This document shows, one piece after another, positions 1-64,000 of a stretch of DNA of 64,000 nucleotides (its first letter is position 1; each line of letters opens with the position of its first letter). Origin of the DNA: Siphonodentalium dalli (Eukaryota > Mollusca > Scaphopoda > Gadilida > Siphonodentaliidae); contig CP136069.1 in assembly GCA_032622095.1 (NCBI GenBank), forward strand, positions 163,915,894 through 163,979,893, in the 5' to 3' direction. Under the pieces are notes generated by a model. The model made no database searches, was not told where the DNA came from, and saw only the letters and a list, made by a program, of their open reading frames with translations. A program made the position numbers and the translations under genes.

Positions 1-360
1 AATGTTATTTTTTTTACAGAGTTTTTGGCAGACCAAGTGATTTTAAAACTGTTTTGGTAATTATAGATAAAGTTGAAGTTGATCATTCCAGGTTTATATT
101 TTTCATATGTCACTGATGAATGTCTGTTCAGATGTGCTAAAATACTCATTCGTTATATCTATATTCTTATAAGGTTTCATATTTATACAGTGCACAAGTA
201 TGTAAGTTTTTATTACGATGATTCTGTTATATTTAATAAAACAATTATTTAGCATCAAAGTGACTACAAATATTTCATTTATTTATCAACCCATTTGACC
301 CCAGGAGTTATAAAAGTATACATTGCTACAGTCTATTATTGTCCCCTGAAAAATTTATAT
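1..360. other. AT-rich sequence, no feature recognised
   Basis: I see no ORF, repeat boundary or motif that I can name. Confidence 0.4.
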
Positions 361-560
361 TTGGGGGACTATTGTAATCAGCCCCGTCCGTCCGTCCGGA
401 GTTATAACTCCAGAAATGATCATCCGATTTGATTGAAACTTGGTATATAGGTGTCTCAACCAAGAACACAGGTGCTCTGCAATTCTGGGTATGATCCGAC
501 GTTCTTTTATGGAGTTATTTCCCTTTTTTTTCAAACTTTTCCGGATGATATCTTAAGTTT
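361..560. repeat. Fragment of the 'CCATAACTC / GTCCGTCC' dispersed repeat
   Basis: It contains a run of GTCCG units at about 386-398, followed by GTTATAACTCCAGAAATGAT and the 'ATCCGATTTGATTGAAACTTGG' type of text seen in the larger tracts at 8, 13 and 24 kb. Confidence 0.5.
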
Positions 561-567
561 GGATCCT

Positions 568-956
568 TTAACCCTTTACCCGACAGAATGGCCCTGTGCC
601 AATGCATTCTCTTATATATGCTAGTCGACCATAGGTCGCCTCGCATATATAAGAGAATGCATTGGCTTAACACATTAAAAATTATAAAATTGTTAAAGAA
701 TGTAAGAAAAAATGGTAAAAAGTGTTAAAAAAGATTTTTTTTAGGCCAATGCATTCTCTTATATATGCGAGGCGACCTATGGTCGACTCGCATATATAAG
801 AGAATGCATTGGCACAGGGCATAACTGTAACTATCACAATGTGGTCAAAGAGCCGGTTCCAATGATACCCATATTTGTATGGTTCTATTGAGACAGACCG
901 AAGATATTTTAGGCTGTTGAAGCTTTATTTGGCCGGTTTGTTGTGTAAAGGGTTAA
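568..956. mobile_element. TTAA-flanked MITE, family 1 (piggyBac-like), copy 1
   Basis: The element is bounded by TTAA on each side, with inverted ends CCCTTTACCC.ACA. It contains two hairpins of the GCCAATGCATTCTCTTATAT type, separated by an AT-rich spacer with 'GTTAAAGAATGTAAGAAAA'. There is no coding sequence. TTAA target duplications with CCC-initial ends are typical of piggyBac elements. Confidence 0.8.
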
Positions 957-1119
957 TTGCAAATACCGTTTTCATGTGGATCAGTCATATCAAGATACAG
1001 GTTGAGTTTGACTTAGAAAATTCAATTTTACTTCTTTTTAGCTCAACTTTACTTTGTAAAGTTTGAGCTATTGCCATGGCTTTGTCGTCCGTGTGTGCGT
1101 GTGTGATGTGTCAACAATT

Positions 1120-2995
1120 TCCTTTAGCACGGGCTACAGGTCGTACCTTTGGTTGGATCATTATGAAATTTGTCATAGCTGTTGACATTGACATGCGTCA
1201 TCAACATGTTCCTTCAACAGAGGCCAGATCTCTCATTTGATCATCACCAAACTTCATATGGATCTTTGGGGGGGGAACCTCTAGAAGATGGTAGCCATAA
1301 AATGGTTCTGGAATTCAATAAAAAAAACATGGCCGCCAGTGGCCATCTTGGATTTCAATATTCAATCCATTAGCACGGGCTACAGGTCGTACTGTTTGTC
1401 TGATCAACATGAAATTTGTCATGGATATTAATATTGACATGTAGATGGGAATGAGTAATTTTGGGGTCGTTCGGCCAAAAAACATGGCCGCCAGCAGCCA
1501 TTTTGGATTTTACTCTTTGTATGACTAAATCCTTTAGCACGGGCTACAGGTCGTACCTTTAATCTGATCATCATGAAATTTGTCATGGCTGTTGTAATTG
1601 GAATTTAGATGGGAACAAGTCATTTTGGGGTAATTCGGACAAAAAACATGGCTGCCAGTGGCCATCTTGGATTTCAAAATTCAATCCTTTGACACGGGCT
1701 ACAGGTCGTACCTTTGGTCGGATCATCATAAAATTTGTCATGGATGTTAACAATGACATGTAGATGGGAACGAGTCATTTTGGGGTCATTCGGCCGAAAA
1801 ACATGGCCGCCAGCAGCCATCTTGGATTTTACTCTTTGTATGACTAAATCCTTTAGCACAGGCTACAGGTCATTCCTTTAGTCTCATCATCATGAAATAT
1901 GTCATGGCTGTTGAAATTGGAATGTAGATGGGAACGAGTCATTTTGGGGTCATTCGGACAAAAAACATGGCTGCCAGCGGCCATCTTGGATTTCAAAATT
2001 CAATCCATTAGCACGGGCTACAGGTCGTACCTTTGGTCAGATCATCATGAAATTTGTCAAGGATGTTAACATTGACATGTAGATGGGAACGAGTCATTTT
2101 GGGGTCATTCGGCCAAAAAACATGGCCGCCTGCAGCCATCTTTGATTTTACCCTTTGCATGACTAAATCCTTTGGCACGGGCTACAGGTCATACCTTTGG
2201 TCGGATCACCATAAAATTTGTCATGGATGTTAACAATGACATGTAGATGGGAACGAGTCATTTTGGGGTCATTTGGCCAAAAAACATGGCCGCCAGCAGC
2301 CATCTTGGATTTTACTCTTTGTATGACTAAATCCTTTAGCACGGACTACAGGTCGTAGCTTTATTCTGATCATCATGAAATTTGTCATGGCTGTTTAAAT
2401 TGGAATGTAGATGGGAACAAGTCATTTTGGGGTCATTCGGACAAAAAAAATATGGCTGCCAGCGGCCATCTTGGATTTCAAAATTCAATCCATTAGCACG
2501 GGCTACAGGTCGTACTGTTCGTCTGATCGTCATGAAATTTGTCATGGGTGTTAATATTGACAATGTAGATGGGAACGAGTAATTTTGGGGTCGTTCGGCC
2601 AAAAAATATGGCCGCTGGCAGCCATCTTGGATTTTACTCTTTGCATGACTAAATCCTTTCACACGGGCTACAAGTGGTACCTTTGGTCAGATCATCATGA
2701 AATTTGTCATGATGTTAAATATGACATTTAGACGGGAAAGAGTCATTTTCAGGTCATTCGGCCAAAAAACATGGCCGCCAGCAGCCATCTTGGATTTTAC
2801 TCTTTGCATGACTAAATCTTTGGCATGGGCTACAGGTCGCACCTTTTGTCAGATCATTGTGAATTTGTCATGGATGCTGACATTGACATGTAGATGAGAA
2901 CGAGTCATTTTTAGGTTATTCGGCCAAAATCATGGCCGCCAGCAGCCATCTTGGATTTTACTCTTTGCATGACTAAATCCTTTGACACACCCTAC
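1120..2995. repeat. Satellite-like tandem array, ~161-bp unit, ~11 copies
   Basis: Units begin at 'TTTAGCACGGGCTACAGG' near 1122, 1367, 1531, 1686, 1851, 2008, 2168, 2331, 2490, 2655, 2816 and 2980. Unit length is 155-165 bp after the first. Two subtypes, one ending TTTCAAAATTCAATCC and one ending TTTTACTCTTTGCATGAC, partly alternate, which suggests a ~320-bp higher-order unit. Short ORFs here are by-products of the repeat. Confidence 0.9.
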
Positions 2996-3087
2996 AGTCC
3001 ACTTCCCTCATCTGATCATCTCCAGACTTCATATTAATCTTGATATTGATCTTACTAGATGGAAGCTATCAAATGTTTTTGAATTTT

Positions 3088-3625
3088 ATTGGAAAACATA
3101 GCCACCAGTAACCATCTTGGATTTTACCTTTTTATAGATATATATATATATCTTCATGTTGATAATCTAGTATTACTTAGACATTTCAACTTTCCGCATA
3201 CCTAATTGCTCCACATTAATTTATTCCCTTATATGGGTCACTGTTAATCACTCCCAAAAAAATTGCCATGGTGTTGAGTGCTTTGCTTATCGCACACGTG
3301 CCGTATACAAACAATTGCTCTGAATTTCATAATTTGGTAACTTTTACTTCTAAATTATTGGAAAACATAGCCACCAGTAACCATCTTGGATTTTACCTTT
3401 TTATAGATATATATATATATCTTCATGTTGATAATCTAGTATTACTTAGACATTTCAACTTTCCGCATACCTAATTGCTCCACATTAATTTATTCCCTTA
3501 TATGGGTCACTGTTAATCACTCCCAAAAAAATTGCCATGGTGTTGAGTGCTTTGCTTATCGCACACGTGCCGTATACAAACAATTGCTCTGAATTTCATA
3601 ATTTGGTAACTTTTACTTCTAAATT
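3088..3625. repeat. 269-bp near-perfect tandem duplication
   Basis: Two adjacent copies (3088-3356 and 3357-3625) appear almost identical by eye, including an internal (AT)n stretch and GCTTATCGCACACGTGCCG. This indicates a recent duplication or an assembly artefact. Confidence 0.9.
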
Positions 3626-4650
3626 AAACCTACAACCAAGGCCATCCATGCCTTAAGTGAACAAATCTTCTGTTTGAAGATAAATTCTATATTACATTGT
3701 TACAAGAGTTATAGTATATTTGTATTCAAACTATTTGGCAATGACCATCCTGAATTCCACTATTAGAGTGGTATATGCCCATTACCGTTTTGTTAATTTG
3801 ATAAAAGAGGGATAATCCAAAATCATATTTCACACAAATATTATTCAAAATCAGTGTCGCACTAATTCGGTATCACACATATATTTTGTCCAGGAGAATG
3901 ATTAATCATGATGGCACACGAGAACCAACTCAATTTGCATGCAATTAGTTGAAATGTTGTTATGAAGGAGCGATTGAGTCATCATGTTATTGTTATTTAG
4001 ATAGACATATATTAGTAATATTATAATATTATTGAATAACAAAGCTGGCGCAAAAGATTGCACAATGATTTTTGTCGGAAGACTGTTCATTCGCGGCGAT
4101 ATTGTTAAGAGTGACATTTGGCTGTGCACTGGTATGCACCGTCTTCAATTCCCGACGCAAATAAAGGAAATATGAATATGTTATAGTCATATACAACTAT
4201 AATAGTGGAATTCAGGATGTGCCTGACCTGATGACTTTATAACTTAGTCAAAACTACTTTTCGTAGTACAATAACACCTCTCCAAACTGGACTCTCTATA
4301 AACCACATCCCTCTCCACACTGATTCTGAACTGTCCCATCTCGAATTTACTGCGTTCTCATTAAAATTTACCTTTGTTATCCAAATCTCTTCCGAACACA
4401 TGATTTTGAGTCTGCAAGTGCCTGAACACGTGTATTTTGACCTCCGGAAACAGAACGTTCTGGCCTAATAATCAATAGTCTTTTGTTCAGATAATGCTTT
4501 TAGCCCAACAATAATAAGAGGTGCCTGATTAGATATCGCTGTTTGTTTCACACCAAGAAGGCAACAGCAATTTATTAGCCTGGTTTACGAAACCCTCCAA
4601 CTTTTTCCTCAATATTGTAAAGAAATACCTCCATTTATTTTTATAAAAAA
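3626..4650. other. No gene or repeat recognised
   Basis: AT-rich unique-looking sequence. The 75-codon ORF on the minus strand has no recognisable domain and I do not call it. Confidence 0.4.
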
Positions 4651-4654
4651 CGGT

Positions 4655-5000
4655 CGTATTATGTAAATGGGTTGTCCGTCCGTCCGCTGTTGGTTTCCAG
4701 ATGATAACTTTAGATTGAATCGAGTGAACTGAAACAAATTGGTATGTTAGTTTACCACACCAAAATACAGATCAAGTTCGAATATGGGTTTCATCTGCAT
4801 GATTTTGACTGAGTTATGTCAACTTTTTCGACTTAAGATTTTACCTGATTTGCCGTTTCCGGATGATAACTTTAGATTGAATCAAGTGAACTGAACCAAA
4901 TTTGGTATATTAGTTTACCACCCCAAAATACAGATCAAGTTCGAATATGGGTTTTGTCTGCATGATTTTGACTGAATTAAACCTTGCCCCACTCGACTCC
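4655..5000. repeat. Two direct copies of a ~165-bp dispersed repeat
   Basis: 'GATGATAACTTTAGATTGAA' recurs near 4700 and 4863, each followed by 'AAAATACAGATCAAGTTCGA'. The tract is headed by GTCCGTCCGTCCG. It belongs to the same family as the tracts at 8, 13, 24 and 36 kb. Confidence 0.7.
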
Positions 5001-5227
5001 AGAAACGGGCGTATTATGCCATGCCCCAACGGCGTGCTCGTTACAATTTGAGTAGGGGGTGAAGGAGAATATCACTCGATCTTTTCGACCATCCCAGGCG
5101 CTTCTCGCCCATCCACTATCCTCTCATAATTTGAGTAAAACTTATCATATTCAAAATTCTTGTGAAATTCATGGACAATTCTGCTAGTTGTCAATTGTTG
5201 TGGTGGTGATGCATAATTTTATTTTTA

Positions 5228-5253
5228 CCCCCCCCCCCCCCCCCCCCCCCCCC
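5228..5253. repeat. Poly-C tract (26 nt)
   Basis: Uninterrupted C run; one of more than ten such G/C tracts in the window. Confidence 0.95.
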
Positions 5254-5680
5254 TTCCTTACAGCTCCTGCATCTACTTTTTTTCAACCCAAATGTTTGTA
5301 AACCGGGCTATATTATTGTTGCAGTCTCAGTGAACAATTTACAATTAACAGTTAGATTACATCATTTCCAGTTTGTTTTTACATCAGAACTTTAGTAAAC
5401 CTTAGGGGCACAGAGTTTTCACAAGCACTGTCAACATAAACACTTGGTCTCATTGTACATCCCTAGTGGTAACATTGTCACCAAAACTTTTTCAACGATT
5501 GAACAATGAATCAAAAGGAAATTTAAGTTTATATATCTACAATACATTCACCATTGAAAAGCTGTCAAAAAAGAGCTTAGTAAAAAAACATGGAATTGGC
5601 AAATAATTGTTGCCAAGGAACCTCAATTTCATCCCAAATTAAAACTGCAACAATATCATCATAAAGTCAGTCTTTACATA
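5254..5680. other. No gene or repeat recognised
   Basis: AT-rich sequence with no ORF of note. Confidence 0.4.
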
Positions 5681-6040
5681 TTAACCGTTTCATGACTGGA
5701 GCTTCCTGAATTATTGCAAAAACCCTGTGCCAATGCATTCTATTATATATGCGAGTCAAACTTGGTTGACTCGTATATATAAGAGAATGCATTGGCCTAA
5801 CAAATTATATATATATTTTTTTATAATTGTTAAAAAATTCTGAAAAATTGTAAAAGAATGTAAGAAATAATGATAAAAAAATTATAAAAATTGTTAAAGA
5901 ATGTAAGAAAAAATGATAAAAGTTGATAAAGAATGTAAGAAAAAATGATAAAATTGTTAAAAGTATGTAAAAAATTTTTATAAAAATTATAAAATATATA
6001 TATGAAAAAATGATAAAAAAATTGATTGAATTTAAGAAAA
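5681..6040. mobile_element. Family 2 TTAA MITE left end plus AT-rich tract
   Basis: It begins TTAACCGTTTCATGACTGGA and contains the CCAATGCATT...AAGAGAATGCATTGGC hairpin. It then runs into tandem-like 'GTTAAAGAATGTAAGAAAA' text. No right terminal repeat is visible, so the element looks truncated or rearranged. Confidence 0.55.
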
Positions 6041-6042
6041 AA

Positions 6043-6183
6043 TTTATTCAGATATACCTGACCTGACCAATCAAGTGATGCCCTGGTGTTTATTCAGATA
6101 TACCTGACCTGACCAATCAAGTGATGCCCTGGTGTTTATTCAGATATACCTGACCTGACCAATCAAGTGATGCCCTGGTGTTT
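6043..6183. repeat. 46-bp tandem repeat, 3 copies
   Basis: The unit TTTATTCAGATATACCTGAC... ending GATGCCCTGGTG repeats three times with no visible differences (period 46, A at 6046, 6092 and 6138). Confidence 0.95.
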
Positions 6184-6987
6184 CACAGTATTTCCCAAAT
6201 TGAAGAAGAAGAATTGCATATCTAAAACTGTTTAATTTTCAATAATATATCAATAAATATAAATAAAAAATTAACAATATACTTAATTCAATACGTGATG
6301 TAAATTGCACTTAACAACTCTGCTAAATGTAAATTGTATGGCATGTGAAATTTACAAACATTGGTCATCATTGTCAATAAATGGAAAAGATTAGAACTTT
6401 TTTATAACTTGTTTGGAGAAAACAAAATTGAGTTTTGCAGTTTTTTATTTGCGCCAGTCATTAAGAAAAGTTCCACCATTCATGGAGTAAAAATAAAAAA
6501 AATATAAATGCAACACAAACGTGTGAGCCCAACGCTGCATTGTACCTTTTCTCCCAGCCTCCCAACAATGCTATTGGGCTAACTTTTAATTTTGACTTTC
6601 CACTGGAGTTCTGAAAGCAAGGTGCATGCAATCAAAATGCAGTTGAATGTAGGAGAAAGTGGTGATGACTTCATGCTGAAATGAATTGCCAAAAGTCCAG
6701 TTCCATTCGTCCCCTTACAGCTAAACAATGAGTACAAAACTCAAATATATATACACAAAAATTGCTATTAGAATACAGATATTTAAATAAATGAAAATAT
6801 GATTGTTGTAGGAGTACATTTTGTATACTTCGGTATATGAATATATTTTATCTCATGGAAGAAGATGTGATAAAGATTGACATAATTTCCAGGAAATGAT
6901 GATTTTGGACAAGCGGCAAAAAATAACATAATCACAGTTCGCATGTTTTATTTTCTTAGCAAAATTCAGTAAAATATGTTATAAACG
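6184..6987. other. No gene or repeat recognised
   Basis: AT-rich; no ORF with recognisable similarity. Confidence 0.4.
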
Positions 6988-7375
6988 AGAGGCCGATCAC
7001 GATCGGCAGATGTTAACCCATCCCTTGGCGATAGTAAATTACTCTGATCGGAATTATAAATGAGAGTTTTGATGTTGAATTATAGAGTATACTGTTAGGT
7101 ACTATTATAGACAATGCACATAACACAAATTACTGGAATTTATGTGTCACTCACATTTATATAAGAGAATGCACTTGAACAGGATCTGTAATGCTGAACC
7201 ACCACAGCCTTGGGTTAAATGTGAAAAGGTGACCTGGACATGCAATACTTGATCAAGAGATTCCAATATAATGATAATGTATCAAATTCTACCCACAACA
7301 GCAATCAAGATAAACACCTCACTGCTGACCGATTAATATCTGTTATACAGCAGAGCTGTCAATAAATCACAGACT
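6988..7375. repeat. Dispersed repeat L, copy 1
   Basis: It matches 17920-18295 along most of its length. It starts GGCCGATCACGATCGGCAGA and ends near AGCAGAGCTGTCAA, and carries a decayed '...AAGAGAATGCA' hairpin arm in the middle. Confidence 0.75.
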
Positions 7376-7429
7376 TATGTTAAATAGGGCAAGGAATTCT
7401 AACTAAATTTAATTTTTAAGAGTGAATAT

Positions 7430-8597
7430 TTTTTTTGTTGAAAAAGAGCCATAAATCAGTTAAAAATTGTCTGATCAAACACATATTCGAACTCGATCTG
7501 TCTTTTGTGCTGAGAAATTCATATACAAAAATTTGGTTCTGATCATATAAAAAATGTTTGAGTTATCGCACCATGCGTAAAGTGTCTACAGACAAACAGA
7601 TGGATGGACTAATGACAGTTGGTCAATCCGGATGTTGACACTTCCATACTATGATATGGGTAAACATAAAAATTAGTCTTTTGTGGGTATTAAAGTATCA
7701 ATTTTCCCATCTCCACCAGCATGGGCATGCATTTGATTTTTTTGTCTGTGAAACACTGGACAAACATGACAAAATATGTGATAAAACACAATTTATTCCC
7801 ATCTTTCCTGGCATAGAGACCTTCTCAGAAACCCACAGTAAGAGTGCAAATTAATTAGATAGAGCTACAGCCTGTTAGCCAGTGTCCTGTCCCTCAAAAA
7901 CATATATCTGGTTACACCTCACACTAATGTCTAAAAATAACTCTAATTATCAATAACTCAGATTTACTGTTTGTCTCCACAGAGCTAAAGTGATACTGCT
8001 GGTAATCAATTAGTTGTTGACTGCTATGGTTATCTGTTCAATTCTTAGTTGAAAAAGGGCCATAACTCTGGTATAAAATGTTGGATCTAACCCATATTCA
8101 ATCTCGATTTGTATTTTGAGTTGAGAAACTCGCATACCAAATTTGGTTCTTATCAGCTGAAAAATGGTTGATTTATCAAAATATGCAGAAATTCTAAGTC
8201 AAAGGGCCATAACTCCATTAAAAAATATCGGATCAAACCCATATTCGAACTCGATCTGTATTTTGGGCCGAGAAACTTGCATACCAAATTTGGTTCTGAT
8301 CAGATAAAAATTTTGAAGTTATCGAAGCATGTGTGAATTCTAAGTAAAAAAGGGCCATAACTCTGTAACAAAAAACTCGGATCAAACCCATAATTGAACT
8401 CGATCTGTATTTTGGTCTGAGAAACTCATACAAAATTTGGTTCCAATCAGATATAAAATATTTGAGTTATCGCACCATGCGTAAAGTGTCCACGGACAGA
8501 CAGACATACAGACAGACGGACGGACGGACGCACGACGAGTGGTCAATCCGGACGTCGACATTATGTTTACCATACTATAGTATGGGTAAACATAAAA
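7430..8597. repeat. Dispersed 'GGGCCATAACTC' repeat tract
   Basis: Units of ~130-150 bp contain GGGCCATAACTC, ATTCGAACTCGATCTGTATT and CATACCAAATTTGGTTCTGA. Two blocks (7430-7670 and 8040-8597) end with GGTCAATCCGGA and 'CCATACTATGATATGGGTAA'-like text; the second has a GACGGACGGACG run. I associate such tracts with molluscan genomes. Confidence 0.75.
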
Positions 8598-8698
8598 AGG
8601 TCTTAATATCAACTTTCATTTGATTTAATCTTCAGGTTTCCAGACCAACTTTTACAAAAACCCATTTTGGTTTTTATTCAAATTCTAGTGTATAAAAT

Positions 8699-9085
8699 GA
8701 GACTGTAGCCGAGAGGTAGCGTACTGGTCTCTCGTGCTGCGGACCAGGGATCGCAACCTGTTCAGGGTATTCTGACAAAAATCAGAACTTGGTCAGATAC
8801 CAAATTTGTCAGGCTGAAAAGTTTCATTCCAGATCACTGAATAAAGATCCGAATGCAAAATGCCAACTTCCCCCCATTACAACATTTGCCCAGGTATGTT
8901 GTCGTGGGCAGTACGCTGTCCGATCGGGCATGGAAATTAATGGCTGACCTGTGCACACGCCTCGGTGTGTGCACATTAAAGAATGCTACTGGAGTCACCA
9001 CAAGGTTATAAAGTTACTCGGCCAGGGTAGCACCTGGGCCAGCGTGTCAATAACCGATAGGTTCCTGCACTGCTATATCTACAGA
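8699..9085 (+). mobile_element. Putative tRNA-derived SINE
   Basis: The head 'TGTAGCCGAGAGGTAGCGTA' resembles a tRNA box A, and GGGATCGCAACC is a weak box B 35-40 nt later. The body contains 'GTGTGCACATTAAAGAATGC'. It is not foldable into a functional tRNA. Boundaries are approximate. Confidence 0.5.
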
Positions 9086-9975
9086 TACAGATAAGAGACA
9101 TTTGGAATAAGAAGTGCCACCATAAAGTCACTATCTTATTGGATATTGAATTTTATCACATATTTAGCCAACAAACCCGGCCTCATATATTTTAGTAAGA
9201 CAAACATGTATTATTGGCATGCGCAGTGACATAAGAGCTTAGCACAGTCATATCAATGTCAATGCCGGAACTTTTTCAGTTATGTTAATTAGAATATAAT
9301 TAAGATATTCAAATTGTGTTGGGTTATTTAGTGTTGACTGTGAGATAAACATGGGCGATAAGGATGGTTGAACAATTTTTTCAACACATTTAAAATTTGA
9401 ACTATATTTTTTATTGAAGGCATCTTTACTTCCCCTTTGATTGTGATAAGGTAATTAATATTATTTTTGTTTAACCCCAGCCATTTCAAGATCCTTTTTC
9501 CTTGCTGAAATGTGATTATGTGATAGAATGGATCTCAAATTCGTCGCAATTCTGTATGAAATTGTTAACTGAGTGCAATAAATTTGGTTCTAGCCTCGCT
9601 AAGGCTTGGCTCGAATCAACTTTAATACACTCGATTAATAAATTTTGTTGGATATAGAATTTTTTATTTGATTTATTTCATACAGTTTCTGTGATATAGA
9701 GGGACAGCAATTAATATTTTGTTAATTATTCAGTAACAAAATGACATTCTCCGGTGTTTATAATTGGAAATACGTCACAGTTGGTTCTTATTCTTTCGGT
9801 GGGACTAAGTGACGAGTGATGTTAGATTACTTTAGATTTTGTATGTTGTCGTAACAGGAGGTCTGGAACCCTGGATACATTAAGTATTGGAAGACTGATC
9901 AGCGCCCACATATTGGTGGCAAATTTGGTGCAAAGTGGAACCAAAATGGTGTTCAATCGAACAACCACTGCACAT
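9086..9975. other. No gene or repeat recognised
   Basis: AT-rich; no supported feature. Confidence 0.4.
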
Positions 9976-10221
9976 TTAACCCTTCCATGACTGGAGCTTC
10001 CTGCAACTTTGCAAAAACCCTGTGCCAATGCCAATGCATTCTCTTATAAACAAAGAAAATACATTGGCCTAAAATATTTACCTTGACTTTGTAAGCAAGT
10101 GCATTCTCTTATATATATATATATGTGAGGCTCCCTATGCGAGACTCTCATATATAAGAGAATGCACTGGCACATGATCTTTAATGCTGCACCAGCGCTG
10201 CTCCCGTCATGAAAGGGTTAA
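9976..10221. mobile_element. TTAA-flanked MITE, family 2
   Basis: TTAA at each end with inverted ends CCCTTCCATGACTGGAGC... / ...GTCATGAAAGGG. Contains two copies of the AAGAGAATGCA-type hairpin. Non-coding, piggyBac-like by target site. Confidence 0.75.
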
Positions 10222-10429
10222 TATCACTCAGTACTCATGTGATAAATTCTACACCCTCATAATATGATTGTGTGTCAGGACTATACAGGAAGATTTTTCA
10301 CCAATGAACTATTTCGCTCTAAGCTGCAGTCTGGTTTCCCCCACATCATGAATAATAATTAGTTTGCTTGACCTCATAAAGTTAGGGCGTCATCAAAGTA
10401 ACGAATATTAAACTGAGGAAAATGACAGA

Positions 10430-11265
10430 TTTACATTTAATCCTGACATCATACCACCATATATTTTAACCCATTTAATCATGACAGCATACCACCGATG
10501 GTCCACCGTATATTAACCCATCTAATTCTGACAGCATACCAACATATATTATAACCCATTTAATCATGACAGCATGCCACCATATATTAACACATCTAAT
10601 CCTGACAGCATACCAACATATATTTTAACCCATTTAATCATGACAGCATGCCACCGTATATTAACCCATCTAATCCAGACGGCATACCAATGTATATTTT
10701 AACCCATTTAATCATGACAGCATGCCACCGTATATTAACCCATTTAATCATGACAGCATGCCACCATATATTAACCCATTTAATCATGACAGCATGAAAC
10801 CGTATATTAACCCAATTAGTCATGACAGCATGCCACCGTATATTAACTCATTTAATACTGACAGCATGCCACCGTATATTAACCCATTTAATCATGCCAC
10901 CATATATTAACCCATTTAATCATGACAGCATGCCACCGTATATTAACCCATTTAATCATGCCACCATATATTAACCCATTTAATCCTGACAGCATACCAC
11001 CGTATATTAACCCATTTAATCATGACAACATACCACCATATATTAACCCATTTAATCCTGACAGCATACCACCGTATATTAACCCATTTAATCATGCCAC
11101 CATATATTAACCCATTTAATCATGACAGCATGCCACCGTATATTAACCCATTTAATCATGACAACATACCACCATATATTAACCCATTTAATCCTGACAG
11201 CATACCACCGTATATTTTAACCCATTTAATCATGACAGCATACCACCATATATTATTAAGCCATA
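10430..11265. repeat. Minisatellite, ~37-bp unit
   Basis: Tandem units of the form CATGACAGCATACCACCGTA followed by TATTAACCCATTTAAT, with unit variants (CATGCC... deletions, CCTGACAGC variants). ORFs on both strands repeating NPFNHDS or similar are artefacts of the repeat. Confidence 0.95.
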
Positions 11266-11337
11266 TATTCCTGAATGCATTCTCACATTCACTTCTAAAA
11301 GTATACCTTACAATGATCTATTCTTCATTTGCTGGTG

Positions 11338-12179
11338 TTTAACCCTTTCCATACTGATTAAATAATAATATATAATAAAGTACTCAATCCTTGATTAATT
11401 ATACCAATTTATAATCCATAAAAGAACTGTCTGGGTGGAACTGCTTATATTATTTAAAGGGGTACTGTACACAAAATCCAGCCATTTATGGGACCATCTC
11501 CTTTTACACTCAACATAATAATGCAACAAATTAATGAATTTGAGCCACGGATTAGTGCTAAATACACTCTATGTATGATGTAAACAACATGGTAATTATA
11601 ATTAAAATGAATGTATGACTCCAGCTATTTATTCATTTTGATTATAATTACAATGTTATTTGCATCGTTCATAAAGGACATGAGTGTATTTTGCACTAAT
11701 CCATGGCTCAAATTCATTCATGTATTGCATCTATTCTGTTGAGTATAAAAGGAGATGGTCCCATATATGGCTGGATTTAGTGTACAGTACCCTTATACTA
11801 AATGAACATTGACGAGTAATTCCCTTAGGAAATGTTCAGATAATAAGGTTAAATCTGTCTGTCGTCTGCTTTTATTACCTGAACACCTCATTACTAAATT
11901 GGAGAATCCATGTAGTATAGAAAAGGTTAACCGAAAATTATCACACTTACTGATGAGTAGTTACTTAATTACCATTTATTCATTTACAGTACGGATCTTC
12001 AACTATTAACAAGTTGAACAAACAGCTAGAATATCCTTGTGAATGAATCCTAATCTTAGTGTTTTTATGCCTTTAACTGTCTATTTGATCTGAAAATCCC
12101 TACAAATGAATAGTGGACAGAACCATTGTATACTTTTATAAATGAATGGGAGAATCCATTCAGTAATCAAAGTGTTAAT
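11338..12179. mobile_element. Family M TTAA-type MITE carrying a nested family G MITE
   Basis: Ends near TTTAACCCTTTCCATACTGA and CAGTAATCAAAGTGTTAATT. Internal text 'GACGAGTAATTCCCTTAGGA' and TTCAGATAATAA is shared with 19128-19330 and 44804-45068. The family G element 11454-11796 sits inside. Boundaries are inferred. Confidence 0.5.
11454..11796. mobile_element. Family G palindromic MITE, copy 1
   Basis: Inverted ends AGGGGTACTGTACAC / GTGTACAGTACCC, with long imperfect palindromic arms meeting near 11625. The left flank is TTAA; the right flank is decayed. Homologous to 38111-38462. Confidence 0.75.
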
Positions 12180-12226
12180 TCATTTTCATTGATTTTCATC
12201 GCTCTATTTTCAACTTTTTTCATAAC

Positions 12227-12350
12227 TTAGATATGATATTCTGTCCTTTGAGGAATGGCCCGATGTATTTATGGTATGTTTTTATAACTTCGATATGATA
12301 TCCTCTCCTTTGAGGAATGGCCTGATGTATTTGTGGTATGATCTGTGAAC
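12227..12350 (-). repeat. 62-bp tandem duplication of the ACOX terminal exon
   Basis: Copy A (12289-12350) and copy B (12227-12288) are both 62 bp and differ at about 10 positions. Each is followed by GTTA, so each reads ...AAG TTA stop, that is SKL. Because 62 is not a multiple of 3, copy B is in a different frame from copy A. Copy A's own stop codon (TAA, 12284-12282) is made from the first bases of copy B. Confidence 0.95.
12282..12350 (-). CDS. ACOX1: ACOX exon 14 (residues 647-668), terminal exon with PTS1 SKL
   Basis: The exon follows acceptor TATTTTACAG at 12351 and reads [20 protein letters not shown] then KL-stop, the usual ACOX tail (human ends in VHESYKHLKSLQSKL). SKL is the canonical peroxisomal import signal. 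A second AG eight bases in (exon start 12342) opens a frame of 40 codons through a tandem copy, also ending in SKL at 12220. The nearest downstream AATAAA I see on the minus strand is at about 11975-11980. Confidence 0.93.
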   Translation of the reverse strand, partial: VHRSYHKYIRPFLKGEDIISKL

Positions 12351-15300
12351 CTGTAAAATAAATATAGTGGAATAGAATTCTCCATATATAATTGTTATCA
12401 AACAATCTATTCAGTATCATTAGTCCTAGAATATTTTGTTCCTATCCATCCATTAACCCTTTTGTGACTGGAGCTTCCTGAAATTTTGTGAAAACCCTGT
12501 GCCAATGCATTTTCTTATATATGTGGGTCTACCATAGTGAGCCTCGCATATATAATAGAATACATTGGCCAAACAATATTTACCTTGACCTTGTAAGCCA
12601 GTATTCTCTTATATTTGCAAGGCTCCTTATGGGAGACTCGCATATATAAGAGAATGCGCCCATCATGAAAGGATTAAAATAGTAGGAATGTGACACTCAA
12701 TTTCAGGACAGAATAAAAGGTTGCCGACCATGTGTCCCCCGAAAAGGTGGCTTGTTTGTAAGAATAGCTTTTTTATAAATGTCAAAATTCAGCGGACTGT
12801 CACCAAATTCAAACTTGGCCTCAGTCTTCTTAAATTTGAACCACGTACCAAATATCAAGAGATTCAGTTGATTTAAAAAACAATCAGATAACCATAACTC
12901 CGACAAAAATAAGCAGCCCAAATCCAAATTCAAACTTAAAAAACAATCAGATAACCATAACTCCGGCAAAAATAAACAGACCAAATCCAAATTCAAACTT
13001 AAAAAACAATCAGATAACAAAAACTAACATTATTATCCGGAAACCAAAATAATTGGCAAATTCTAAGTCGACAAGGACCATAACTCTGGCAAAAATGAGC
13101 GGACCGAACCCATATTCGAACTTGACCTGTATATGGAGATGATATCCTCACATACCAAATTTGGTTCAGATCCGATCACTCAAACTAAAAGTTACCATCC
13201 GTAAATCTCAAAACGACAAAATTATTTAGTCGAAAAGGGTCCATAACTCCAGCAAAACTGGGCGGACTGAACCAATATTCCAACTTGACCTGTATTTTGA
13301 GCTCATAAACTCACATACCAAATTTTGTTTCGATCCGATAACCCAAAATAAAGTTATCATCCCGCAATTTTCCGAACAGTTGGGTACTTTCCGATGCACA
13401 GATAGATTCTAAGTCGAAAAGGGCTATAACTCTGGCAAATTGGGTGGACCCAACCCGTATTTAAAACGGACCAGTGTTTTGAGCTGATAAACTCACCTAC
13501 CAAATTTGGTTTCGATCCGATAGCCCAAAATAGAGTTCTCATCCGGAAACTTTCCAAACAGATGGACGCACGGACATATTATAAGTCGAAAAGGGGCCAT
13601 AAATCTGGAAAAATTGACGGACCAAACACATATTCGAACTTGATCTGTGTTTTCAGCAGATAACCTCACATACCAAATTTGGTTTCGATTCCGATAGCCC
13701 AAAATAAAGTTCTCATCTGAAAATTTTCCGAACGGCTATTTTAATAGTCCACCAAATTAACAATAATACCGTTCTGAAGGAGCCTAGTGTGAGATTTGAA
13801 GTACATGTATATAACTACCCTACTGATTTTGAACCCCAAAAAAATTGCATAAAAAGGTCACTTATCAGCATCAAATTGAGTGTTCTATTTGCATGCAATA
13901 TCATGCATATTTTAAATAACATACAAGAATTATTTGGCTATATTTTTACTGAATTAGGCTTGCACGCCTTAATTCAAAGAAATAAACAGGAACCACAACA
14001 AAAGTTTGGTAGATTAGAATTCGAAAAACATTTTTTAGCAAAATATTAAGAAATATGATTGATTATCTTCATTATAGATTATGTTTTGAAAGTCACTCTT
14101 TTCAATTTACAAATATATTATGTAAAGGTCCAAAAGAGTCATGTCCATTTAAACCCAAACAACGGAAACTAAATTAAATTTGCTTGTCAACACACACTAT
14201 CTACAGCTATGAGTAGCATGACCAAGTCCCTCAGTAGTCATCCTTCTAATAGTAGCCAGGATCAGACACACTTACGTGCAACTTATAATGTGCATTGTCA
14301 TTGCCAACGACAGTCACCTAAGTCACGTGACCATGACACATACACGGTCAAGCCGTTCAGAAGTTTTGTATCAATCGTCTAATTTTATGAAATGTGTAGC
14401 GAAGAGGAATAATTCAATCTTTTCAACACTATGCAGGCAGAAATTACCAATAAAACAACAGAGTTGTCTCGCTTTATCTATATCCGACTATTATCTACAA
14501 GTTTCACTATAGACGTTTTCCTACCAAGTGTATCTCCATGGCAATACCATAGTTACACAAGTTCCAAGTTACATGTACGTGTGGCTGATCCTGTACAAGC
14601 CTTGAAATAGTGTGTCTGTCATTTGCAGAATGAGGTCCCCAGAGGGTGAATTTAGTGATGCAACCCTGCATAGCGGGCTAGCATCACCAAATTCACCCTC
14701 TGGGAACCTCATTCTGCTGAGGTGTTAGCAGAATGAGGTCCCCAGAGGGTGACTTTGGTGATGCTAGCCCGCTATGCGGGGTAGCATTACTAAATTCACC
14801 CTCTGGGGACCTCATTCTGCAAATGACAGACACTATTTCAAGGCTTGATCCTGTACTATTACATCAATCAGATGATCTCATGAAAACTAGTCACACTATA
14901 GCAGTGTTGAAACGATTAGGTAATTTCCTAGTTGATTAGTCAGCAGTACAGATGTAGTCCACTAGTCAGCAACCATAGATAGGCAAGCCTTGAAATAGGG
15001 TGTCTGTCATTTGCAGAATGAGGTCCCCAGAGGGTGAATTTAGTGATGCTACCCCACATAGCGGGCTAGCATCACCAAATTCACCCTCTGGTGACCTCAT
15101 TCTGCTTACACTGATGTTCCCAGAGGGTGAATTTGGTGATGCTAGCCCGCTATGCGGGGTAGCATAACTAAATTCACCCTCTGAGGACCTCATTCTGCAA
15201 ATGACAGACACCCTATTTCAAGGCTTGCGTTCAACAGCAAATTTTACAACAGTGGCCATAATTTTTTTTTGCTAATTAGTCGATGTGTAATATTGTAATC

Positions 15301-18300
15301 AATTTTACCCAATATTTGTGTCCATGTCGATTAATTGTATCAACACTTTACTATAGCAAAGCTGCCAAGTCCCATGAAACAATTACATTTGAAACTTACC
15401 GGAGTCTTGTTTAGTGCTGAATCTTTGGCATACTGATACATGGCCTCGTAAACATTCCCATCATATCGGCCAAGTGCGCTGTCGAGTACCTCATCTGGAA
15501 TATCAAATGCGTCCACCGCAGCAACGGCATCAGGACGTATCACAGCCAAGGAATCTAGATACTTATTTTCAAGCATCTCAACCTGAGAAGCATTTAGGAA
15601 GCCATCCTGAAAGGTCAAGGTTCATTAACTCAATCAATGTTACAGGTTTGGACTGAAAAACTTCTAACTTTGACCGTTTAGCACAACAGAGTATAGTGTT
15701 CCATAATGTGTGGCGGAAGATCATGGTCAATAATATAGCGGTTAACAAATTACTTGCTCTAACAATATTATCTCAGCCATTTGTACAAGCCAACCAATGA
15801 ACCGGCTGCAACCATTGCAGGTGCTGCCCTAGTTTGATCAGAACATGTTCTGATACTCATCAGTATGACAAGCTGACTGGTACACGTTTAACGCATGAGT
15901 GGTGCAAAGCTGATAGCCGAAATCACAGTACGAGCGACCTTGCTCAAGGGTCACAACTTGGCATGGGATTTGAAACAGCGAACAATCCAACAATTGCACG
16001 TCACTCAAAGCAGCCGAGCCACTGCTGTGTGACGACTGACAATAGACCAGCGAAGAGCTGCGAACTCGCATCACTGTGTTTATAGCAAATACAAGTCTGA
16101 CACGGTAACCACTGGACCACGGAGCTCACAGTAGATTTACTATAACCTATAAACTCCACACAACACTGGGTGTTCATTGTTACACATAAGTAGCGACTTC
16201 ATTTAATACTGACTATAGTATGGCACGTCCTGTTTTTCACTGACGGCTACATGCAGGCCTGCAGATTTCAAAATAATGCATAACCTATTTTTCGTTTGTC
16301 TGGTTTGTGCTCAGGTAATCCGTAGGTTATACCAGAAGGGTTACATTTGCTATTATCAATACAACTGGTACAATTAACTACTAATGGGTGACCCACAGTG
16401 TTCGCGCTGTTGGTAGCCAAATTAGCCAATGGCTAATCTTTTTCGAATTTGGCTAATAAAAATTTCATTTGGCTAAAATTTTGGCTAAACTTTTGTTGAC
16501 CCCCAAATGGAGACTGGAAGCATGAATTTTTGGCAAGTGGGTTTTCAATTCTGTGATGTGAACGATCTAGTCCGAAAACATCATATACGTAAGTGGGAAT
16601 ATATCGCCGATTGTACAAAGGGAAAACCGATCGCGGACAGTACAAAGGGAAACCCGTCACTCTGCACGAAACAGCAAAAGGTCATATCATTATTTTACAT
16701 TTAATCCGCTAATCCCCCATTGTCTGTCTGGTCACTCACGGGGATCCTGCACAATGCATGTTTATGATGACATTGTATTTATGACGGTCAAGGTTTATGA
16801 GCACCAAGTGTAAGACAATAGCTTAATCAGCCAAATGTGAATCACGACAGATATTTTGTGGCTATTTGTCGCCAATACCGATACATTCAAAATAATATGC
16901 ATGCTATTATGACAGATTGTAATTTGATAATGGCCTAACAATATTAAGTTATTAGTTTCCAGATGTCACTTAGATATTTTCGCAAGGATAATTAATATTT
17001 AATGATTTAAAAAAAGATATTGATATAAAACAACAAAATAATGTCATTAAGAAGGACAATCCCGAATTGCCCCCCCCCCCCCCCCCCCACTCTTTCACAT
17101 AAAGATTAATAATTTTTAATAAATGATATATATAATAATATTTCTAGTTCATCACAATTAGTTAAATTATTGTGTATTTACATGTGCCTCTTAGATTTGA
17201 CGATTTAGTCATTAATTGTGAACCGACCAGAAAACGATGATTTAATTTGGCCATAGTTTTTTTTTAATTTGGCCAAAATAAATTTGGCTAAAGTTGTTTT
17301 CATTTGGCTAATAAAATTGTCATTTGGCTAAACTTTTGGCTAAAGTTTTTTTCGGTCCAGCGCGAACACTGGTGACCCATTGAACTAATGATAATCAATG
17401 TCTCATTTTGGGACTTGATTGAGCAATAATTAAGGTGAGAATTGGTGATCGGGAGACCTACATGTATACAGAAAACTTTGGTGCAACCTAGTTTCCATTT
17501 GCAGCATTTTCATCTGAAAACTAGTAACTCTCTTAAGAAGTTTCTTACAAGCATTTGAAATATTGGTTTTGAACAATGAATTTTTTTTTTCTTTCGTATC
17601 TGGAGCATGTTTTGAAGATTTTGAGAAAAAAATTAAATAAATAGCCTCCCTCCCTCATCTCAAATTGAGATCTAATTGCCTGAGAACATATTTATTTTAT
17701 TTTAATAACCTTATTCTTCTTTGTCAATAGATATACAAAATAAAACAAAAGCTCATAGTTCAGATTTATAAGTGGACAGACAGAACTTCAACATTTTCAG
17801 ATAAACAAAGGATAACTCTAGAAGGAAGAACTTGAATAAAATGTAAATAGACCTTCAATTGAAACTGCTCCTGAAAACCTCCATATTACTTTTCATCCAT
17901 GCCTGACTTATAAGTAACTAACGGCCGATCACGATCAGCAGATGTTTAACCCATCCCTTGGTAATAGTAAATTACTATGACCGGAATCATAAATTATGTA
18001 CTACAATAGACAAATGTACATGATAACACAAATTATTGGAATATATGGGTCACATAGGGAGACTCGCATATATAAGAGAATTCATTGGCACAGGATCTGT
18101 AATGCTGCACCAGCCCAGCCTTGGATTATATGTGAAAAGGTGACCCAGACATGGAATACTTGGGTTAATAGAGTCCTATTAAATTTTACAAAAATGATAA
18201 TGTATCGAATTCTACCAAAAACACATCCATCAAGATAAACCACCTCACTGCTGACCCATTAATATCAATTATATAGCAGAGCTGTCAACTAATCACTGGT

Positions 18301-21300
18301 TTTGTTTATGCTGAACTGTGGAATCTCTATTAAACCTATACAATGTATAATGAACTCAGACCATCTGTAGAGTGATATACTCAGCTGTGCAATGCAGCAA
18401 AGATTTTGTAGTCTACTGTTAATAGCATGTCATGTGTATTATTGAAACATTTAAAAACATTAAGATACCATAGCTTTCATTATCTGCACAAGAGACATCA
18501 GAGACATCAGAAAATGATATAGCCATATTAATAGCTAAGTAGTCCAAAGGCATGGGATGCAATTTGAATTGGATTTAATATCACTCCAAACAAATTTACC
18601 GGTACATAACACAAGATTTTGGACCGATTTAAACCAAATATGGCGTGGCGACTCGGGTACCCTACAAAGTTAGTTTTTTTAATTTTGTTATTAAACTTTA
18701 AAAAAAAATATTTTAATTTAGCAAGAAATTCAATCTAAATTAAATAAAAAAATGTTTTTAATTTTTTTATTATTTTTTTATTGTTGAATTGAGTAAGGAA
18801 TTCAATCTAATATTTTTTAAAGAGTGAATCGATAAATGTCTGGATGGTCGAAAACCTAAACAGACTAAGGGCGGAGCCAATCCAACATATCCCCCAGTTT
18901 ATATTTGCTGGTGCTATAAAACATACCTTCATAAAATCACCTAGGTTTTCCAGTATACCATTTATGCAGTATAAGTGACATAACCTTGTTATTACTCTCA
19001 TGACAGCAGGATCCTCATCTTGCCAACTTTGCAGATTTTTTGCATATGTCTTTACAACAAATGCATGACAATGTGCCTGAAACGATGAATCAGCATATAT
19101 TAATGCTTTCTTTACTAAATACTCCATTGACGAGTAGTTCCCTTAGAAAATATTCAGATAATAAATTAAAATGGACATTTCCATCTAATATATAGGACTC
19201 CTTCTGCCTTTGTATTATCTGCTGTCAGCTTATTTTCCCTGAAAACCCCTCCTGATGATGAATAACATGCCGTTCCAATGGAGAATCAAAATCCAGTATA
19301 GAGAGGGTTGAATATGTATACAGAGTTGAATTAAATATTCCTAATTGGAATGAGAAGTAATAATAATAGATTTATTCTCTGATCCAATTAATAACATGAA
19401 TGGATATTGAGAAAACGAAGTTATAAGCAAAAGATGGACAGAATAACGAAAAGCATTTTATGTACAAAATATACAGTGCTACCTGGAAGAAACAATTTGT
19501 TTGATATAGAATCTTTCTTCATTTATTCATATGATTTTGATATCTAGACAGCAATAATTATTGGGTTAATTTTTCAATGATAATGATATTTTGGTAGCAT
19601 ATGGTCTTCAGATCTTCAGTTCAATGTCCAAATGAGGGACAGAGTTGTCAATAAATGGTGGCAAGAGAGACAGTGAGGCTAGTTATTGGTGTGTGACGTA
19701 ATTAAATGTTAGCAGAAAATATGAACTGGATTTTAATCTGCAATTTTTAACAAAAGACAATTCTCTTAGGTACAAGTTTTCTATCTGATCATTCGCCAAT
19801 CATGAAGTAATGTACATGAGCTGAATTTTGAACTGACAACCGGTAGTATAGGTCGATAAAAATGAGACTTTGTGTGATTTGAATGAGACTGCTATGCATC
19901 CCGCCATGCATTTGATCTTTGTCTTCTCTTTTGTTTACATAACACAGCATATGATCTTGACAATAACATGCTACTTACGCGATATTTATGATTGGTATAA
20001 GAACATAATCTGTCTATATTTTAATATTCTCTGTTTATGGCAGTTTTAATTAATGTGACTAATTTAACAGCAATACCCACCGGGAACGCCATCCGTATCT
20101 TTAAGGTCCTTCCACACGGAGTTTGTTGAGCGATTTGTCAAATTAGAACACACATGAGGCAATGAATGCTGGCAGACGGCATGCGACGCAATCACAAAAT
20201 TTGCAGAAAACGCTGCTGCAGAATTACTTGCTGTCCTAATCTGGCGATGCGGAACCACACACATCATGCATACCGCATGATTCAGAAGTGGTTATTTGCT
20301 AATCCTGATGTTTACAATGACAGTAAAGAACGAGGACATTGGAAGCACAAATTTTCGGTCTAAGTCAGTTTTGGACTGTGATTGGGCATTGCTGCACCAC
20401 ATAGTCATCTTTTATTAACCCTTTACCCAACAGAAGGGCCCTGTGCCAATGCATTATGGTCGACTCGTATATATAAGAGAATGCATTGGCTTAACACATT
20501 AAAAATTATAAAATTGTTAAAGAATGTAAGAAAAAATGGTAAAAAGTGTTAAAAAAAGATTTTTTTTAGGCCAATGCATTCTCTTATATATGCGAGGCGA
20601 CCTATGGTCGACTCGCATATATAAGAGAATGCATTGGCACAGGGCATAACTGTAACTATCACAATGTGGTCAAGGAGCCGGTTCCAATGATATCCATATT
20701 TGTATGGTTCTATTGAGACAGACCAAAGATATTTTAGGCTGTTGAAGCTTTATTTGGCTGGTTTTGGCCGGTTTGTTGGGTAAAGGGTTAAATACACGAC
20801 TAACAAAAACCCCTGTGTTCAACGGAAAACTGTGATTAACTGCAGTAGATGCCCTAAACACTGAAAATGCTAAAGTTGCTTTTGCTGCGCAATATGCACA
20901 CCATGCCACACGATCTTCATGGAAAATGCCATATTGAAGGGCCTTTATAATCTACGAACTAGTCAATGAAAATAGATGACTGGGCCGAAAGTTCTGCTTC
21001 ATTGATCATTGTTACTTTATTAAGGATTTGTTGACTAATTGTAATAATAATTTACCATTGCAGCTTTAACTAACTCTATTGAACACATATTCCATGCAAC
21101 ATGTGGTGCTTTCCCTTGATTTGACAGAATCTTCAACTTCTTAGCAACTGATTTGATTAACCTGAAATCAGAAATGAAGATATGATTGGATATGATGTTA
21201 CACTCATAAAAAGTATTATTTGAGTCTCAGACACTGCCACATTGAAATATATGGCCCGCATTGGATGTTTTATTTCGATTTATGATATTATAACCCAAAT

Positions 21301-24300
21301 TATTATTTATTTTTTTTTTTATTATTTTGATGTGATTTTATTATGATCACATGTTATGATGGAAAGGTGTCAATTTATAGACAACAATAACAATTGTGAA
21401 TAGTCAGGGGCATTAGAACATTATAGGTGGTCCCTATGTCATATACTAGTAGCACAATGTAATTTTTTATATCAGATAAAAATGTCTGAGACTCAAATAA
21501 TGTGTTAGTTTTTTTGGCCTAACCATATAATCATTGAGATACAAACCTATATGGCTACCAACAATGAGTAGATATGAAGATAGTTATTATTAAAGGCTAA
21601 CTGCCACTCACTATAACTGACTCTTGAAGATGGAGTTTCTATTTCTGAGAAATACTTTCAACATCTTGACAATGTTATTAGAAACCATTTTTGATGACTC
21701 GTTTGTATTCAGTATCCCTTCTGTTGTAATACTCATCTATGAAAACATGATTTCAATCTTGAATGGGGATGTCCATTTGATGAAATGAGACATGCGCAGA
21801 CAAGACTGAGTTTAGTGTGTCTGTCATTTGCAGAATGAGGTCCCCAGAGGGTGAATTTAGTGACGCTATCCTACACAGTGGCTAGCATCACCAAATTCAC
21901 CTCACCCTCTTGGGACCTCATTCTGCATGGCCTCACCTGCTATGGGAGACAAAGACTGAGATTGAATTTCCAAAATGGTGAATGTTGTTATGTACACCCA
22001 TTGGGAACCTCAATTATGCAATGTCTCTTCTGCCAATTTGGGAATATTGAAAAACTAAACTAAATAGAAATAGAATCTATGTTTGTGAAGAAGTTTGTAT
22101 AGAAATTTGATAATAAAGAAACTTTCCAGAGAAGATGAGGCCTAAGCAGAATGAGGTCCCCAGAGGGTGAATGTTGTGATGCTAGCCCGCTAGGCAAGAT
22201 AGCATCACTAAATTAATGCTCTGGGGACCTCAGTCTGCAAAGGACAGGCACCTTATTCTCAGGCCTGAATGGAATATGATTGAAACAAACAGAATATCTT
22301 TAAATTGGGCACGAAATATTCTTTTAATTTGCTAGGTCTTGCAGTTTGCATGTACCTGATTGATTAATTTTGTTGGTTTCAAAGATTTAAGCTAGAGTAA
22401 ATAATTGGTTCATGCCATTTTAGTGAACAAACAATGTCAGGTGAATAACTTCTAATTATGAAGAAATAATCTGAATCATGCAAGAACTTCAGATTCTACA
22501 CGTCAGAGCAATGCCAAAGTGAATTCACAAAGAGGCTGTGGGTGACAAGCTGATGATTCTCAAGATGCCACAGCCAATTATGTGATTCAGCTGGTTCAAG
22601 CATTTCGTAAATGATCTGGAAAATTAATCCTTTCATGACGGGAACTGTGCTGGTGCAGCATTAAAGACCCTGTGTCATTGCATTCTCTTATATAAGTGAG
22701 TCTCCCATAGGGAGCCTCACATATATAAGAGAATGCACTGACTTACCTTCTGGCTTACAACGTCAATGTAAATATTGTTAGGCCAATGCGTCCTCTTATA
22801 TATGCGAGGCTCCCTATGGGGGACTCACATATATTAGAGAATGCATTGGCACAGGGTTTTCGCAAAATATGAGGAAGCTCCAGTCGATGGTTAAGATATC
22901 TCTCACCTTGCTGCTCTGTGTTCATATGTTTCAACAAACGCATCAAGCTGGAGGTCAGCAGATAATTTGGAATGTCCACCAAAATCATAACTTAGGTAGG
23001 ATACAAATCCATGTAGGTCTTTATTCTGCTCAACACTAGAAACACATTTCACTAGATATCTGAAATTATTTGATTAGTAGTGAGTAAACATTTTCATTGG
23101 TATATTCTTGATCATATATGATTTCACCAACAATCAAATCTGGATCAAATAAAAGTTAGATAAAATAAGATAAAATTCATTTGAAAGTCAAAGGTAATAA
23201 CATTATACAAACCCAAGCTATGTAGAGCTTTTGACCAACTGTAAAATAACACATATATAAATTAAACACGTACACAAATCATATCAATTTTATACAAGTT
23301 AAAATAATTTATCCAAGTTAAAATACCCAACTGTAGCAGTTAAATTTTTCATTTATCGAGTAATAAAATTACTATTTAATTTAAAAACACCAGCAAAAAA
23401 CATCAGTACATGTACATTTGTCAGTTGCCACTTCCAGTAAAAAAAGAGAAAAGGAAAAAAGAAACTGCTTAAATTGCATGTTTCTGAGGTTTTGGAATGC
23501 TTTCAACGGTTAGCCAAAAATGATTTTCTGCTGTATTAATAATATAAATAAAAGGCCGTCCGGCCAGTGTCCCCCCGAAAAAGTGTCTTCATTGGGGGCA
23601 TCAGCTTTTCTGAAAAAATTAACAAGGACCCTAAATCCGAAGCAACCAGACAAAAATGGGTGGATTGCACCCATATTCGAACCTGATCTATATTTCGAGC
23701 TGATAAACTCATATACCAAATTTGATTCAGATATCACACAAACTAAAGTTATCATCCGGAAACCAGAAGTTGACAGGATTCTAAGTTATAAAAGGGCCAT
23801 AACTCTCACAAAAATGGGCAGAGCAAACCCATATTCGAACCTGACCTGTATTTTGGGCTGATAAACTATCATACTAAATTTGATTCAGATATGATCACAC
23901 AAACTAAAATTATCATCCGGAAACCAGAAATTGACAGGATTCTAAGTCGAAAAAGGGCCATAACTCTCGTAAAACTGGGTGGAGCAAACCCATATTCGAA
24001 CTTCACCTGTATATAGGGCTGATAAACTCACATACCAAATTTGGTTCAGATATGATCACACAAACTGAAGTTATCATCCAGAAACCAGAAAATTACAAGA
24101 TTCTAAGTAAAAAAAGGGCCATAACTCTCGCAAAAATGGGCGGAGCAAACCCATATTCGAACTTGACCTGTATCTTGGTCTGATAAACTCACCTATGAAA
24201 TTTGCTTTTGATCTAATAACTGAAACTAAAGTTATCATCCGGAAACCATTTCCGGATGCACGGACAGACGCACGGACGGACAGCAGCTATTTTAATAGTC

Positions 24301-27300
24301 CCCAGAATATTTTTTTTCGGGAGACAATAAAATGTTAAAGAGCTGTTGATATGTTTTCACCAACAGGATCTTTCATCAGTGAGGAGTTATTAGCTGGGTG
24401 GGTGCATGATGCATCATTTGACAACTGTTATGATTGAACATTGGCTTTTCCAGATGGTCAAAAAAATTGGTGTAAGCAGAATGAGGTTCCCAGAGAGTGA
24501 ATTTGGTGATGATAGCCCTGTGGGATAGTGTCACTAAATTCACCCTCTGGGGACCTCATTCTGCAAATGACAGACACACTATTTACAGACTTGGTCATCA
24601 CAATGAGAAATGATTGTGGATTTGTTCCCAGTCAAGGTCAGCCCTTATATATTACCAATTAAATAGCTGCAAGTGAGTTCAAGTCTGATTTATTCATAAG
24701 AGATGGAAATAGCATAAAAAGTCCAGACTAATCAAAATTATGAAAATCAATAATTTTCTTATAACTGTGTGATATCTTGCATTATTAATTAGATATGACA
24801 TTTTTGTTCAGAACAGCCTTTATCAAACTATGTGAATAAAGCTTCAATTTGCCCTTAAACCAAGCAATATCAGTTTACAACATCACCAATCCAAGTAATA
24901 TCATTTTACAACATCACAAATCTGAGTAATATTGTTTTACAACATGCCGTAAATCTACTTTACTGCTAAATAATATGTGGATATCAATTTATGTGATGAC
25001 ACTCATTTGAAAGAATTGTCAATTACTAAGAGGAGATCTAATTAATAAATAGGATATTTCTTAGTTGGTTTGATATTAGGCCTGATATCAGCTCTCAGTA
25101 ACCTCGTATCAGCCTAATATCAAATCAACCAAGTAATATCCTCTAATTACCACAGACCAATATACAGTAATGTCCTAAATAATTGACTCCTTAACCACAG
25201 CAGTATTATGGGTAACTTTTCAGAATTTAGTCGGAAATAAGGCTTGTTGCCATTCATCGGAAAACTCTGACTGAGACCTTTCCGATGAATGGCAACAAGC
25301 CATATTTCTGACTAAATCCTGAAAAGTTATTTAGGGCATTACTGTACCTCATACCATAGTTTGAATAACGATAACCTGAAGAGAACTTACCTTGCAGCCT
25401 GTAAAGCCATGACAGTGTTTTCACCCTCATATGTACATGCTGGAGAAATATCTGTGTATATTTTCGGAAAGCCACTCGCTCTTGAGTAACCATGGCCACC
25501 ACATGCCATTCGGCAGTCTTCTATGTATTTTGTGCCAACCCATGAAACAAAAGCTTTCATACCAGCTGATAAACAATGAAGCTGCAAACGTAAATATAAA
25601 GTCAGGTTTAGAAAATACACAGAACCGCCAAGCCTGAATTGAATGTCTGACATTTGCAGAATGAGGTCCCCAGAGGGTGAATTTAGTTACGCTATCCCAC
25701 ACCAATTCCCCCTCTGGGAAATTCATTCTGCTTAGGCCTGAACTGCTATGGGAGACCTAGGATCAGATTGAAGTTCCCCAGTGGATGTTCATAATATTCA
25801 CCCATTAGTCACCTCGATTATGCATTTTATCTTGCAAATTAGTGGATATAGAAACTGTTCAAACAGAAGTGAAAAAGTAACTAAAATCAATGTTAATTTG
25901 AAACTATAGATACTTCCCAGAAGATGAGGCCTAAGCAGAATGAGGTCCCCAGAGGGTGACTTTAGTGATGCTAGCCCACTGTGTGGGGTAGCATCACTAA
26001 ATTCACCCTCTGGGGACCTCATTCTACAAATGACAGACACAATAAATTCAGTCTTGTGTCAAGAGTGATATCTGTTTTTCAAATAATTTGCAAGTTACTC
26101 ACCTCAGGTACCTCATCGAGATTTCCTTCCTGGATTTCCTGACTAATTCGGAAGAAGTTTTCCAACATTTCCCTGGCAGCGAACGTGAATGCATAAGCTG
26201 TTGCAACTACAGGAAACAGTTTCTGTTGCTGCGTCTGGTAGTCTAAGATCTGTGCTTCAGGTCCTCTGAAAGAAGAGATAAAGAGCTTTTCAATAAAATA
26301 GTTAATTTAGCTGATGCTCCATTTAAGGAGCCTTGATTTTAATTAACTCCGGCTTGGGGACTATTCCTTCACTCGGACCACAATTTTGGTAAAGTCAAAT
26401 AATAGGCCCAAATTCTCAAATGTCAATTCTGCAGATTGAATCTATCCGGGAAATTACGTTCCACTTTCTGTGAAATTACATTTAACTTTCTGTGAAATTA
26501 CCTTGTACTTTCTGCGAAATTATCTTGCACTTTCCATGAAATTACATTGCACTTTCCGTAAAATTACATTCCACGAAATTACGTTCCACTTTCCGTGAAA
26601 TTACATTGCACTTTCTGTGAAATTACGTTCCACTTTGCCAGTTATCTTTTGAGTAAAATCTCATAATTCCTGTATGACTCAAATTATTTCTTGATTAGAA
26701 ATAGTACCTCCCTTGAAAGAGTACCTCCAGGGTCCGCGCTGGACCGAAATTTATTTTTGCCAAATAATTTGCCGAATGAAAATATTTTTTGCCAAATTAT
26801 TTTAGCAATTACCAATTGCTATCCCCGATATTATCATTTGCTGCAACCTTAAGTCTTATGTTTCGACATTCGCGGTTTGAACGACTTTTTATATCGATAT
26901 AAAAGAAGTTAGTTAATAATTAATTATGCTCGCTTCTCTTTTGTGGTGTATCATATAACAATAAGCCAATCACCGAACAATACAATGATAGAAAGGTTTC
27001 TCCATCAGAAGGGCACATCACAGGAGGATTAGTATTCCCTCCAACCATGAGTACTAATGCTATGAGATTAACTGATCTTAATAGAGGTGTTAACTTTCCC
27101 TAAACCTTATAAAACACCACTAATATAATTATGTGGTAAGAGTTTCCTGAAACTAATAGCATTGACTGACCAATATATTTTTCAAATTGAGGAATTAAAA
27201 AGTGACTTGCCAAAACTTTTGCCAAATGAAAATATTTTTTGCCAAATGTGAATTATTTTTGCCATTGGCAAATTTGGCAAGTGGCAGCGCGAACCCTGAG

Positions 27301-30300
27301 TACCTCCCTTGAATTAGTAACTCCCTTGAATAGTACCTCCCATAACAATATTTGAACAGCTGAATCATATCTACTATATTGAACGCTTCTTCTTTCATCG
27401 TCATTATTTTACATATATTGAAACATTGAATTCACTCCACCATTTGATTGTGAACTGAGTGATTTATACAGTAATGCTCTAATTAATCGACTTCTTAACC
27501 ACAGCAGAATTATGGCTTGTTGCCATTCATCGGAAAGCTCTCGGTGAGAGCTTTCCGATGAATGGCAACACGCCATATTTCCGACTAAATCCTGAAAAGT
27601 TACCCATAATTTTGCTGTGGTTAAGAAGTCGATTAATTAGAGCATTACTGTAGGTGATGACACAGCCAACTAAGCGAATGTATCTGTGATGCTGGAGAAT
27701 TCTGCGAATCCCATCTGCAATCTTTTATTGGGCTCCATGAGATATAATTCAGAGTTCGGAGTTTGGGATGATACTCAGGAAGATTTGAAAGGGTTGTCAG
27801 CCCTCTCCTACAACCTACTTCAGTTATGCTGCAATGAGCGTATGTAAAGTTTGTGATTTGTGAGTAGATTTCTGTCAGCCTATACACAGTAGGTGTAGGT
27901 GCCTACTGTGTATGGGGTGCCTGCAACCAAAACAAGAAGCAAAGCCCCCCACCCCATTCCTAACCTGGACTGTCGATGATGACTTACCTTGTTTTCTTTT
28001 GTGAGTTATGTGTATGTATCATTATGAATATCATTTTGAGTCATGAAATATTGTAATCTAATGGCATGATTGGGGCTTGTATGGACTCCTGTTGCCTTAG
28101 TCTGTCGCATTCCGGGCTTATACAATGGGCACAACTCTAGGAAGAGGGCCAATGCCATCCAGTTGACTTAACCCTTTACCCAACAGAAGGGCCCTGTTCA
28201 AAGGCATTCTATTATATATGCGAGTCGACCATAGGTCGCCTCGCATATATAAGAGAATGCATTGGCTTAACACATTAAAAATTATAAAATTGTTAAAGAA
28301 TGTAAGAAAAAATGGTAAAAAGTGTTAAAAAAAGATATTTTTTAGGCCAATGCATTCTCTTATATATGCGAGGCGACCTATGGTCGACTCGCATATATAA
28401 GAGAATGCATTGGCACAGGGCATAACTGTAACTATCACAATGTGGTCAAGGAGCCGGTTCCAATGATATCCATATTTGTATGGTTCTATTGAGACAGACC
28501 GAAGATATTTTAGGCTGTTGAAGATTTATTTGGCCGGTTTTGGCCGTTTTGTTTGGTAAAGGGTTAAGGTCAGTCGGGGCTCCGCAATGCTTGATGGTGC
28601 AATACCCACCTTTCACTCCTGTGTTGACCTGGTTGTGTATTTAATTTTATGAGTTTTAATTTGGCAGATCATCACAATTTGCATGGATCTCACATGCTTT
28701 TAACCCTTTCTATACTAAATCAGGACTGAAAATATGGTGCCGAACTTTTGCAGAATGAGGTCCCCAGAGGATGAATTTAGCACAGTGGGCTAGAATCACC
28801 AAATTGATCCTCTGGGAAGTCCAGTGGGGACCTCATGCTGCATGGCCTCATCTGCTATGGGAGACCTAGACACAGATTTAAGTTCCCAGATGCAAGCCTT
28901 GAAATAGGGTGTCTGTCATTTGCAGAATGAGGTCCCCAGAGGGTGAATTTAGTGATGCTACCCCACATAGCGGGCTAGCATCACCAAATTCACCCTCTGG
29001 GGACCTCATTCTGCTTACACCTCATCAGAATGAGGTTCCCAGAGGGTGAATTTGGTGATGCTAGCCCGCATAGCGGGGTAGCATCACTAAACTCACCCTC
29101 TGGGGACCTCACTCTGCAAATGACAGACACCCTATTTCAAGGCTTGCCCAGATGGCACCTCAAATATGCATTGTGAGGTCCCCAGAGAATCAATTTAGCA
29201 CAGTTGGCTGGCATCACCAAATTAATCCTATGGGGACCTCATGCTGCATGGCCTCATCTGCTATGGGAGACCAAGACACAGATTTAAGTCCCCAGATGGC
29301 ACCTCAAATATGCATTGTGTCATCTGCCAATTTGGTGTTATAGAGAAACTGAACTAAAAAAATAGACTAAAATACTTGTTAATTTTATAATAAAGATACG
29401 TTCCAGAGAAGATGAGGTCTAAGCAGAATGTGGTCCCCAGATTGTGAATTTATTGATGCTAGCCTGCTGTGCGGGGTAGCTTCATTAAATTCACCCTCTG
29501 GGGACCTCAGTCTGCTTAGGCCTCATCTTCTGAGAATTATCTATAGTCTCAAATTAACATTATTTTTAGTTACTTTTTCCCTTCTGTGAAGTTTCTATAT
29601 CCCCCAATTTGCAGAAGATAAATGGATAATCAAGGTGACTAATGGGTGAACATTGCCAACTTCTACTGGGGAAATTTAATCTTATCTTAGGTCTACCATA
29701 GCAGTTGATACCTACGTAGAATGAGGTTCCCTGAGAGTGAATTTGGTGATGAAATCCCACCATGTGGGATAGCGTCACTAAATTCACCCTCTGGGGACCT
29801 CATTCTGCAAATGACAGACACACTATTTGCAGGATTGAACCAGTGATAGTAAATGGAGTTATTTATTTATACTCATATCGCTGACTAACCCAGGTGTGGT
29901 TTCTGTCTGCCGTCGTACTGCTGAATATCTTACTGCTATTGTCGACACCTCCTGGACAGCGCGGGCGACCATCATAGTAATATGTGATCTAATCATCACC
30001 ATGGCCCCATACAACAGCTTAGTGTGCACAGGCTTGAAATATGTCCCATCCTCAAGCACCTTCAATGAAAGTATCAATGGCACTGTAGCTCAACTTGGAA
30101 AAGGGGGGGGGGGGTAATTTCACATTTAATGTCAATATTTACAGTCAATGGAGCAATTAAGAATGTGAAAAGTTGAAATGTTTAACCCTTTGAGTGCCAG
30201 GGGCCGATCTCATCGGCCCTAAACCTACAAAATAAGTCTGTTAAAGAATATAAGAATAAATTATTAAAATTGTAAAAAAAAATTGTAAAAAAAATAAAAC

Positions 30301-33300
30301 AAAATAAAACAAAATTGTTAGGCCAATGCATTCTCTTATATATGCGAGGCGACCTATGGTCGACTCGCATATATAAGACAATGCATTGGCACAGGGTATA
30401 TGGGTTGATACAAAAATCGGACCTGGCACTCAAAGGGCTAAGTAATACTAAATTTGGGATTTGCTGGCAATTTTGATACTAAATTTATTGAAATATCTGC
30501 ATTGAGGAAGCTTATTCACTGTGAGCCATAGCATATTATTATTATTATTATTTACATTTAAGAAACGCATTCTACATAATGTTCCAATGCGCTTTACAAG
30601 TAAATACAATAAAAACACATAAAATTATAAAAATACAAACAATAGGCCTACTACTATTAAATACAATTTGGTAAAGATGTAACGAAAATTACTGTAAAAT
30701 TAAAGCTAAAGAAAAGTGAAATTTCAGTAAAAAATTAAAAGTTTGATTTATAAAAAAAAATTAAGATAAAAGAATAAATTATAACTTTAACAACGGTGTG
30801 TATTGAAATAACAACTGCAATAAGATTTCCAAAAATAACGATCTATAAATTGAAACATTTTTTTAAAAGATTGGTTTTCAGTTTTTTCTTAAATTCGGAG
30901 GTTGTTTTTGAACGTCTAATCTTTAACGGTAGTCCATTCCAAATCTGGATAGATGTCTCTTGGAAGCATTTTTCACCATAACGTCCGTCTGGTTTTCTGA
31001 TGTTGGTTAGGTCTAGACCACACGCACTTGAACGGGTAACTCTGTCACACGATTTCAGGATAAACATGTCTGTTATGTATGACGGTACTTGTTTTCTGAG
31101 GGATTTAAAAACGATCACAGCACATTTAAACTGCATCCTGAATTCAAACGTCATTATGTGATTATGAATTAGAACTCGTGTTATGTGGTCAAACTTCGAA
31201 ACGTTCCCAATAAGCCGAGCACAGTTATTCAATAACAGGTTGATTCTTTTAATGTTCCCTTTTGTCAAATTTGTAAGAAGTGAGTTGAGACTGTCCACGC
31301 GCGCTACCACTAAGGTGAGAACAGCATGCTTTATCGCCTTCGGGCTCAAATGACATTTAACTCTCCTTAGGCACCTTAGGTGAAAATAACACGACTTCAA
31401 CAAATTGTTAACTGTCACAGTCATCGACATAGTATTATCAAAATTGGAGCCCAGGTTTCGAATTTCCGAACTTGAGTCAATTATAGAGTCAGCAAGCTGA
31501 AATTGAAATTTGGCGTCTGCTTGTCCATTTACAGTCTCTGACAACACTTTTAACGAATATCGAGATCCTATCACAAGAAATTCTGACTTATGCATAATTG
31601 TGGAGTTTGCCGCATATGAAACACAGATCCCGTGACCAATTCATCAGTATTTTCACGTGGAATGACATGTAAGGATTTTTACATATAATGGTAACTTTGT
31701 TAATTGTAAGTGATTAGGTAACTGACCAAGCAGAGTTCACTCGTTTGGGACATGATTCTTTTGAGAAAACATTACTCACAGACGAGATTGTTTGCAGAAA
31801 TGCTTACTTTTATATAATTTTATAGCAATTTATGTGTTTATTCAATGTTGGGTCAGACCATTTGCCATGGCAGAATTCTCCGTGTGACAACTCATACTAT
31901 ATGGGTGATCATCCATAGTCTATAAATCTTCTAGAAATTTTGGTTAGATACTGTACCACCAAATTGGGACTGGTTGCCATAGCAACCTATTTTCGGAAAT
32001 ATATGGGGGCTGTAATTTTGCTATATGACAATATGTTTGCGACATTTTGAATCAAATATAAATGAATTCCAAAGATAAATGATCCAGGAATATTTTGCCA
32101 ACATCTGGAACTAGCTTTGCTCGAAAATCACCCAACACCGACAGAGGGCGCCATTCAAAATGGCCACCAAAGCCCCGTTTTCTAACGTTAAAATGCTTAC
32201 TTTTATATCATTTTATAGCAATGTGTGCATTAATCTAATGCTGAGTCAGACAATTTGCAAACAGAATTCTCCACGTGACAACTCATAATATATATATGGG
32301 TGATCATCCGTAGTCTATAAATCTTCCAAAAATTTTGGGTAGATACCACCAAATTGCGACCGGTTGACATGGCAACCGATTTTCAGAAAATTATGCATTT
32401 GGGGGCTGTAATTTCGCTATGTGAGATGTCTGCATGCGACATTTTGAATCAAATGTAATTAATTTCCAAAGAAATAGGATCCAGGAATATATTTAAATTG
32501 CCCGGCTTCTTGTTCCTTCCGCTGAAGGGGTCAAGATTCACCTGCCATGGTGATTGCCAAACCGAAAACTTGTCTACTCGTCTATGGCTTAGGCTACGGG
32601 GCGCCGCCATTTTGGAACAATGACATCACATCGGCCTATATTTAATACATGTTACTATGTGCAAAACATTTAAGTATAAAAGAATCATTCGCTGATAACA
32701 AGTGCATGAAGTGGGAAACGGATATATCCATTTCCCGTCCTGTAGATAATGCTTTGGGAAACGGATATATCCGTTTCCCGTCCTAAATGAGTTAAATATA
32801 TTCAACTAGATATCCACCACCCGCCCCCACAATGAATTTGGGTTAGAATTAGGGCAGCTATATATGTTTCAAAAAGGGCAATAACTCTAAGATAAGTCTG
32901 GAAAGTTTCATCCACAGGAATATGGATACCCAGACAGCTATCCCGACAGTTGATTCAAGTCTGAATTTAGTGTGTCTGACATTTGCAGAATGAGGTCGCC
33001 AGAGGGTGAATAAAGTGATGCTATCATGCATAGTGGGCTAGCATCACCAAATTCACCCTCTGAGGACCTCATTCTGCTTAGGCCTCAAGTAAGTTCCCAG
33101 CTGAAGTTCCCCAGTTGAAGTTGGTGATGTTCACTCATTAGTCACCTCGGTTATGCAATTTATCTTCTGCAAATTAGGGGATATAGAAACTTTCAAGAAG
33201 GGAAAAAAGTTACAAAAAACAATGTTAATTTGAAGCTATTGACATTTCCTAGAAGATGAGGCCTTAGCATAATGAGGTCAATGTCGTGCGGGATAGCGTA

Positions 33301-36300
33301 ACTAAATTCACCCTCAGGGGACCTCATTCTAATAACGACAGACACACTAAACTCAGGCTTATGTCTATTGATGGCTGCATGATTGATGATTTGAATGAAA
33401 GGCACAATTTGAGTGTTCAAAGTTATGTTCTCATAAAAGTTGTGCTATGGGGGTCAGTTTTAGTTTTCCATGTCTCTCAAAGTTTGTCGTTTTACAATAT
33501 TTTTGTCAAAATTTTCTTCAATAAATGTGTCTGGAGAACCTTTTCTCGGAAGCAAAATGAATTGCAATACGACCCTGCCTAACTATGCTTAAAAGCCATG
33601 TTCTGATTGGCCAGTGGTCCGAGTTACCATGGCTATCTCGTTCCAGTTTTGTGGTACAATTCTACTTTTTCCAATTGTACCACGAAAAAAATCGGTTTAT
33701 TGAGATCGCCGCACGCGACTTTTCCCGTCTTTTCTAACTCCGCGCAAACGGGGCATCAACGGAGTACACCCGCACCTGTAACCCTTTGAATTTTGCTACA
33801 TCTTGACAATCTTGCGAATTTTCTAGCGATTTGTCGCTTGAAACCAGTTTGGTTGCCAATGAATATGGTCCAAATGATGTTATGGTATATTAATATATGT
33901 TACGACCAAAGAAAGTTACTTAATAAGTATATTAAATGACAAAATAAAGCCATGGGGCCGGGCTGTGCATTCGTCGATTCGAATCTCGATCATATTCCGT
34001 TATTCGATATTTCGGAATCAAGTTGAAAATGAAAGCGTTTGTTCACCAGTACAGAAGGGGGATACGATTAGTTTAGTAAACTAGATAATTTAGATCGCTT
34101 TGTGTAAGGAAAATGGTCCATAGTCGATGATCATATTCATGTTGTCCCAACAACGTTCAACACAGAAATGACTGCAATCGTATTTCCTGTACAATTTAAA
34201 TGAAACGGCACGGGCGCCGCTGAAAACACATCGTTTTTTAGCCAATCACAACGATTATTTTCTAGAAGAGGTGCCTCGAAAAGTCAACGGGGGAATTTCA
34301 TAACAAGACAAGATTACCGGAGTACTCCATGCAAAGAAATTGAGTACGCCCAATACGAAATACCCCACGAAATGTTTTCTCATCTGAGACCGAAAAAGCG
34401 CAGTATTTCGTTGACTATTCAGTCGAATTGTGACCATAAACTTTCAGTCGTATTACAAAAGAAATAAATACACGGTGTATCGGTGTGTATGGTCAAGTTG
34501 TACCACAAAAAAACTGATTGTAGGACTCCGCTACGCGTCGTCCTACAATCAGTTTTTTGTGGTACAACTTGACCATACACACCTCTACGCCGTGTATTTA
34601 TTTCTTAATTGTAGAGATGCAGTCATAAGAGAAATACCCTCAATTTTCATGGACACAAGTTTTTCTAAATTTTGCTGTTATTCCCTGACGACCAAACTAA
34701 TTAATGTCAGCCTGTTTTCTAAGAGTGCAAACTCTGTATCACTATGGTTACCTTTGAGTATCTCATCAACATGTTATCCCGTGGAATGCGGACATTGGTC
34801 AATCTCAGGTAGCCATTATCGTTCATTTCGTAGCCAAATTTCTTCCCAATATCTCCAACCTCAACTCCTAATCACCAAAGAGAGAATGAAAATAGAGGAT
34901 GATTAGATTGTATTTAACCCTTCATTTGCAGAATTAGGCCCGGGCAGAGTGTGAATTTAGTATGCTATCCCACACAGTGGGCTAGCCTCACCAAATTCAC
35001 TTTCTGAACAGATAATAATGTTTTCATGAATTTAGTGAAGTCGGATAGATCTAAATTGTATGCTTTATATTAATTTCTCAGCCATTGTGGTGGCAGTACG
35101 AAAAATTTCTCAGTGCATTTATTCTACCTGAAGATTTAACTTGATGTTTGTGTTGCTATATGTCTACCTACAATATTAATTTTATACAGAGCCAATGAAA
35201 ACATTCTTAACTAATCTTTACAACATAAATACCATAATGCCCAAAGTAATTGACCCCTTAACCACAGCAGAATTATGGGTAATTTTTCAGGATTTAGTCG
35301 GAAATATGGCTTGTTGACATTCATTGGAAAGCTCTCGGCGAGAGCTTTCTGATGAATGGCAACAAGCCATATTTCCGACTAAATCCTGAAAAATTACCCA
35401 TAATTCTGCTGTTGTTAAGGGGTCAATTACTTTGGGCATTACTGTACACAATTATTATTCCTTGACTTATCTACTTATATTACAATAGATATTCAGAATT
35501 TGATCTAATTTTGACAAAATAAATACACAATTATGATTCCTTGACCTTTTAATAAATAACAGTTTTGTATGTCGTAAATTCCACTGAAGTGCTCTAAAAC
35601 GCTTGACAGGGTGAACATAAAATACAATTGCAGATGTAAGATATACGAACAGCAATAAAATAGCAACACTATATGCACCTTATAAAATAGAGTACATAGA
35701 TTTAGAATAACATAACATTATTTAAAAAGTCATAATTAATTTAGTACCGTAGTGATAACAGGTTATGTTAAAAAATAACAAGTGCACCGCTAGGCGGAGG
35801 TAACGCCCCCGACTGTACAATCAGAGAAACTTTCTGGTTAAGCGCTATAAAAATGCCACATGTTGTTCTATATTAGCTTCAAATTTGGTCTGGTGCCACA
35901 AAAATAGAAGGAAAACTGAATTTTCTAAAAAAAAACTGAATTTTTTAAGTCGAAAAAGGGTCATAACTCTCACAAAAATTATCCGATTGAACCGAAATTT
36001 TACCTTGACCTGTATTGCGATATTGGTAATACACAAAAAAACGGGTTTTGCAAATAAACAATCCAAAATCAAGTTATCATCTGGAAACCAAAAAAAGTAG
36101 CAGAAAACCTGAATTTTCTAAGTCCAAAAAGGGGCGTAACTCTGGAAAAAATGGGCGGACGAAACCGCAGTTATGGGGACATCTTGTCCCCCCGGCTGGT
36201 CTATTGGCATACCAAAGATCAACTGAATTGAATTAGCGAAACCAAAGTTATGAGTTGAAATGTTCGTACGGACGGAAGGACGGATGGAAGGACGGACGGA

Positions 36301-39300
36301 CGGAAGGACGGACGGAAGGACGGACGGACGGAAGGACGGACGGACGGAGGGCTCCACTATATACCCCCAAATCTCCATCGGAGATCGGGGGCATAATAAA
36401 TAACTGTGAAAGGGTAAAAAATGGCGGACAGGAAACAATAAAATACTAATATAAATTGCAATAAAAGGTTGAAAATTATATTTTAAAAAATAATCATAAG
36501 ATTTTGAAGCCTTTAAAATGGACAGTGCGAAGTATTTAATACTAATCAGCATGATGGTAAAATGTTCCAATTAGTTATGAAAAAAGAATAATGTCAATAA
36601 TTAAATTAGTATTATTATATTACCATAGATATTCAGAATTTGATCTAAAATTGGAGGCTGCTTTACAAATACTAGATATTCAGAGTCAGCTAAAATATCA
36701 GGAACCAGCCTAGAGGTTTTAAATTAGGTGAAGTCACTTCTCCCCATTTGGTTATTAGGGAGAAGTGGACTGTTATAAGGGAGAAGTCAAAATGGCTGAA
36801 GTTCAATTTACACCCCAACATGACCCTTCTATGATCGGTCCAATGAGTATTATGGAACATAAGAGCCCATTTATAAAACTATAAAAGTGAGTAAGAACAC
36901 CATTATGATCAGTAAATATACTTTAACCCTTTACCCAACAAACCGGCCAAAACCGGCCAAATAAAGCTTCAACAGCCTAAAATATCTTCGGTCTGTCTCA
37001 ATAGAACCATACAAATATGGATATCATTGGAACCGGCTCTTTGACCACATTGTGATAGTTACAGTTATGCCCTGTGCCAATGCATTCTCTTATATATGCG
37101 AGTCGACCATAGGTCGCCTCGCATATATAAGAGAATGCATTGGCCTAAAAAAAATCTTTTTTTAACACTTTTTACCATTTTTTCTTACATTCTTTAACAA
37201 TTTTATAATTTTTAATGTGTTAAGCCAATGCATTCTCTTATATATGCGAGGCGACCTATGGTCGACTCGCATATATAAGAGAATGCATTGGCACAGGGCC
37301 GTTCTGTTGGGTAAAGGGTTAAATATGTTGATGGGACATATGCATACTGGTATATGAGAGAGAAGTCACATCTCCCTAGAACAAAAGTTGGGATAAGTGA
37401 CAAAAGTTAGGGAGAAGATATCTCACAAGTTGCGCTCTAGGCTGGTCCCAGCAGCCAAGCAAAATCCTGAATTCAATTACTTTATGATCAAGCCTGCAAA
37501 TAGCGTGTCTGTCATTTGCAGAATGAGGTCCCCAGAGGGCGAATTTAGAGATGCTATCCCACACAGCGGGCTAGCATCACCAAATTCACCCTCTGGAGAC
37601 CTCATTCTGCTTAGGCTTCATCTTCTGGGAAGTATCTATTGTATCAAATTAACATTGGTTTTAGTTACATTTTCCCTTCTGGGAAGTTTCTATATCCCAT
37701 AATTTGCAGAAGATAAAATACATAATCGAGGTGCCCAATGGACGAACATCACCAACTTCAACTGGGGAACTTCATTCTGATCCTAGGTCTACCATAGAAG
37801 TTGATGGCCTAAGCAGAATGAGGTCCCCAGAGGGTGAGTTTAGTTATGCTAGCCCGCTTTGCGGGATAGCGTCACTAAATTCACCTTCTGGGGACCTCAT
37901 TCTGCAAATGACAGACACGGTATTTGCAGGCTTGGTTATGACAGATATACTCTGAATGTTGTTGTATACCTGGTAGAGGTGTGTGGTCTTCCTCACTCCT
38001 CAGTGGGACGATAAAAGCATGCAGTCCATGGTTCTTTCCTTTGATGAGAAGCTGAGCCATCACAACTGCATAATTAACAGTCTTGCCCACTGGAATGTCA
38101 TTAACTTACATTAAAGGGGTACTGTACACAGATCCGGTCGTTTATGAGTCCATCTCCTTTCATACTCAGCAGAATATATGCAACAAATGAATAAATTTGA
38201 GACATAGATTAGTGCAAAATACACTCATGTGTCCTATGAACGATGCAAACAACATGGTAATTATAATGAAAATGAATAAATGGCTGGGGTCATAAATTCA
38301 TTTTCATTATAATTACCATGTTGTTTGCATGGCTCATAGAGTATATGAGTGCATTTTGCACTAATCCATGGCTCAAATTCATTCATTTGTTGCATAAATT
38401 CTGTTGAGTATAAAAGGAGATGGTCCATAAATGGTTGGATTTAGTGTACAGTACCCCTTTAAGTGGAGAAAATAATTAAAATGACTAAATTAATAATGCT
38501 AAGTTGGCAAAACACATTAGCACGGTAATTACATAGACACTATTGAATTAACCCTTTCATGGCAAGAGCTACGCTGGTGCACCATTACAGATCCTGTGCC
38601 AGTGCATTCTCCCATAGAGCCTCGCATATACAAGAGAATGCACTGGCTTACAAGGTCAAGGTAAATATTGTTAGGCCAATGTATTCTCTTATATATGCGA
38701 GGCTCCCTATGGGACACTCGCACATATAAGAGAATGCATTGGCACTGGGTTTATCGTAAAAAATTCAAGAAGCTCCAGTCATGGAAGTGTTCACATTGTC
38801 ACAGCATTGATCAATTTCCTCGATTGAATGCTCGCTGATGAGTAGTTTCCGCAAACTGCCTTGAAGTAGTGTGTCTGTCATTTGCAGAATGAGGTCCCCA
38901 GAGGGTGAATTTAGTCATGCTGCCCTGCAACAGCATAATGCCATTTGTTGATTCTATTATCAGAACATTCCTACCAATGAATAGGATTCCTATATCTTTT
39001 GAACTTGTATTATCAAAACATCCCTCCAATGGCTCCAAATGAATAATTCCATACTGTGCAGATAGTTATTACTCAGTGATAAAGGGTTAAGAGGGATGCA
39101 TGTTTTGAGTTTTACTTTAGGAATATGAAGACATACAGTAATGCTCCAAATAATCGACCCCTTAACCACAGCAGAATTATGGGTAATTTCTCAGGATTTA
39201 GTCGGAAATATGGCTTGTTGCCATTCATCGGAAAGCTCTCAGTGAGAGCTTTCCAATGAATGGCAAAAGCCATATTTCCAACTAAATCCTGGAAAAAAAA

Positions 39301-42300
39301 ACATAATTCTGCTGTGGTTAAGGAGTCGATTATTTAGGGTATTACTGTATATAATTTACAGTTTCGAGGCCAGAATTACCACGTTTAACCCCTCCACAGC
39401 TGGAGCTTCCTGAAATATTGCGACGAACCTGTGCTAATGTATTCTCTTATATATGCAAGTTTCCCATAGGAGACAATATTTACTTTGACCTTGTAAGCCC
39501 TATGGGAGACTTGAATATATAAGAGAATGCAGTGGCACCGGCACAGCTCCCAACATGAAAGGGTTAAAGATACAGCAAGTGTTGGTGGTAGGTATTGCTG
39601 TATTATATAGTCACATCTATTAAAACTGCCATAAACAGAAATAAAATTATATTATAGACAAATTTTGTTCTTATACCAATCATTGATATCACATACATTG
39701 CATGTTGTCATGTTAGTATTCTGTGTTATGTAAAGAAACAACATGTTATGTAAACGAAGAGTACGTAAAGAGTGTCCAATAAGCAAAACACTCAACACTG
39801 GCGAGACACCAATGAGTGAAATTTGGTTAGAAATACCACCAAGTTGTTTACACAATACGGTATAGCACTTGCTAATTCTCACCTCCCAAGTTTTCAGTGT
39901 TGAATGGGTCGCCATGAATCACTCTCCTAAAATAAATTGTCAGTGTTCGGTGTTTTGCTTATCGCTCACTATTTACATGCTGTATATAAACAAATGCTCA
40001 GCTTTAGCTAGACTCAGATTGAAGTTACCAAATGATGAATAATGTGATGTACACCCATTGGGATCCCCGATTATGCAATGTGTCGTCTGCTAATCCAGGC
40101 ATATAGAGAAATTAAACTAAAAAGAAATAAAATCTATGTGAAGAAGTTTCTATAGAAATTAAGTTAATAAAGAATCTTTCCAGAGAAGATGAGGCTTAAG
40201 CAGAATGAGGTGCCCAGAGGGTGAATTTATTGATGCTAGCATGTTATGCGGGGACCTCATTCTGCAAATGACAGACACATTAAACTCAGGCTTGACTATC
40301 ATTATACTATAGTATTAGTATACTCATGAGGAATTTTTCATAATTTGGTCAATGTTATTTATATATTATAACCTACATGTATAATGAAGGCCATTTGTGC
40401 CTTTAAAGAAATACCTGTTTTGAGTTTCAATTTCGGATAACGCCGACCTACATAATAACTTACAGTTACCAGGCCAGTACTTGATGCTGGATATAGTTGG
40501 GCTGTTCATCACAAATTCCTTTGTTTCTGGTTCATAGGTCGCTGTCGTCTCCAGTCCCCTCACAAATGTACCTGCAATAAAAGTGCCAATGACAATTTAG
40601 ATCAAATTAACCCTTTACCCAACAGAAGGGCCCTGTGCCAATGCATTCTCTTATATATGCGAGTCGACCATAGGTCGCCTCGCATATATAAGAGAATGCA
40701 TTGGCTTAACACATTAAAAATTATAAAATTGTTAAAGAATGTAAGAAAAAATGGTAAAAAGTGTTAAAAAAAGATTTTTTTTAGGCCAATGCATTCTCTT
40801 ATATATGCGAGGCGACCTATGGTCGACTCGCATATATAAGAGAATGCATTGGCACAGGGCATAACTGTAACTATCACAATGTGGTCAAGGAGCCGGTTCC
40901 AATGATATCCATATTTGTATGGTTCTATTGAGACAGACCGAAGATATTTTAGGCTGTTGAAGCTTTATTCGGCCGGTTTTGGCCGGTTTGTTGGGTAAAG
41001 GGTTAAGACAAATTTCAATAGCCATATCCCCAAATGTCCATAAATTAATATTTCACTTCCGGGTGCATCAACTACAGTAATAATACCCTAAATAATCGAC
41101 TCCTTAACCACAGCAGAATTATGGTTAACTTTTCCGGATTTAGTTGGAAATATGGCTTGTTGCCATTCATCTCTCATTGAGAGCTTTCCAATGAATGGCA
41201 ACAAGCCATATTTCTGACAAAATCCTGAACAGTTACCCATAATTATGATGTGGTTAAGGAGTCGATTATTTAGGGCATTACTGTACACGTCTGGATATAG
41301 TGTCTCTGATATTTGCATTACCACAGTGACATCACCAAATTCACCATCTGGGAACCTCATTCTGCTTAGAACTCAACTGCTATGGGAGACCAAGGATCAG
41401 ATTCCCGTTGAAGTTGATGTTCACCCATATGTCATCCAGATTATGTAATTTATCTTCTGCAGATTAGGGGATATAGAAACTGAATAGAAGGGGAAAAGTA
41501 ACAAAAAACAATGTTAATTTTGAGACTATAAATACTTTCTAGAAGATGAGGCCTAAGCAGAATGAGGTCCACATATGGTGAATTTGGTTATACTAGCCTG
41601 CTGTGTTGAATGTAGTCACTAATTTCACACTCTGGGGACCTCTTTCTGCATATGTCAGACTTGATCAAATCACTGGGTCCATATCATTAGTTACAGTTCC
41701 AGAACCACTTCCTGATATAATTGGTGCAGCACCGTGGTCCAGTGGTTAGCATGTCAGACTTGTATTCGTGTAAACACAATAATATGGGTTCGCGATGCAT
41801 CGCTGGTCTATTGTGAGTCTACACACAGCAGTGGCTTGGCCGCTTACAGTGATGTGCAATGTCGGATTGTTCGCTGTTCAAATCCCACACCAAGTTGTGA
41901 CCATTGAGCAAGGTCGCTTTTACTGAGTCGGCTTCGCACCACTCATGCATTAAACAAGTACCAGTCAGCTTGTCATACTGATGAGTATCAGAGCATGTTC
42001 TGATCAAACTAGAACAGCGCTTGCAATGGTTGCAGTCTGTTCACTGGTTGGCTTGTACAAATGACTGGGGCAATATTGTAATGTTTAAAAGTGTGTTAGA
42101 GCAAGAAGTTGGTTAATCACTATATAAACCTGTCATTATTATAATAATAACATTGTGTGTCCAATCGTCATTCTCGTTACATGGCCACTGGGTGCCACCT
42201 GGGTAATATTCCAGCCGGCAGTTTTCAATATATACCATTTAGGCAAGCCTGAATTTAATTTGTCTGACATTTGCAGAATAAGGTCCCCAGAGGGTGAATT

Positions 42301-45300
42301 TAGTGATGCTATCCTGCAGTGGGCTAGCATCAACAAATTCACCCTCCGGGGACCTCATTCTGCTTAGGCCTCAGCTACTATGGGAGACTTAGGATAAAAT
42401 TAAATTTCCCAGTTGAAGTTGGTGATGTTCACCAATTAGTCACCTCGATTATGCATTTTATCTTCTGAAAATTAGGGGATATATAAACTTCCCAGAATGG
42501 AAAAAGTAACTAAAATCAATGTTAATTTGAGATATACTAGTAGATACTTCCCAGAAGATGAGGGCTAAGCAGAATGAGGGTCCCAGTGGGTGAATTTGGT
42601 GATGTTAGCCCACTAAGCGGGATATAGCGTCACTAAATTCACCCTCTGGGGACCTCATTATGCAAATGTCAGACACACTAAACTCCTGCTTTCATTTAGG
42701 CCTCATTTAGGGATTAGTTCATTGAATACCAGTAATAACACAAATAATTCACAGTGTATATTATTATAAATAACAATCGATATCAGGTAGATCGTTATCA
42801 TTGCGACATTGCCTTCATCTGTGCCATCGTTGACTGACACTGGGTGCGTATACCTAATGCCTGAAAAATTCGAGTGGGCCAAAACGAGGATATGGCTTTT
42901 GTCTGGGAATATTTTTTTTAATTTGGTGATGGGCTTAAAATACCCAGCAAGGGTCAGAAGACGGTTAGTACAATCATGTAAAGTGAGCATATTTTTCATG
43001 ACAGCAGAGATTTATATTGTTCTCCTGTACAGCCCTTGAAATTAGCTGCAACAAAATGGGATGGAGATCCAGTAAATCCATGACTAAGATACAGTAATGC
43101 TCTAATTAATCGACCTCTTAACCAAAGCAGAATTATGGGTAACTTTTCAGGATTTAGTCGGAAATATGGCTTGTTGCCATTCATCGGAAAGCTCTCGGGG
43201 AGAGCTTTCCGATGAATGGCAACAAGCCATATTTCCGACTAAATCCTGAAAAGTTACCCATAATTCTGCTTTGGTTAAGAGGTCGATTAATTAGAGCATT
43301 ACTGTAGCTGTCGCTTACCATGACCCAGTTCTGTCTGCGCATATGTTCCCAGGATTTCATAGTTCTCTGACCTCGTCAGCCACTTTGCCTTCTGTTCCTC
43401 TGTTGCTTGCGCCCGAATGGTTGGGGTGAACATGCTTCCATGAAGAGCGATAGGACTGGGCTCATGAGCGGCAACCATTCTGTACAATATCATAAAAAGT
43501 GAAGTGAAACACTTTGTGGGGTATTTAAAGGAGGACTGTACCTAAATCCAGCCATTTATAGGGCCACCCCCAACTATACTCAACAGAAAATTTTCAATAA
43601 ATGAATTAATATGAGTCAAGAAAGAGAGGTAAATACACACACATACAGTAATGCCCTAAATAATCAACTCCTTAACCACAGTAGAATTATGGGTAACTTT
43701 TCAGGATTTAGTCGGAAATATGGCTTGTTGCCATTCATCTGAAAGCTCTCAGTGAGACCTTTCCGATGAATGGCAACAAGCCATATTTCCCGAGTAAATC
43801 CTGAAAAGTTACCCATAATTCTGCTGTGGTTAAGGAGTCGATTATTTAGGGCATTACTGTACATAAAGAACCATGTATAACAACCTCATAATTATAAGGC
43901 CACATAAAAAGTCTTTTGTTTCCTGCAAATGATGGGGGGGGGGGGAATAGGATAGGCATGTAGGAAAAGTTTTTTTTAACAGTTTTTTTAAACATCTCTT
44001 TAATACCTGGTGACATGATTTGATATATTTTGCATATACCTGGACCTTTCTAAAATTAGTATGTCAAAAGACACACAAGGTGTCCAGCGACATTTGATGT
44101 TAGGTGGTAAAGAGATGGGACGGGCCATCTGTCCTCTGTTTTGTCATGTTGAGTACTGTTTTTATCTCCCTGAGATGAATTTGGTCAAAATAATTATGAA
44201 TATTGAATAAAAATTTAGTTTTAGTCTTACTAATAACGGTACTTATATTATTTGCTATAAGAACGTGCTGATATTTCCGTCTTGCAAAATATTTATTTCC
44301 CTGTCTGATATACCGTACTCACCCCGTGATGATTTTAGGGTGGGAATCATCATCAATTTGGGTAATAAAATGCTCAGACACTATTGAAGCGAGAATAGTT
44401 TATGTTAAAAAAACTATTTATACAATGAGGCAATAACAAAATGAGGGCTGCAGCTATTGGAAGTCGGTTGGAAGTCGGAAACAAAAGACTTTTTTTTGTT
44501 TGGCCTAACGAAAATGAGTAAAAGGCTCCAGTTAGTCATCCATGACTCAAATTTATTCATTTGTTGCATATTTTCTGTTGAGTAGAGTAGGAGTTGACCC
44601 TATAAATTGCTGGATTTAGATATATTCTCCATTTAAATGTGCACAGTGAATAAAATTGCTGAACACAGGTATGTACATGAATATTGTATCAGAAATGTTT
44701 ATCACGAAATAAACTCACAAAGTTACCTATTAAATCATGTAATTTTCAGCTGGGGCCTTGACCTACTGTGAATGCATTATAATTTATAAAGGAACATGTA
44801 TTAACCTGTTCTATGCTATATGCTCGATGAGTAGTTATCCCATAGGAAATGTTCAGATAATAAGTTCAACAATTGACTATAGGTTGTTTGTTGAACTTAT
44901 TATATGAATATTTCCCGGCAATGAATTTGAATAATTCTCACTTGTATTAAATTTTTGCCTTTCTGTCATCTGCTTTAATTTCCAGAACACCCCTCCAAAT
45001 GAATAATGGACCTTTCCAATACTTTTATAACTGAATGGTTGAATCCATTTAGTATAGACAGGGTTGACTAAGAACTATATTTCCTGCCTTATTTATTCAA
45101 TGTTATAACGTCCCCATCAAAACTCAAAAACATTCCCAGATTTTGAACTGGTGGAACACTATCTCTATGGTTATAGCCGGAGCAGAGATTCATGAAATGA
45201 TCTAATGAATCCAAGCCAGCAAATAACGTGTCAGTCATTCACAGAATGAGGTCCCCAGAGGTTGAATTAAGTGACGCTACCAAATTCACCTTCTGAGGAC

Positions 45301-48300
45301 CTCATTCTGCTTAGGCCTCATCTTCTGGGAAGTCTCTATAGTCTCAAATTAACATTGTTTTTAGTTACTTTTTCCCTTCTGGGAAGTTTATATCCCCTAA
45401 TTTGCAGAAGATAAAATGCATAATTGAGGTAACTATATATATGGATGAACATCACCAACATTAACATGGATTCTTCACCCCCTCCCTTCACCCCCTCTCT
45501 ATAAATTACGATTTGAAATGGATCTGTGTAGCCGAGCCCTCTGAGTTTTTGTTTCATGTATAAATTCTTCACCCCACACCCTCCCCCTATGTAAATACAT
45601 ACTCTCTATAAATAACTATATCAAACGGATCTGTGTAGCCGAGCTCTCGGAGCTTCTGTGTCATGTATAGATTCTTTGCGAGGGCCATCTCATACTGCTC
45701 CTCTCGGTCAAGACCAGATAATTTTGAAAACTTTTTATAAATCTCATCATCACGCACAAGATTCTCTGAAAAAGGAAAAGATAAAATAATTATGACATTG
45801 ATAAATATAACCTGTAATATTATACAAATATTACATAAATACTTAACCCATTCGTGATGGGAGCCATGCTGGTGCAGCATTCAAGAGTGTGTCACCCATA
45901 GGGAGCCTTAACCCTTTACCCAACAGAACGGCCCTGTGCCAATGCATTCTCTTATATATGCGAGTCGACCATAGGTCGCCTCGCATTTATAAGAGAATGC
46001 ATTGGCTTAACACATTAAAAAATATATAATTGTTAAAGAATGTAAGAAAAAATGGTAAAAAGGGTTAAAAAAAGTTTTTTTTAGGCCAATGCATTCTCTT
46101 ATATATGCGAGGCGACCTATGGTCGACTCACATATATAAGAGAATGCATTGGCACAGGGCTAACTGTAACTATCACAATGTGGTCAAGGAGCCGGTTCCA
46201 ATGATATCCATATTTGTATGGTTCTATTGAGACAGACCGAAGATATTTTAGGCTGTTGAAGCTTTATTTGGCCGGTTTTGGCCGGTTTGTTGGGTAAAGG
46301 GTTAAGCTTGCATATATAATAAGAGTAATATATATGCACTGGCTTACAAGGTCAAAGTAAATATTGTTATGCCAATGTATTTTCTTATATATGTGAGGCC
46401 CTTTAGATCTATGGGAGACTTGCATATATAAGAGAATGCATTCAATTTGGCCTAACAATATTTACCTTGACCTTGTAAGGCAGTGCATTGTCTTAAATAT
46501 GCGAGGCTCCCTATATACAAGTATGCAAGCATATATAAGAGAATGCACTGGCTTACAAGGTCAAGGTATATATTGTTTGGCCAATGTGGTTTTAGCAAAA
46601 TTTCATGAAGCTCCTGTCATTGAAGGGTTTCCATGCATGGCCTATCTCCGGATGTGGAAAATTTATATGGACCTATAGCCGCTATACAGAAAACTACTTA
46701 ATAGTTAAGCTATAGGAAATAGTGCTCAAACGACTCTGGGATTTTGGAGTCGACTAGTCGAACCCCAAAAGTCGAGTCGACGTCGACCAGTCGGCCAAAT
46801 ACATCACCAGCCTTATACTAATGAAACACATGTGAAAGAAAATTACAAATTCCGTGCCATCATCACAATATTTACACTCCACTGTGATCGGAGAATTGAA
46901 TCACATGACACGTCACGTGGTTTTGTTGCAAATGAACCGGTGCTCTAGAAACCCACCGATCGTAAATAAGTTCTACGATGATAATGAGAATAAATAATTG
47001 AGGGATTTTCTGTTTATTCATGAAATCAAATAAATACTTGAACTTCCCTGCCAGGGTATAGACAATAAACGATACTCAGTCTCAGAGTCAGCTCAAAATA
47101 AAAACAAAACAAAAGAAAACACACACACGGTGTGACACACATTATAATGATTATATATACGATGATGCGTACATACGTCTACTTTGTAAGTTGCCATAAC
47201 TTCCGTATATAAGGCGTACGTAGCAAGTGGAGAGTTAGACTCAGTTAGAATCGACGAACACTTTTGTGGAAGCCCCTCCCTCTTTACCTGTGTTGGTTAG
47301 AAATGCGCACTATGAATTTTTGCATCCGCGGTATAGGGAGTATATTATACATAAAAAGAATAATTTTCTCAGCAAGTTAATTGTTGCCGTTTCATGACTA
47401 TTTGAACCAAAATAAATGATAACATCATGCTTAGTCTATATACTGTTTTCAGTAATGTGTGCAGGTTCTTGATTTTCTTAAAAATGGAAATATTGATATA
47501 ATATAAACGGAAAAGTGTTCGTCGATACTAACACTGTCTACAGAAGCAAACGAAGAATCGCAAATTACGATGAGTCAAGCTCGACATTATTACATATTTT
47601 CGGACTTTGGAAAGCTTCTTGAACATAGACTAGCTATGTTTGCTGCTTTTCTGACCCACATTTAGTGAAACCATGCATTGTCAAGGCCAGCTGATGAGAT
47701 TATATACTGTATTCTGACTAGTCGACTATGGAAGTTAGAGTCGATTTTCCGACAAACCAACATCGATGATTATTTGTCGACTAATCGTTTGAACACTAAT
47801 AGGAAACCACGTGAAGGAATCCACTATCAGGATCCAAATAAATGTGCCCCCCCCCCCCCTTACCGAAATATTAGTCTTCCACTAGTCTTCCCCTAGTCTT
47901 CAGTAAGTCTTCAAATATGAAGATCATGTAGTCTTCAACTCCGAAGACTAAAATAGTCTTCACATGGAACCTAATAGAGAAAATTAAGCTTCAAAGCTCT
48001 ATTTTAAGTCTTCGAAGACTACTTAGTCTTCGCTTAGTCTTCGAATGGGCCGAATTATTTAAATGAGCTAAGTCTTCAATGACTTATTTTAGTCTTCGAA
48101 GACTTATTTTGAAGACTTGGTTTAGTCTTCGAAGACTTATTTTGAAGACTTATTTTAGCTTTTGAAGACTTACTTTGAAGACCTAATTTAGTCTTCGAAG
48201 ACTTGTTTTGAAGACTTATTTTCAATTCAATTCCTTAGTTGGCAACATGCTTTTACATGTATTCATATAGAGATATGTATGGCTTACTCAGCCGCCAATT

Positions 48301-51300
48301 ACCTCTAGCACAATATGCAGATTAATCCCTGGTTTCTCAGTTTGTTAATTAGTCATCAACAGAGAAATAAAGCCACAAACTGAAAACATTGTGCTTAAAT
48401 TATCGATGATTAAGTTACTTAGTTTCAACTTATATAGTGTCTAAATAGCTCAAACCACTACACAATACTAATAACAATACTGGAACGAATGTTTATTCAA
48501 GACCATATGACATCTATTCTTCCATATTTATATCTTATTTGTTTCTGCCCGGTTCTGCTTCAGTATAATAAGAAATCTCAGCTAGAAATTAGACTGAACC
48601 TTGCCAGTTGGTGAAGTTGAATGCTGAAACTCAAAGTTAGGATCTGGTAATTTTCAGTAAATGCAAGAAAAGATAGCTGTCTAAAATGATATACCAGCAG
48701 AAATTGGTGTAATTTAATTGTTTACATTTAATAATTTCTGCCCCCCCCCCCCCTCTGAAGAAACAGTTACTCTCTGCCCCCTCCCCTGCACAAACCCTGA
48801 ATCTTTGAGGCCCAATTTATACGTCGAGCCAGACACGGGTCGCGTCAGGCTAATTATAGTGTGGAAATGACAAAGTCCAAGATAGCGCGATTGGAGCACG
48901 ACGTATAAAACCAACTGGCGCGTCAGCATTTCTCTGGCACGACCCGACGTGCTACACGTCTGGGGCTCGATGCTGTTTTATACGACGTGCTAAACACGGG
49001 TCGCGCTAAGATGATTCAGGGAAAACCATTCCCCATTTGGGACCCCTTTGGCAGAGAGCATGCACAATTTGAAGTTTTTGGCGTCATTACATTATCTCTT
49101 GAGTCATCCTAGCGCGACCCGTATCTGGCACGTCGTATAAAACAGCGTCGGGCCACAGACGTGCTAACTCTTGGCCGTTGTAAAATATACATTGAAGGCA
49201 ATTGTACGGTACTACGGGGACATGCATATATTGACTGACAAACGACGTTTCACGAAAGTTGGGAATAAATATATATTGCAGAGATATATATTCGAAGGTT
49301 CAAGGGAAATGAATGACAAGATCCCGATTTTGAAATCAACGAAAGCATAAATTATGAGGTTCATGCACTGTATATAGAGGGCCAGTTTATAGTGCATTAT
49401 CAGAGGACCCTATAGCGGAAATGATTATAGCCGACGGCATTTTGTATCAGAAATGCTAAAATTGTTCGAAATATACGATTACAGCAAGTGCCGACTGACT
49501 CGACGTATAAATCAAACAAACGTAACACGATCCAGAGACGCGCCAATGTCGAGCCAGGGGAAGATAGCGCGACCCGTGTTTGGCGCGTATAAAACGGGCC
49601 TAATATTAGTGGAGAAAACATTCAAACCTAGCTGTTACATTAACATGTACATAGATTGTATAGATGCATGGTCATCTAGTATTGCAACATTTCTGAAACA
49701 ATATTCATAAATTCAATATATCATAATAAGATCGAGGTACATGTAAGGACTGTAAATTATTAAAATTGGACTATAAATATATAGTTATAGGCCAATGTGT
49801 AATAATTTAATATAATATAATTAAAATTTGAACAATATTCAGTGTCATGCAGTGTCCCAGCCTTTTTAAAGATTCTTGAACAATGGTTTTGTATAATCAT
49901 ATACAATGAATTTGAGTCTTTTGACCATCTTGTCTATATGTTCCAAATTTGTCTATCTCTCAAGCAGACTTACTGTTAAATTTCATCATTTTACATATGC
50001 ATGCACTTACCTCCAATAATTTCTACAATAAACAGGACAGTCAATAGTAAAAATTACTTCTTTGAACCATTCCAGTATGAATTTTTATGAGAGCAGAGTA
50101 TGTTAACACCTTTTGCAGTGAAGTCTGTCAATAACTGTTAGTTTCAAATGACATCACAAATGACATCATATATGCCATAGAAACAAGTCTTCTTCACTAA
50201 GCTTCAAACTCTATTTAGTCTTCCAAAATTAATCTTGGAAGACTAAGCTAATAGTCTTCCAAAATTAATGTTCTTCTCACCTAGTCTTAAAAAATTAAGC
50301 TTCGACTCAATTAGGTGTTCCAAAAATTAGTCTTCATCTCACCTAGTCTTCCAGAATTAAGCTTCGACTCAATTAGTCTTCCAAACTTAATCTTCCATTT
50401 GCACTTAGTCTTTCAAAATTAATCTTCTTCTCATTATGTCTTCTAAAATTAATCTTCAATTGCAAATCAGGAAGACAATTTAGTCTTCATTGTCCATTTG
50501 AAGACTATTCAGTATACATGAAGACTTAGGGAAGATTAGTGGAAGACTAAATAAGTCTTCCTGTTGGGTAAGGGCCTACATTTATTATTATTGTTAAAAT
50601 AATCACACCCCTATGGCCTATGTCATTGTTGTAACGTTTTATACATAAATGCACACCATGCAGTCTCACTGAGTCACTCTCAGTCGGTGCGAGATCATGA
50701 AATGTTGCTGTAAATAATAGGCCTATACTTTCCATCTGCTTCAATTTGAAAATATTTGTCTTCCGAAGTTCTGATAAAGGTATTTAAATTTCATTTATTA
50801 CAAAGATGAAACTGCAATAAAATTGATCATTGGTCATATAACAGGGATCGAAAGAACTGCATGGTTGTTTGATCGATGAACGAACGAATATGAACTTACA
50901 AAAATTATCAACAGGTGTGCACAGTGCATTAATGTAGAAAACATTACGACAATGAACGAGACAATACGCGAAATAATTGTGCATTTATGTATATTTACAT
51001 ACACCTGATATATCTCTTCCGATTTCCCCATAGCGTTATGGTAGACACGCCCCCTTATTCAATGCGTTCATAAACCTATGAACGTAACGTGACTTCACTT
51101 CCAATGTCGTTCATAGGTTTATGAACACATTGGTCCCGGAAATCACCGGGGATTGTCGGACATTACCGACTGCTTGAGTATCTAGTCAGCCAATACGCCA
51201 AGGATTTGATAGCAAACAATATGTAATCGAGGTTCACGGTTGGATGGCTAGTGGCATCTAATCGCGAGCACGGGTGGCACGAGATGTTCGATTGACTATC

Positions 51301-51917
51301 AGAATGTTGGTTATCATATAATCTCATATCGCATAATATGTCAAATATAGCGAATTATCGAAATATGAAATACAACGATAAAGCGAAATATAAAAATACA
51401 GCGAAATAGCACGAAAAATCGAAATAGGAAAATACAGCGAATTAGCGAAATATAGAGCGAAAAAAATAAATAGGAAATTATTTTATAAACGAAATAAACG
51501 GACATATTTGGAGAAGTGTTTTAAAGAGCGTAAGTATATAAATATAAATAATAAACGGCGGATTCAACGTGGTCATGGGTTTTGACCACGATAAAAAATC
51601 AGCAAACTCCGCATTTTCGGGGTTCATGCAGTTTGCTAAATTCCATGACCACATTGAAACCGCCGTTCATTTCTTATATAAAACGTTGGACAACGACCCC
51701 ATCACGCATCAGGGATAGTGTCGACAGTCACATACCATGATACCGGTACCGCGAAATACGGATATACGTTCTAGAAATATAACTCACGTATAAATCGCCG
51801 ACGCTGAACCATATCTTCGCCGCCATATATCAGAACTGTAAGCTTTTCTTTATCGAAAGAAGCATTATTTCGCTCATTTGATAATTCAGGATTCACAGTA
51901 ACAGCGTTCGAACTCAT
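12282..51917 (-). CDS. ACOX1: Peroxisomal acyl-CoA oxidase, ACOX1-type; complete gene, 14 coding exons
   Basis: Acyl-CoA oxidase is the FAD enzyme that performs the first, H2O2-producing step of peroxisomal beta-oxidation (acyl-CoA to trans-2-enoyl-CoA). Coding exons are 51788-51917, 45603-45765, 43319-43479, 40464-40571, 37970-38089, 34752-34867, 29890-30059, 26103-26265, 25391-25581, 22907-23059, 21056-21161, 18927-19076, 15400-15606 and 12282-12350. Every junction is GT-AG, phases agree, and the sum is 2007 nt (668 aa plus stop). Human ACOX1 is about 660 aa and is collinear throughout. Visible motifs: [11 protein letters not shown] (142-152, FAD/substrate loop), [19 protein letters not shown] (about 400-409), YEGENTV (428-434, with E429 at the catalytic-base position), GRYDGNVYE, and C-terminal SKL (PTS1). 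The start at 51917 was chosen because it matches the ACOX1 N-terminus; an in-frame ATG at 52028 would add 37 unrelated-looking residues. The introns are full of MITEs. ACOX1 versus a paralogue such as ACOX2 is inferred from recalled family sequence. Confidence 0.95.
12453..12677. mobile_element. TTAA-flanked MITE, family 2
   Basis: TTAA at 12453-12456 and 12674-12677; ends CCCTTTTGTGACTGGAGC / CATCATGAAAGG. It lies in ACOX intron 13 about 100 nt upstream of the terminal exon. Confidence 0.75.
12690..13750. repeat. Dispersed 'GGGCCATAACTC' repeat tract
   Basis: Tandem-like diverged units with CATAACTC, AACCCATATTCGAACTTGACC and CATACCAAATTTGGTTTCGA, ending at ATTTTAATAGTCC. Within it, TTAAAAAACAATCAGATAAC recurs three times (12870-13020). 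Confidence 0.75.
14596..14847. mobile_element. Family C hAT-like MITE with exact 8-bp target duplication
   Basis: Inverted ends CAAGCCTTGAAATAGTGTGT... with a palindromic body of GAATGAGGTCCCCAGAGGGT type. It is flanked on both sides by ATCCTGTA (14588-14595 and 14848-14855). Length is 252 bp. Confidence 0.9.
14984..15227. mobile_element. Family C MITE
   Basis: Same ends (CAAGCCTTGAAATAGGG...) and doubled GAGGTCCCCAGAGGGTGAAT palindromes. No matching 8-bp flanks are visible. Confidence 0.85.
15400..15606 (-). CDS. ACOX1: ACOX exon 13 (residues 578-646)
   Basis: The exon reads [20 protein letters not shown], then [19 protein letters not shown] and [20 protein letters not shown], ending NKTP. 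The IR-DAVA-VDAFD and GRYDGNVYE blocks are C-terminal ACOX signatures. The acceptor is ACCTTTCAG at 15607; the donor is GTAAGT at 15399. It is phase 0 at both ends. Confidence 0.96.
15733..16129 (-). mobile_element. tRNA-derived SINE, copy 1
   Basis: Read on the minus strand it begins 'CCGTGGTCCAGTGGTTACCG' (box A) and GAGTTCGCAGCTC (degraded box B). A ~300-bp body follows, and the tail is 'GTTAACCGCTATATT'. It matches 41727-42130 throughout. Confidence 0.75.
16396..17371. mobile_element. Non-autonomous hAT element (976 bp) with 8-bp target duplication
   Basis: Inverted ends CAGTGTTCGCGCTG / CAGCGCGAACACTG, flanked by GTGACCCA at 16388-16395 and 17372-17379. Subterminal regions are rich in TTTGGCTAA repeats. 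Two short ORFs have no transposase similarity I recognise. Confidence 0.93.
17380..17919. other. No gene or repeat recognised
   Basis: Unassigned ACOX intron 12 sequence. Confidence 0.4.
17920..18295. repeat. Dispersed repeat L, copy 2
   Basis: Homologue of 6988-7375. It carries a better-preserved half hairpin, 'GACTCGCATATATAAGAGAA'. Confidence 0.75.
18296..18926. other. AT-rich intron 12 sequence
   Basis: Poly-A/T stretches around 18690-18800, with GGAATTCAATCTAA-type text repeated twice. Nothing else recognised. Confidence 0.4.
18927..19076 (-). CDS. ACOX1: ACOX exon 12 (residues 528-577)
   Basis: The exon reads [20 protein letters not shown] through [20 protein letters not shown], matching ACOX1 AHCHYVVVKLF...LCLLYSLYGISQNAGDFL. 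The acceptor is TCGTTTCAG at 19077; the donor is GTATGT at 18926. It is exactly 50 codons, phase 0 at both ends. Confidence 0.95.
19128..19330. repeat. Family M fragment
   Basis: Contains 'GACGAGTAGTTCCCTTAGAA' and TTCAGATAATAA as in 11800-11860, and ends near CAGTATAGAGAGGGTTGA. Lies in intron 11. Confidence 0.5.
19331..20414. other. No feature recognised in intron 11
   Basis: The overlapping 65-67-codon ORFs at 20064-20363 lack any recognisable domain. Confidence 0.4.
20415..20791. mobile_element. TTAA-flanked MITE, family 1, copy 2
   Basis: TTAA at both edges and ends CCCTTTACCCAACA / TGTTGGGTAAAGGG. The left hairpin has lost one arm (CCAATGCATTATGGTCGACT), so this copy is 377 rather than 400 bp. 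Confidence 0.9.
21056..21161 (-). CDS. ACOX1: ACOX exon 11 (residues 492-527)
   Basis: The exon encodes [20 protein letters not shown], then [16 protein letters not shown], matching ACOX1 ...EVAWNLTSVDLVRAS. The acceptor is TGATTTCAG at 21162; the donor is GTAAAT at 21055. It ends in phase 0. Confidence 0.92.
21801..22267. mobile_element. Family C long-form MITE
   Basis: Outer ends CAAGACTGAG...TTAGTGTGTCTG / ...CTCAGGCCTG, with two GAGGTCCCCAGAGGGTGAAT palindromes separated by ~200 bp of family-specific spacer (CACCCATTGGGAACCTC; AAACTTTCCAGAGAAGATGA). Confidence 0.7.
22624..22894. mobile_element. TTAA-flanked MITE, family 2, 12 nt from a splice donor
   Basis: TTAA at 22624-22627 and 22891-22894; ends TCCTTTCATGACGGGA / TCCAGTCGATGG. 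Two hairpins lie inside. In transcript direction it begins 12 nt after exon 10. Confidence 0.8.
22907..23059 (-). CDS. ACOX1: ACOX exon 10 (residues 441-491)
   Basis: The exon reads [20 protein letters not shown], then [18 protein letters not shown] and ...[10 protein letters not shown]. It is the less conserved linker into the C-terminal helical domain. The acceptor is AATTTCAG at 23060; the donor is GTGAGA at 22906. A TTAA MITE begins 12 nt after the donor. Confidence 0.9.
23560..24330. repeat. Dispersed 'GGGCCATAACTC' repeat tract
   Basis: Four units with AAAAGGGCCATAACTC, CAAACCCATATTCGAACTTG and CACAAACTAAAGTTATCATC. The tract starts with GTGTCCCCCCGAAAAAGTGT and ends with a CGGACAGACGCACGGACGGA run and TTTTAATAGTCCCC. 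Confidence 0.8.
24474..24594. mobile_element. Family C short-form fragment
   Basis: A single GAGGTTCCCAGAGAGTGAAT...CACCCTCTGGGGACCTC palindrome with a CTGCAAATGACAGACACAC end. Confidence 0.65.
24866..24954. repeat. ~34-bp tandem repeat, about 2.5 copies
   Basis: AGTAATATCATTTTACAACA with CATCACAAAT recurs with small changes. Confidence 0.7.
25047..25145. repeat. Inverted repeat (palindromic element), ~99 bp
   Basis: Left arm TTGGTTTGATATTAGGC and right arm GCCTAATATCAAATCAACC, extended by AGGATATT/AATATCCT. Confidence 0.7.
25163..25346. mobile_element. Family B palindromic MITE (TA-flanked), copy 1
   Basis: Ends TACAGTAATG.C / GGCATTACTGTA. The arms contain ATGGCTTGTTGCCATTCATC and its complement. 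About 30 bp is missing from the right arm. TA target and CAGT-type ends suggest a Tc1/mariner-related origin. It begins 44 nt after exon 9. Confidence 0.85.
25391..25581 (-). CDS. ACOX1: ACOX exon 9 (residues 378-440), catalytic glutamate
   Basis: The exon starts [20 protein letters not shown], continues [18 protein letters not shown], and ends with [17 protein letters not shown]. The Glu of YEG (E429 here) aligns with the catalytic base of acyl-CoA oxidases (E421 in the rat enzyme). The acceptor is TTTGCAG at 25582; the donor is GTAAGT at 25390. It leaves phase 2. Confidence 0.97.
25629..26056. mobile_element. Family C long-form MITE filling ACOX intron 8
   Basis: Ends CAAGCCTGAATTGAATGTCT / ...ATTCAGTCTTG around two GAGGTCCCCAGAGGGTGA palindromes. 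It occupies about 428 of the 521 bp of intron 8. Confidence 0.8.
26103..26265 (-). CDS. ACOX1: ACOX exon 8 (residues 323-377)
   Basis: The exon reads [20 protein letters not shown], then [14 protein letters not shown], ending in GNLDEVPE, collinear with ACOX1 ILDFQTQQYKLFP. The acceptor is CTTTCAG at 26266; the donor is GTGAGT at 26102. It ends in phase 0. The downstream intron is only 521 bp and is mostly one MITE. Confidence 0.95.
26448..26637. repeat. ~25-bp degenerate tandem array
   Basis: About eight units of GAAATTACGTTCCACTTTCTGT with variants, in intron 7. Confidence 0.85.
26728..27298. mobile_element. Non-autonomous hAT element (571 bp) with 8-bp target duplication
   Basis: Ends CAGGGTCCGCGCTG / CAGCGCGAACCCTG, flanked by AGTACCTC at 26720-26727 and 27299-27306. 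Subterminal TTTTGCCAAA repeats mirror the TTTGGCTAA repeats of 16396-17371. Confidence 0.93.
27467..27652. mobile_element. Family B palindromic MITE, copy 2
   Basis: TA-flanked, ends CAGTAATGCTCTAATTAATC / complement; a near-perfect foldback with its centre near 27545. Confidence 0.9.
28168..28567. mobile_element. TTAA-flanked MITE, family 1, copy 3 (400 bp)
   Basis: TTAA at both ends. Ends CCCTTTACCCAACA / TTTGGTAAAGGG. Two hairpins plus an AT-rich spacer, then unique text CACAATGTGGTCAAGGAGCC. Confidence 0.92.
28738..29345. mobile_element. Family C-like element split by a second family C insertion
   Basis: Outer pieces 28738-28892 and 29147-29345 share CTGCATGGCCTCATCTGCTA and CAGATTTAAG text. 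The intervening 28893-29146 element is flanked by CCCAGATG on both sides. Confidence 0.75.
28893..29146. mobile_element. Family C hAT-like MITE (254 bp) with exact 8-bp target duplication
   Basis: Ends CAAGCCTTGAAATAGGGTGT and complement. Target duplication CCCAGATG at 28885-28892 and 29147-29154. Nested in an older family member. Confidence 0.92.
29405..29845. mobile_element. Family C long-form MITE
   Basis: Palindrome 29415-29520 and palindrome 29715-29822 enclose the family spacer (CAAATTAACATT; AATTTGCAGAAGATAAATGG). Lies about 45 nt after exon 7 in transcript direction. Confidence 0.65.
29890..30059 (-). CDS. ACOX1: ACOX exon 7 (residues 267-322)
   Basis: The exon encodes [20 protein letters not shown] and on through [16 protein letters not shown]. 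The RYSAVRRQ motif is characteristic of acyl-CoA oxidases. The acceptor follows CATTGAAG (30060); the donor is GTTAGT at 29889. It leaves phase 2, completed by exon 8. Confidence 0.94.
30182..30441. mobile_element. TTAA-type MITE, family 3
   Basis: Ends CCCTTTGAGTGCCAGG / CCTGGCACTCAAAGGG with TTAA on the left and CTAA on the right. The terminal repeats differ from families 1 and 2, yet it holds the same GCCAATGCATTCTCTTATAT hairpin. Confidence 0.8.
30536..31640 (-). mobile_element. 5'-truncated CR1/L2-like LINE, C-terminal reverse-transcriptase region
   Basis: An open frame at 30843-31595 (250 aa) carries the C-terminal layout of CR1/L2/Jockey-type ORF2: [19 protein letters not shown], a run ending [48 protein letters not shown], and a final [20 protein letters not shown]. 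The YxDD-bearing catalytic part is absent upstream. The 3' end has GTAAAGCGCATTGGAAC and an (ATT)n tail at 30537-30551, typical of the group. It lies in ACOX intron 6 in the same orientation. Confidence 0.88.
31799..32500. repeat. Diverged tandem duplication (~390-bp and ~310-bp copies)
   Basis: 'AAATGCTTACTTTTATAT' starts both copies, near 31799 and 32191. Shared text includes GGGTGATCATCC.TAGTCTATA and GACATTTTGAATCAAAT. Confidence 0.8.
32713..32779. repeat. Two copies of a 24-nt palindrome
   Basis: GGGAAACGGATAT and its complement form a perfect palindrome at 32756-32779. A one-mismatch copy lies at 32713-32736. Each is followed by GTCCT. Confidence 0.85.
32956..33361. mobile_element. Family C long-form MITE
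   Basis: Ends CAAGTCTGAATTTAGTGTGT / ...ACACACTAAACTCAGGCTT around two GAGGTC..CAGAGGGTG palindromes. Confidence 0.7.
33600..34440. other. No gene recognised; short inverted repeat near 33645
   Basis: GTGGTACAATT...AATTGTACCAC is the only structure visible. The short ORFs in this intron stretch show no recognisable domain. Confidence 0.4.
34454..34606. mobile_element. Foldback (palindromic) MITE, ~153 bp
   Basis: Arms AAGAAATAAATACACGG... through ACTGATTGTAGGAC and their complement meet at a short GC-rich centre (CTCCGCTACGCGTC). Begins about 145 nt after exon 6. Confidence 0.85.
34752..34867 (-). CDS. ACOX1: ACOX exon 6 (residues 228-266)
   Basis: The exon was found from homology rather than from a long ORF. 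It reads [20 protein letters not shown], then [19 protein letters not shown], equivalent to ACOX1 GDIGPKFGY...RIPRENMLM. The acceptor at 34868 follows a pyrimidine-rich tract ending TTAG; the donor is GTAACC at 34751. It ends in phase 0. Confidence 0.95.
34913..35005. repeat. Family C fragment
   Basis: 'CATTTGCAGAATTAGGCCCG' and GTGGGCTAGCCTCACCAAAT indicate a decayed copy 45-50 nt upstream of the exon 6 acceptor. Confidence 0.6.
35230..35446. mobile_element. Family B palindromic MITE, copy 3
   Basis: A 217-bp foldback. The left end is decayed (ACCATAATGC); the right end is GCATTACTGTA. Confidence 0.88.
35885..36390. repeat. Dispersed 'GGGTCATAACTC' tract with GGAC microsatellite
   Basis: Units with AAAAGGGTCATAACTC and CAAAAAGGGGCGTAACTC are followed by a GGAC/GGAAGGAC simple repeat at about 36265-36347 and CCCCCAAATCTCC. 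ORFs through the simple repeat are artefacts. Confidence 0.85.
36923..37322. mobile_element. TTAA-flanked MITE, family 1, copy 4 (400 bp, inverted)
   Basis: Same element as 40607-41006 in reverse orientation: CCCTTTACCCAACAAACCGG at the left edge and CTGTTGGGTAAAGGG at the right, with TTAA on both sides. Confidence 0.93.
37489..37934. mobile_element. Family C long-form MITE
   Basis: Ends CAAGCCTGCAAATAGCG / GTATTTGCAGGCTTG, with two palindromes and the family spacer. Flanks TTTATGAT and GTTATGAC agree at 6 of 8 bases, a probable decayed target duplication. Ends 35 nt from exon 5. Confidence 0.85.
37970..38089 (-). CDS. ACOX1: ACOX exon 5 (residues 188-227)
   Basis: The exon begins [20 protein letters not shown], followed by [21 protein letters not shown], matching the FAD-binding beta domain. 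The acceptor is ACATTCCAG at 38090 and the donor is GTATAC at 37969. Only 21 nt separate the acceptor from a 352-bp TTAA-flanked MITE upstream, so the branch point must be in those bases or inside the transposon. Confidence 0.94.
38111..38462. mobile_element. Family G palindromic MITE, copy 2 (352 bp, TTAA-flanked)
   Basis: TTAA at both edges and ends AGGGGTACTGTACAC / GTGTACAGTACCCCT. The arms include AACATGGTAATTATAATGAA and its complement. Lies 21 nt upstream of exon 5. Confidence 0.92.
38548..38793. mobile_element. TTAA-type MITE, family 2
   Basis: Left TTAACCCTTTCATGGCAAGA; right AGCTCCAGTCATGGAAGTG with TTCA. Contains hairpin pairs, the first arm partly lost. Confidence 0.7.
38860..38935. 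repeat. Family C fragment (left end only)
   Basis: 'CCTTGAAGTAGTGTGTCTGT' through GAGGTCCCCAGAGGGTGAAT, then breaks off. Confidence 0.7.
39134..39349. mobile_element. Family B palindromic MITE, copy 4
   Basis: TA-flanked, CAGTAATGCTCCAAATAATC end, foldback of 216 bp. Confidence 0.9.
39385..39567. mobile_element. TTAA-flanked MITE, family 2 (short)
   Basis: TTAACCCCTCCACAGCTGGA / CCCAACATGAAAGGGTTAA, with shortened hairpins. Confidence 0.7.
40010..40294. mobile_element. Family C fragment (right part)
   Basis: Spacer text CACCCATTGGGATCCCC and TCCAGAGAAGATGAG, then a single palindrome ending CTGCAAATGACAGACACATT and CTCAGGCTTG. Confidence 0.6.
40464..40571 (-). CDS. ACOX1: ACOX exon 4 (residues 152-187)
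   Basis: The acceptor is TTTATTGCAG at 40572; the donor is GTAAGT at 40463. The exon reads [20 protein letters not shown], then [17 protein letters not shown] chose the GTAAGT donor over an earlier GGTAAC because only it rebuilds the conserved WPG-x-LGKT junction with exon 5. A 400-bp TTAA MITE lies 35 nt upstream of the acceptor. Confidence 0.94.
40607..41006. mobile_element. TTAA-flanked MITE, family 1, copy 5 (400 bp)
   Basis: TTAA at both edges. A full-length copy with both hairpins and the GACAGACCGAAGATATTTTA region. In transcript direction it ends 35 nt before exon 4. Confidence 0.95.
41073..41285. mobile_element. Family B palindromic MITE, copy 5
   Basis: TA-flanked, CAGTAATAATACCCTAAATA / TTTAGGGCATTACTG, foldback with a small central deletion. 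Confidence 0.88.
41290..41672. mobile_element. Family C long-form MITE, decayed
   Basis: 'CACCATCTGGGAACCTCATT', spacer CTTCTGCAGATTAGGGGATA, then a second palindrome ending near CATATGTCAGACTTG. Confidence 0.6.
41727..42130 (+). mobile_element. tRNA-derived SINE, copy 2
   Basis: The head 'CCGTGGTCCAGTGGTTAGCA' fits a Pol III box A and GGGTTCGCGATGC fits a box B. The body and 'GTTAATCACTATATAAA' tail match the copy at 15733-16129. Confidence 0.8.
42244..42692. mobile_element. Family C long-form MITE
   Basis: CAAGCCTGAATTTAATTTGT left end, two GTCCC-AG-GGGTGAAT palindromes, and a right end ACACACTAAACTCCTGCTT. Confidence 0.75.
43090..43306. mobile_element. Family B palindromic MITE, copy 6
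   Basis: TA-flanked, 217 bp, nearly perfect foldback (CAGTAATGCTCTAATTAATC and complement). Begins 12 nt after the exon 3 donor in transcript direction. Confidence 0.94.
43319..43479 (-). CDS. ACOX1: ACOX exon 3 (residues 98-151)
   Basis: The acceptor is TTGTACAG at 43480; the donor is GTAAGC at 43318. The exon encodes [20 protein letters not shown] and runs on to [14 protein letters not shown], the most conserved FAD/substrate-contact loop of the family. A 217-bp palindromic MITE starts 12 nt into the following intron. Confidence 0.95.
43644..43861. mobile_element. Family B palindromic MITE, copy 7
   Basis: TA-flanked, 218 bp foldback, nested in the family G element. Confidence 0.92.
43907..44512. 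mobile_element. Element with AAAAGTCTTTTGTTTCC inverted ends
   Basis: The ends are complementary over about 17 bp. The interior is non-coding with a poly-G run at 43933-43943. No clear target duplication. Confidence 0.5.
44804..45068. mobile_element. Family M TTAA-type MITE
   Basis: Ends TTAACCTGTTCTATGCTA / TTTAGTATAGACAGGGTTGA, with interior AGGAAATGTTCAGATAATAA. Confidence 0.6.
45215..45475. mobile_element. Family C fragment
   Basis: 'CAAATAACGTGTCAGTCATTC', a GAGGTCCCCAGAGGTTGAAT palindrome, and the family spacer with ATTTGCAGAAGATAAAATGC; the right half is missing. Confidence 0.6.
45495..45570 (-). pseudogene. Partial duplicate of ACOX exon 2
   Basis: These 76 bp match 45602-45677 at a constant offset of 107 bp with 12 mismatches. 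The reading frame is intact and gives [20 protein letters not shown] then VIYRE. It differs from exon 2 by only T-to-K, E-to-G and D-to-Q, while seven codons differ synonymously. The GTATGT donor is replaced by GGGGGT, and the AG just upstream lacks a pyrimidine tract. Use as an alternative exon is therefore doubtful and the phases do not fit. Either it was once coding or it arose by duplication or conversion from an exon under selection. Confidence 0.85.
45603..45765 (-). CDS. ACOX1: ACOX exon 2 (residues 44-97)
   Basis: The acceptor is a T-rich tract ending CAG at 45766; the donor is GTATGT at 45602. The exon encodes [19 protein letters not shown], then [20 protein letters not shown], ending IVIYRE. 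This matches the ACOX1 segment before the first catalytic-core helices. It leaves phase 2. A diverged copy of its last 75 coding bases lies just downstream at 45495-45570. Confidence 0.93.
45843..46632. mobile_element. Family 2 MITE interrupted by a family 1 MITE
   Basis: Starts TTAACCCATTCGTGATGGGA and ends CATGAAGCTCCTGTCATTGA. The family 1 insertion occupies 45908-46305. Several CACTGGCTTACAAGGTCAA blocks follow. Confidence 0.7.
45908..46305. mobile_element. TTAA-flanked MITE, family 1, copy 6 (398 bp), nested
   Basis: TTAA both sides; ends CCCTTTACCCAACA / TGTTGGGTAAAGGG; both hairpins retained. Confidence 0.93.
46720..47798. mobile_element. Non-autonomous hAT element (1,079 bp) with 8-bp target duplication
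   Basis: Ends TAGTGCTCAAACGA / TCGTTTGAACACTA, flanked by ATAGGAAA at 46712-46719 and 47799-47806. Subterminal GTCGACTAGTCGA-type motifs occur at both ends. No transposase ORF recognised. Confidence 0.93.
47857..50574. mobile_element. DNA element with subterminal AGTCTTC/GAAGACT arrays (~2.7 kb)
   Basis: The left edge CCCTTACCGAAATATTAGTC and the complement of the right edge (CCCTTACCCAACAGGAAGAC) are similar and continue with matching TAGTCTTCCACTA.TCTTCC text. About 20 AGTCTTC/GAAGACT motifs fill 47871-48235 and more than a dozen fill 50190-50565, several as the palindrome AGTCTTCGAAGACT. No transposase seen; superfamily and target duplication unclear. Confidence 0.6.
48811..49601. mobile_element. 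Nested inverted-repeat MITE
   Basis: Outer ends GGCCCAATTTATACGTCGAG / CGCGTATAAAACGGGCC, with an inner inverted pair at about 48956-49168 (CGACGTGCTAAACACGGGTC and complement). GC-rich ends contrast with surroundings. GGCCC-type ends would fit PIF/Harbinger MITEs but no clean target duplication is visible. Confidence 0.65.
51041..51135. repeat. Short inverted repeat
   Basis: GTTCATAAACCTATGAAC and GTTCATAGGTTTATGAAC are each nearly palindromic and pair with each other. Confidence 0.7.
51552..51675. mobile_element. Foldback element, ~120 bp, in ACOX intron 1
   Basis: Arms AACGGCGGATTCAACGTGGTCATGG (first part) and its near complement, CCATGACCACATTGAAACCG, flank a 60-bp loop. About 110 nt after exon 1. 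Confidence 0.7.
51788..51917 (-). CDS. ACOX1: ACOX exon 1 (residues 1-43, start codon)
   Basis: The ATG lies at 51917-51915 and the exon reads [20 protein letters not shown] onward, matching the short N-terminal helix of ACOX1 (NPxLxxERxxASF pattern). The exon ends ...RRRFI plus one base, before donor GTGAGT at 51787. It leaves phase 1, which exon 2 completes as Gln44. Confidence 0.9.
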
Positions 51918-52140
51918 GATAATTTTATTTTTTCTCCAATGTAAACAAAACGGTGCGTGACGAAGTCTTCCATAATAAATAAGTTCCGGGATCCAAAGTC
52001 CAAATGGATTTGTGCCCCATCTGTTCACCTCCGAGTCCCGTGATCTAAATTCTAGTTTTGCACATTTGACGTCAAGAGTGTCGGGCGTAAAAGTTTATTT
52101 ATGAGTACTTACCGCGGAAGACACAAAAACTTTTGCATTG
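51918..52140 (-). promoter_or_regulatory. ACOX 5' UTR / probable promoter-proximal region
   Basis: The bases before the start codon read AAAATTATCATGA. About 150 bp upstream is a perfect TGACGTCA palindrome (52067-52074), a CRE-type site. A consensus donor on the minus strand (GCG|GTAAGT, at 52112) could end a non-coding first exon. The transcription start is not determinable from sequence, and either motif could be chance. Confidence 0.35.
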
Positions 52141-52329
52141 CATATAAATTATTCCACGTGGCGTTTGCAGTTACAGTCCGAGAAATATAGGACCCCACCC
52201 CTAATATTTGAATATCAGTTCAGTCCGTTCAGTCGGGTGGTCCACACAAAAAAATCCGAGCACGTATGCAGAATCAGACCAAACACAAGTTTTAAGTTTT
52301 GCATAATTCCATTTGCACCCCCCCCCCCT

Positions 52330-53500
52330 TCACCTTGAGCAGTGCTCAGGCCTAATATGAGTAATATCTATATTTATAAACCATGGTTTAGAACATTCAG
52401 GTATTTTAACCTGAAAAATTGCATAAATCCTGACATCTAGTGGTCTAACTCCAGACATGCACACGGCTATACGGGCAAGAGACCAGGACACACCATGCAG
52501 GCTGCATGACCACAGTTGTGAGAAAATTTTGAAAACTATACAACTAAAATCGCAAATCCTAGCATCTAGACTGGCCTCAACTGAAGCTTCTCCTATAGTG
52601 TTGGAAATTTGAAACCTCAGGTTGGAAAATTCTCCAACTGATGACCATTTCAGTCCACAAGTTTGACCAAATGTAGTAAAATATTGTTTTGTTAAACTAA
52701 TTAGCAATTTTGTATTGGCCGGGGGGGGGGCAATGACACACCGGACCTACCATGGTTCAGCCCGGTGTGCGAAAATTTTGAAATCTGAACAAGAAAATCG
52801 CAAAATCCTAGCATATAATTAAACTAGCCTCATGCCTTCCTAGAGTTGGAAATTTCAAACCTGACACCCACACTTAGGTTGGAACATTTCCGACTGACGA
52901 CAATTAATTCCAATGATAATGTTGACCAAATGTATGACAATATTGTTTTCTTAAATTAATTAGCAGTTTTTTATTGGCCAGGGGGAGGGACCATGAAACT
53001 TTTGAAATCTGAACAAGAAAATCCTAGCATCAAGACTAGCCTCAAGCCTTCCTAGAGTTGGAAATTTCAAATCTGACACCCTCACTTAGGTTGAACAATT
53101 TTCAACTGATGACAATTCCAATGGAAATGTTGACCAAATGTAGGACAATAATGTTTTCTTAAATTAACTAGCAGTTTTTGACTGGCCAGGGGGGACGGAC
53201 CAGGACACAAGCTTTTCCAAGTGTTGGAAATTTCCAACCTGACACCCCCCCCCCCCCCCCCAAGGTTGGAAAATTTCCAACCGATGGCCATTTCAATCTC
53301 AAATTTTGACCAAAGTAGGAAAATATGCAAATATTGGTCCAAAAACAATAAATCTCCCCCTCATAAATTGTTTGAAAATCAAACTACAAAAACATTTTCA
53401 ACCTATTGTTGGTGTGAAATTTCCAACTAATGTTGTGTCAGGTATGAAATTTCCAACTGCTGAAAATGTTCACCAAAGTTGGGGGGTGAGACACCCCAAC
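52330..53500. repeat. Diverged tandem repeat, ~190-240-bp units (repeat O)
   Basis: Each unit has GTTGGAAATTTC.AACCTGAC, a CC/GG-rich stretch, GTTGACCAAATGTAG.A.AAT and 'TTGT.TT..TTAAA.TAATTAGCAGTTTT'. Units start near 52430, 52740, 52985 and 53200. A related copy lies at 61110-61395. Confidence 0.7.
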
Positions 53501-53559
53501 CCCAACCCCCTGTCGCCACGTCTCTGTCAAGGGGACAAAAAAATCCTCCACTATTGGCC

Positions 53560-54300
53560 TTAAAGTGATGTGAAACACTCCGGTAGGGTGATCAAATAGA
53601 AATGGAGAATAATCTTGCTCAAAGAAGTAAATTTTACAAATGTTATATCCAAATTGACAACAAGCACCTTCATTCTTATATATTAATTAAATACAGTGAA
53701 TCTCGATGGCGAAATAGTTTTAGTTATTTTATCGCAGATGATTGCGTCCCGAATCGAGAAGTAATTAAATATTTACAATTGTGTGTAGTTGAGATGATGT
53801 TTTCTATGGAGTAGTATGGTCGACTTGCTTAACATTTTCGGCGATTTTACTAGAATGCTACATTCCTCCAGTTGGGATAGCGCCTTAATTACTAACTTAT
53901 TAGTTTTAGGCACCGGAATAAGTACATAATATGTCTTTAAAGCCAATAATAGATAATGTATACGCCTTTAGACAGTTAGTATAGATTGTTTCTGGTAAAC
54001 TTTCTAACTCGTTATATGTCAGTCTATGCACAGGTCCACAGAACAAAAATGTACTCCATCCCAATAATACTTAATGATAGGATTTTGTAAGCGTTATTCG
54101 ATGGCACTTCCTTTCTGATAAGGCGCGTTTACACATTTCAACTCATTCCTCCGTCGGCACCGAGGGATACAACTTTGCTATATATCCTTCAGAACAGGTA
54201 TGCCCCTTTTGGAATTATAGTCAGGTTCGAAAATCTAAAAAAGCCTCTAGAAACGAAGGTGCGGGCATTTTTCTTTCAGACGCTTTTGAGAATTGTTTCT
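53560..54300. other. No gene or repeat recognised
   Basis: The 70-codon ORF at 53602-53814 has no domain I recognise. Confidence 0.4.
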
Positions 54301-54309
54301 AAAGGTATT

Positions 54310-54548
54310 TGTTATGCTGATTTCAAAAACCAATGTTGGCAAGTTGACAAATTATTATTTCTGGTCAAAAATGGCAATTCAAATGGCCGCCATCAAAACG
54401 AAGTCTAACTTTACGTTTCTTGTTATGTGTTGCTCTAAGAGTAAGACGTTCGAATATTGAGTATTTCCGTACTTTCGAACGAATTGGAACAAGAAGAAGT
54501 ATACACAGAACATATGTTGCAATTTAAAGTGAACATGTTTGACATTTA
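54310..54548. repeat. Repeat N, copy 1 (interrupted by the Harbinger-like element)
   Basis: CCAATGTTGGCAAGTTGACA through AAAGTGAACATGTTTGACAT. It matches 57750-57965 and partly 58985-59090. The remainder of this unit continues at 57602. Confidence 0.8.
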
Positions 54549-57500
54549 GGGTGGATACACACATGCATGTAATGTCTGTATGTAAAGTATTTTACATGGT
54601 CACACCAATCATTGATAGCATTAATCGCCTGCGCGCGATCGTTCCATTTCAACAGGCGAGACCGGTGAGTAGTTATAAGCCAAAATCAAACTAACTGTTA
54701 TCAAGAGATTTCAGGCCAGTCATAAACATGTCTTTTTTCATGGGTGCCGAAATGAATAAATCCTGTATTATATCTGTTGCTGTTTTTCACGAGTTTTAGT
54801 TCATTTCGAAAAGTGGATTTGAGTCTTGATTTGTTTCTCGTCATTTTTTGGAAACAGGGTCATCCAAAATAATAATAAATGTGTAGACTTTTGAAGCTAT
54901 TTTAGGACGATTGTGATACATGAGTGTTTAATGCCCCACACACTGACTCCCAATTTGATCTCGTCCTGCAGAACCCGAACGGCTTTCTGGCTCCACATTT
55001 TGGAAGTGCTATATTAATACACATGGCAATCAACTAACTCATACATGGTGAATTCCATGTTATAAAGTGATTTAGCCTAATCGGACAACGCCGAATCGAG
55101 TTAGGATAAGGATATTTGTTCCTCGACTATGCATGGCCTCAGTTCAAATTTTAACAATCCGATATGGTGCTCTCATGCCTTGAATAGAGACATTGGATAA
55201 TTAAGACAGACAATACCAGTTTGTTGAGATTGCTCGGATAATTTGAGGGCGAGCTCATCATGTGATAACTTTCAATTGGGATTTCTTTGCATATATCCAT
55301 TACAGCGCCAAAAACATTAATGCGGGTACAACGTTGAAAGAAAAAAGAGTCACCCCCCCCCCCCATTTTAACCCAGAATTTACAGAGCAGTATATGTTTC
55401 TCAGGCCAAAGGATGAACAAGTTCCTAACTGTCACCATTTTAGCCTGTACAGGCTTGAATTATCACATTTTGGACTATAATCCATGATTGGGGAGGGGGC
55501 TGGTTCTCGAAAGTTTCGAATAACTAAGGGATTTAGTTGAATGTATCGGCCGGGATTATCTGGGCAAGAATGTACAACATAATGTTTTACTTAAATATTC
55601 CATAGTTGTAAATTGTGTGTATATAACACAAGAGAGGAAAGGTGACGTAGTTGTGGACTCGTAGCTGGACAACCCTTTTCCCGAATGAAGACACACATGC
55701 AGCAACACCACCTTCTGTATACCTTCAAATTTAAAGCTGTAATAACATGTTCATAATTATATGAATAGCATCAATTGCTGCATATGTGATTAATCACTCG
55801 TAGCAAACAGGCACGGCAGATATGACTGTCAACTACAATATTTACAAATCAGGAGTGGCTTCGTGGCTTCAGGGGGGTAGGCCCGGTCGATGAAATATGT
55901 AATGGTCAGTCCGGTAGCTTCCGGTATAATATAGCCCCTGCATTGTGGAAATCCTGGGACCATCACTGGTATACAACCAAAAGAAGACTGACAATGATTT
56001 AAACAGAACGTCCAACATTTGGGTTATCGCGCGAACAATTATTTTAAGCGGCCTGACGACTTCGTCCAGTCAACGACACTCTACACGTTCAGAGCGTTAC
56101 TCACTGTCTTCAAACATAGCCGCAATGATTGGGTTATCAGTAGTCCAAGTCTTCTTGTACTAAAACCAGCTAAGATATTGGGATGGCGATGCTGGCGTTT
56201 AGTCCAAGCCCGCTTGCATACCAATCCTACCACACGACTTACGCCCACGATCTGTGGCGGGAATCTGTGGTGTATTTTACTCGATTTACCTAGCAAATCA
56301 ATACATGATGCTATATACATCGGAAAGGCTTACATCTTATGGTCACAATGGTGTATAATAATCTAACTTTAATGTTAAATTACACATAGAATATTCCGGT
56401 TGATTGCCATAAACATCGATTTGTTTCTCTGTTTGTTTACGTTTTAACCGAAAGCCGAAGTGGTCCGAATAAGTTCGGCATAATCCGCTGTTTGTTCTGG
56501 GAATTCTACTTTCCGTTTCTATATATAGCGCGGGTTTTCCGAACAAAAATGGCGAAAACCGATCGCCCGAAAGTCCAGTTTTCTATGTGCTTTCAGAACA
56601 ATTCCCGCACTAAAAACTTAATGACATAATGGAGGATCAGAACGGTAGTTTTGTTGACAATTTTCGCAAGCAACTTGTCAAAATTGGAGCAAATTATAAC
56701 TCTTGTGTCTGACTTTCCATCCGTGTGATTTTCATCCATGTGCATTTTGACTTTTGTGTTGATAAAATAATCGGAGAACGAATCACACAGTTTCGAAATA
56801 TAGTTCTTCCGTTTTAGTGGGACTTTTCAAACTTAAGGTTAAAAATTTATACAAATTTTGTTTGATTTTTTGTGTGCTTAACAAGAGCAGTATATTGCTC
56901 TGTTCGCTTAGTATATATCTTAATTTCGCCGAAGTCCACCAAATGTGGGAAATGTAGCACCATATTATTTATTCTAATACTCGTTGTGTTTACACTGTTT
57001 TAAACTTTGAGAGGGTTGTAATTCCCGTAATTTATTTAATGTATTACATTTATATCTTCAATGTTTAATTAATCTATTTATTATTTTATTTATTGACACA
57101 CATAATTACGATTACAATGGAGAATTCTTCGTAATTTGCGTTGTTGTCCAAAATCTACGGAATATTTTCAACGGAAAATGCCGAACACAGTTCGCGAGGT
57201 CAACCGAGTTCGCATACTTTTAAAAAATTGTAAACATTGAGGTAAATGTCTCTTTTCGCATTAAATTACCGTTTTAAATTCACAACTGATGTGGGTTTCA
57301 GATAAAATAGCATGTCTTCTGCGGAAAATATCCGTTTATTGTCGCAATTGTTGATATTTTATTTCATATAATTGTGGTTTTATTTGAGCGGGTCACTAAC
57401 GCTTAAGCCGTGTCATAAGCGAGCATATAGGGCGGTCTTGGACTAAACGCCAGCATCGCCATCCCAATATCTTAGCTGGTTTTAGTACGAGAAGACTTGG

Positions 57501-57601
57501 ACTAGGTTATCAGCAGACACATATTACATGGTCTGTATGATCCATGTAAAACGCCAAATACACGATATTTACAGAGATTACATGCATGTGTGTATCCACC
57601 C
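54549..57601. mobile_element. PIF/Harbinger-like DNA element, 3,053 bp, TTA target duplication
   Basis: Perfect 25-bp terminal inverted repeats (GGGTGGATACACACATGCAT...) at 54549-54573 and 57577-57601, flanked by TTA at 54546-54548 and 57602-57604. The paralogous empty site GACAT-TTA-ACCC is present at about 57962. A 3-bp TWA duplication is the PIF/Harbinger hallmark. ORFs inside are short (up to 115 codons) and I recognise no transposase or Myb-like protein, so it is probably non-autonomous. An internal inverted pair (about 56147-56215 and 57430-57505) is also present. Confidence 0.88.
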
Positions 57602-57970
57602 TTAACCCCATTTATGCACAAAAAATGAAAAAAAACGTGATATTTTTTTTAATTTTTACGGTCTTAAATGCAGAAGGTGAAATATGCTGGAAACGTATCC
57701 TTCAAATGGTATAGACAGTTGTGTCTAAACGTAATTTGTAATCTGATTCCAAAAAACGATGTTGGCAACTCGACAAATAATTATTTCTGACATAAATTGA
57801 CAATTCAAAATGGCCGTCATCAGAACAAAGTCTAGGTTTTCGTTTACTGTTATATGTTGTTCTAAGACGTTTGAATATTATGCATTTGCGTACTTTCAAA
57901 CGAATTATGACAAGAGGACACTATACACAGAACATATATGGTAATTTAAAGTGAACATATTTGACATTTA
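57602..57970. repeat. Repeat N, copy 2
   Basis: It begins TTAACCCCATTTATGCACAA and runs through GACGATGTTGGCAACTCGAC to ATTTGACATTTAACCCAATT, showing the intact junction that copy 1 lost. Confidence 0.8.
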
Positions 57971-57984
57971 ACCCAATTTATCAG

Positions 57985-58872
57985 GGGGGGGGGCGGAAAA
58001 AAACTGCGGGACACAACGTACCGGGGGGTGGGGGGTACCTAGGCGTCAAAAATTTACACGTAAATTTTTTCCTTATTCATTTAGGGGGGGGGGGGGTTGT
58101 CGGAAAAAATTTGCATGTAATTTTTTTCCAAATATGTATTTTCAGACTCACAACTTCAATTTTCTCTCATTTTATAGAATATGGATTAACCTTAATATCC
58201 AAATCATATATACATGAGTAGTACAATCCACCTAAAACAATTTTGGATAACCACTGTCTTGGTTTACATGTGATATTGACCACATTAACCCTCTTAATAA
58301 GCCGACTATGTCAGTGTCTACCAGTCGAATGCAGAATTCTACCCTGCGATCGCTTATCTGGCAAATTTTTACTGCAGAACTATCCCATGTATTAAACAAT
58401 TTCTCCTCCAATGGTATCAGAAAACAGTTATATGCTGGTATCTCACTAATCTCATTTGCATCTTTTTCAAAGTCGAGGTAATGACTAGTTGTCATTTTTT
58501 AAAGTGCATACAAAGCGTTGCGATCACCAATATACATGTTTGTACATGTCATGACATCACGAGGAACAAATCTGCGTTCTACTGGTAGACAATGACAATT
58601 TTAGTCATAATAATCTAAACTAAGTTACCAAACACCTTCTCGTGAATTGTATATGCTCCGGTGTTTTTTTCGGTTTCCGGTCAAACCGAGTTGTTGTCCG
58701 GCTGGGGTAGATTTGATTTTTTTTTTCTGGGGGGGGGGGGGGGGGGGGGGGGGGCAAATGGTCAGTGTGAAAAAAACTGCAGTTTTTGCTGTTTTGGGGG
58801 GGGGGGGGTAACCAAATCGAAGAAAAAAGTTTTTTCCACCCTGTGTCTGCAGTTTTTTTTCCGGCCTCCCCC
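57985..58872. other. G-tract-rich sequence, no gene recognised
   Basis: Long G runs at about 57986, 58023, 58085, 58729-58754 (26 G) and 58797-58808. ORFs reading through them are glycine/proline artefacts. Confidence 0.6.
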
Positions 58873-59100
58873 CCTGAATTTATGCCCAAAAATGACGAAA
58901 AAAACGCAAATTTTATAAATTATTGTGGTCTTAAATGGCAGAAAGTGAAGTATGCCGGAAATATGTCCTTCAAATGGTTTAGACAGTTGTGTTTAAATGC
59001 AATCTGTAATCTGATTCCAAAAATCAATGTTACCAACTCGACAAATAATTATTTCTGACCTAAAATGATAATTCAAAATGGCTGATATAATAATCAGTTT
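58873..59100. repeat. Repeat N, copy 3 (partial)
   Basis: GGTCTTAAATGGCAGAAAGT, CCTTCAAATGGTTTAGACAG and CAACTCGACAAATAATTATT match copy 2. Confidence 0.8.
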
Positions 59101-59204
59101 AAAAATTCGAACATCATCAGTAATATTATGAAACTGTTTCATCAACAGCCAATGCGACACAATTTGCCATCATATATATAGCCAAAAATGGTCACAAAAA
59201 GGCA

Positions 59205-59790
59205 TTATTTATTATTGCAGTCAGTTCCACAATTGCAGAGTGGTGTGCAGGGTAACTCTGATTTTCTGCATGTACACCATGCTGTTACACAACCCTTCTT
59301 GCACCCACATTTGATTATTTCGAGACATGATTTTGGAATGGGTTCTGGTGACATCATGGTTGGATCTAATCGACCATTTTCTTCTTTCCATCCCATTGTC
59401 GAAGTATCCGATAATGTTTGCACAGGAATGGTTGCTTGTTTCCAAACTAAAACCTGGTAGTTCGTTCTCAAAAGGTGGTAATGAAATGAGTCACTGGTCG
59501 GTGGAAGCTTTTCAGGAGATTCAGTCCGAGGGAACATCCCGAATCTTGCATTGTTGAGTTTTGCATCGGTAACTCCATACAACTTGCATACAAAATGTTC
59601 AGCACTTTCAATTGTTTCAGTGGATATTGCAAAATTACCTACACCCTTTAAGAGTTCACAACATGCCAGGTAAATCTTCCATGTGGATCGTTTAGACACC
59701 CCATATATGAACGAAGTTGAAGCACACCCCCGTTAAAGCATGAAACGCAAGAATATAGTTCAGAGCGTCGCTCGGTATTTGGGTGGCAAC
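59205..59790 (-). pseudogene. Transposon-type protein fragment with C-terminal cysteine-rich (CXC-like) domain, frameshifted
   Basis: A 164-codon open frame (59205-59699) ends in a cysteine cluster: KCGCKKGCVTAWCTCRKSEL then PCTPLCNCGTDCNN. Before it is FHYHLLRTNYQVLVWKQA and GWKEENGRL. Immediately upstream, in another frame, is NYILAFHALTG. One extra G in a G5 run (near 59730) separates FHALTG from the continuing CASTSFIYG. FHALTGC and the cysteine tail belong to a repeat-encoded protein family I have seen across invertebrate genomes, whose superfamily I cannot assign; the cysteine spacing resembles tesmin/TSO1 CXC domains. Function is unknown, and the frameshift and truncation point to a dead copy. 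Confidence 0.65.
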
Positions 59791-60074
59791 AAGTTATTGT
59801 GGTAAGTAGGGACGTCGATGTTCTAGTGTTATTGCTTGGTTACCTAGACAAATTTCCTGCAGATTGTGATGTGTTCATGATGGCTGGAACTCCCAAAAGC
59901 CCTAAAATTATACCCATCAGGGATGTTGCCACCAAGATACCGAGCGACGCTCTGAACTATATTCTTGTGTTTCATGATTTAACGGGGTGGTGATTCAACT
60001 TCGTTCATATATATGAGGTGTCTAAATGATCCGCATGGAAGATTTACCTGGAATGTTGTGAACTCTTAAAGGGT
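59643..60074. repeat. Inverted repeat, ~150-bp arms, 134-bp spacer
   Basis: The left arm 59643-59790 and right arm 59925-60074 are complementary with scattered differences (e.g. ATACCGAGCGACGCTCTGAA in the right arm). Confidence 0.85.
59799..60074 (+). pseudogene. Inverted partial copy of the same protein, N-terminal side
   Basis: It encodes RDVDVLVLLLGYLDKFPADC and ...IPSDALNYILVFHDLTG, then stops. The D-x-DVLVLLL and FH-x-LTG pattern is the upstream part of the family found on the minus strand at 59205-59790. The 3' portion mirrors 59643-59790 as an inverted repeat and carries several stops. Confidence 0.6.
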
Positions 60075-60741
60075 ATTCGCTCTTCATAACTTTCAACGTA
60101 TTAATGAAATCTGTAGTATCCCTTATATATCCAGGTGAGTTGACTGCAAACTCTTCCATCTCATGTTCTGCGACCTCTGCTAATTTTTTCCGTTGGCGTA
60201 TTTATATCCCACTTACTATCGCGCGGAATGGATTATCCTTCGTGTGCATTTAAGGATTGCCTTTCAATTGCCCCGCATTGGAGTACCGTGGTTCCATATA
60301 TCGCTTCAAGTCTCCTGATATCGCTTTAGACTTCTCCATTTTGTTCAACATCTTTTTACCTTACCTGCCACCTAGTTATAAGCTCAGCTGACTCGTCGCC
60401 ACTGATCTATGTACACGATGTACTGCGTGCATGGATTCCATCTCGTGATACAATCCCCATGTATGTTTTTTTTTGCGTCATTACAACCACACCTGATCCT
60501 TTACCGATAGGCCGTATAATTATATGTTCGTTTTGCATAAGCTCCTTTTATGTTGTAGGGTTCGACGTCCGAGCTATTTATTACGCGTTTGCTGTTAAGA
60601 TTCGACAAAATCTCTGCCCTCACACGTTCAATGTAAGCGTCCAGTGCTGCATCTCTAACCTAGCTTCCACGGGCACAAGACAACTTTCCTTTGGAGAGGA
60701 ACGAGCATTGGGCAGCAGTCAATTCGATGCTCGATAGATTA

Positions 60742-62162
60742 CCTTGGAACAAACGTCGCACTACCGACGACTCGAATTCAATTATATATTCAATTATTTG
60801 AATTCGAGTCGACAAAAGTGCGACATTTGTTTCAAATAAATGCGAGTAGACGCACCACCGACGAAGAATGCGTGTGGTCGACACGAATTTAATTGCTGAT
60901 GCGTCTGAGATCCGTGTTTGAAACAAACGTCGACTCGAATTTATATCGGAGCATGACGTAATTTGGTGGTATTTGAATTCGAGTCGACGAAAGTGCGACG
61001 TTTGGTTTCAAATTAAATGCGAGTAGACGCACAAAATAAATATTTATTCCGTTTGGATATATATCCGCTACTATATATGCATGGATGTGTGCAAATTTCG
61101 CATCAACGATGGGTTGAAATTGTTCTTGTAATTTGATTTTCCAAGAATTAATTATTGGGGAATTTGTTGTTTTTAGACCAACATTTGCACATTTTCCTAC
61201 TTTTTGTCCAACATTTTGACTGAAATGGCCATCAGTCGGGAAGCCGATGTCCTGGTCCCTCATGACCCCCGTGGCCAGCCAAAAAACTGCTAATTATTTG
61301 CCTATGCTTTTGTTCAAAATTATGTTCATCAGTTGGAAATTTTTCAACCTTCGTGGGGGGTGTCAGGTTGGAAATTTCCAACACTTGGAAAGATTGAGGC
61401 CAGTCTAATGCTATAGGTTTTTGCGGTCTTCTCCCACCGTGCCCAACTATATATGATCGGATTTTCAGGTTCAGATCTCGATTTTTTCTTCTACTGGCAG
61501 AACCATGCATGGTCCGCCCAGTGCATGATCACAAGTCTACTGACCCATTCAGAATATAGGCTATCATCCAGGCATGTGAAGGAACAGCCAAGCGGGGTGC
61601 AAATTGAATTACGCAAATTTATTACCCCCCCCCCCCCCAACGGAGACCCTCTAGCTATTCGTCCCTGCCAGCCATGTTTATTTTACCACGTGGTTTTAAA
61701 TAGGCATACTGACGCAATATTGCATGTGTTATACCGCGTTGACCTCAACTTGCTATTAAATTGTTAAAAAGGTACAACGTTTTCGTATAAAAATAAACTG
61801 GACATGAGTTCTTTCAGACAAGTTCAGAGCAATGTCCGAGCTAAAATATGTGTCAAATACCTACGAAATAGCGATATAAAATCAATAATTTCCACCCCTC
61901 AGAATATTAACATTAATTTCGTCGCTTGGAAGTCAAAAGCCACATTTTCTCACTACATTTTACGTTTTAGAATTGATATATAACTTGATATTTTAGCCGT
62001 TTTGACCAAAACCCTCATGAACGCTTTATGCCATTTTAAGAAATTATTTAGATTCGTCTTGATTTAAATGCGACGTTTGTTTCAACAGACGAATTATGAA
62101 TTAAACTCGAGTTTAATTCGAATTGAATTCGAGTCGTCGGTAGTGCGACGTTTGTTCCAAGG
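60742..62162. mobile_element. Terminal-inverted-repeat element, 1.42 kb
   Basis: Ends CCTTGGAACAAACGTCGCAC and its complement extend about 42 bp into ACTACCGACGACTCGAATTC. The subterminal region repeats GAATTCGAGTCGAC.AAAGTG twice. A repeat O copy is inside (61110-61395). No target duplication or transposase is recognised. Confidence 0.75.
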
Positions 62163-63490
62163 GTTAGTGACAGTTGACTCCATTTCTTTGTGAATTATTC
62201 GCGCGGGGTACCTGTTCCAGTCCCAGTCAGCAATATATTCCCATCTGCTGCAGGGTAGACCAGAAAAACATAGTCAGAAATGGTAACGCCACCAAGATCA
62301 TATTATTAGCCATAAATATAAATTATAATTTAAAATATATTGGTTACATGAATGCACCGCCTCAGAATTCCGTTAAAACAACTAATCCTTCAAATTATTA
62401 CAAAAAAACTATGGCTTATTACTGCAGGTTTTTCATTCACCAAACCAGAAAGCTTCTAAATGCGGATAAAAAATTGTGTTCCCGCCATAAAATCTTCAAG
62501 TGTGCATGGCCCAGCCATTGTTCATACCTAAACATCGAACGCAATTAACGCGGTAATAATAGTTACATACTGTAACTATAAGACATCCATCGAATACACA
62601 CCCCACGAAAACCCGAAATGTGTTGCGCTGCGAGATATCCCATCGCTATAGCTCAATTAAATTGACACGGCCATATTAGCCTTTCCACAATATCCTAAAA
62701 CAATAAAGCTTCTCAAATCATCGGCATAGTCAATAGAACTTTCACGAACTTGGACATTACAACTACAGCTTTTACAGGTTTCGGGGTCGCAGTACAACTT
62801 TAACGCGTCCCAAAATAACCGGAAAAAACAATTATCTATTATAAAATCCCCATAGGTCCACAGATTTCAAAAATTTACCCAAAAGTTTACACCGGTAACA
62901 TCCTCGTCGGGTGAGCTTGTCACTCACGTGTTTGTGTCCTGTCTCGCGGGGTGGGAGTCCTCGTGACTTCCTCACGTCATCAGCTGGTTTAATCTCGTTC
63001 ATGTCAAACCAATCAATGGGTCCCTTAATATGCATGGACATGCTATTATATAATTTTTTTCTCACAAAAAGAGATAGAAAAAAACACCAGTTGCGTATAT
63101 AATGTGTATTGTGAAATAGAGTTATCGCTCATGTCCCATGTAAAATCACCATGCATGGTCACGGTTTTCCTGGCTCAACTCGGGTAAAACGGGGTTTAGT
63201 CAGATAAACAATGATACACTCTGGTAAAAGTCACGCAAAAAGGATCACACACAAAAAAACTATCTCTGACTGGAAGCGACCATGGTTGTAGTGCCACGTT
63301 TTGAAGTAACTGATGACTTTTGAAGTAAAGCGTTTTTTTTAAAGAGCGTTTTTTTCTCTCTCGTATAATGGATGTATTCAGAAATGATAAAGATAAGACA
63401 AATATTTAAAGAACGTTTTTTAAAGAGCGTTTTCCAAAGAGAAGTCATTTACTACAGCTAGTATATGTTCTGATATACAATTAAGGTATA
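62163..63490. other. No gene or repeat recognised
   Basis: The longest ORFs (124 and 77 codons) show no domain I recognise. The 63340-63440 stretch repeats AAAGAGCGTTTTT. Confidence 0.4.
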
Positions 63491-63499
63491 TATGTCCTG

Positions 63500-63830
63500 T
63501 TTCACAAGCAGTTTACGAAAGTAAAGTTGGGTAAGTGGCCTTTACAATGGTATGTCTTTTTTCGTGGCTTTTACGTGGCTTTAACAGAGTATACCATTGT
63601 AATCCCGACTTTACCATTCCTTGGAATTTATAAGGGTATATAATTTTTACATGGATTTTGCGTGGATTTACCATACTATATCCTTTCAAACCTGACTTTA
63701 TCAGAGTATAGAGCCTGGTTTATACCGGGCTTTTACCAGAGTGTTTTATTGTAAACCTGACTATAACCACATGTTACCGGAGTAAAGCTTACAGGGCTTA
63801 CATGGCTTTTACCAGAGTGTTTTATAAGGG
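63500..63830. repeat. Degenerate repeats of TTTACCAGAGT
   Basis: TTTTACCAGAGTGTTTTAT occurs twice exactly, with variants TTATCAGAGTATA and TTAACAGAGTATACCATTGT, giving a loosely periodic tract. Confidence 0.5.
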
Positions 63831-64000
63831 TTGCGTGTGCTATTCACTAAATTTACAAATTTCTTCATTAAACTCAGAAACAGCTTCAATTATAATAATT
63901 TGGTTCCCCGGAAAACCAAATGCCAACATAGAAGTTTAGTTTTGGTTCCACCTAAGTTCCTAAGTTTGTCTATTCAGAGAAGCCACCGAATAATACGACC

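Follow-up and report, generated by a model that had tools for sequence, protein, structure and literature searches.

A 62-bp tandem duplication within the last coding exon of a Siphonodentalium dalli gene of ACOX1 type, most likely old and ordinary, places a second SKL end behind an acceptor-like AG

Where else does the 3' end of a coding sequence, or the signal that it carries, come in more than one version? In the eastern oyster, terminal exon 10 of the AOX gene is tandem-duplicated, the choice between the copies is made by alternative splicing at the 3' end, and mRNAs of both kinds were detected, according to the available part of that paper (PMC5589949). Tandem acceptors 2–12 nt apart are collected in TassDB2, whose Table 1, in the accessible portion of the source, gives 175 of 15,386 human delta-8 pairs as confirmed alternative (1.1%), a figure that describes human transcripts and not the present animal (PMC2878309). 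For the +8 spacing, the available parts of PMC1449888 and PMC2423196, both of which deal with tandem splice sites, give no figure. Peroxisomal signals reached through splicing or readthrough are described for fungi and animals in the accessible portions of PMC4207609 and, for LDHB readthrough, PMC4359377.

How does the present locus, an ACOX1-type gene within a window of 64,000 nucleotides (the whole stretch of DNA analyzed here), compare with these systems? As in oyster AOX, so far as the available account describes it, the last coding exon of an invertebrate oxidase gene is tandem-duplicated; alternative use of the copies is described for the oyster and would be hypothetical here. Whereas all of exon 10 is doubled there, the downstream ACOX copy (copy B) is missing the beginning of the exon together with its acceptor, so that the two copies do not each have an acceptor of their own; copy B would be read behind a frame-shifted upstream copy (copy A). 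The terminal 3' splice site has two AGs eight bases apart, as in the delta-8 class of TassDB2 in the portion seen (PMC2878309). Unlike the usual delta-8 shift, which leads to an unrelated end, the shifted frame here enters a duplicate of the native tail. As in the cryptic PTS1 cases, judged from the accessible portions of those papers, a peroxisomal signal would be reached by a nonstandard route to the 3' end; those cases, however, add a peroxisomal form to enzymes that are also elsewhere in the cell, whereas both ACOX forms would carry SKL. An ACOX isoform with such an arrangement was not among the literature matches listed, most subscription journals lying outside the coverage. The most likely interpretation is that the 62-bp repeat is an ordinary old tandem duplication and that the longer isoform is absent or splicing noise.

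The joined exon translations match rat ACOX (1is2, E 2.6e-189) and human ACOX1 (7q84, E 2.5e-188) over their full length, the query being an approximate exon join from which exon 11 and short stretches are absent and in which a few edge residues are probably intronic. A tblastn search of a 6-kb stretch with the corresponding rat segment placed the absent exon 11 near 21163–21080 (E 0.001), which gives a gene with about 14 coding exons. Exon 13, the preceding coding exon (15400–15606, minus strand, placed by sequence and homology), has the donor ACTCCG/GTAAGT and ends in phase 0; therefore, joins to both terminal acceptors are in frame. The first acceptor AG (12351–12352, minus strand), with the context TTTTACAG/G, sets the exon start at 12350. 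From there the native coding part (12282–12350, minus strand) encodes 22 residues ending in SKL and a stop at 12284–12282, and this protein end aligns without gaps to rat ACOX NKTEVHESYHKHLKP. Thus, splicing at the first acceptor yields the ancestral tail, and the simplest view of copy B is as 3' UTR. SKL is the peroxisomal import signal PTS1, and the native tail is accordingly predicted to end in the C-terminal PTS1 of an ACOX1. The 22 codons running from the acceptor at 12351 to an SKL-stop at 12282 had been proposed in the first-pass annotation; the acceptor, termed annotated there, was its own deduction, the frames agree, and homology to the rat enzyme backs the choice of acceptor.

Is the terminal exon unique in the genome? 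A DNA search of the whole assembly (2.23 Gb; 2,226,750,531 bases in 9 contigs) returned one match, the present locus, and a search of the assembly with the tail, at E up to 10, returned copies A and B and no further copy, allele, or paralogous tail, both searches being of a kind that may pass over masked or very common sequence. There is a second ACOX gene, on C4, and the tail search of the assembly found no copy of the terminal tail there. Two observations concern that gene: a filter on ORF ends across a 9.3-kb stretch downstream of it (L004, G000:C4:115490500-115499800) gave one ORF ending in MSKL, a candidate last exon only, and one PF01756 match (C4:115502643-115502822) has an internal TAG, perhaps an exon edge.

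The repeat itself is an ungapped pair on the minus strand, recovered by both TRF and a repeat finder, in which the end of copy A (12279–12340) directly adjoins copy B (12217–12278). The copies are identical at 56 of 62 bases (90%), with the six differences spread along the unit, and the TRF score of 206 is far beyond chance, so the 62-bp tandem duplication reported in the last ACOX exon is present. Its extent is smaller than the whole coding part first described: the unit begins 10 nt inside the exon and spans 59 of the 69 coding bases, stop counted. The exon's first 10 bases (12350–12341), and both AGs with them, are left unduplicated, so that copy B lacks an acceptor in the corresponding position. 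Nor is the stop codon of copy A built from copy B bases, as had been suggested, because it (12284–12282) falls within copy A. On the same strand, the first AATAAA/ATTAAA match 3' of copy B is the AATAAA at 11975–11980 (a consensus match only), which would place copy B within the 3' UTR.

Tandem arrays are common around this exon. The window contains 20 separate arrays with TRF scores of at least 100 (29 rows), at least seven of them, besides the exon repeat, with 1.8–2.4 copies of a 43–208-bp unit, and three of these resemble foldback elements. Also in this group is a 63-bp array (2.4 copies, 94%) at 12873–13025 in the last ACOX intron, just upstream of the terminal exon. In a window so rich in tandem arrays, the terminal-exon duplication needs no special cause. 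The period of the 12873–13025 array is nearly equal to that of the exon repeat, and its sequence is apparently different. Elsewhere in the window, two identical 269-bp tandem units (3086–3626; TRF 100%) point either to a duplication of very recent date or to an effect of assembly, and a satellite-like 36-bp array of ∼21 copies (10503–11255) lies downstream of the AATAAA matches at 11980–11633. Units of 93–103 bp recur at 14625–14820, 15019–15198, and 28923–29117; their translations are variants of one 17-residue sequence, and their consensus looks like foldback repeats. A 265-residue open frame on the minus strand of an ACOX intron (30846–31640) has a putative resemblance to the terminal part of a non-LTR reverse transcriptase.

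What would splicing at the second AG produce? This acceptor-like AG (12343–12344, minus strand; TTCACAG/A), recognized by its sequence, would set an alternative exon start at 12342. A hypothetical frame (12220–12342, minus strand) then runs for 40 residues, crossing copy A in a frame other than its own before entering copy B in its native one, and ends in TYHKYIGPFLKGQNIISKL and a stop at 12222–12220. The proposal that an AG eight bases downstream keeps exon 13 in frame and opens 40 codons to an SKL-stop at 12220 was correct, as were the arithmetic behind it (62 and 8 both leave a remainder of 2 on division by 3) and the retention of SKL. Readthrough of the copy A stop into the SKL of copy B, also considered, would arrive in the wrong frame (62 mod 3 = 2). 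AGs at +29 (start 12321), +48 (start 12302), and +110 (start 12240, inside copy B) lead to SKL ends as well, so the +8 AG is not unique in this respect; the one within copy B yields NIISKL only. When one unit was deleted in silico, the +8 tail had 37 residues and the +29 tail 30, neither with SKL, and with both units present each of these tails ends in SKL. Because the second unit supplies the SKL, a slip to the +8 or +29 AG would now be expected to retain the import signal.

How unusual is an AG at this position? Among the 11 placed acceptors of the gene (exons 11 and 12 were left out, their edges being unfixed), an AG ends at exactly +8 in four (exons 5, 6, 10, and 14). Of 100,000 versions of the tail recoded synonymously, 40% had an AG at +8 and 59% had one at +5, +8, +11, or +14. 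The +8 site is not weak in itself, partly by way of the T-rich stretch that it shares with the first site. On a small acceptor matrix trained on the gene's 10 other placed acceptors, the first site scores 6.1 and the +8 site 3.84, and five of the 10 training acceptors score lower than the +8 site. When all 2,115 AGs of the gene strand are ranked, the first site comes 8th and the +8 site 40th. In splicing the first AG is normally preferred, and the AG just upstream is what speaks against use of the +8 site.

Do the differences between the copies point to constraint or to drift? In a simple neutral test (50,000 trials for each choice of ancestor), copy B retained its frame and SKL-stop after six random substitutions in 38% of trials with copy A as ancestor and in 34% with copy B. 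A fuller model restricted copy A to synonymous substitutions and let copy B change without constraint; copy B then kept its frame and SKL-stop in 18,321 of 40,000 simulations (46%), and three residue differences, the number observed, were the commonest outcome (6,011 of 18,321). The observed differences are R/G, E/Q, and D/N, in 18 residues; an S/T difference preceding them hinges on a base that the unit does not include. R/G is the sole one that can be polarized (copy A and tomato have R, rat and Caenorhabditis elegans K, and copy B G). The changes in copy B fit neutral drift, and nothing among them calls for selection on it.

The shifted frame through copy A is less readily expected. The +8 frame was open in 7.1% of 100,000 synonymous recodings, and a right-phase AG together with an open frame occurred in 4.4%. 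The full arrangement (an AG within 15 nt, an open shifted frame in copy A, and SKL from copy B) arose in 878 of 40,000 neutral simulations (2.2%); under the same duplication model, the yield was 612 of 40,000 (1.5%) with the AG at exactly +8 and 3,107 of 40,000 (7.8%) with any AG up to +40. All of these recoding and simulation probabilities are post hoc, the pattern having been seen first in a scan of the whole window. At both synonymous sense-codon differences, 12333 and 12291, copy A has the base that keeps the +8 frame open, and the copy B base would close it; the third silent difference, at 12283 (TAA/TGA stop), has no effect on that frame.

We consider it probable that the duplication is old, that splicing at 12350 is the native mode, that copy B drifts in the 3' UTR, and that the +8 AG is a chance by-product. 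A local 62-bp tandem duplication would have struck the terminal exon of the ACOX1-type gene long ago; splicing at 12350 would continue to give the conserved enzyme tail, with its stop in copy A, and leave copy B to neutral drift within the 3' UTR. The CACAG at +8 would be a by-product of His-Arg codons, and should low-level slippage of the spliceosome to it occur at all, the duplication would happen to provide a second SKL end. We infer that use of the +8 site is absent or rare, and unselected.

That the +8 acceptor is instead used, and the 40-residue tail maintained as a second isoform in which copy A serves as a linker, copy B restores PTS1, and both forms are peroxisomal, is improbable, though less so than the remaining alternatives. 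Frames and SKL match exactly, the simulated chance of the arrangement is ∼2%, at both sense-codon sites with a synonymous difference copy A carries the base that leaves the frame open, and the local score of the +8 site is good; the simulations and the bases at 12333 and 12291 lift this isoform from negligible to, perhaps, a slim chance. Set against this are the neutral-looking changes in copy B, an alternative tail that exchanges the conserved VHxSYHK start for unrelated residues, and the advantage normally enjoyed by the first AG. Confirmed human use of +8 pairs, at 1.1% in the accessible portion of the TassDB2 paper, also argues against it (PMC2878309). The first-pass suggestion that the duplication created a longer isoform thus stands insofar as the duplication gave the +8 tail its SKL; that the isoform is produced or matters is unsupported, given an AG at +8 in four of 11 acceptors, the low human use, and the neutral-like copy B. 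We regard as similarly unlikely the proposal that a partial terminal-exon duplication of a length (2 mod 3) suited to the +8 AG works as a frame catcher, such that a slip otherwise costing the enzyme its peroxisomal signal now produces a longer ACOX1 in which PTS1 is duplicated, and that selection at synonymous sites has preserved the open shifted frame of copy A.

More doubtful still is the possibility that slips to +8 are low-level noise and that the second SKL, by keeping the mis-spliced enzyme importable, is under weak selection against a dead cytosolic oxidase. It would account for +8 and +29 tails that lack SKL on one unit and have it on two, but any selection acting on so rare an error would be very weak, and the open frame has a 2% chance explanation. 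An assembly artefact concealing one true copy is very unlikely, as the copies differ at six of 62 bases along the unit, ordinary reads could presumably span 124 bp, and the assembly searches, masked or skipped stretches aside, returned no other locus for misjoining.

On the favored reading of an old duplicate drifting behind natively spliced copy A, in which the longer form is not made, this locus would illustrate well how an old duplicate near a common AG can mimic a designed isoform. If the longer form is made, it would be a clear instance of a small duplication that, in a single step, made a targetable isoform out of splicing noise.
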